Virus record (IMG/VR): IMGVR_UViG_3300013131_000150
Location: 1 to 31,770 of that record
Length of the DNA: 31,770 nt
Source: a virus
Reading direction: 5' to 3' (one strand)
Shown here: positions 1-31,770 of the stretch, one piece after another
Position numbering within the stretch: the first letter of the stretch is position 1
Layout: the number at the start of each line of letters is the position of its first letter
The notes under the pieces: generated by a model
Databases searched by the model: none
What the model was told of the DNA's origin: nothing
What the model saw: the letters and a program-made list of their open reading frames with translations, nothing else
Position numbers and translations under genes: made by a program

Positions 1-29
1 AAACTAAATAATAATTGGTGGTTTTTAAT

Positions 30-215
30 TTATACTCCTTTCAAACCAATACCGCTAATTTGATTCTGTAACTCTTTCAAAGTTTCAGTGTATTTAGAAG
101 GATCGCCTAACTCACCTTTCATAATCATTTTATAAATGATCTTTGCCTCTTCTCTTTGACGCAAACGATCCTCATACGCAGACGCAACCATTTGATTTTC
201 ACCATCGACAGACAT
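30..215 (-). CDS. hypothetical protein, 61 aa
   Basis: A short, charged, mostly helical protein that I do not recognise. The frame stays open upstream to a TTG at 251, but the ATG at 215 is the better start because GGAG lies five bases upstream of it, one of the few good ribosome-binding sites in the window. The protein has an acidic-basic helix (residues about 12-35, rich in E, R, K) and ends in a glycine-rich tail. It is transcribed leftward, away from the gene at 284, so a divergent promoter should lie in 216-283. It may be the first gene of a leftward operon outside the window. Confidence 0.6.
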   Translation of the reverse strand: MSVDGENQMVASAYEDRLRQREEAKIIYKMIMKGELGDPSKYTETLKELQNQISGIGLKGV

Positions 216-283
216 CGACTCTCCAGCGAATCGCATTAATCGTAAAACCAACTAAATCAAGTTTACACCCACAAAGGAACATC

Positions 284-526
284 ATGACTGCAATTCTTAG
301 ATGGAACATCGAACACACTGATACATTTGGCGATAGTCCTAACTTCAGTTGGGTTAATCGTTCAGAACTAAAGATCCCTGCTCACTACTGCGGCATGTGG
401 GTAGTTCGCAAGATTAAAGAACACCTTGGATGGACTGGACTTAATTGTGAAGTTATGGATCTTGGCAATTATGTATCAATCAAACCTAAAGATCGATGCG
501 AGATTGTTTTTGCTCAGCTCAAATAA
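284..526 (+). CDS. hypothetical protein, 80 aa
   Basis: Unknown function. The open frame extends back to 143, but the ATG at 284 has an AAAGGA ribosome-binding site at 273-278, and the upstream part would run antisense to the gene at 30-215. The product is compact, with several Trp and Cys residues and a mixed alpha/beta look, and no transmembrane segment. It opens a run of small + strand genes (284-1924) like the early-gene clusters of many phages. Confidence 0.7.
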   Translation: MTAILRWNIEHTDTFGDSPNFSWVNRSELKIPAHYCGMWVVRKIKEHLGWTGLNCEVMDLGNYVSIKPKDRCEIVFAQLK

Positions 527-544
527 ACCTCACCATTTTTAACC

Positions 545-889
545 ATGAGAACTATCGAACGAGAAATGCTTTTTGCTATTTATCAACGAAAAGATTGGCG
601 TAAAGACAATACCGAAGTTCAAGTAATTTATTGCGGACATACATTGCCTGAGATAGAACGAATTAACATTAAATTGCACGGCAACCACATTGCAACTATT
701 GAGAAAGAAACAGTAACTATCAATGACACCGGATGGCAAACTACAACTACAAAAAGTCGATTGAATGCTTTGTTGGGTGAGTTTTGTAATGCTGGAATCT
801 ATCAATCAAAGTATAAATGGTTTATTTATACTGATTATGATACGCAAGAAATGAGTAAGAATGTAGAGTATAAAATTAAAAGAATCTAA
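545..889 (+). CDS. conserved-looking phage protein, 114 aa
   Basis: A soluble alpha/beta protein of unknown function. It starts at an ATG 18 bases after the preceding stop, with no Shine-Dalgarno site. The N-terminal segment (residues 1-45) has alternating strands, and the middle carries a threonine-rich stretch followed by a helix containing SRLNALLGEF (about residues 71-80). The composition and the even codon use over the whole length point to a real gene. I have seen similar short proteins with a HGNHIA-type strand in phage genomes but cannot attach a function. Confidence 0.75.
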   Translation: MRTIEREMLFAIYQRKDWRKDNTEVQVIYCGHTLPEIERINIKLHGNHIATIEKETVTINDTGWQTTTTKSRLNALLGEFCNAGIYQSKYKWFIYTDYDTQEMSKNVEYKIKRI

Positions 890-899
890 CTCACCTTCA

Positions 900-1034
900 A
901 TGACTAACAAACTACTCAACGTACTCTGTTTCCTCGTGGTTACGGCGACATTTGCAATTGTTGTGATTGAACACGGTCAACAACCACGCGGAGGAATAAA
1001 CATAAATCAAACCAAATACAAACCCCAAAATTAA
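900..1034 (+). CDS. possible small membrane protein, 44 aa
   Basis: The ATG at 900 lies 11 bases after the preceding stop and opens a 44-codon frame. Residues 5-23 are strongly hydrophobic (LLNVLCFLVV and onward), then a charged, Gln/Asn-rich tail follows, as in a single-pass membrane peptide or a secreted peptide with an uncleaved signal. It fills an otherwise empty stretch between two + strand genes. A competing - strand frame over the same bases also encodes a hydrophobic segment, and only one of the two is likely to be real. Phages often encode such peptides as host-takeover factors, but nothing here shows a role. Confidence 0.4.
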   Translation: MTNKLLNVLCFLVVTATFAIVVIEHGQQPRGGININQTKYKPQN

Positions 1035-1114
1035 AACAAAAATCAAGATCAACAAAACAATTCCTATCATCATTTCACTGAGGAGGCTTAGACTTTGAAA
1101 GAAACTTGCGATTC

Positions 1115-1131
1115 CTCCCGTGACTCGGGAG
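1115..1131 (+). other. 6-bp hairpin at gene start
   Basis: CTCCCG and CGGGAG form a perfect six-base-pair stem with a TGACT loop. It overlaps the GTG used as start of the next gene, so in mRNA the stem would cover that start codon. A GAGGAGG stretch lies at 1080-1086, upstream. There is no following T tract, so this is not a terminator. Control of translation is an inference. Confidence 0.3.
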
Positions 1132-1314
1132 TTTAATACGCCAATAAGAGAGCCGTGGAACGGAGTTATTAAAACATGCTTAGACACTGTTGATTTACAC
1201 AACGAACACTTATTTAAATCAAACAATCCAAAACACGCACAAGCAGCAGAAATGCTACGATGCTATGTAATACATCTAAAAGATTTAATTAAGTCTATCG
1301 AAGACTCACATTAA
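1120..1314 (+). CDS. hypothetical protein, 64 aa
   Basis: A small helical protein of unknown function. The C-terminal half (residues 33-62) is an amphipathic helix ending in acidic residues. The start is uncertain: GTG at 1120 is the only conventional start in frame before a Met near residue 45, and it has no ribosome-binding site. The frame is open back to 1099, and a rarer ATT start at 1111 is possible. A GAGGAGG motif at 1080-1086 is too far away to serve the GTG. Confidence 0.55.
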   Translation: MTREFNTPIREPWNGVIKTCLDTVDLHNEHLFKSNNPKHAQAAEMLRCYVIHLKDLIKSIEDSH

Positions 1315-1317
1315 TAA

Positions 1318-1337
1318 CTATTTAGAAATAGCTAAAT
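1318..1337 (+). promoter_or_regulatory. nested inverted repeats before wHTH gene
   Basis: CTATTT (1318-1323) and AAATAG (1326-1331) are inverted copies two bases apart. ATTTAG (1320-1325) and CTAAAT (1332-1337) form a second, overlapping inverted pair that ends at the ATG of the winged-helix gene. This is the size and place expected of an operator for autoregulation by a MarR-like dimer. No binding evidence is available. Confidence 0.35.
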
Positions 1338-1650
1338 GAATCTCATCAAAGCATTACTTCCTTTTGCTTCGTATAACCAACGTGAAGTTTCTTGCACAAC
1401 TTTAATTATTTTCTTAGCCATCGCACAAAGTAAAGAGGGTGTCTTGCAGTCGGATCTTTCCGGCAAGCTAAAAGTTTCGTCTAGCTCAGTTTCTCGTAAC
1501 TGTTGCCTTCTTGGCGATAAGACTCAAAAGAATCAAAATGGGATGGGGCTAATCAAACGAGAAGCTCATCCCCACGATGCAAGAATCAACATCCTTAAAC
1601 TCAGTCCTAAAGGTTGCCAACTGTACGACCAACTGCTAGATTGCCTCTGA
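1336..1650 (+). CDS. winged-helix (MarR-like) DNA-binding regulator
   Basis: A 104-residue single-domain protein, about the size of a bare winged helix. Residues 22-35 form a first helix, residues 36-58 look like a helix-turn-helix with a serine-rich recognition helix (KVSSSSVSRNC), and residues 70-90 give the wing, with GLIKRE followed by HPHDARINIL and LSPKG. That order (HTH, then 'G.I.R...D.R...L.LT.KG') is the MarR pattern. It starts with ATG inside an inverted repeat and has no Shine-Dalgarno site. The MarR dimerisation helices are shortened. It likely acts as a phage transcription regulator, perhaps of its own promoter. Confidence 0.72.
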   Translation: MNLIKALLPFASYNQREVSCTTLIIFLAIAQSKEGVLQSDLSGKLKVSSSSVSRNCCLLGDKTQKNQNGMGLIKREAHPHDARINILKLSPKGCQLYDQLLDCL

Positions 1651-1663
1651 GTTTTACTAAATT

Positions 1664-1924
1664 ATGCAAATTAACGTCTTGTTAACAGAAGAATCTGTTT
1701 ACTTCAAACCTAGTGTTATTAAAACTGAGATTAATGCCGACATGACGGATTCTTCAATAGAAGCTTATTTTCTTTTATTTAAAAAGATTATGGCGCACGC
1801 AGGGTTTGATGATTATGAAATACTTCACGGAGCAGTAGAGTTTGTATTTAATGATTCGACAAACCCAGAAACTTTAAAAAAGATAGCTGAACATAACGAT
1901 TTAATTTTGGGTGAATCTTTTTAA
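1664..1924 (+). CDS. hypothetical protein, 86 aa
   Basis: An acidic soluble protein of unknown function. It starts 13 bases after the winged-helix gene and is probably co-transcribed with it. The N-terminus is a beta strand, and residues 28-60 form a long helix with aromatic residues (YFLLFKKIM). It is the last gene of the small-gene cluster before the long non-coding stretch. No catalytic motif or membrane segment is visible. Confidence 0.68.
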   Translation: MQINVLLTEESVYFKPSVIKTEINADMTDSSIEAYFLLFKKIMAHAGFDDYEILHGAVEFVFNDSTNPETLKKIAEHNDLILGESF

Positions 1925-2235
1925 AGAAAGCGGCAGATACAATGGTGACAAACAAGTAACACAGTGTAAAGGATTACTTTAAACAAACAAAAACATTTAT
2001 TAACACACGATTAAGTTAAACAAAGTTAAAATTATTAACTCAACGAAAATTGTGTGTCGAAAATCAGGTTAAAAAGAAGTTTACATTTTTTAAAATTGTG
2101 AACATACCCGCTCCTAAAAGATAAGTATTTTAAATCAGTTACTTAACTTGCTTCTGTGCTTAGTAGGTGATAAGGTAAACTACATGGGCGGCACCGGCCC
2201 TTAACGTGGCGCAATTACTTCTAAATCAAACCATC
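1925..2235. other. 311-base AT-rich non-coding control region
   Basis: No open frame of useful length is present on either strand. The stretch contains an inverted repeat GTTAA (2025-2029)/TTAAC (2035-2039), set between an ACACAC at about 2003 and a GTGTGT at about 2051 that could close a larger stem. A short GC-rich block (GGGCGGCACCGGCCC, about 2185-2199) breaks the AT-rich sequence. It is the longest gene-free stretch in the window and sits upstream of the RavA/ViaA cassette and the replication genes, so a promoter region or replication origin are both plausible. Confidence 0.55.
2148..2176 (+). promoter_or_regulatory. weak sigma70-like promoter candidate
   Basis: TTGCTT (2148-2153) and TAAGGT (2171-2176) are separated by 17 bases, as in a -35/-10 pair, and lie about 60 bases before the ATG at 2236. 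Each box matches the consensus only in part. It would drive the 2236-6863 gene run. Confidence 0.25.
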
Positions 2236-2661
2236 ATGACCAAACCCACAATCAACAACCTAGTAGAGCAAGGCAAAGTTGCTGCCAGACTTTACGACGA
2301 ATGCGACACAGCACTCACACACCTTAATGAATCTTTCGGCGCACCTTACGAATCAGCACGAACTAATCTAACAACAGATCTAATCTGCGCTGATCATTCA
2401 GGAATTGACCTTGATGTTTTTAAAGGAAAAGAATCTCTTTTTAGATATCCAGAGTACAACACCAACATTGTTGTCAGAATTACTTCTATTCCCACGGGGC
2501 ACAGCAGACTTGAAAAGTTAGATCAAAAAATTGCACAACTTGAGCTGAAACTAAAACAAGCAAGACTTGAACGAAAAAGTTTGGTTGAGCAACTGAAACT
2601 AAGCTCAGCCGTTGATTTTGTTACGGATAAAATCGTAACTGCTTTCTCCCGTATCAAGTAA
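2236..2661 (+). CDS. hypothetical coiled-coil protein, 141 aa
   Basis: Unknown function. The frame is open from a GTG at 2206, but the ATG at 2236 is preferred because the extra ten residues look like leader sequence. Residues about 85-120 are a heptad-rich coiled coil (LDQKIAQLELKLKQARLERK), and the rest is mixed with no motif. It lies 30 bases ahead of the DUF3150-like gene in the same direction and may be transcribed with the ATPase cassette, but nothing ties it to that function. Confidence 0.7.
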   Translation: MTKPTINNLVEQGKVAARLYDECDTALTHLNESFGAPYESARTNLTTDLICADHSGIDLDVFKGKESLFRYPEYNTNIVVRITSIPTGHSRLEKLDQKIAQLELKLKQARLERKSLVEQLKLSSAVDFVTDKIVTAFSRIK

Positions 2662-2691
2662 TCCAACTTACTAACACTCACACTTAAAACC

Positions 2692-3903
2692 ATGGACAAA
2701 AACATTTTTATTCTGCGCGTTGAAATTAGTGCAAGTGTGCGTCAAAGCACTCAAATTAAGTTTGATGATCTTCGACTCCCGCAGTCGGTTATCGAAACTC
2801 TCGAAAAACAACAATCCGTTTCAGTTCGTCCGAATCTTTCGGGAAAACTTAAAGAGTTTTTGAGTGATTTGCGCATTGAACAACGGAAATTGTACGACGA
2901 GTGCACCATTCACCAAGGAGATACTCATTTTCTCCATGAGGATTTCTTCGAAGATGCAATGGAACGCATCAAGAACATTCGACAGAAAGCGAGTGAGTTT
3001 AATAAACAACTCTGCAATCTTTGGGTTAGTGAGCATGAAAAGTGGATTGAAACAGTCGGTGGCTTTCTCGAACCTTTGTTTAAAAATGAAGAGGTAGAAG
3101 CATTAAAGATGGCTAAAGACGCATACTTGCGTTTGTTTCCAACTAAAAAAGAATTTGAAAGTCCGATTAATGTTTATGTTCTCGGACCAAATCCTGCTTT
3201 CTTAGATGTAGCACGTAACAAAAAAGATCATCCACTAACTAAAGCTATTTATGAAGCTTCAGTTGCAAATACCACAGAGGTATTGGAGGCTGCTAAAAAA
3301 GGAGCAGCAGATAGAGCTTGCCTAAAAGCAGCTGAACTACTTGATGATCTCGATGTGCGTCTGGGAACTAAAGTAGGTGAAAGACAAACTGGAGGTTCAG
3401 TACGTCGTGGTTCGTGGCAAATTGCAGCTGAAAACCTGCGTTTGATTTCTTCATACTGTCCTGGTTTTGAAAACCTAACGGTTCTTTCTGATGAGTTGTT
3501 GGAGATTGGCAATCAATTGCAATCAGATAACGCAAAGAAGAAAGATATAGCTTATCAAAAGTTTAGTGACCACAAAATTAAAATACGTCAAGAACTGGAA
3601 AACATTGTAGCAACAAGAGATTCAACTGAAGGTCTAGAAACACTTAAAAAGTCTTTGTCTCTTTCAGGGACATATAGAGATTTGATTTCAAAAATTGAAA
3701 CGGCTGAATCAGAAGGACAACTTGAATCTTTGAGTGATGAAATTCAAGTAGAAAAAGATGTTTACGATCAACGAGCCAGGCACCTACAGAATCTGTTCGA
3801 CCGAAAAGCAGAGCTAATTCGTTCTGCAAACATCGGTCTAGCTGAAGTTCTTGCGGAGGTACAGACAATCAATGCAACTTCTGTTAATGATCTTGATTTT
3901 TAA
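2692..3903 (+). CDS. DUF3150-like helical protein of the MoxR/VWA cassette
   Basis: A 403-residue, largely helical protein. The N-terminus (FILRVEISASVR, then a basic/hydrophobic stretch and LPQSVIETLEK) followed by long helices with W and charged residues (about 60-125) resembles DUF3150 proteins, which in phages and bacteria are often encoded next to a CobS/MoxR-type ATPase and a VWA protein. That is the arrangement here. A central segment has an Arg/Gly-rich turn (VGERQTGGSVRRGSWQ, about 227-242), and the C-terminal third is coiled coil. The protein ends in NDLDF, an acidic-aromatic tail like those at 13090 and 13930. The assignment rests on context and pattern rather than a clear motif. 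The TAA stop overlaps the next ATG by one base. Confidence 0.6.
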   Translation: MDKNIFILRVEISASVRQSTQIKFDDLRLPQSVIETLEKQQSVSVRPNLSGKLKEFLSDLRIEQRKLYDECTIHQGDTHFLHEDFFEDAMERIKNIRQKASEFNKQLCNLWVSEHEKWIETVGGFLEPLFKNEEVEALKMAKDAYLRLFPTKKEFESPINVYVLGPNPAFLDVARNKKDHPLTKAIYEASVANTTEVLEAAKKGAADRACLKAAELLDDLDVRLGTKVGERQTGGSVRRGSWQIAAENLRLISSYCPGFENLTVLSDELLEIGNQLQSDNAKKKDIAYQKFSDHKIKIRQELENIVATRDSTEGLETLKKSLSLSGTYRDLISKIETAESEGQLESLSDEIQVEKDVYDQRARHLQNLFDRKAELIRSANIGLAEVLAEVQTINATSVNDLDF

Positions 3904-4130
3904 TGAAAACCACTATCTACATTCTTGAATCCCACAACGGATTTCTAAAAGATATTGAAGAATACACTTCCGATATCCTTGAAGCAGTCAGTTTTACAAA
4001 TTTTCAGTTTGCTTGTCGAAAATTAGTTCAAGTTCGTCATCTACTTAAAAATGAATGTTGGGTTTCGACACAACAAATTCCATTTCCACGACCAAAACCT
4101 TACCGTATCCACATTTTAAACACTAAGTAA
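3903..4130 (+). CDS. hypothetical protein within the ATPase cassette, 75 aa
   Basis: A small protein of unknown function. The ATG overlaps the stop of the preceding gene (TAATG), and the stop is four bases before the ATPase start, so it is co-translated inside the cassette. It begins with a beta strand (TTIYILE), has a central helix with basic residues and Cys, and ends with a proline/arginine segment (PFPRPKPYR). It could be an adaptor or specificity factor for the ATPase, but only position suggests this. Confidence 0.65.
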   Translation: MKTTIYILESHNGFLKDIEEYTSDILEAVSFTNFQFACRKLVQVRHLLKNECWVSTQQIPFPRPKPYRIHILNTK

Positions 4131-4134
4131 AACA

Positions 4135-5319
4135 ATGAACGATCAACTTTTTACAAAACTCCAAAACTTTAGATCTTCACTGAACACTTCGTTCTTGGAA
4201 CGAGAAGATGTAATTGATGGTCTTTTGGCATCAGTAATCACTAAACAGAATACATTTTTGTTTGGACTCCCTGGTACTGGAAAATCTGAGCTTGTCCGAG
4301 CTGTATCAAATGGTTTTTCAGGGAGCAAATTTTTTGGTTATCTGCTATCCCCGACGACCGATCCATCGGAGTTGTTTGGACCAGTAGCTGTGTCTAAATT
4401 ACTTAAAGACGAATACACTCGAGATACAGAAGGTTATCTCCCAAACTCAAACATTGCATTTCTTGATGAACTTTTTAGAGGCAGCTCTGCAGTACTAAAC
4501 TCTTTGCTTACTATCCTCAACGAGAGAACATTTAATAATGGTAAGCAGGTAATGACCACGCCTATCCAATCAATCGTCGCGGCCACTAATTCTTTTCCGC
4601 AAGAAGAAGCTCTTCAAGCATTCTGTGATCGATTTTTGTTTAGACCAACAATTAATGGACTACAAAAACCAGCATCGCGCAGATTGCTTGACCAGTGGGC
4701 TTTGGGTCTAACTAAACGCCCCGCAGTAAAGTCAGAATTGACTTACGAGGATCTTAATACTTTAAACAAAGATGCAAACGACATAGTTGTTAGTGACGAA
4801 TTCTTGGATAGATTTTCACAAGTTTTTGATCTCCTGTCATCACGAGGAATTACTATTAGTGATCGACGACGAGTTCAGATTCTAAAATTTATGCGTGGGT
4901 GGGCCTTGGTTCAAGGAGATGATACAGTTTATGCTGATCATCTCCATAAACCACTAATCCACATTATTTACAAAAATGTAGACGACATAAATGTGATCAA
5001 AGAAGTATTGGCTCAGGCTATCCCCACGGCGGAAAAAATGGTCGCAGACATCAAAAAAGCTCATAATGGACTTATGACGGAGCATCATACAGTTAACTCT
5101 CAGGAATTTAAAGCAATCGGTGATTTAAACAAACTAGTTAGTAAATTGCGTAAATCACATAACGATTTGTCTACGTTAGATCAAAAACTTAGTTCTATCC
5201 TTGACTCTAATGAGTATCGAATGTCTGCTTCTACGCGGCAAGATGCTACAAAATTGAGTCAAACTTTAGAACAATCAAAACAAATGATTGCAAAATCTAT
5301 TTCGGAGCTTACGTCATGA
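4135..5319 (+). CDS. RavA/MoxR-family AAA+ ATPase
   Basis: A 394-residue AAA+ ATPase. Walker A is GLPGTGKS at residues 44-51, Walker B is IAFLDE at 107-112, sensor 1 is AATN at 149-152 and an arginine-rich RFLFR follows at 166-170. The stretch after Walker B (ELFRGSSAVLNSLLTILNER) is the form found in the RavA branch of MoxR ATPases. Residues 205-290 form the helical lid, and the last 100 residues are coiled coil in place of RavA's usual LARA region. MoxR ATPases remodel protein complexes together with VWA partners; E. coli RavA pairs with ViaA. The partner gene here starts inside the stop codon of this one (ATGA), so the two are translationally coupled. All nucleotide-binding motifs are intact. 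Confidence 0.93.
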   Translation: MNDQLFTKLQNFRSSLNTSFLEREDVIDGLLASVITKQNTFLFGLPGTGKSELVRAVSNGFSGSKFFGYLLSPTTDPSELFGPVAVSKLLKDEYTRDTEGYLPNSNIAFLDELFRGSSAVLNSLLTILNERTFNNGKQVMTTPIQSIVAATNSFPQEEALQAFCDRFLFRPTINGLQKPASRRLLDQWALGLTKRPAVKSELTYEDLNTLNKDANDIVVSDEFLDRFSQVFDLLSSRGITISDRRRVQILKFMRGWALVQGDDTVYADHLHKPLIHIIYKNVDDINVIKEVLAQAIPTAEKMVADIKKAHNGLMTEHHTVNSQEFKAIGDLNKLVSKLRKSHNDLSTLDQKLSSILDSNEYRMSASTRQDATKLSQTLEQSKQMIAKSISELTS

Positions 5320-6863
5320 ATTTCAAAAAAGAACGTGAGTTTATTCGCCTAACTCATAACGAACCTTTAGTTTTGTCTGTCTCAGCTCTGTGCGACTTTT
5401 TGTGGGAAGATTTTGTTCGGGAAACGCAACCTATTGTTAATTATTTAATTGATCATTACAACATCACACAGCTTTCGCGTTTTGGTAAAGAAATTTTTGA
5501 TTATCTTTATAATGGTAGTATAGTAACACCATTAATCAGCGATGACGAAGCAGAGACTTATTTCAGAGCGAAACAAAACAACGAAAATCCTCCATATCCG
5601 AAAGGTTACAAACCAGAAAATGCTTTTTGGCTAAACATGTTTATTAATATTTGCCAAGCTTCGGCATGGCCAAATATTGTAGCAATCTCTTGTGGCGATC
5701 AATTCAACGCTGGAAATAATGCAGTTAATATACTTAATAAAATAAGCGAGCTGATTGAAGAACAAATTCAAACCAACGAAAAACTGGTATTTATGCTTAC
5801 ACAAGGTAGAGATGAAGTCCAGCAACTGCGTGAGAAATTCATTGAAGCTAAAAAACAAGGAAATGATCAACTTGCCGCTGAGTTGAGGCAAAAAGGTAAG
5901 GAACTAGGCAAGCAACTTGAACAACAATTTCAACAAATTGCAGACAAACTTAAACCTGCACTCGAAAAAGCAATCGATAAAGTTAATCAAGAAGCAAACG
6001 AACTTAATGAGACATTAGAAGTATTAGCTGGAGACAATATTGGGACCAAAACAAAGACTAATGATCTCCACGAAAAACTAAATCTTGCTAAAAAACTTAA
6101 AAACAATAAAAATTTAAATAATCTAATAAAAAAAATTGGTGCTCTAAAGCGTGCTTGGGCAAACCGAAAGCGTGCAAAAAAAGCACAAAGTAATTACAGT
6201 GATGTAGTTGCGATAAAATTCTCAGATGATGTAAAAAATGCTTATCCAGTTGAACTTGCTTTGGCTGGAGATAAAGTCGGACAAGCTCTTTTTGCTATCA
6301 AATATGCACAAAAAACACTTCTAACTAAAGATTATGAAGCAAAGACTAATGAATTAAATAAAGGACCGATTGTTATGTACATAGACATTAGCGGATCTAT
6401 GGCAGGACAACCCGAAATTTGGAGCAAAGCAATAACCTATGTTATAGCTCAAGAATGTTTAGAACAGCGCAGAGAGCTGCAAATACATTTATTTGATTCA
6501 GTTATACAAGACAGCGTTATTATCAAACCTGATCAAAATGATAATAAAAGTTTGATTGATTTCGTTATGACGTGGATGACAAAAGGAGGTACTTCTTTTT
6601 CCAGTGTAATAAGTCACGTGCTTAACGAAGTAGAAATTGACCCAAAAGCCGATTTCTTGATGATTACGGACGGAGACTCTAATGTTTCGGATTCGTTTAT
6701 TCGCCGTTTAAACGCATTTAAAGACGAAAAAGAAATTCAATGGAACTCTTTTTGCATAGGACAAAAACCACAAGTTTTGCATAAATTTAGTGATGAAGTA
6801 TTTTTAGTCAACATTCATGACGATACGTCGTCAGTTGATTTGTTTCAAAAATCTATAAGATAA
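5316..6863 (+). CDS. ViaA-like VWA-domain protein
   Basis: A 515-residue protein with a C-terminal von Willebrand A domain. The metal-binding MIDAS site is complete: D357, S359 and S361 in DISGS, T426 in GGTSF, and D452/D454 in TDGDS. The segment just before it (KGPIVMYIDISGSM followed by PEIWSKA) resembles E. coli ViaA, as expected for the partner of a RavA ATPase. Residues 140-290 are a long coiled coil rich in K, E and Q, including a very basic block (RAWANRKRAKKA, about 279-290). The N-terminal 130 residues are helical and unassigned. It overlaps the ATPase gene by four bases. The pair probably acts as a metal-dependent chaperone on a host or virion target. Confidence 0.9.
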   Translation: MNFKKEREFIRLTHNEPLVLSVSALCDFLWEDFVRETQPIVNYLIDHYNITQLSRFGKEIFDYLYNGSIVTPLISDDEAETYFRAKQNNENPPYPKGYKPENAFWLNMFINICQASAWPNIVAISCGDQFNAGNNAVNILNKISELIEEQIQTNEKLVFMLTQGRDEVQQLREKFIEAKKQGNDQLAAELRQKGKELGKQLEQQFQQIADKLKPALEKAIDKVNQEANELNETLEVLAGDNIGTKTKTNDLHEKLNLAKKLKNNKNLNNLIKKIGALKRAWANRKRAKKAQSNYSDVVAIKFSDDVKNAYPVELALAGDKVGQALFAIKYAQKTLLTKDYEAKTNELNKGPIVMYIDISGSMAGQPEIWSKAITYVIAQECLEQRRELQIHLFDSVIQDSVIIKPDQNDNKSLIDFVMTWMTKGGTSFSSVISHVLNEVEIDPKADFLMITDGDSNVSDSFIRRLNAFKDEKEIQWNSFCIGQKPQVLHKFSDEVFLVNIHDDTSSVDLFQKSIR

Positions 6864-6887
6864 TATGTGTATTAATAAAAACAATTT

Positions 6888-7076
6888 ATGAAAATAGATA
6901 GACAAAAAGATAATGAAGAAATACAAAACATAATAGAATATTATGAAAACATCTGTAAACCACCTAAAACTGCAAAGTTAGGAGATTTGTGGTTGAATAC
7001 CGATGATGGATCTATTAAAGTTTGCAATAAAATTTTGAATGGAGTCTGTTATTGGTCAGATACATGGACAGAGTAA
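6888..7076 (+). CDS. hypothetical protein, 62 aa
   Basis: A small acidic protein of unknown function. It starts 25 bases after the VWA gene. An acidic helix (residues 6-22) is followed by a compact region with GDLWLN and CYWSDTW, reminiscent of small beta-hairpin domains of phage structural proteins, though too short to assign. The stop falls among overlapping short frames (7064-7230) of unclear status. Confidence 0.6.
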   Translation: MKIDRQKDNEEIQNIIEYYENICKPPKTAKLGDLWLNTDDGSIKVCNKILNGVCYWSDTWTE

Positions 7077-7131
7077 AAAATTTAGAAGATATAAAAAAAT
7101 TATATTTGATTATTCCAATGATTTTGGCCTT

Positions 7132-7230
7132 ATGTCAGAACAGCTGACCGACCAAATAATCGAATGGGATATGAGCACAAAAGCATTAAATGATCTTCAC
7201 GATAGACTGTGTTACCAAACGACGAAATAA
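7132..7230 (+). CDS. possible small protein, 32 aa
   Basis: An ATG at 7132 opens a 32-codon acidic, helical peptide (starts MSEQLTDQIIEW). The frame itself extends back to 7039, overlapping the previous gene. A second short frame (27 codons, 7064-7147) overlaps both. The region may hold a chain of tiny overlapping genes or a decayed gene. Confidence 0.33.
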   Translation: MSEQLTDQIIEWDMSTKALNDLHDRLCYQTTK

Positions 7231-7306
7231 ATACTTAAAAAAATATTAAAATAACCTGCATTACTAAAAAGACTGTTTAGCTTGCCTTGGTCATGTCTTT
7301 CCTCCC

Positions 7307-8119
7307 ATGAAAGTCCTTTTCAAACTTGGCGATACAGCACTTGACAATGCTGAAGCTTCAGCTTTGTTTTCAGTAACAGAAAGCACTCCATCAATCGTTA
7401 TTGACATTCTTGATCACATCAAGCCGTCAAAGATCAATGCAGAAAAACTATTTTCTCTAAGTGTACAAAAGAAAAATCCAACACTTGCTAAGTTGGCTGC
7501 AAAGTTTGCGATTGAAGGAATTGAGCCTGTCAAACGGCGTCGCTCTGGCGAAGAGATTCAACGAATTAGCGACATTCGTCCTGTAAAAGAAATTAGTGAT
7601 CCATCAGAAGCTATATCAGAACTAATTAGTTTAGATAGCCTTAAAAGTATCGGTGCAGCAATGATTTTATCTTCACTAAAACACAAAGATAAAAAAACGT
7701 TACGCGAAATTGCAGTATCGACAATTAATGAGTTGGCTTACCTCGGAACAATTAGTGCAGATTCTGATTGTTTTAGAGGATTTATAAAAGATGCTGACGG
7801 AAGCTATAGGCCAATCGCGAAAGCACCAGGAATAAGTCGGTCGGAGTGCTACCACGCTTCGCCTGTGTACACAGCTCTCCGGGACGGTCTTGCTCTGTTG
7901 GCTGAGTGGGGTTTGGTGGTAACTGACAAGACTACAGAATATGGCGCCAAAGACCGCGACAACACCGCCAATGTCGAATTACTAAGACGTACAGTGTACT
8001 TGATTGAGCTTTCTGAATCAGGTCTCGCTGTGGCAAACCATTGGGGAGACCTCACTAGCTACATATCAATGCGCTGGAGTCAACGTGTTAGGTCACAATC
8101 GTCCGTTATCCATTTTTGA
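7307..8119 (+). CDS. hypothetical protein, 270 aa, composition mosaic
   Basis: Unknown function. The N-terminal 175 residues are helical, with a basic KRRRSGEE patch near residue 76. Residues 120-165 (IGAAMILSSLKHKDKKTLRE then ELAYLGTI) could be a winged-helix or helix-turn-helix, and residues 190-265 could be a second such unit (ALRDGLALLAEWGLVV, then a strand with YLIELSESG). The base composition changes inside the gene, from about 33% G+C around 7700 to about 60% around 7880, which suggests that its 3' part came from a different source. It is followed 18 bases later by a strong terminator and so closes a transcription unit. A DNA-binding role is a guess. Confidence 0.7.
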   Translation: MKVLFKLGDTALDNAEASALFSVTESTPSIVIDILDHIKPSKINAEKLFSLSVQKKNPTLAKLAAKFAIEGIEPVKRRRSGEEIQRISDIRPVKEISDPSEAISELISLDSLKSIGAAMILSSLKHKDKKTLREIAVSTINELAYLGTISADSDCFRGFIKDADGSYRPIAKAPGISRSECYHASPVYTALRDGLALLAEWGLVVTDKTTEYGAKDRDNTANVELLRRTVYLIELSESGLAVANHWGDLTSYISMRWSQRVRSQSSVIHF

Positions 8120-8137
8120 CCGTAAACAAGTAAACTG

Positions 8138-8163
8138 AGGCGTCCACCGGGGCGCCTTTTTTA
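8138..8163 (+). terminator. rho-independent terminator
   Basis: AGGCGTCC (8138-8145) pairs with GGGCGCCT (8150-8157) around an ACCG loop, with one T-G pair, and is followed directly by a run of T. It ends the unit closed by the gene at 7307-8119, and the polymerase ATG lies just beyond it. Confidence 0.85.
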
Positions 8164-8165
8164 TT

Positions 8166-10061
8166 ATGAATTTAATTTACATAACGGATAACGAACAGTA
8201 TGAAAAAGCATTGAGTGAATTGAAAAACATAAAAAAACTTTGTATCGACACGGAAACTACTGGGCTGGATGCCCGCATCTCTGACATCAGATTAATTCAG
8301 TTATGTTCAACTGATGACACAATAGATGATAGGAATGTTTATGTTTTTGATTTATTTAATTTAAAACAATACAAAGAATTGAATAACTTAATAGAGACAA
8401 GAGAGATGCTTGTTGCTCACAGCATGAATTTTGATTTTCAATTTTTATTAAAAATTGGTATTGATTTTAAAGGAAAAATTTTTGATACTTACATAGCCGA
8501 AAGATGTTTAAGAGCAGGTTTTAAAGAGAAACGAATCAGTCCTCAAGCACAGAAACCTTATTTTGCAGATATTTCTTGCAGTCTAAAAGCTGTTGCTCAA
8601 CGCAGATTAGAAATAGAAATAAGCAAAGAACAACAAGTATCAGATTGGTCTAAAGAAAAGCTCGATTTAAATCAAATTGAGTACGCAGCAAGAGACGTAG
8701 AACTTCTTCCAAAAATTGCAGCTTTGCAACTTAAAGAATTAGCGGAAGAATCTTTACTTGACATTTATTCACTGGAATCACAATGCATTCGACCTGTAGC
8801 CTCAATGTGCCACAGAGGGTTCAACGTGGATATAAAAAAATTAATCGAACTAAAAAAAGATATAAGTAATGAATTAAATCAAAAAACGCTTGAGTTTTGC
8901 GCGGCTTTAGATGCTGCGCTTCCTGAAGAATTTAAACTTCCAAAAAATTTAGATGGTCAAATAGCTATAGGCAAAAAACCAAAAAAAGAATTTAACCCAG
9001 GCTCAGGTGTTCAGTGTGTAAAACTTTTTAAAATATTAAATGTTGAATTACCGGTTGATCAAAACACGGGTAAACCGACCTTGTCTCAAATAGCTTTAGG
9101 TGAGTTTGATAGTGAAAATTTAATATTGAATATGTACAGAAAAAGAGTAAAAATAGAAACAAAATTAGAGCACGTAGAAAAACTAATAAATAACATAAAC
9201 CCTATCTCCAATAAAATTCATAGTGGATATAATCAATATGGAGCTAACAGCGGAAGATTCACTTCATCCGGTGTAAGAAAACAGACCGCAAAAAAAGTTA
9301 AAGCTGAGTTTGCTATAAATGCTCAGCAAATTCCGAGAAGTAGTGAATTTAGAGGTTGTTTTAGAGCGAGTGAAGGTTACAAACTTATTATTTGTGACTT
9401 TTCTCAGATAGAACTTCGGTTAGGAGCAGAGCTTATAAACATCCCGCAAATGATCGAAGCATTTAAAAATAAACAAGATCTTCATACAGTTACAGCAAGT
9501 TTGATATACAAAGTACCGATAGATGGAGTAACTAAACAACAAAGACAAGAAGGCAAGACACTTAATTTTGCGCTTCTTTACGGCATGGGATACCGTAAAT
9601 ACAAAACATATGCAGCTCAGTCTGGAAAAATAATTTCTTTGTCAGATGCCAAGATTGCTCACGCGGGGTTTCATGCTGCTTATCCACGGCTAAGAGCGTG
9701 GCATAGAGAAAGAGCTGCCATGGTCGAAGATGGTTGGTGCTATGTTAGAACTCCTCTAGGTAGGCGTCGATTACTGTCTTATGATGATGCGACAATGACT
9801 GCTTGCGCTAACACTTTAATCCAGGGTGCTGGTGCAGATATACTTAAATTATCTTTAGCAAAAATTAACGAATATCTTAACCAAGATGCTTTTTTAATCG
9901 CTTGTGTGCACGATGAAATTGTTTTAGAAGTTATTGAAACAAAAGCAGACGCATATAAAGATATTCTTGAAAAATGTATGCGAGAAGCAGCTGAGACAAT
10001 TTTAAAAATCGTTCCTTCAAAAGCGGACGCATCGATAGCTGATACGTGGGCAGAAAAATGA
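8166..10061 (+). CDS. family A DNA polymerase with 3'-5' exonuclease
   Basis: A 631-residue replicative polymerase of the Pol I type without the 5' nuclease domain, as in many phages. Exonuclease motifs are intact: Exo I CIDTETTG (D28, E30), Exo II NFD (D90) and Exo III YAARD (Y173, D177). The polymerase motifs are also intact: motif A DFSQIELR (D411), motif B RQEGKTLNFALLYG (R460, K464, F468, Y472) and motif C VHDE (D583, E584). F468 is the residue equivalent to E. coli Phe762, which governs dideoxynucleotide discrimination and varies among phage polymerases. The GANSGRFTSS segment (359-368) is the template/primer-binding motif. The ATG lies directly after the terminator T run, with no Shine-Dalgarno site, so a promoter must lie in or near 8100-8165. 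Confidence 0.97.
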   Translation: MNLIYITDNEQYEKALSELKNIKKLCIDTETTGLDARISDIRLIQLCSTDDTIDDRNVYVFDLFNLKQYKELNNLIETREMLVAHSMNFDFQFLLKIGIDFKGKIFDTYIAERCLRAGFKEKRISPQAQKPYFADISCSLKAVAQRRLEIEISKEQQVSDWSKEKLDLNQIEYAARDVELLPKIAALQLKELAEESLLDIYSLESQCIRPVASMCHRGFNVDIKKLIELKKDISNELNQKTLEFCAALDAALPEEFKLPKNLDGQIAIGKKPKKEFNPGSGVQCVKLFKILNVELPVDQNTGKPTLSQIALGEFDSENLILNMYRKRVKIETKLEHVEKLINNINPISNKIHSGYNQYGANSGRFTSSGVRKQTAKKVKAEFAINAQQIPRSSEFRGCFRASEGYKLIICDFSQIELRLGAELINIPQMIEAFKNKQDLHTVTASLIYKVPIDGVTKQQRQEGKTLNFALLYGMGYRKYKTYAAQSGKIISLSDAKIAHAGFHAAYPRLRAWHRERAAMVEDGWCYVRTPLGRRRLLSYDDATMTACANTLIQGAGADILKLSLAKINEYLNQDAFLIACVHDEIVLEVIETKADAYKDILEKCMREAAETILKIVPSKADASIADTWAEK

Positions 10062-10136
10062 TGAATACTCGGTTAACCACACTCGACATCTACGTGTCCG
10101 TTGTTTAAGATTTAAATAATAAAATTCAAAAAAATC

Positions 10137-10643
10137 ATGCTAAACGCAAACATTTTAGTCGATCAAAACAAAACTGTATGGACTACTAAAGTAGAAGGAG
10201 GTTATGTAGGCTGTGTAAAAACAAATAACTATGTTTGTTTCACAGTAGAAATTTTTGACTCAGCATTAAAAGCAGCTAACAGAGCGCGAAATCTTGAAAA
10301 AAATTTAAAAAATAACAATACTGAAGATAGTATAAAGAATATAAAAATTTCTGGTAAAACTAAAAAAAACAAGGTAACTTATCCGCGAAAGCTTTATACG
10401 CTTGGGGAAACTCAAACGATGCCACTCCTAAGATTTCAGGAGGTATGGGTTATAACGAAAGACGATTCATTCGTTTCAAATTGCCTGGACCAAAAAAATA
10501 AAACATTAGTCACTTATACTAAAAGTCGAGAAGAAGCAAAGTTTTATAAAGATCACGAAATAGCAAAAATGAATATGAGAACTTTAAAAAATGTTGTCGG
10601 TCCTGGCTTTAATCTGATGCGTTTATTCATTAAAAACGGTTAA
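10137..10643 (+). CDS. hypothetical protein, 168 aa
   Basis: A very basic, Lys/Asn-rich protein of unknown function. An N-terminal beta region (residues 1-40, ILVDQNKTVWTTK and onward) is separated by a Lys-rich, probably disordered linker (about 55-80) from a C-terminal alpha/beta half (85-165). The composition suggests nucleic-acid binding. It follows the polymerase by 75 bases; that gap holds only a 16-codon frame. Confidence 0.7.
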   Translation: MLNANILVDQNKTVWTTKVEGGYVGCVKTNNYVCFTVEIFDSALKAANRARNLEKNLKNNNTEDSIKNIKISGKTKKNKVTYPRKLYTLGETQTMPLLRFQEVWVITKDDSFVSNCLDQKNKTLVTYTKSREEAKFYKDHEIAKMNMRTLKNVVGPGFNLMRLFIKNG

Positions 10644-10662
10644 AATTTAAAAAAAGATTGTC

Positions 10663-10872
10663 ATGCCCACACGATTTGCTGGTGATTTCTTTGGTGCTTC
10701 ATTAACGGAGATACCAGATGAATCAACATTATTTAAATATTTTCCAGGCTTAAGGGATACTTACAAACAAACAAAACAAGCATCTGATACAAAAAGTGAA
10801 CCACGGTTAACAGGAAACGTGCGAGGAGCCAAAGCTTTCGCAGGTTTCAAAACTTTTGAAGCACCGAAGTAA
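10663..10872 (+). CDS. small virion-like protein, 69 aa
   Basis: A short protein with Gly, Ala and Phe spread through it and a disordered Lys/Ser/Thr middle (KQTKQASDTKSEPR). The style is that of small virion or scaffold components, but I do not recognise a family. It lies 50 bases ahead of the 274-residue Pro/Thr-linker protein, which has a similar composition. Confidence 0.65.
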   Translation: MPTRFAGDFFGASLTEIPDESTLFKYFPGLRDTYKQTKQASDTKSEPRLTGNVRGAKAFAGFKTFEAPK

Positions 10873-10921
10873 CAAAGCTATGTCTTTTAATTTATACTTA
10901 TTAGCAGACACCCTGTAAAAA

Positions 10922-11746
<825 letters not shown>

Positions 11747-11761
11747 AACAAAAAATAAATA

Positions 11762-11791
11762 AGGTTTAGACTGCTACCAGCGACTAAACCT
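11762..11791 (+). other. 8-bp inverted repeat
   Basis: AGGTTTAG (11762-11769) and CTAAACCT (11784-11791) are perfect inverted copies, and the 14-base loop contains an inner GCT-ACC-AGC hairpin. No T tract follows. It lies between the 274-residue gene and a small frame at 11795, and may be a 3'-end stabiliser or an operator. Confidence 0.4.
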
Positions 11792-11794
11792 ACT

Positions 11795-11929
11795 ATGAAC
11801 AAAATTATAAAAATTTTAAAAAGTCGAATAAGGGTGTGGCGTAAGCTGTACCCTTTTTTATTTGCGTCTGAGTTTGAAGTGAACATGATTCTGCAACCTA
11901 GGTATTTTGAGCCTAACGATGTTTATTAA
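11795..11929 (+). CDS. possible leader-type small ORF, 44 aa
   Basis: A 44-codon frame from ATG at 11795 that ends inside the start of the next gene (overlap 11919-11929). The peptide is basic at the N-terminus (MNKIIKILKSRIR) and acidic toward the end. A terminator-like hairpin (11830-11863) lies within it. That arrangement, a short ORF with a terminator inside and a gene right after, resembles a translation-coupled attenuator. Alternatively the frame is chance and only the terminator is real. There is no Shine-Dalgarno site. Confidence 0.3.
   Translation: MNKIIKILKSRIRVWRKLYPFLFASEFEVNMILQPRYFEPNDVY
11830..11863 (+). terminator. terminator-like hairpin with GTAA loop
   Basis: AAGGGTGTGGC (11830-11840) and GCTGTACCCTT (11845-11855) form an 11-pair stem (three G-T pairs in the middle) closed by a GTAA tetraloop of the stable GNRA class. 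A T run follows. It probably ends the transcript of the 10922-11746 gene. Confidence 0.6.
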
Positions 11930-12446
11930 CTATTCATTAATTGTTGAAAAAAATAATAAACAATTACAACTTGCAATAACAGCCAACGATGGTCTCCACG
12001 CCAATGCACAGGCTATTGACATAGCTCGCGCATTCAAAGGTGACGCTTTTACATTACGTAACGAACAAGCAAAAACATGTTATATAAGTAAATTATTTAA
12101 AAAACTTGCTTACAATGAATTTAATTATAAAAATTGCGAAACTTGGAATAAATCATTTTGTAATAACACCCCAGTTATTTACGTATTAGGTACAAAATTT
12201 TATGTAAGGCCCTTAATTTTAAGTTATTTAGATATTCCAAGCGATACCTATGTGCGGCCAAGTTGTCATAAAAAAAATTGCATAAACCCATTTCACAATA
12301 CGTATAAAAATGCAAAAGCTTCAAAACTCACTAGCGCAGACAGGCAATTGGCGCTAGTCTTTGCTGGCCAAGGCGTGCCTGTAAAGGAAATCGCTAAGGC
12401 TTTTAAAGTTCACCGCTCAACAATTTACCGACTTATTCACGTATGA
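11919..12446 (+). CDS. zinc-finger (HNH-like) plus helix-turn-helix protein
   Basis: A 175-residue protein; ATG at 11919 is chosen over a TTG at 11907. Residues 112-126 contain SCHKKNCINPFHN (C116, C121, N123, P124, H126), the C....C.NP.H pattern seen in the zinc-binding part of phage HNH-type proteins. Residues 138-172 form a clear Hin/resolvase-like helix-turn-helix (LTSADRQLALVFAGQGV, then VKEIAKAFKVHRSTIYRLI). The N-terminal half is unassigned. A catalytic DH pair is not obvious, so it may bind DNA without cutting, as a regulator or a decayed homing endonuclease. It overlaps the next gene by ATGA, so it is coupled to the SSB gene. Confidence 0.72.
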   Translation: MFINYSLIVEKNNKQLQLAITANDGLHANAQAIDIARAFKGDAFTLRNEQAKTCYISKLFKKLAYNEFNYKNCETWNKSFCNNTPVIYVLGTKFYVRPLILSYLDIPSDTYVRPSCHKKNCINPFHNTYKNAKASKLTSADRQLALVFAGQGVPVKEIAKAFKVHRSTIYRLIHV

Positions 12447-13090
12447 ACATTTTTCTACTAGGTCTTCGAGTAAAAGACGAAGCCATTCAAGAAGAAGAAG
12501 GAGTATCTAACTTAATTGCTGAAGCTTTACCTTCAACAGACAAAAAAGTTTTAACCAAAGTTTCACTGAAACAAAAAAGCGATCACTATGTAGGGAAAGT
12601 TTTAACAAGCCTTAAAAAAGACGAAGTATTTCTTGCGGTAGGTCCCACAAAATCTGACCCAGATGGTTTGTTAAAAATGCAACCAATGTTGGTTGTCAAT
12701 AATAAAAACTGGAACGACCTTTTAGCGATCAATTTGTTTATTGCTACGGGTGGGCTAGGTCCTAAAACGGACGAAGCTCAACTTGGAGATAGTACGGTTA
12801 CTAATAGATCACTTGCTTGGCAAGACGAAAACCAAGAAACAAATTGGATGAAAGTTTCTTGTTGGAATGAGTTGTCTGGACAACTTGCAGAATTACCTGC
12901 AGGCACACCAACAATTGCTGTCGGACGAGTAAGCACCTCAGAAAAAGACGATCGTATTTTTTTGAATTATGGTGTTGACAAGATTCTGTATTTACCACGG
13001 AATCAAAAGGCAGCTCCTAAAAAGGCTGCTGATCCTGAAAAAGGATTGGTTTCGACTGCTGCATTAGGTTCTCTTGATTTTTCGCTCTAA
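12443..13090 (+). CDS. probable single-stranded DNA-binding protein
   Basis: A 215-residue protein with an SSB-type OB fold at about residues 97-185: NLFIATGGLG, a loop, then TNRSLAWQD, NWMKVSCWNELSGQLAEL, and GRVSTSEKDDRIFLNYGVDKI. The order (strand, W.(K/R)V..W..L...L, then a GR(V/I)....... strand) follows bacterial SSB. Residues 1-95 form an extra N-terminal domain not found in bacterial SSB. After an Ala/Lys-rich linker the protein ends in SLDFSL, a short acidic/aromatic tail like the partner-binding tails of phage and bacterial SSBs. It is followed six bases later by the 277-residue gene and is part of the replication block. Confidence 0.72.
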   Translation: MNIFLLGLRVKDEAIQEEEGVSNLIAEALPSTDKKVLTKVSLKQKSDHYVGKVLTSLKKDEVFLAVGPTKSDPDGLLKMQPMLVVNNKNWNDLLAINLFIATGGLGPKTDEAQLGDSTVTNRSLAWQDENQETNWMKVSCWNELSGQLAELPAGTPTIAVGRVSTSEKDDRIFLNYGVDKILYLPRNQKAAPKKAADPEKGLVSTAALGSLDFSL

Positions 13091-13096
13091 CTAACC

Positions 13097-13930
13097 ATGG
13101 TTTTTATCGCTGGCAAATTTTCGGCTGATGAGATTCTCTGCCAAATCCCACCCCATACACTCCGAATCGATCTTCAAGCACGTCGTTGGAAATCCGACAC
13201 TGATCCTGAAGCGGCCATTGTCGATAGTAACGACAATGGAATACCAATTGAATTCATCTTACTTGGTTTTACACCATACTTCGGTAATCTCGGTATGCGA
13301 TCGCATGAAGAGTTTATTCGAGTTAGTTATATCGGTGTTTTACCTAATCATCGTTTACTACCTCCTAGATGCGTCTGCACGAGTATCATCAGTGGTAAAT
13401 CAAGTCAAAAAAACTTTATCACTTACTTCCAAACGCTTTACAACAACCGTATTAATGTCGGTGAAGTAATTACCAGCACCCGATTCGTTCAAAAATCTTT
13501 TAATGAACGAGATCCAATGACAGGTGCTGACGGCGCCAAAATTAATTACAACGCACTTGAGTTTAAAGATCGCCCGGCTCAGAGTGACGAAGAAAAAAAG
13601 CTCATCGAAGATGTTGCAGCGTGGCTTGAAAGTGATGGAGGAGAGCTGGTATCAGCTGCACTTCGTTCTTCTATCCCCGGTGCGAATCTGGTTGAACTAC
13701 CTCTGGGAGAAGATCACACGACCATTAAAGGGGCATTCGTAGAGGCTAACCCTAAACGCCTCGAAGCTGGGTTTGAAGCATCCTTACAGACGCTTCCACC
13801 AGCAGCTGCGGAGCCCAGCAAGAAAAAAAATGAAGCCTCAGAACCACCTTCGGCAAAAAAAGCCGCTAGTGATCGGGAACTTACTGAGGAACAGAAAGCG
13901 GCACTCAAGGCTGCGGGTCTGGATTTTTAA
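13097..13930 (+). CDS. replication-associated protein of unknown function, 277 aa
   Basis: Unrecognised. Residues 1-150 are beta-rich (IEFILLGFTPYFG, FIRVSYIGVLP, RCVCTSIISG) and could be an OB fold or another compact barrel. Residues 165-235 are helical. Residues 238-270 form an Ala/Lys/Pro-rich linker followed by EEQKAALKAAGLDF. The LDF ending matches those of the adjacent SSB-like protein and the DUF3150-like protein, so a shared docking partner is possible. It starts six bases after the SSB gene without a Shine-Dalgarno site and is followed by a strong terminator, so it closes the SSB operon. A role with single-stranded DNA is an inference from the neighbour and the tail. Confidence 0.75.
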   Translation: MVFIAGKFSADEILCQIPPHTLRIDLQARRWKSDTDPEAAIVDSNDNGIPIEFILLGFTPYFGNLGMRSHEEFIRVSYIGVLPNHRLLPPRCVCTSIISGKSSQKNFITYFQTLYNNRINVGEVITSTRFVQKSFNERDPMTGADGAKINYNALEFKDRPAQSDEEKKLIEDVAAWLESDGGELVSAALRSSIPGANLVELPLGEDHTTIKGAFVEANPKRLEAGFEASLQTLPPAAAEPSKKKNEASEPPSAKKAASDRELTEEQKAALKAAGLDF

Positions 13931-13946
13931 TCTTAAAAAATGTTTT

Positions 13947-13978
13947 ACGCCTCCCACCACGGGGGGCGTTTTTTTTTA
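13947..13978 (+). terminator. rho-independent terminator
   Basis: ACGCCTCCC (13947-13955) pairs with GGGGGGCGT (13961-13969) with one T-G pair around a five-base loop, then a long T run follows. It ends the SSB operon. The converging - strand gene stops inside the T run (13976), so the hairpin also lies just downstream of that gene. Confidence 0.9.
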
Positions 13979-14212
13979 CATATTTAACAGTTCGGAATAA
14001 TGTGGAAGATCAACGTCATTAATTAAACACCAAGTGCATATATTACTAAGAAGTTTTCCTCTAACTAAATAATTAGCAAAAATTAAACTTAGTATTGAAT
14101 CACGCGACTCCTCGTCTAAACTCTTAAGCCCGTCTAAAAATAATTTATGTTTAAGATCTAACTCTAAACCCATAAAAGATTTAAGTTTTTCAGTCAGTTC
14201 TTCTGAAGTCAT
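13976..14212 (-). CDS. hypothetical helical protein, 78 aa (faint NblA resemblance)
   Basis: A single small helical protein on the opposite strand to all its neighbours. No + strand gene covers 13979-14210, which supports it. Residues 22-55 show LFLDGLKSLDEESRDSILSL and then NYLVRGKLL. The spacing (hydrophobic helix, S/L-D/E turn, helix, VR, hydrophobic) recalls NblA, the small phycobilisome-degradation adaptor carried by some freshwater cyanophages. The resemblance is weak, and the protein is longer than the roughly 60-residue NblA. Its ATG shares the tetranucleotide CATG with the ATG of the + strand gene at 14211. Confidence 0.6.
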   Translation of the reverse strand: MTSEELTEKLKSFMGLELDLKHKLFLDGLKSLDEESRDSILSLIFANYLVRGKLLSNICTWCLINDVDLPHYSELLNM

Positions 14213-14744
14213 GTCGTTTTACCAGGTTCCAAAGTTCATTTTTAATCCGGTGGCAAAATCTAAATTGTGCTCTGGGACCATTTTACTTCCTGCAGATTTT
14301 GAAGGTCAGCTTTACGAACAAGTAAAAGAAAGTGGCTCTAGCGACATAATCTTAAATAATGACGAGCGCAATATTCAAAGTGTTAAATGGTGGGAATCTC
14401 ATAAAAACAAAATTGACTGGGTAATTGCAATCACTCAGGGATTAAAAGAACACACACCATGGATTACTGAGTACGGCTTGCAAGTTGCTAACAAAGGAAT
14501 TTGTATTCTTGATCGACTTACTTTCCTTGAGCCCACACGGGGTCGCGAAGCATTTCTTAAGGACGCATCGTTAGTAAATATTAAGATTTTAAGCCCAAGA
14601 CCAGCATTTCGTGCTGACGGTAAGCAACTAAAAGATTCTGTAACTTCAGCGTGGTTCTTTTTTCAAAAAACGGGCGAAGCAGTACCTAGTACAGTCATTG
14701 ATTACGAAGTAAGCTGGCTGCGCCCTAAAGTTTCTGTAAAATGA
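14211..14744 (+). CDS. methyltransferase-fold protein with degenerate catalytic motif, 177 aa
   Basis: Resembles the phage/bacterial class of small DNA methyltransferase-like proteins. Diagnostic parts are NKGICILDRLTFLEPTRGR (about 94-112, usual form 'GVA.LLRL.FLEP..GR'), the strand KILSPRPAFRADGK (125-138), and DSVTSAWFFF (142-151, usual form 'TDSVTCAW'). The segment that should be (D/N)PP(Y/F) reads IDWVIAITQG (68-77), so the catalytic tetrad is lost, and the AdoMet-binding loop is also weak. It is either an inactive relative that binds DNA or protein, or a very divergent enzyme. It is coupled to the next gene by an ATGA overlap. Its own start is fused to that of the divergent gene at 14212. 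Confidence 0.65.
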   Translation: MSFYQVPKFIFNPVAKSKLCSGTILLPADFEGQLYEQVKESGSSDIILNNDERNIQSVKWWESHKNKIDWVIAITQGLKEHTPWITEYGLQVANKGICILDRLTFLEPTRGREAFLKDASLVNIKILSPRPAFRADGKQLKDSVTSAWFFFQKTGEAVPSTVIDYEVSWLRPKVSVK

Positions 14745-15046
14745 GTGCCAAGCTTATTCAAACTCTTAATCAACTCGTTGAGTTACAAAAAGAACAAAGT
14801 TTAAAATTAGATAAAATCACTGCTATATTAATAAGCACTCAATTATTAACTGAGTGCATTGACCACGAAGGCCAACCCAGAGACTCAGAAGAATGTGCAG
14901 AAATTACACTCGAAGGCTACTCGGCAGCATTGTGTTTAATGAGCGAACTTGAACGACGTAATAAACAATACCAGTATCAAAAACGAGAATTTTTTATAAG
15001 CGACGAAGACGATGAGAGCATTGGAGAAATCTCTGATTCATTCTAA
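14741..15046 (+). CDS. hypothetical coiled-coil protein, 101 aa
   Basis: Unknown function. The N-terminal 30 residues are a short coiled coil (IQTLNQLVELQKEQSLKLDK), the middle has paired helices, and the C-terminus is very acidic (residues about 87-101, with DEDDES). It overlaps the methyltransferase-like gene by four bases and is probably translated with it. Confidence 0.68.
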   Translation: MSAKLIQTLNQLVELQKEQSLKLDKITAILISTQLLTECIDHEGQPRDSEECAEITLEGYSAALCLMSELERRNKQYQYQKREFFISDEDDESIGEISDSF

Positions 15047-15071
15047 AATTAAATAAATTGACACTATTGTC

Positions 15072-15851
15072 TTGTCCGAAACTCGCGTAACGTTAAATGG
15101 TTTAAGGCATTACATCTGTAATGGTATTCCTGTTCCTTTACCGTCTGTAACTACTATTCTCAGCGCAACCCAGACTGAACAAACTCGAAAAAAATTAGCG
15201 CACTGGAATTTAATGAATCCAGGAGCAGCAGATCAAGCTGCGGAAAGAGGATCGTGGATTCATAATGGCGTAGAAAATTACTTAAAAGGAATTCTCACAG
15301 TTCCACCTGAAAAATATAAACTTTATTGGGATGGAATACCTGAACTATTAGACGATCTCCTTAAAGGAGGACGTGTGTTGTGGTCAGAAAAACCGTTTAA
15401 TCAACCTAGATGGTCAGAGTATGTAGGAGATGATGGTGTTGGAAGAATACATTATTACGACAAAAAAACAGGCTACGGATATGCAGGATGTTGTGATTTA
15501 ATTTATATAAACCAAAACGCTCAAATAGTTCTAGCTGATTTTAAAACAAGCAACGGACCTTACGCAGCCAGATTCCCAAAAAAAGATTTAGATATCGATG
15601 AAAAAACAAGAAAAGCTTTAATATCTGGTGTTTTTAAAGTAAAAAAGACTCGGCTTCAGTTAGCTGCTTACAAAGCTGCCGCCGAAAATTGCTTGGGTAT
15701 TAAAATAGATAAAACACAAATTATCGTAACCACAGCAATCAAAGAATTTAATACTCAAATTTTTACGTTTGAGTCGGACGAAATAGAAAAAGACGAAGAA
15801 AGTTGGTTCGAAGTAGTTAAGCAGTATTACAATCTAAAGTCAGAAAATTAA
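15072..15851 (+). CDS. PD-(D/E)XK exonuclease (RecB/Cas4-like)
   Basis: A 259-residue nuclease of the RecB-type PD-(D/E)XK superfamily. Visible motifs are RGSWIHNGVENYL (59-71, with H64 and E68), GYAGCCDLIY (136-145, D142), VLADFKTS (153-160, D156 and K158) and QLAAYKAAAE (196-205, Q196 and Y200). Spacing and order are those of phage recombination/replication exonucleases. The start is a TTG at 15072, since no in-frame ATG or GTG lies upstream before a stop. It sits between SSB and primase-helicase, so a part in recombination-dependent replication or host DNA breakdown is likely. Confidence 0.87.
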   Translation: MSETRVTLNGLRHYICNGIPVPLPSVTTILSATQTEQTRKKLAHWNLMNPGAADQAAERGSWIHNGVENYLKGILTVPPEKYKLYWDGIPELLDDLLKGGRVLWSEKPFNQPRWSEYVGDDGVGRIHYYDKKTGYGYAGCCDLIYINQNAQIVLADFKTSNGPYAARFPKKDLDIDEKTRKALISGVFKVKKTRLQLAAYKAAAENCLGIKIDKTQIIVTTAIKEFNTQIFTFESDEIEKDEESWFEVVKQYYNLKSEN

Positions 15852-15944
15852 TTAAAAAAATAAACCTTCGACGGGGTTCTTAAGGGTTGCTTTTGAATTT
15901 TTGACTCCGTTTTCTGGCATACTACAGGCGCCCTGCAGCAAACT
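15852..15944 (+). promoter_or_regulatory. 93-base leader of the primase-helicase gene
   Basis: No gene is present. Near the end, TTGAAT (about 15893) and an extended -10-like TGGCATACT lie 19 bases apart, and GGCGCC and CTGCAG palindromes follow before the ATG. It is a weak promoter candidate for 15945-19287. Confidence 0.25.
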
Positions 15945-18719
15945 ATGAAATTTATCTGTTCTATAAATTCAGTCGTTTCTAAATATGTCAACGACAAAAC
16001 GGGTAAAATTTCTCCTGGCGGCAACTTTACTTCATTTAATTCAAATTGGAACGCAGAAGAATTAAATGTAGATGAGTTACAAAAAGAACTAGAAAAAGGT
16101 TATGGTTTGTGTGCATGGCACATGCTCGAAGGCAAGAGACAAGCCGATGCAACCAATGTAATTCAAGCTGGATTAATAATTGTCGATATTGACAATCAAG
16201 CAGATTACAAAGATGGTAATGGTAATAAGGTCCAGAAACAAGAATTAACCCCAGAACAAGCATTAGAGCTCGAAGTTTGCAGAAAATACTTAACACTCGC
16301 ATATCACTCCCCGTCAACAACGAAAGATTGGCCAAGATTTCGTCTTGTTTTTGGCTTAGAAAAACCTATATTCGATCCTAATTTTTACAAATTTTTCACA
16401 CAAAAAATTTACGCAAGTATCCCAGGCTCTGACATAAGGGCCACGACAATCCCTAATTTGTTCTACGGACCCAAACCAGGTAAAAATGTATTTGCGATTC
16501 CGGGTAAATTCATTCCGATCAATAAGCAAGACGAAGCTTACAAAGTTTTTTCTTTACTGCCTGTAACTAATAGCAAGCAAAGTGCTAACGGAGAAGAAAT
16601 TTTAGATAAAGCTCATGTCGAAGATAACGGCATAGATCTGCGGCAATTAATCTCCTCGACCGTTAAAAATGTATTAGCTGGAGAACCTGTTGAGGATCGT
16701 AGCTCAACCATGGCTGCGGTTTTTAAAGAATTAATAGGATGGTCAAATTGGCTGCAGTTAAATAAAATACCTGTATGCGTCTCACCATTGACAGTAGCAC
16801 ATGATGCGTTCTATAATATCTATGCTTACCCGCACGACCTAGATGGCAAATTCGATCGAATTTTAAATTCAATTAAGGATGTCGAAGAAATCCAACCTGC
16901 TGTAATCCTGGCCTCTGATTTAGGAGTAATTGCTGCTTGGAAAAAAATCAGGACAGTTTCGAAAGAAATTTATGACTTGCATGTACCAGAAACTATTAAA
17001 AAAGATATTAAAAATTTAAAAAAGACTCAGGTCAATTCAGTATTAGATATTTCTGTTTTTTCATTAGAAAATAAAACAGACGATAACTCAGTCCTACCAA
17101 AACAAACATCAAAAACAACAAGTATGAAAACACCTTCTACGCCCACACAGCTCATTAGTCTGCAAAATTCTGGCAACAGTCAAAATCGTCAATTTTCTGA
17201 AAATGATGTTGCGGATATTATTGTTGCAAATCAAGGAGATGACTTTATTTACGACAGTAATCTAGATCAATTTTATCATTATGATATTGATTATGATATT
17301 TGGTATCATCAAGACGAACAACACATTAAAAGACGCATAGTAAAAGCTCTTGATTCTTTTGTAATAGCTGGAGTACTAGCTAAATACACTAGTGCAACAA
17401 TTAACAGCGTTTATTTAATCTTAAAAGCAAAATTGTTGAGATCTAACGACGGAGGACGAAAAAGTATATGGACAAAAGCTCGTGGAATTATTGCTTTTCA
17501 GAATGGAATTCTTGACACGCAGACTATGGAGTTTGCTCCAGGTCCACAGAAAGAATTATACCTCCGACACAAGCTTCAATATACATATGATGGCACTGCA
17601 AGCTGCCCTGAATTCAAAACGTGGCTTAGTAACTGTTTGAATCCAGGTCAAGATCTTTTAATCCAGGCGTTTGCTCGTGCGATATTGACTGGTTACACAG
17701 CCGGAGAAAGGTTTCTTCATTTAGTAGGACCCGGAGGAACCGGAAAATCAACCATGCAACAACTGATGGTTGCTTTAGCGGGATTTCACAGTACCCACAC
17801 GTCAAGTCTCGAAATAATTGAAACAAACAAATTCGAAACGTATAACTTAATCGGTAAAAGACTGCTGCTTTTAACTGATGAAAGCAATTACAACAAACGA
17901 ATGGATGTGCTCAAAAAATTGACATCTGCTTCAGACACATTACGTGCTGAAAGAAAATATGGAAAAGAAATAATTAGCTTCAAACCAGAATGCTTAGTTT
18001 GTATTGCAAGTAACGAACACATTACATCAAATGATTCTAGCAGCGGTTTAGAACGTCGCCGTTTGACAATTGTTATGGATAAAGTGATACCCCCAAGTTC
18101 CAGAAAAGAACTTATTAGTGTTTATGACGATCATATTGAAGGTATTTTTGAAAAAGAAATGAGCGGTATTGTTTCATGGGCATTATCCATGAACTACAAC
18201 GACATGAAAGATATTATGGCTAACCCAACTAAACATGTTCCTTCACTAAATAAAACAAATATTGAAGCATTACTATTCAATAATCAGTTTGTTTCTTGGT
18301 TAAATGATTGTTGTCTCTATGCTCCAAACTCAACCACACCGGTAGGTCAGGGAGCTCGAAAACCATCAATTGAGGAATCGGAAAAAGGAATGTATATTGC
18401 TAATGCTTATGGTTCGCTATATCCGAGCTACGCTAATTTCTGTAAAGCTTGCGGTTATAAACCTGCGGCTAAGCATCGATTTATTGAGCGGACAAAAGAA
18501 GCTCTTGTAAATATCCTTAAGCTGCAAGGTATTGAGATTGTGTTAAAAGACGGTATTCCCTCAATAAAAGGGTTACGTCTTAAAGGATTTGATTTAAAAT
18601 CTGACCGAGCTTCCACTGGTCCTGATCGTCTGCCTTCACCAGTCGAATTTGCTCAAGATCCAACAACTTCTAAATGGGACTCTGCTTTTCAAAAACATGA
18701 CAAGGTTTCCGAAAATTAA
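15945..18719 (+). CDS. primase-helicase (AEP primase + D5-type SF3 helicase)
   Basis: A 924-residue replication protein. The N-terminal 200 residues fit an archaeo-eukaryotic primase domain: LIIVDIDN (D81, D83), then YHSPSTT and PRFRLVF (R131, R133). After a linker (about 370-410, Ser/Thr/Gln-rich) comes a D5_N-like region and a superfamily 3 helicase with Walker A GPGGTGKS (595-602), Walker B-like LLLLTDES, and a sensor region CLVCIASNEH followed by GLERRRLTIVMD with its arginines. The last 150 residues include another wHTH-like part near CKACGYKPAAKHRFIERTK. Such fusions prime and unwind at phage forks and would work with the family A polymerase at 8166. The gene overlaps the next by 23 bases. 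Confidence 0.92.
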   Translation: MKFICSINSVVSKYVNDKTGKISPGGNFTSFNSNWNAEELNVDELQKELEKGYGLCAWHMLEGKRQADATNVIQAGLIIVDIDNQADYKDGNGNKVQKQELTPEQALELEVCRKYLTLAYHSPSTTKDWPRFRLVFGLEKPIFDPNFYKFFTQKIYASIPGSDIRATTIPNLFYGPKPGKNVFAIPGKFIPINKQDEAYKVFSLLPVTNSKQSANGEEILDKAHVEDNGIDLRQLISSTVKNVLAGEPVEDRSSTMAAVFKELIGWSNWLQLNKIPVCVSPLTVAHDAFYNIYAYPHDLDGKFDRILNSIKDVEEIQPAVILASDLGVIAAWKKIRTVSKEIYDLHVPETIKKDIKNLKKTQVNSVLDISVFSLENKTDDNSVLPKQTSKTTSMKTPSTPTQLISLQNSGNSQNRQFSENDVADIIVANQGDDFIYDSNLDQFYHYDIDYDIWYHQDEQHIKRRIVKALDSFVIAGVLAKYTSATINSVYLILKAKLLRSNDGGRKSIWTKARGIIAFQNGILDTQTMEFAPGPQKELYLRHKLQYTYDGTASCPEFKTWLSNCLNPGQDLLIQAFARAILTGYTAGERFLHLVGPGGTGKSTMQQLMVALAGFHSTHTSSLEIIETNKFETYNLIGKRLLLLTDESNYNKRMDVLKKLTSASDTLRAERKYGKEIISFKPECLVCIASNEHITSNDSSSGLERRRLTIVMDKVIPPSSRKELISVYDDHIEGIFEKEMSGIVSWALSMNYNDMKDIMANPTKHVPSLNKTNIEALLFNNQFVSWLNDCCLYAPNSTTPVGQGARKPSIEESEKGMYIANAYGSLYPSYANFCKACGYKPAAKHRFIERTKEALVNILKLQGIEIVLKDGIPSIKGLRLKGFDLKSDRASTGPDRLPSPVEFAQDPTTSKWDSAFQKHDKVSEN

Positions 18720-19287
18720 CTTTTCTCTTATTAGTTTTGGTGCATTAACAGCTGGACTTACGACTGGAACACTACTTACAGTTAAATCTCCAGAATTTTT
18801 TGGAGTTTCTATGGCTTTTGGTGCTGGTGTGGTGGGAGGTCTAAGTGCTGCAAAAGTGAGAATGCTGGAAAATAACGAACGAAAAAGTAACACTGAAAGA
18901 GTTACATCTACATTTAGTGCTTTGTATGAAGTAAATAACGGAATAGTAGAACCTACGCAACTCGCGTACCTTGCAAATATACAACCTCAGCAAGCATATA
19001 ATTTCTTGGAAGGGTTAGCAGAAAATACTGGAGGACAAAAAGTTCAAACTAAAGCAAACAACGGAATAATTTTTGCTTTTCCGCACGCATCGAATGCGCT
19101 TGAAGAGTTATCAAAAAACGCGCAAAATTGGGCAAAAGTACAAACAGAAGGACTCGTATTTGAATTAGAAAAACATAAACAAGCTATTCAAATGATGCAA
19201 AATCAAAACGCAAGTTTGATGGCTACTATTTCTAATTCACAAAAATCTTCAACAGATAATGATCCTTGGAGCAGAGAATTAACGTAA
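18697..19287 (+). CDS. membrane-anchored protein with winged-helix-like domain, 196 aa
   Basis: The ATG at 18697 is preferred; an earlier start at 18649 would add 16 residues inside the primase-helicase. Residues 10-50 give two hydrophobic segments (FSLISFGALTAGLTTGTLL and FFGVSMAFGAGVVGGLSAA), a likely helical hairpin in the membrane. Residues about 65-130 then show a winged-helix look (SALYEVNNGIVEPTQLAYLA, QPQQAYNFLEGLAE, and a strand pair ending IIFAFPH). The C-terminus is a coiled coil. Tethering a DNA-binding fold to the membrane could anchor replication forks, but this is inference. It overlaps ThyX tail-to-tail by nine bases. Confidence 0.72.
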   Translation: MTRFPKINFSLISFGALTAGLTTGTLLTVKSPEFFGVSMAFGAGVVGGLSAAKVRMLENNERKSNTERVTSTFSALYEVNNGIVEPTQLAYLANIQPQQAYNFLEGLAENTGGQKVQTKANNGIIFAFPHASNALEELSKNAQNWAKVQTEGLVFELEKHKQAIQMMQNQNASLMATISNSQKSSTDNDPWSRELT

Positions 19288-19965
19288 AGAAGACCAACCA
19301 GTTAACGATGTATCTTCAGAGTTTTTAACCGCATTTATAACAGTCGGTAGTTCTTTTTTTAAACAATAACCTATGCTATGAGCAATCTGACGGTGCTCTA
19401 ATTGAGTCTCTTCTCTACCACGTAGGCCAACATAATGAATAAAGCTACGAATCGTACCACTCATATGCAACCTTGTAGGGGTATATAAAGGTAAAATATG
19501 TCTTGCACACTCTTTAGCAACTCCTAACTCAAGCATCTCAGCATAAACAGTTTTTATCTGACGATCAATATCTTCAAATTTATTCCAAAAGTGCTGACGT
19601 AAATATAACGGTAGCTGTTCTACACTACTCTGCCGGTTTGTTTCTCCTTTTGTCCTTAAATCAAACTTATAGGCTTCATCAAAATTTTTTAAAATTTTAA
19701 TCGGATCAGAATAACGTTGCGAAAATTCTTGAAAAGTAAAACTCCGATGTCGTAAAAGCTGAGGAGACAATGCACGATTTGTGGAGATTTCGAATGAAGC
19801 GGAAGCTTGCTCAAATACACTCCAATGTCCGTGGCGAATACAAAACTCTAGTAATTGCGAATACTCAGCACGATTAGGGTTGTCAGTAGAAACTCTTGCG
19901 TGCCGAGCTATAACCTTTTCAGCGTCAGGTGTTATCCAATTAAGCTCAGCAGAATGCAACTGCAT
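19279..19965 (-). CDS. thyX: flavin-dependent thymidylate synthase ThyX
   Basis: A 228-residue enzyme that makes dTMP from dUMP using FAD, NADPH and methylenetetrahydrofolate, supplying thymidine for phage replication. The ThyX signature RHR.......S is present as RHRSFTFQEFS (about 72-82), followed by QRY. The C-terminal part (RSFIHYVGLRGREETQLEHR) matches the family's substrate-binding region. Length is normal. The ATG overlaps the stop of the 46-residue gene (TAATG), so it is translated as part of a - strand operon. The common presence of thyX in cyanophages agrees with the proposed host. Confidence 0.96.
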   Translation of the reverse strand: MQLHSAELNWITPDAEKVIARHARVSTDNPNRAEYSQLLEFCIRHGHWSVFEQASASFEISTNRALSPQLLRHRSFTFQEFSQRYSDPIKILKNFDEAYKFDLRTKGETNRQSSVEQLPLYLRQHFWNKFEDIDRQIKTVYAEMLELGVAKECARHILPLYTPTRLHMSGTIRSFIHYVGLRGREETQLEHRQIAHSIGYCLKKELPTVINAVKNSEDTSLTGWSSLR

Positions 19966-20105
19966 TAACTACGCGGAAAAGTCTCTTGATAGCGAAGTCT
20001 AGCGGTAATTTCTGAAGGATTAGAAACTAATTTAGTAACATCTGCAGGACCTAAACCTAAACGCATACCAGCTAAACGAACTGGTTGATTATTATTAATC
20101 ATCAT
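19965..20105 (-). CDS. small protein upstream of thyX, 46 aa
   Basis: A 46-codon frame tightly packed between two genes. Its ATG-ATG start (20105 or 20102) overlaps the TGA of the 172-residue gene, and its TAA overlaps the thyX ATG by one base. This exact tiling makes it very likely to be real. The product is basic with a helical C-terminal half (ITARLRYQE). The function is unknown. Confidence 0.78.
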   Translation of the reverse strand: MMINNNQPVRLAGMRLGLGPADVTKLVSNPSEITARLRYQETFPRS

Positions 20106-20620
20106 TTTTTTGTACCAACTCCAGGAAGTTGAAGGGGCAAAGATCCAGGTAATTGATAATTTTGAGTATATGTTGCATACGTCATATCTTGAGCATTATA
20201 AAAATTTTGCTGTGGTAAATCAGTTAAAATTTGTAACTGAGCACGAAGATTAGGATCCATACTATTTTGTGTAGTAACTAAGTATTCAGCTTTATTCATA
20301 TCTAACGGACGCATTGGAGTCTGCAACGCATCTTTATGGTTGTAACCAGCAGGTCCAGTTATCTGGGCACTCTCAGTCATATTCCCCTCACCATAACTAA
20401 TCGGCCCCACGGGCTCGCGAGCGTATTCCCCCCGATCGCGTCGGTATTGGGTGTAAATACGGTTGATGTCGTCCAGAGTAGTTGCACGCCTGAACTCCAT
20501 CGCCTCAGGCGTATTAGCATACATAGCAGGCTTTTCAGTAGCCAAGGTCCCGATAGGCTTAACACGATCAGCCATCGGTCCTAAACCGCCAGGGCGCTGT
20601 ACAAAATTATGCTTTTCCAT
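20102..20620 (-). CDS. hypothetical protein, 172 aa
   Basis: A Pro/Gln/Tyr-rich protein with few hydrophobic segments, the kind of composition seen in virion-associated or scaffold proteins. No motif is recognised. A helix at about 45-65 (RATTLDDINRIYTQYRRDR) is the best-structured part, and the C-terminal 40 residues are rich in Gln, Asn, Tyr and Leu. Part of the gene (around 20400-20460) is near 63% G+C, much higher than its ends. It starts nine bases after the stop of the HNH nuclease gene. Confidence 0.72.
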   Translation of the reverse strand: MEKHNFVQRPGGLGPMADRVKPIGTLATEKPAMYANTPEAMEFRRATTLDDINRIYTQYRRDRGEYAREPVGPISYGEGNMTESAQITGPAGYNHKDALQTPMRPLDMNKAEYLVTTQNSMDPNLRAQLQILTDLPQQNFYNAQDMTYATYTQNYQLPGSLPLQLPGVGTKK

Positions 20621-20629
20621 AGTTAAATT

Positions 20630-20863
20630 TTAACTCCGTTTAGGTTGTTTCTCTCGGTTTGTTTCTTTAGAAACCACACGTAAATTTGATGGGCGGTTAT
20701 CAGTCGGATTAAAATTTTTATGGTCTACTTCTTTACCATCACCTTTATGCACACGCCCGTTTCTTTCCATATATCTACGAGCTTTATTACGAGCAGCTCG
20801 TCGTTTTTTTTGCTTTTCTGTACCGCCATGTTCGCGATATTCTTTAGCGTAATCTCTGGTCAA
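20630..20863 (-). CDS. HNH endonuclease, 77 aa
   Basis: A small HNH nuclease. Lys/Arg-rich helices occupy residues 1-38, then the motif EVDHKNFN (D47, H48, N50) and DNRPSNLRVVS (55-65, with the conserved N60), and NR at 69-70. The DH...N..DNRPSNLR..S...N pattern is characteristic of the phage HNH family that includes both free-standing homing-type nucleases and packaging-associated nucleases. It is the first gene in the thyX-side operon apart from the unknown at 20885-21106. Confidence 0.88.
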   Translation of the reverse strand: MTRDYAKEYREHGGTEKQKKRRAARNKARRYMERNGRVHKGDGKEVDHKNFNPTDNRPSNLRVVSKETNREKQPKRS

Positions 20864-20884
20864 GTATTAAACCGTTAAAACGCC

Positions 20885-21106
20885 TCAATCAATCTTAGCA
20901 ACAAACGTAAATAAATTTTCAATAGGCTCGTTGTGCTCTATTACAACAAATCGAGCAAACACAAATACATCATTTTTAAAACGTTGAAATAAACCTGTAT
21001 AACAACCTGAAGTAGTACCATAAAAATCATATAACTTGTCTAAGAATTTTGTTTTTTTGTCTTCTTCCGCAATATCCCAGTTATTTAAAACTTGCTGCCA
21101 GTTCAT
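20885..21106 (-). CDS. hypothetical protein, 73 aa
   Basis: A compact, aromatic-rich protein of unknown function. The N-terminal helix (WQQVLNNWDIAEEDKKTKFL) is followed by a region with FARFVVIEHNEP, consistent with a small alpha/beta fold. It has an ATG start without a Shine-Dalgarno site and is AT-rich, unlike the GC-rich gene just upstream. Confidence 0.68.
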   Translation of the reverse strand: MNWQQVLNNWDIAEEDKKTKFLDKLYDFYGTTSGCYTGLFQRFKNDVFVFARFVVIEHNEPIENLFTFVAKID

Positions 21107-21128
21107 AAAATTAAAGAAATAAATTCGC

Positions 21129-21329
21129 TATTTGAGAATAGCAAAAAGTAACTCACTGCTCATCACGCCTTGCGGTACGGGGAAGAATGCCGTCACGGTG
21201 CAAGCGAATGGCATCGGCAATTAGAAGCCTGATGGCGGCGCTGCGAGACATGGTGTCGCTGGACCAGGCATCGAGCCACTGGATCTGCTCCTGCGTGAGT
21301 CGCAAGCTAAACGGCGAGCTAAGGGGCAC
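21129..21329 (-). CDS. ribbon-helix-helix DNA-binding protein in a GC-rich island, 66 aa
   Basis: A 67-codon frame (with stop) starting at GTG 21329. Residues 6-46 read as a ribbon-helix-helix: the strand PFSLRLTQEQ, helix 1 (IQWLDAWSS), a turn with SRSAA, and helix 2 (AIRLLIADAIRLHR). This is the CopG/Arc/MetJ-type fold used by small dimeric repressors and antitoxins. The body of the gene (about 21160-21300) is near 60% G+C, while the flanking genes are near 35%, a sharp boundary that suggests recent gain from a GC-richer host or phage. The last 15 residues are AT-rich and may be new C-terminal sequence. No toxin gene is visible beside it, so a phage repressor or host-gene regulator is more likely than an antitoxin. 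The start codon has no Shine-Dalgarno site. Confidence 0.75.
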
Positions 21330-21358
21330 TTTGCGTTTATAAATTTTTAAAAGTAAAA

Positions 21359-22600
21359 TTACCAGGCTGTAGCTTTAATAAACCAACCACTGCGATCGCT
21401 TTCCACAAGCCAGCGAGGACCTAAATTTTTCTTTGAATATTTTTTATATTTTCCATCCGCAGATAAATACGTACCTTTCACAAGATCTAAATCTCCAAAA
21501 GGATCGTGAACAATAATGTGGTTTTTATCTGAACTTATACCAACACAACAAATCCAATGGCCACCCCCAACAGGTGCAGTAACAGGACCTTTATGAAGAA
21601 TACCAATCGGAACAGGAACACCTTTTAACAATAAAGATTCAATATCTGCCCAACTTCCTGTTTGAATAAATGATGCTGTTACTCCAAATTCTTTTAAAGC
21701 TTTTATTTGATTAGCAGCTACAACAGTATCGCCATATTTATAAACTACTTTTATATACTCATTATCTGAGTCGATAGCGTTAGGTTCCAAACCACTCAGC
21801 AACATAGCGCAACTGCTGGAAAAACAAGTCCTCATAGGATCTCTATAATTATCTCTTTGTGAATAATATGGTACAGACAATTTAACTTCGGTAGACACAG
21901 CTTTTTCTTCAACGACTACATCTATATCATTAATTATTTTCCAATGATCCGGAAAAACCCACCACTCTGTTTCAGGTTGAGCTTCCAAATAAACTCGTTG
22001 ATGAACCTGCCCGGCATACATATGAATTTCTGTCCACTGCCACGCGGATCCTTTCGGTACGAATAATTTTTCTTCAGCCAGAAGAGCAGCACTGTCTATT
22101 GGCTTTCTCTTAAGCCAAGTATCCTGCTTAGCCAGAATTGATTTTGACAAGAGAGGATGTTTAATTTTCTCCAAGAACAGCTTACGCTCTTGTTCACGTC
22201 GTTTGATTAAACCCGGTATTTCTTTATTTCCTTCTCCTTTAACCCAACGAGAAAATTCCGAGGCAACAATTTTTCGATCGGCGCCGCCGTTGAGTAATTT
22301 AAGAAGTGTTGAATTTATAAAAGCAGTAGGACCAACATTAAATACAAAAGAAACTAATGCGTCGTATTCATTTTGATTAATTTTTGCGTAAACAAAAGAA
22401 CTAACACATTGTTCACTACTAACCACGTCATCAATTAAATATGCTTCTGCTTGTTCTTCGGTTATTTTCATATTTGGTTTTACATCAGAACCGGTATGCC
22501 CATACCCTATGGTGAGGACGTTTGAACTACACAAGTAAGAGATTAAACGAAGTCCTTCAAACTTCTTTATGAGGTTTAATCCTCGAGACGAAATCCTCAT
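21359..22600 (-). CDS. modular endolysin: GH24 lysozyme + SH3-like + C39-like peptidase
   Basis: A 413-residue cell-wall hydrolase with two predicted catalytic domains. Residues 1-145 are a T4-type GH24 muramidase: KKFEGLRLISY, then TIGYGHTG. The spacing E15-C24-T30 matches the E-8-D/C-5-T catalytic arrangement, with Cys in the Asp position as in several phage endolysins. Residues 160-222 look like a cyanobacterial SH3-like wall-binding unit (DTWLKRKPIDS, KLFVPKGS, EWWVFPDHW). Residues 242-413 resemble a C39-type cysteine peptidase: Q247 in PYYSQRD, C259 in TCFSSSCAM, H348 in GGGHWICCVG and D366 in VHDPFG. There is no signal peptide, so release needs a holin; the small membrane protein at 24333 is the nearest candidate. 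Confidence 0.9.
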   Translation of the reverse strand: MRISSRGLNLIKKFEGLRLISYLCSSNVLTIGYGHTGSDVKPNMKITEEQAEAYLIDDVVSSEQCVSSFVYAKINQNEYDALVSFVFNVGPTAFINSTLLKLLNGGADRKIVASEFSRWVKGEGNKEIPGLIKRREQERKLFLEKIKHPLLSKSILAKQDTWLKRKPIDSAALLAEEKLFVPKGSAWQWTEIHMYAGQVHQRVYLEAQPETEWWVFPDHWKIINDIDVVVEEKAVSTEVKLSVPYYSQRDNYRDPMRTCFSSSCAMLLSGLEPNAIDSDNEYIKVVYKYGDTVVAANQIKALKEFGVTASFIQTGSWADIESLLLKGVPVPIGILHKGPVTAPVGGGHWICCVGISSDKNHIIVHDPFGDLDLVKGTYLSADGKYKKYSKKNLGPRWLVESDRSGWFIKATAW

Positions 22601-22669
22601 ATTTGTGAATTGTTCTTCTTTTACTCTGACAGCTTAATTAACAAAAACTACAATATTTAATAAATAAGT

Positions 22670-22698
22670 AATAAAAAATCACCCCAATTTGGGGTGAT
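22670..22698 (-). terminator. rho-independent terminator (- strand)
   Basis: On the - strand ATCACCCC and GGGGTGAT form an eight-base stem with a five-base loop, followed by TTTTTT. It lies 26 bases beyond the stop of the 132-residue gene and so separates that gene from the endolysin. Confidence 0.88.
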
Positions 22699-22723
22699 AC
22701 TGATCATTTAATAAGTGGTCTAA

Positions 22724-23122
22724 TCAAGCAGCACTCATAGTTACACGGTACTCAGTGGCACTCCTGTCTGTACGATCAACATACACAGTTGCTGTATCAG
22801 AAGTAGACACAGAATATGTAAAACTAGATGAAGCTCGACGGCTGATTTTAGGAGCTATTGCTTCACCAGCAAGGGTGCCATCAGACTTATAAACTCTTAC
22901 GCCACGAACGGCAAAAGCGTCTGCAGTAAGGGTAATTGTGGCTGTTCCGGTAGTGCCATAGGTTATTTCATACACATCAGCTAAAGGGTAACTGCCGTCA
23001 CCCGCAAAAGTCCGAAAGCTATCTATAGTGACGTTAGAACCATCACTAGTACGAAACTGCCCAAAACGAGTTATGCCTTCTGGAGCAACGCCAAGCTCAC
23101 GATTAAAAGTTACTTCAGCCAT
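22724..23122 (-). CDS. beta-rich virion-like protein, 132 aa
   Basis: Probably a virion decoration or tail component. The sequence is almost wholly beta-type, rich in Thr, Ser, Val and Gly with regular alternation (GTTGTATITLTADAFAVRGV, SFTYSVSTSDTATVYVDRTD), and lacks Lys-rich or helical segments. It has no cysteine. It is monocistronic: a terminator follows, and it is divergent from the gene at 23160 with only 37 bases between the two starts. No specific family is recognised. Confidence 0.72.
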   Translation of the reverse strand: MAEVTFNRELGVAPEGITRFGQFRTSDGSNVTIDSFRTFAGDGSYPLADVYEITYGTTGTATITLTADAFAVRGVRVYKSDGTLAGEAIAPKISRRASSSFTYSVSTSDTATVYVDRTDRSATEYRVTMSAA

Positions 23123-23159
23123 CTGTCAACACAAAACCCATTTAATTAAATTCTAAACT

Positions 23160-23528
23160 ATGGAAAGCAAAAACAATTACAACAAATTAAATGCTTTGAT
23201 TTATGAGTTAATTATTTTTTTTGAAAGGTTTTTTCCAAATTTAGTTCACAACCCGTGGATAAGACGAATAAAATTAAATTGTCGGGATGACTGGGCAGAA
23301 TTCAGAACAATGGTAGCGATGATAGAACTAGAACAAGAAATAGAAAAAGTGCACCAGTTCTGGAAAGAAGAAGAAAAACAACAAAAAAATCATCCAATAT
23401 ATACAGAATTACCTCCTGATGGGTCTAAAGCTCAAGAACTTTTAGGTGGAGAAATACGGCTCAGCGCTCCTTGGACTGTTGAGTCTTTAAATACGACCGA
23501 GCCTTCTTCTTCGCACGAACGCAGTTAG
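23160..23528 (+). CDS. hypothetical protein, 122 aa
   Basis: Unknown. Residues 10-32 form a hydrophobic/aromatic helix (NALIYELIIFFERFFPNL), followed by a basic turn and a long charged helix (TMVAMIELEQEIEKVHQFWK). The last 25 residues are Ser/Thr-rich. It is divergent from the 132-residue gene. Its 3' end runs 68 bases antisense over the 46-residue gene at 23461-23601, so its C-terminal tail is encoded on the strand opposite that gene. Confidence 0.65.
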   Translation: MESKNNYNKLNALIYELIIFFERFFPNLVHNPWIRRIKLNCRDDWAEFRTMVAMIELEQEIEKVHQFWKEEEKQQKNHPIYTELPPDGSKAQELLGGEIRLSAPWTVESLNTTEPSSSHERS

Positions 23529-23601
23529 GAACGGTTTTACCGTTTTTTTCTTTATAACCCTCTTGTACGTAGCCTTCCCAGCAGGGACCTTGCTTAGCCA
23601 T
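23461..23601 (-). CDS. small conserved phage protein with CxxxxxC-type pair, 46 aa
   Basis: A 46-codon gene. The product begins MAKQGPCWEGYVQEGYKEKN, continues with GKTVPNCVRAKKK and ends basic. The pattern G.CW.GY.Q.G.K...GK.VPNCV is one I recognise from many aquatic phage genomes as a short conserved protein of unknown role. Its start overlaps the end of the 71-residue gene by eight bases, and its C-terminus lies opposite the + strand gene at 23160-23528. Confidence 0.82.
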   Translation of the reverse strand: MAKQGPCWEGYVQEGYKEKNGKTVPNCVRAKKKARSYLKTQQSKER

Positions 23602-23809
23602 TGTTTTTAGATTGCTTGTATGCGCGAGCTTTACGTCCCGCTCGTTTAGCCGCCTCTGTGTTAGAGACGTGAGTATTTACAGGTTTGCCCTTGGTGGCCT
23701 CTTTCTTTTTTTCGTCTGTCGCACGTCGTTCTTCAGCGGACATGGAAGCCCACGCGGCACGGGGGAGGTAACGCTCAGTGCGTCCTTTTTCGCGAGCTAA
23801 ATCGGCCAT
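23594..23809 (-). CDS. small basic protein, 71 aa
   Basis: A highly charged, helical protein (Lys+Arg near a quarter of residues). The middle (MSAEERRATDEKKKEATKGK) and the C-terminal AAKRAGRKARAYKQ are typical of small DNA-binding or internal virion proteins in aquatic phages. Its ATG overlaps the stop of the upstream gene (TAATG). Part of the gene is clearly GC-richer than its neighbours. Confidence 0.75.
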   Translation of the reverse strand: MADLAREKGRTERYLPRAAWASMSAEERRATDEKKKEATKGKPVNTHVSNTEAAKRAGRKARAYKQSKNNG

Positions 23810-24033
23810 TATTTCTTCTTCTCGTATTCCTCACGAGTTTGCCAGTCTTCTTTAGACCACTTACTTAAGCGATTCTCAGAAGACTTTTTACCCGCATAAC
23901 GACCACCCATTTCTTTATAATATTTTGTTGCTAACTGCATCGCCCGTGCAGAGTGACCGCCGAGACGCTTGCGAGCCTTTGCTTTAGCGCGAGCCCATTT
24001 CTCAGGATCTTTTTTAGTAGCTACCTCAGCCAT
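23809..24033 (-). CDS. small basic DUF5872-like protein, 74 aa
   Basis: ATG at 24033 overlaps the TGA of the preceding gene by one base; a TTG three bases earlier is the alternative start. The sequence (DPEKWARAKAKARKRLGGHS, then AMQLATKYYKEMGGRYAGKK) resembles the small basic DUF5872-type proteins shared by phages and large DNA viruses, which have repeated K/R/A helices and a GG.Y.G turn. It is likely a virion-internal or nucleoid-like DNA-binding protein; the family assignment is from memory of the pattern. Confidence 0.75.
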   Translation of the reverse strand: MAEVATKKDPEKWARAKAKARKRLGGHSARAMQLATKYYKEMGGRYAGKKSSENRLSKWSKEDWQTREEYEKKK

Positions 24034-24287
24034 CAATCGCGACCTTCAGTATTACGTTCAAATTTACGACCTTTTTTGCGTTCCATTTTATATTTTTGAG
24101 CGCGGGTTTTGGCACGAGTCACAGCACTCATTTCGCCACGTCGATCACCTTTTTTAGTAGCTTCAGCAGTACCTTTTTTTAAATCACCAGATTCTTGAAG
24201 TGTTTTAGTAGCAATAGCGTATGCGGAACTTTCGCTGTATCCTTTATCTTTTAATTTTTTAACCGCATCTTCTAAAATGGCAGGCAT
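24033..24287 (-). CDS. small phage protein with 'yAVATKxLQxSG' motif, 84 aa
   Basis: Begins with a helical hairpin: MPAILEDAVKKLKDKGYSES then SAYAIATKTLQESGDLKKGT, a motif widespread in phage proteins of unknown function. A basic region with RAKTRAQKYKMERKKGRK follows. It is the first gene of the four-gene overlapping set 24287-23461. It starts with ATG 11 bases before an inverted repeat shared with the divergent gene. Confidence 0.78.
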   Translation of the reverse strand: MPAILEDAVKKLKDKGYSESSAYAIATKTLQESGDLKKGTAEATKKGDRRGEMSAVTRAKTRAQKYKMERKKGRKFERNTEGRD

Positions 24288-24293
24288 AAAAAA

Positions 24294-24325
24294 ATAACTG
24301 CTCCTATAATTTTAGTAGCAGTTAT
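24294..24325. promoter_or_regulatory. 9-bp inverted repeat in divergent intergenic region
   Basis: ATAACTGCT (24294-24302) and AGCAGTTAT (24317-24325) are perfect inverted copies. The loop contains TATAAT (24305-24310), a -10 consensus on the + strand, though no matching -35 lies 17 bases upstream. On the - strand AGGAG lies 13 bases from the 24287 start. It is a likely shared operator/promoter for the two divergent genes. Confidence 0.45.
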
Positions 24326-24332
24326 CTCAAAA

Positions 24333-24512
24333 ATGCTGAATCAAATCACAAGTAACTGGAGCGAAATTGTTGGAATTGCTGCAGGCGTTCATATGCTTGC
24401 TCTGGCAATTGTAAATCTCACCCCAACTCCAAAGGATGATGAACTTTACGGTAAACTTTATCGTGCCGTAGAAATCTTGGCAGGTGTAATCACGAAGTTA
24501 GCCAAGAAGTAA
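24333..24512 (+). CDS. holin-like small membrane protein, 59 aa
   Basis: A 59-residue protein. A short polar N-terminus is followed by a single hydrophobic segment at residues 12-28 (IVGIAAGVHMLALAIVN), then LTPTPKDDE and an amphipathic helix ending in AKK. This layout, one TM segment plus a basic tail, fits small holins and spanin-like or accessory lysis proteins; the 'NLTPTPKDDE' part recurs in aquatic phage proteins. It is the only obvious membrane candidate within 2 kb of the endolysin. Its stop is directly adjacent to the stop of the converging HNH gene. Confidence 0.72.
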   Translation: MLNQITSNWSEIVGIAAGVHMLALAIVNLTPTPKDDELYGKLYRAVEILAGVITKLAKK

Positions 24513-24884
24513 TCATGCCGCTATAGAAATTGGTAGTGGGCGCCACGGAACCGGCAGCGTCACTAGAGGATCGAATTCTGGCTGATTAACCCAGCTAAGA
24601 ATTCGATTCTCTTTTTCTGGTGTCCAGAAATCCTGAGACCTAAACCAAATGCACCAATCTTCTGAACTTTTTAAAATATTACAGTCGCCACAGGCGGCTA
24701 TAAGATTTTTTTTAACAGTTGAACCACCTTTAGCTCGTGGTACAACATGGTCTAATGTGGTCGGGTTCTCTTTCCCGCAATAAGCGCAACAACCCCAATA
24801 CTCAAATATTTGTTTTCGGAATCTTTTTTTAGCAAATCTTTTTTGTAAACACGAAAGGTCAAAAAGAAGATCCCGTTCGCTCAC
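24513..24884 (-). CDS. HNH endonuclease with zinc-binding cysteines, 123 aa
   Basis: Residues 30-72 form an HNH domain: CAYCGK (C33, C36), TLDHVVPRAKGG (D45, H46), NLIAACGDCN (N60, C65, C68) and LKSSEDW. All four zinc cysteines and the catalytic His are present. The N-terminus is basic and helical. The C-terminus after 100 is Pro/Trp-rich. It is typical of stand-alone HNH nucleases that spread among phages and cyanobacterial genomes. It has its own promoter-like sequence (24907-24934), so it may be an independently mobile unit. Confidence 0.88.
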   Translation of the reverse strand: MSERDLLFDLSCLQKRFAKKRFRKQIFEYWGCCAYCGKENPTTLDHVVPRAKGGSTVKKNLIAACGDCNILKSSEDWCIWFRSQDFWTPEKENRILSWVNQPEFDPLVTLPVPWRPLPISIAA

Positions 24885-24906
24885 AAAAGTGAGTGCGGCT
24901 ACGTCA

Positions 24907-24934
24907 ATTATAGATTACTAACGCTATCTCTCAA
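24907..24934 (-). promoter_or_regulatory. sigma70-like promoter for the HNH gene
   Basis: On the - strand TTGAGA (24934-24929) and TATAAT (24912-24907) are 16 bases apart, the second a perfect -10 box. The HNH start at 24884 is 23 bases from the -10. Confidence 0.5.
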
Positions 24935-24938
24935 AAAG

Positions 24939-24965
24939 GAGCTAGCCGGTATACTGACATAGCTC
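24939..24965 (+). promoter_or_regulatory. inverted repeat around a GTATAC core
   Basis: GAGCTA (24939-24944) and TAGCTC (24960-24965) are inverted copies flanking a GTATAC palindrome (24949-24954). The TATACT within it could be a -10 box for the oxygenase gene at 24979, in which case the repeat would be an operator. No good -35 is seen. Confidence 0.35.
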
Positions 24966-24978
24966 GACCCAAAACCAA

Positions 24979-25620
24979 ATGAGCACATTCAATAAACTTA
25001 AAATCCTCCCAACGACTATTTATGAGTTTCAGTTGCCAGATGACTGCTGGGAAAAATTAATAGAAAAAATCAGAAAAATTAATCCCGAAAGTCTTCATAG
25101 GAGAGACGATAAACCTCATTATGGTTTTTCGGGATCAGGAATAGCTTCTCTCCACCGTGAAAGCGAATGGCACTTTTTAATTGACTACATAGAAAAAAAA
25201 CTTGAGGAAGTAAAAGCAGATATAGGATTCGAAACTATAGAAAAATTAAAAGTATCTTTAATGTGGGCAAATAAAAGTGAAATGTTTGAGTGGCACCACG
25301 CGCATGAACACCCTTGGTCAATAATAAGTGGAATTATATATATTCAAGGATTTGCCGGAAAAACTTGGTTTAGTCGTAAGAGTGAATATGGTCTTGACTT
25401 TCCGGTGCCTTTGCACATATCAAACGCAGAAGAAAAGCAAAATATCTACAAACACGAATTTAAAGAAAGAACAATGGTTTTATTCCCATCAAGCTTAAGG
25501 CACTCAGTAGATGAAAACTCTACGAGCTTACCAAGAATTACAATAAGTTTTAACACTTTTCCTGCTGGTAGTGTTGGTGATGTTGAAAAACTAGCTGGAA
25601 TTTATCTGGATGTATTGTGA
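24979..25620 (+). CDS. 2OG-Fe(II) oxygenase-like protein, 213 aa
   Basis: A cyanophage-type 2-oxoglutarate/Fe(II) oxygenase. Core features are the His cluster WHHAHEHPWSIISGIIYIQG (105-124), the strand MVLFPSSLRHSV (166-177, H175) and RITISFNTF (186-194, with R186 likely to bind 2OG). The order and the 'SGIIYI' and 'FPS.L.H.V....R..ISFN' signatures match the family. The first metal-binding motif is H-rich (H106, H107, H109, H111) rather than plain H-x-D, as in one known subfamily. The substrate is unknown; such genes cluster with tail and glycan genes in cyanophages. It overlaps the next start (TGATG). Confidence 0.82.
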   Translation: MSTFNKLKILPTTIYEFQLPDDCWEKLIEKIRKINPESLHRRDDKPHYGFSGSGIASLHRESEWHFLIDYIEKKLEEVKADIGFETIEKLKVSLMWANKSEMFEWHHAHEHPWSIISGIIYIQGFAGKTWFSRKSEYGLDFPVPLHISNAEEKQNIYKHEFKERTMVLFPSSLRHSVDENSTSLPRITISFNTFPAGSVGDVEKLAGIYLDVL

Positions 25621-27245
25621 TGTGGACACTGGGTATTCATGCGGGTAAACACAACTCAAGCATATGTCTTTTAAAAGACGAACAAATTGAGTTATTTATA
25701 GAGGAAGAAAGGCTGTCAAAAATTAAATACGACAATGAACCCATCAAGTGCTTAGAAGAAGTAAAAAGAGTTACAACATTTGTAGATAATTTAATTATTA
25801 CGCACAGTAATTCTCTTGACTACATAAAACATTTACTTCGCAAAAACGGTGTAACTATTGGAAACAACATAGAAATTAGAAACGATATACATCATTTATG
25901 CCACGCTGCATCTGCATTCTACGGTTCGGGGTTTACAGAAGCTGTTTGCGTTGTATTTGATGGACGGGGATCGGAATTTGAGCTGTCAAATGGCGCTTAT
26001 GGAGCCGAAACAACTTCAATATACAAAGTTTCTTACCCAGCAAACTTTGAACTTGTTTATAAAAAACTTGTAGTTGATCCAGTAAGAGGAGCAAACTTTG
26101 AAGGCGTGACTTTAAACACGCAAGTAAACATAGAAATAAGTTCAAATATTGACATAGGAGGAATGTACCAAGCGGTCACAAATTTACAAGGTTTTAATAA
26201 TCTTGATTGCGGGAAAACTATGGGTTTGGTTGCATACGGAAAAGAAAATTTAAAACTGCCTGACTTGTGCGTAGGGAATAAAAAAGAATCAAACTCAAAC
26301 TTATTCACTAACGATAATAAAATTAACACTAGATTATATCCACAGTTAAAAACTAGCATAAATGATCAGATCCAAGCAGACTTAGCTTTTGCTCTGCAGA
26401 AAGCTACACAAGAGAAAGCATTAAACTATATAAGACAAGCTATAAAGACAACGAAAAGTAAAAACGTAGTACTATCAGGAGGTTTTGCATTAAACATAGT
26501 AGCAAATAAATATTATAAAGATAAACTGCCTAACATAAATTTTTACGTAGATCCTTTAGCTAGTGATGGTGGTCTGTCTCACGGGGCAGCAAAATTGATG
26601 TATTATTCTTTAACTCAAAGTACACAAATAAATAACTTTAAAAGTTTATATTTAGGCCCCAAAATTATCAATAAAAAAATTCAAGAAAACAACGTAGAAA
26701 CACAACAAGTAGCTGAGCTTTTAAATCAAGGGAAAGTAGTTGCTTTATTTCAAGGACGATCGGAAGCAGGTGCAAGAGCACTGGGAAATCGTTCAATACT
26801 ATTTAACCCAACACTCCCAGATGGTAAAAAAATAATAAATACTATAAAAAATAGAGAATGGTTCAGACCTTTTGCGGGAACAATATTAAAAAATTGTGCT
26901 GAACAATGGTTTGATATAAATGAAAATTCTTTTATGACACTTACGGCTAACTGTAAGCAGCCGACCAAAATACCAGCAATAATCCACGAGGACGGAACGT
27001 GTCGAATACAAACACTAACTGAAGAGCAGAATTTGACGTATTACAAAATAATTAAAGAATTTTATGCAATCACAAATGTGCCAATCGTAGGAAATACTTC
27101 TTTTAATATAGATAAACAACCTATTATAGAAACGCTAGAGGATGCTTTAAAAGCATTAGAAAAAACTAAAATAGATTATTTATATTTAGCCGATACAAAA
27201 GATTTAATTAGCCGTAATCCTCAGACAAACTGTACCAACCAGTAA
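25620..27245 (+). CDS. NodU/CmcH-type carbamoyltransferase
   Basis: A 541-residue O-carbamoyltransferase that would transfer a carbamoyl group from carbamoyl phosphate, via carbamoyl-adenylate, to a hydroxyl on a sugar or similar acceptor. Motifs are GIHAGKHNSSICLL (5-18), HHLCHAASAFYGSGF (91-105, with metal-binding histidines), VVFDGRG (111-117), VVLSGGFALNIV, and the C-terminal FQGRSEAGARALGNRSIL with WFRPFA. These are complete for the NodU/TobZ family. The ATG at 25620 overlaps the TGA of the oxygenase gene; a GTG three bases earlier is possible. The last 38 bases overlap the converging oxygenase gene. In cyanophages the enzyme probably modifies host or virion glycans. Confidence 0.92.
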   Translation: MWTLGIHAGKHNSSICLLKDEQIELFIEEERLSKIKYDNEPIKCLEEVKRVTTFVDNLIITHSNSLDYIKHLLRKNGVTIGNNIEIRNDIHHLCHAASAFYGSGFTEAVCVVFDGRGSEFELSNGAYGAETTSIYKVSYPANFELVYKKLVVDPVRGANFEGVTLNTQVNIEISSNIDIGGMYQAVTNLQGFNNLDCGKTMGLVAYGKENLKLPDLCVGNKKESNSNLFTNDNKINTRLYPQLKTSINDQIQADLAFALQKATQEKALNYIRQAIKTTKSKNVVLSGGFALNIVANKYYKDKLPNINFYVDPLASDGGLSHGAAKLMYYSLTQSTQINNFKSLYLGPKIINKKIQENNVETQQVAELLNQGKVVALFQGRSEAGARALGNRSILFNPTLPDGKKIINTIKNREWFRPFAGTILKNCAEQWFDINENSFMTLTANCKQPTKIPAIIHEDGTCRIQTLTEEQNLTYYKIIKEFYAITNVPIVGNTSFNIDKQPIIETLEDALKALEKTKIDYLYLADTKDLISRNPQTNCTNQ

Positions 27246-27807
27246 TTATATACTTTGTCTCGGTCGAAGAAACAATACCGCGATGAGTATGTGTAAAGTC
27301 AGGTGGCCAAATTAAAAGCTTACCTTCTTCTGCTTTTTCAGTATGTTTATAATATTTAAATTCTGTCCCTCCTTGGTCTTCAATATTATTTAAATACAAC
27401 ATAAATACCAATAAACGTCTTGAAGTAGCTACAGACTGTCTTTCTAGGTGAAACTGTTTGAAGCCACCGGTAGGAGGTGTATATTTTTGAATATTAAAAG
27501 GTTCAGTCATACTAAAAGCAATTCCATTAAGCTCTGAAAATTCTTGAATATATTCATTAACGCAAGTCCACAGCCAATCTAAAAATTTGGCTAAACATTT
27601 ATAACCATAAGCTTCGTGCAAGGGAATAAATATCGTTGTGGACTCTTTTATCTCCTTGCGAATATGTCTTGTTCCATCGGGCATATAAATACAACCATCA
27701 TCCTGTAATTCTTTATGCTCCTCAAACCAATTAATTATGTCTTTACAAATATCAGGTTTATTAAAAGTATACCGACGTATAAAAGTCTCAACAGTCATAA
27801 GTTTCAA
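27208..27807 (-). CDS. 2OG-Fe(II) oxygenase (prolyl-4-hydroxylase-like), 199 aa
   Basis: A 199-residue oxygenase. FNIQKYTPPTGGFKQFH leads into H120-L-E122, an H-x-E form of the iron motif. Then FMLYLNNIEDQGGTEFKY, FTHTHRG (171-177, H173 likely the second iron ligand) and K185 in TKYIITGW follow. This order matches the prolyl-4-hydroxylase-like branch, in which Lys replaces the usual Arg for 2OG binding. The start is ATG 27807 or ATG 27798. The gene overlaps the upstream oxygenase by 20 bases and the carbamoyltransferase tail by 38 bases. The substrate is unknown. Confidence 0.82.
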   Translation of the reverse strand: MKLMTVETFIRRYTFNKPDICKDIINWFEEHKELQDDGCIYMPDGTRHIRKEIKESTTIFIPLHEAYGYKCLAKFLDWLWTCVNEYIQEFSELNGIAFSMTEPFNIQKYTPPTGGFKQFHLERQSVATSRRLLVFMLYLNNIEDQGGTEFKYYKHTEKAEEGKLLIWPPDFTHTHRGIVSSTETKYIITGWYSLSEDYG

Positions 27808-28339
27808 ATACGTAAACTACAGATGTTCTAAGAACATCAGTGCATCTTAGAGGAGACTGCCCACAATGGAAAATATTTGAAGGAAAAATAACGGCTCGAT
27901 TGGGCACGTAAGCAATGGTAGAGACTTCGAGACCGCCGGGCTCTATAAAAGCAAAGGGCCCTCCCCAAGAGATATCCCAGGTTTTATTAGTAAATATTAA
28001 AACCGATACAAAATTGGACTTCTTAGAATCTTGATGAAATTGACCTTCTTGACCATAAACTTGACCATTTATATGAATACGATCTAACTTAAAACGACGA
28101 CGTAAATGTTTTTTACTTTTAAGAATTACAGAAGGAGAAAAAGAAAATAAACTAAGAGGTTTGTTTGAGTTTCGAACACCAAAAAATAAAAAAGGATTAC
28201 TAGAGTCACTCCAGTTACAAAGTTCCATCTGCATATAAGAAAATTCGTCCGAAAGAGCTGAAAACTCTGACGGACGAAAAAAATTATCTAAAACTATAGG
28301 TAAAAAATAAAAATTAGGCGCCTCCGCAAATGTAAACAT
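27788..28339 (-). CDS. 2OG-Fe(II) oxygenase, 183 aa
   Basis: A classical 2OG oxygenase: the iron motif is H102-Q-D104 in GQFHQDSKK, the distal His is H158 in FPSNIFHCGQS, and R171 in LRTSVVYVFE fits the 2OG-binding Arg. WGGPFAFIEP and VAYVPNRAVIF-type strands complete the double-stranded beta helix. All three iron ligands are present, so it should be active. It overlaps the collar-domain gene by 26 bases upstream and the second oxygenase by 20 bases downstream, so it is co-expressed with tail genes. A plausible target is a tail protein or a glycan. Confidence 0.85.
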   Translation of the reverse strand: MFTFAEAPNFYFLPIVLDNFFRPSEFSALSDEFSYMQMELCNWSDSSNPFLFFGVRNSNKPLSLFSFSPSVILKSKKHLRRRFKLDRIHINGQVYGQEGQFHQDSKKSNFVSVLIFTNKTWDISWGGPFAFIEPGGLEVSTIAYVPNRAVIFPSNIFHCGQSPLRCTDVLRTSVVYVFETYDC

Positions 28340-28850
28340 AGAATCTGGTGTGTGTCACATCAAAGCTAGCAGCCGTTGTCCCAGAAGCAATAATTTTGGA
28401 AGCAGCCGTATTTACAATATTCATACCGGTCGAGGTCTGAGCAGACTGAGCTGAGTCTGGGCTAGAACCACCATCCTGACCATTACTATCAGCGCACGGA
28501 CCGGGACCACCCTGGCCAGCAAGAGTGTGAATATGAGATTGCATATTCGCAGCCTGAAAAGAGCCAGGATTAGTTCCAGTTGGAATATCACCCGATAAAG
28601 CGACTCGCGAAGACCTATCAATATCAGCATTGCGGCCAAAGTCGTGACCGCGAAAATATAAATTGTTAACATCAGGAAGGTGAATAGCGTTCGCAGTACT
28701 TCCATAACACCCCGAAGGCCAGGCAGCACTAAGACCAGTTGCAGATGAACGAGCAATCGATTGACCGTTCATTAAATAATAAGTAAGACCGTTTAGACCG
28801 ACGAACGATGTGCCGCGATAAACAGCGGAATGAATAATATGACTGATCAT
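28314..28850 (-). CDS. tail collar-like fibre protein, 178 aa
   Basis: Resembles the phage tail collar/short tail fibre fold. An N-terminal unit with NGQSIARSSATGLSAAWPSG and HLPDVNNLYFRGHDFGRNAD matches the collar motif ('N.....R......LF.........GS......LPD..G.FLRG'). A glycine/serine-rich middle and a C-terminus with THTRFYVYICGGA follow. Repeated HIH/HT residues (near 108) could bind metal, as in T4 gp12-type tips. It is likely an adhesin or tip protein that contacts the host surface. Confidence 0.8.
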   Translation of the reverse strand: MISHIIHSAVYRGTSFVGLNGLTYYLMNGQSIARSSATGLSAAWPSGCYGSTANAIHLPDVNNLYFRGHDFGRNADIDRSSRVALSGDIPTGTNPGSFQAANMQSHIHTLAGQGGPGPCADSNGQDGGSSPDSAQSAQTSTGMNIVNTAASKIIASGTTAASFDVTHTRFYVYICGGA

Positions 28851-28852
28851 AA

Positions 28853-29902
28853 TTAAATAGGAAGTACGACCACGGCTAAATATACATCTATATTAGCTGG
28901 TCTACTTTCGTTACCTGTGCCGATATTAGACGTAGAAGAAACAGGGGTAGTCAATCCGTTTGTCGGAGCAGTGTAGTCACACCGTCTATTTCCTCCAGCT
29001 AGTACGTTTGAGCTAACTGTGTGATTGTGAGATATAAAGTTATCAGTAGCCCATCCACTCACGCCGGCATAGCCAGATGGTTGAAGCGTGGTTCGGCCCA
29101 CGGGGGCGCGTAAGAAGATGCCTCGATAATCGGGTAAGTTAAATGTAGTGCTACCATCACCCGAACCGTATAAGTTACCAATACGTGAATAAAGTGTGGC
29201 GTAAGTGTTTCGACTAATGGCCTGGCCACTAGCGATCATTACATTCGTAGCAATAACAAGAGAAATGTTGGCTGCGTCATTAGGAGTTAAAAATGCCATG
29301 GCTAAGCCAACAGGCAAATTTTCGGAAATACTAGCAACTAAGGGGATAATTTCATAATGTCTACCATGATTATCATTACCTCCTGCATTATTGGTTGTAA
29401 AAGTGGGGTTACTCATATCAGTAACACCGCCATTACCATTACTGGCTTGGGGAGTCTGATAAGTCCGTAAGGGAAAAATAGTGTGAGTATGAGTGGGAAG
29501 GACACCTACGCCAGAGGGAGTCGTTCCAGATACAGTAGCAGCCTTAAAATAACCGTAAATAGGTGTGGTGTTAGGTAATGTAAAAGTAGTAGAACCATTT
29601 CCACTACCATAGGTATTACCTATACCACTATATAAAGCTCCGAAAACAGTACGGCTAGCAGTAGAACCATCACAAGGGCAATATTTAACCCCACTAATAG
29701 CAGTAACAACGCCACTAGAGATAGCAAAGACAAAATCACCGGCAGTAACCCAGGGATTTGCATAAGACGGGGCAACAGGCCAGGCATCAATTAATTTTTG
29801 TTGATAAACCTCAGAAGGTGCCACATAAGAACCATCAGTATCTGTGACACTAGGTAAAGTAGTTTTACCCGTATAATTAGCTAATTTTTTATTTGTTGTC
29901 AT
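28853..29902 (-). CDS. tail fibre protein with two collar domains, 349 aa
   Basis: Two copies of the tail collar motif: DGSTASRTVFGALYSGIGNT with GSGNGSTTFTLPN (about 78-110), and SGQAISRNTYATLYSRIGNL with GSGDGSTTFNLPDYRGIF (about 228-266). The two align along their length, an internal duplication. Each is followed by a HNH/THTH-type His cluster (about 137-141 and 294-297), the position where T4 gp12-like fibres bind metal. The gene ends three bases before the next ATG and starts with a four-base ATGA overlap to the upstream gene. It is likely a trimeric host-binding fibre. Confidence 0.87.
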   Translation of the reverse strand: MTTNKKLANYTGKTTLPSVTDTDGSYVAPSEVYQQKLIDAWPVAPSYANPWVTAGDFVFAISSGVVTAISGVKYCPCDGSTASRTVFGALYSGIGNTYGSGNGSTTFTLPNTTPIYGYFKAATVSGTTPSGVGVLPTHTHTIFPLRTYQTPQASNGNGGVTDMSNPTFTTNNAGGNDNHGRHYEIIPLVASISENLPVGLAMAFLTPNDAANISLVIATNVMIASGQAISRNTYATLYSRIGNLYGSGDGSTTFNLPDYRGIFLRAPVGRTTLQPSGYAGVSGWATDNFISHNHTVSSNVLAGGNRRCDYTAPTNGLTTPVSSTSNIGTGNESRPANIDVYLAVVVLPI

Positions 29903-30558
29903 GAGAGTGAATACTCGAAATAAAAACTTGTTTCGGAATCTAAAGGAGTTGAACCTTTAACCCAGTCACTAGGTATTGTAAAGTACAGACGCACGTTTTC
30001 GGGAACGTGAAAAATAAAACCAAAAGTTTCATACTGAGCCTTCCAGCGATCAAAATTAGCATTAATAAAAGATTTAGCTAGCGCTTCATCATAAATTTGT
30101 TTATTTGGAGGTACGGAAACAGCTGAAGGAATATCGTCATAAGTTAATAAGGTATCTTCAGGTTGTTTCAATAAATAAAGTATTTTTGCTGTATAACTGG
30201 CCACGGCTTCTTTATACACTGAGTCAAAAGCGCCTAAATTTATATCAGGCACGGATTTAAGTAATTGTGTTAAAATAGCTCGGACTTCGCGATTAACTTT
30301 ATAGCCATCTGTAATTTCTCGCTCTGTCTTTTTTCGCGATTTAAATGTAAATGAATCAAAATCCCAGTAAACTACATAATCTGAGGTAACTTCAGGATAC
30401 TCAAAAGGTCCAGAATACCCAGCAAGATAAATATCATCTAACAAACATTTTTTGCAGTACCTAGTTTCACCTGAAGGAAGGCGAAACCTAACAGGTAATT
30501 TTTCAGGTATACCCCCCTCAAAGCTGAAATAGCTTTGAGAAAAATCAGAAGTTTCCAT
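29899..30558 (-). CDS. virion-associated protein, 219 aa
   Basis: Located between a small beta protein and the collar fibre, so probably a tail/baseplate or fibre-attachment protein. It contains CKKCLLDD (about 36-43), a short Cys pair, and a tyrosine-rich region. Later segments are helical (YKEAVASYTAKILYLLKQ). The C-terminus is beta-rich and ends in ETSFYFEYSLS. The start is ambiguous: GTG at 30564 would give a GTGA overlap with the upstream stop, whereas ATG at 30558 is the conventional codon. The family is unknown. Confidence 0.72.
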   Translation of the reverse strand: METSDFSQSYFSFEGGIPEKLPVRFRLPSGETRYCKKCLLDDIYLAGYSGPFEYPEVTSDYVVYWDFDSFTFKSRKKTEREITDGYKVNREVRAILTQLLKSVPDINLGAFDSVYKEAVASYTAKILYLLKQPEDTLLTYDDIPSAVSVPPNKQIYDEALAKSFINANFDRWKAQYETFGFIFHVPENVRLYFTIPSDWVKGSTPLDSETSFYFEYSLS

Positions 30559-30560
30559 GG

Positions 30561-30878
30561 TCACACCACGACATAGCTAATAGCCGCATCAAGGTCACCA
30601 GAATTACTAGCAGACATCCTTAAACTACGTCCACTAGGAAGAATTAATTTGTTAGCAATAAGGTCAACGTTCGCATCAGCGGGAACGGCAATTGTATGAG
30701 CAACGTAAGAAACAACAGTAGACCCGTTATTTATAGAGCATGTCGCATCACAAGCAAGAGCACCGTCAGTATTACTAACAAGAATACTCAAAACAATAGT
30801 AGAGTCCGAGGTCGAAGTAACAACAGCAACCGGACTCGTATCTACGTTTCGCTGAGTCCCGAGGTAAAAAGTAGCCAC
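30561..30878 (-). CDS. small beta-sandwich virion protein, 105 aa
   Basis: A short all-beta protein of the type seen in tail/decoration proteins: TSPVAVVTSTSDSTIVLSIL, NNGSTVVSYVAHTI and the ending LDAAISYVVV. Two cysteines lie close together (CDATC). The gene is about 50 bases downstream of the repetitive fibre gene and overlaps the next one by the GTGA/TGA arrangement. I place it in the small Ig-like/beta-sandwich virion class, without a specific family. Confidence 0.7.
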   Translation of the reverse strand: MATFYLGTQRNVDTSPVAVVTSTSDSTIVLSILVSNTDGALACDATCSINNGSTVVSYVAHTIAVPADANVDLIANKLILPSGRSLRMSASNSGDLDAAISYVVV

Positions 30879-30925
30879 TACTCAGAGGTTCGAATATTCA
30901 AATTATAAACGATTGAACTTAAAAA

Positions 30926-31770
30926 TTAACTCAGGGCCATAATCAAACCAATTAAAGCACCCTCATTAACAGGAAGATTATTCGCAATTACAAAAAGTGC
31001 GGCGTTGCCTGAAGCCAAAGCTTTAACACTATCGGCCAAAGCATTGTTACCAGAAACAGTAGCGTATAAACCAGAGGAAATTGCTCTATTAGAGTTCTGC
31101 TGAGAACTTAAAGTTGCTGAAATACTAGAATTACCTGACGATAGAGCCGTTACAGCAGCAAATAAAGCGGAGTTACCAGAACTTAAAGCTGTAGAAGTGA
31201 CCGAAAGACTTTCATTGCCAGAAGCTTGCGCAACAGCAACCAGAGAAAGCGCTGAGTTACCAGACGATAACGCTGTTAAGCCAACATTAATTGCCGCATT
31301 TCCTGATGCTACAGCAGGGACAGCTGCACTCAAAGCAGCATTACCTGACGCTTGAGCAACTGCAGAAGGTGCAAAACAAGCTTGACCCGATGCAATAGCA
31401 GTCGGAGCAATAACTATTGCAGCACTACCAGAAGCAATTGCTCGGTTACTGGTTAAAATAGCATCGCGGCATAAAACTTGAACAAATTGATTCCCTAAAA
31501 CAGCATCTTCGCAATCCTGAAGAGCGTTTACAGAATTTGTTAGGGCTGCGTTACCAGAAGCAAGAGCGGTGCTGGCAAGAGCAACAGCGGCAGTGCCAGA
31601 GGCAAACGCTATGTTCGCAGCGGTAACAGCAGCGGTTCCAGAAGCAAATGCTGTATTAGCATCTGCAAGCGCTGCGTTACCCGACGCAAGGGCTAACGCA
31701 GAAGATGTAGTTGCTGCTGAACCAGAAGCGATAGAAGAAACACTTATCTGCTGAGCTTGATAACCTGAAG
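30926..31770 (-). CDS. repetitive SGN-rich fibre protein (5' end beyond window)
   Basis: The frame is open without a stop from 30926 to the window edge, at least 281 codons; internal TTG codons are not the start. Most of the visible protein is a tandem array of roughly 14-16-residue units built on ASGNAAL, SSGNSAL, ASGTAAV or near copies (for example at about 31316, 31274, 31178 and 31568). The regular Ala/Ser/Gly/Asn pattern with hydrophobic spacing suggests an extended trimeric coiled or beta-helical fibre shaft. A short break in the pattern (LQDCEDAVLGNQFVQVLCRD) carries a Cys pair, and the last 20 residues (AGLIMALS-like end) form a non-repeat cap. The neighbours are tail proteins, so it is very likely a tail fibre or spike shaft. 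Confidence 0.8.
   Translation of the reverse strand, partial: SGYQAQQISVSSIASGSAATTSSALALASGNAALADANTAFASGTAAVTAANIAFASGTAAVALASTALASGNAALTNSVNALQDCEDAVLGNQFVQVLCRDAILTSNRAIASGSAAIVIAPTAIASGQACFAPSAVAQASGNAALSAAVPAVASGNAAINVGLTALSSGNSALSLVAVAQASGNESLSVTSTALSSGNSALFAAVTALSSGNSSISATLSSQQNSNRAISSGLYATVSGNNALADSVKALASGNAALFVIANNLPVNEGALIGLIMALS

Follow-up and report, generated by a model that had tools for sequence, protein, structure and literature searches.

Organization of the module

The window, by which we mean the whole stretch of 31,770 nt of freshwater cyanophage DNA analysed here, carries three 2OG-Fe(II) oxygenase-like genes (OxyA, OxyB, OxyC) and a carbamoyltransferase gene (CT) next to a run of tail-fibre genes:

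24979-25620, plus strand: OxyC, 213 aa, 2OG-Fe(II) oxygenase-like (PF13759 / TIGR02466)
25617-27245, plus strand: CT, 542 aa, two-domain O-carbamoyltransferase (Carbam_trans_N + C; phrog_1601)
27208-27245, strand-neutral: overlap of CT and OxyB, 38 nt, 3' ends convergent
27208-27807, minus strand: OxyB, 199 aa, 2OG-Fe(II) oxygenase-like (PF13640 / phrog_61)
27788-28339, minus strand: OxyA, 183 aa, 2OG-Fe(II) oxygenase-like (PF13640 / phrog_274)
28314-28850, minus strand: collar2, fibre-tip-like protein
28853-29902, minus strand: collar1, two Phage Tail Collar matches
29899-30564, minus strand: fibre-operon ORF without family, kept in the relative described below
30561-30878, minus strand: small fibre-operon ORF without Pfam family, kept in the relative
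30926-31768, minus strand: repeat protein with ASGNAAL-like repeats, start cut off by the window end

OxyB and OxyA are the last genes of a minus-strand fibre operon with collar domains, the start of OxyA overlapping the 3' end of collar2 by 26 nt, and OxyC and CT overlap by 4 nt on the plus strand. The sequence-only reading, in which two oxygenases belong to the tail-fibre operon, a third is coupled to a carbamoyltransferase on the opposite strand, and CT and OxyB meet tail-to-tail, is borne out on these points, the 38-nt overlap being read directly at the junction. It had limited the module to 24979-28339; these genes do lie there, but the module extends further, through collar2, collar1 and the fibre genes to the window end. 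From its position, the repeat protein is probably the fibre shaft. Collar1 is a Phage Tail Collar protein (PF07484, 3e-27, 94.8 bits vs cut-off 24); collar2 has no Pfam match in the window and weak matches to tail PHROGs, and its counterpart in the relative shows a collar match below the cut-off (18.5 bits).

A relative, on 70-85 kb contigs of an S-EIV1-like freshwater cyanophage lineage, has the module in synteny, with identities of 65% for CT, 55% for both OxyA and OxyB, 47% for OxyC and 56% for collar1; this relative consists of two contigs with identical ORFs across the module stretch. It keeps every gene, strand and overlap, an arrangement beyond chance. S-EIV1 itself (KJ410740) has genes in common with the 85-kb relative, among them portal, terminase and major head protein, but in it, unlike in window and relative, neither CT nor oxygenases nor a collar module could be detected.

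Features of the enzymes

The iron motifs of the oxygenases differ, as first read from the letters. OxyC (PF13759, 9e-17, 61.7 bits vs curated Pfam cut-off 27) has a predicted metal site H109-x-H111...H175, with all three His invariant in 24 of 24 aligned sequences; His thus replaces Asp or Glu at the HxD position throughout, and the canonical 2-His-1-carboxylate site is missing. OxyB (PF13640, 2e-8, 35.4 bits vs curated cut-off 27) displays H120-L-E122...H175. OxyA, barely above the same curated cut-off (PF13640, 5e-6, 27.8 bits vs 27), shows H102-x-D104...H158 in all five aligned sequences, together with R171. A sequence search of the PDB gave 2rg4 and 3bvc (both uncharacterised) and two weak matches for OxyC, and no meaningful relative for OxyB or OxyA, the latter with one chance match (E 0.63). 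Among the best 24 matches listed for the predicted fold of OxyA, the nearest solved structure was human PHD2, which is strongly over-represented in the PDB and whose fold does not fix the substrate. PHD2 hydroxylates proline in a protein.

CT carries both domains of the two-domain O-carbamoyltransferases above curated cut-offs (PF16861, 6e-56, 189 bits vs 27; PF02543, 6e-23, 82.2 bits vs 24). The label 'NodU-type' is right for the superfamily, not for NodU itself, since the nodulation model NF041651 gives 116 bits against an equivalog cut-off of 1000. Residues H12, H92, H96, D115, D317, R387 and R417, which we take to be catalytic from work on TobZ, are invariant among 11 phage CTs. The characterised PDB relatives (TobZ, GdmN and decarbamoylnovobiocin CT) act on small molecules; they share the two-domain family and align in the catalytic regions, but their substrates are antibiotics, and in window CT and its relative GARALG stands in place of GPRALG, and DKQP at a position where GEP or AEP is found in most. 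We know of no characterised CT relative that acts on a protein.

A phage-like CT was described to act in vitro on 5-hydroxymethylcytosine (MetaGPA, in the part of PMC8670742 covered), and the window resembles this case in the CT superfamily occurring in phage-like DNA and in the logic of capping a hydroxyl. By analogy, an oxygenase could produce a hydroxymethyl base that CT carbamoylates. ThyX-type synthase genes in window and relative, and CTs adjoining thyX in S-RIM44 and S-SCSM1, would suit such DNA hypermodification, which we nevertheless hold to be extremely improbable because the partner thymidylate synthase PF00303 of the published enzyme, absent from the window, and Tet_JBP (PF12851) above cut-off were each found in 0 of 21 records (among them the window and the two contigs of the relative, which may be incomplete). 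Moreover, the oxygenases of the module belong to PF13640/PF13759, and CT is located at fibre genes and not at replication genes. A general metabolic role, in which oxygenases shift 2-oxoglutarate pools or repair DNA and CT aids pyrimidine synthesis, follows ideas in print (parts of PMC3037559, PMC9146016 and PMC10436341), but CT is of the O-carbamoyltransferase and not the aspartate carbamoyltransferase type, and location and multiplicity would stay unexplained; we regard it as very unlikely.

Carbamoyltransferases and oxygenases at adhesin genes of other cyanophages

In nine complete cyanophage genomes, a CT of the same clade lies at most 5.1 kb from a glycine-rich PF21722 domain; the genome of a tenth clade member is without this domain, and 13 further CT places are at least 33 kb away from one. 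A Gly-rich domain at the fibre end of a cyanophage, Pam3 gp24, was described as receptor-binding (in the part of PMC9608196 covered). The placement of this CT clade at host-recognition genes in other phages is new here, judged against the open-licence literature. Window and relative have collar adhesins in place of Gly-rich ones; the window record and G001 each gave 0 PF21722 (Gly_rich_2) matches.

The closest parallel in layout is the tail-fibre locus of S-CAM8, S-MS29, S-SSM5 and P-RSM4 (Kyanoviridae), where, as in the window, an opposite-strand clade CT convergently overlaps the last gene of the fibre run and several 2OG oxygenases stand beside it. The overlapping gene encodes the Gly-rich adhesin, the sole PF21722 copy of each genome, and not a collar adhesin, and the OxyC-CT operon is missing; these phages belong to a different group from the window, with CTs 42-46% identical. 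The arrangement Ox->CT><Ox<-adhesin was seen again in L049 and CT><Ox<-adhesin in L054, and in L048 and L062 CT is immediately followed by an OxyA relative. CTs with the same type of neighbourhood group together on the CT tree, with 13 changes of type vs 42.5 in shuffles, which shared descent alone can produce; the proposed link between enzyme type and fibre type is present in a broad sense only.

Oxygenases are also enriched near Gly-rich adhesins: in 14 complete genomes, 37 were counted within 8 kb (15.9 expected, rotation p 0.0008) and 19 within 5 kb (10.2 expected, p 0.038), and the enrichment extends to genomes with CT elsewhere (Bellamy, HTVC008M, S-SZBM1). Around all 27 CT places (19 records) there were 33 oxygenases within 5 kb vs 17.6 expected, a clustering that is strong in the S-CAM8 group only. 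Genes for FAD tryptophan halogenases, a family whose name points to the side chain of an amino acid, also occur close to Gly-rich adhesins, at 1.5-2.9 kb in S-RIM44 and S-SZBM1, amid them in L049 and beside them in the L098 record (Fisher p 0.014, n=11 places, seven of which are at least 9 kb from a Gly-rich gene).

Clade members have other neighbours as well. ADP-heptose genes and a GT9-like gene surround a sister group of CTs, and stand in whole or part beside clade CTs in P-SSM2, S-CAM1, S-CAM3, S-SSM7 and Sf-FS3. The gene adjoining CT in P-SSM2 and S-CAM1 was considered as a fibre and rejected, since Pfam gives, for S-CAM1 only, a GT9-like match at cut-off (22 bits). In the nearest sister group of the window CT, L044 and L053 combine CT with several oxygenases, in L044 together with a methyltransferase, and a fibre gene was not detected within 5 kb in either; an amidinotransferase assignment of L044:9028-10146 was without Pfam support. 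The S-SSM6a/S-SSM7-type cluster (Iyer et al., 2021; PMC7824862, in part) resembles the window in a CT of the same clade and 2OG oxygenases, and in S-SSM7 Gly-rich genes lie within 5 kb upstream; it differs in additional halogenase, kinase/nucleotidyltransferase-like genes and further CTs, and was interpreted as serving capsule decoration or a metabolite, adhesins being unmentioned in the text covered.

Proposed modification of the receptor-binding tip

Few cyanophage genes are multiplied as strongly as those for 2OG oxygenases, and to our knowledge no substrates are known for these enzymes or for phage carbamoyltransferases or halogenases. The recurrent physical link to adhesins points to particular candidate substrates. 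Our tentative preference, somewhat short of an even chance, is that the module is an exchangeable cassette for the covalent, post-translational tailoring of the phage's receptor-binding tip. OxyA and OxyB, to judge from the gene overlaps, are probably on one late message with the collar proteins and would hydroxylate adhesin side chains; OxyC and CT would constitute another unit of two genes, convergent with the first, where OxyC may supply a hydroxyl that CT then caps with carbamoyl from carbamoyl phosphate and ATP. The contact surface of the adhesin would thereby depart from the encoded sequence, with altered receptor specificity or stability. We favour this tailoring because of the proximity of clade CTs to PF21722 domains, the oxygenases enriched at Gly_rich_2 genes even where CT is elsewhere, the halogenase genes near Gly-rich adhesins, the PHD2-like predicted fold of OxyA, and the recurring layouts in L049 and L054 and in L048 and L062.

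Against it, substrates of the characterised CT relatives would suggest small molecules or 5-hydroxymethylcytosine, the oxygenase clustering at CT is confined in strength to one group, and the adhesin linkage may be mere insertion of moron genes at late-operon ends. A close rival, quite possible in our estimation, is glycan modification, with CT carbamoylating and oxygenases oxidising sugars of the host envelope (as a superinfection block or release aid) or a fibre-attached glycan. The ADP-heptose and GT9-like neighbours would fit sugars, the CT superfamily has a precedent on sugar-bearing molecules (TobZ), capsule decoration is in print for the related S-SSM6a cluster (PMC7824862, in part), and genes resembling those for glycosyltransferases and O-methyltransferases are present in the 85-kb relative. 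These last, however, lie away from its module, the tight linkage being to adhesin genes; no sugar gene was found among the scanned module proteins, and halogenases suit amino acids better than sugars. The loci L044 and L053 and the published metabolite suggestion would also accommodate enzymes tailoring a diffusible metabolite produced during infection, which is unlikely, as the module has no visible core biosynthetic enzyme and the adhesin linkage would be left unexplained. The earlier proposal, that fibres or surface sugars are modified and that different oxygenases may have different targets, is upheld comparatively in its link to host-recognition genes (CT clade, oxygenase enrichment), with the fibre only a little ahead of sugars as the presumed target.

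Should adhesins indeed be tailored, the host range of phages would have a chemical component that escapes prediction from sequence. A wider generalization, rather doubtful at present, would be that several cyanophage lineages carry adhesin-tailoring islands of swappable 2OG oxygenases, an O-carbamoyltransferase and sometimes a flavin halogenase, which modify the receptor-binding protein, an O-carbamoylated hydroxy-amino acid included, so that host recognition is set partly post-translationally and not by adhesin sequence alone.

Further searches

PADLOC assigned OxyA and OxyB only to a generic Cas-associated 2OG model and gave no defence system. OxyA is not an FlmC oxygenase (44 bits vs NF052475 cut-off 240), and a literature search on FlmC as an oxygenase found nothing in open-licence papers. 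Scans of viral contigs with OxyA or collar1 as single sequences yielded no relative; a three-sequence OxyA alignment retrieved five loci, of which two belong to the relative already described, and one scan of genome contigs returned a single bacterial CT (32%).

Module architecture and active sites

A carbamoyltransferase and three oxygenases had been read from the sequence alone as gathered at the tail-fibre locus, and this gathering proved to be real and conserved, one case of an arrangement recurring at host-recognition genes. The window (31,770 bases) has the length of the virus record; the genes concerned are:

24979-25620 (+), OxyC, 2OG-Fe(II) oxygenase-like, PF13759
25617-27245 (+), CT, O-carbamoyltransferase, PF02543 and PF16861
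27208-27807 (-), OxyB, 2OG-Fe(II) oxygenase-like, PF13640
27788-28339 (-), OxyA, 2OG-Fe(II) oxygenase-like, PF13640
28314-28850 (-), collar2, fibre-tip-type protein
28853-29902 (-), collar1, Phage Tail Collar-type protein, PF07484 (two matches)

OxyC and CT overlap by 4 nt on the plus strand, while the minus-strand fibre operon runs from a repeat protein through two ORFs of unknown family, collar1 and collar2 to OxyA (starting 26 nt within collar2) and OxyB (starting 20 nt within OxyA), and the 3' ends of CT and OxyB overlap convergently by 38 nt. The module stretch is AT-richer, with a GC of 0.33-0.36 over 25-28 kb versus 0.40-0.41 in the flanking kilobases. At 30926-31768 ASGNAAL-type repeats make up a fibre-like protein, present in the relative (a phage with the same module) too, and at 4135-6863 a putative AAA+ ATPase gene, followed by a gene with a VWA-like metal site motif, was recognised by eye.

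In alignments CT kept the conserved residues of its family and aligned to TobZ, GdmN, the novobiocin enzyme and 7xb6; two departures, in which GARALG replaces GPRALG and DKQP stands where a GEP motif is usual, occur in the CT of window (25617-27245) and relative. The iron motifs do differ as initially described: H-x-D...H in OxyA, H-x-E...H in OxyB and H-x-H...H in OxyC, whose three histidines are invariant in 24/24 aligned proteins, so that being 'H-rich' is characteristic of the family and the canonical carboxylate is lacking. AlphaFold2 models of OxyC and OxyA (mean pLDDT 78 each; OxyA alignment of only 5 sequences) matched the oxygenase fold in structure comparison. The OxyC model was nearest to the uncharacterised proteins 3bvc and 2rg4, which it also resembles in sequence, and the OxyA model, among the best 24 matches listed, to human PHD2, a protein over-represented in the PDB.

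Relative and phage lineage

The whole module is syntenic on two IMG/VR contigs of the relative (69.9 and 85.3 kb), which share the same ORFs with each other across the locus, and the longer contig is collinear with most of the window at about 31-68 kb. This contig and the freshwater cyanophage S-EIV1 have portal (47.5% over 78%), terminase, major head protein, primase and other genes in common (30 rows compared, a few being shadow ORFs). No module protein had a match in S-EIV1 at E 0.01; the module would hence be an accessory cassette of an S-EIV1-like lineage, whose host assignment is inferred. Near its contig ends the 85-kb relative has GT1- and GT2-type glycosyltransferase-like and Methyltransf_24 genes (L026:3-2125, L029:18916-19644, L030:827-1600).

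Recurrence and locus architecture

A scan with a four-CT alignment (its seeds taken in part from known phages carrying loci of this kind) gave the best 80 of 88 loci, two of them the relative; 79 were examined after dropping the duplicate L034, and 48 had at least 3 kb on both CT sides. Within 3 kb of CT, 43 of these 48 loci (not dereplicated; match threshold E 1e-5) held an oxygenase, 37 a fibre or adhesin gene and 36 both, and within 5 kb 44, 40 and 39, respectively; no fibre gene was found within 5 kb in L042, L044, L053, L069, L076, L096, L107 and L112. In a quick CT tree (78 rows; near-duplicates and partial rows under 440 aa omitted) window and relative formed one group (support 100), joined less firmly (91) by L041, L044, L046 and L053. 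L044 and L053, of this nearest sister group, combine CT and several oxygenases, as well as a methyltransferase where this was tested (L044), and have no fibre gene within 5 kb (L044:1868-10650, L053:568-8846).

The downstream neighbour was convergent with and overlapped CT in 21/26 loci of Gly-rich context and both collar loci, and in 0/22 heptose-context loci with a call. L049 repeats the full window order (oxygenase->CT><oxygenase<-adhesin). Layout and order therefore indicate one position at the fibre operon end that differing adhesins and oxygenases occupy, the way exchangeable parts would. At L049:12216-14221 an OxyB-like oxygenase gene and a tryptophan halogenase gene overlap by 4 nt, flanked by Gly-rich adhesin genes.

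Adhesins and candidate substrates

In S-CAM8 the gene abutting CT encodes a Gly-rich (PF21722) protein. A genome-wide search placed a Gly_rich_2 match at most 5.1 kb from a CT of the window's CT clade in the complete genomes of S-CAM8, S-MS29, S-SSM5, P-RSM4, Sf-FS3, S-SSM7, S-CAM1, S-CAM3 and P-SSM2, some of the later-listed matches being weak and that of P-SSM2 below cut-off; S-SCSM2R, of the same clade, had no such match. Thirteen other CT places, in genomes carrying Gly_rich_2, lie at least 33 kb from such a domain and take in second copies as well as the CT genes that are split in S-RIM44 and S-SCSM1, all of which stand outside the tree; by identity (S-RIM44 38.9%) the split genes may be clade members. 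The combined p of 7e-8 is a guide only, as related genomes were taken as independent and the clade was picked after looking. In the split genes (L006:8010-9631, L013:3190-6772), which adjoin thyX, the ORF for the C-terminal domain comes ahead of that for the N-terminal domain.

Across 14 genomes, 37 oxygenases lay within 8 kb of Gly_rich_2 genes versus 15.9 expected (rotation p 0.0008) and 19 versus 10.2 within 5 kb (p 0.038), with none nearby in S-CAM1, S-CAM3, P-SSM2 and S-SCSM1; around CT itself only the S-CAM8 group showed a strong excess (3-4 versus about 0.45 within 5 kb). Genes for tryptophan halogenases lie next to Gly-rich adhesins in S-RIM44, S-SZBM1 and records L049 and L098, but not in S-MS29, S-SSM5, S-SCSM1 or P-SSM2. 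Tailoring of the adhesins is the reading we tentatively prefer, at somewhat less than even chances, with the adhesins as candidate substrates.

Modification of sugars (glycans) is a close rival, itself quite possible, which the CT clusters in heptose context and the glycosyltransferase-like genes of the relative fit, as does the GT9-like gene before CT in P-SSM2/S-CAM1-type loci (L016:3853-4965, L014:3832-4971; 22 bits, at cut-off, in S-CAM1 and below it in P-SSM2); such fibre loci may hold ADP-heptose synthesis and a heptosyltransferase. Iyer et al. (PMC7824862) read the S-SSM6a cluster as serving capsule decoration or a metabolite. DNA modification by CT and oxygenase is very improbable, its known partners not having been found in 21 records (PF00303 0/21; Tet_JBP over cut-off 0/21). 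Two papers (PMC9146016, PMC10436341) call the cyanophage carbamoyltransferase pyrimidine-related; the single PF16861 match of S-MS29 is of the O-carbamoyltransferase type.
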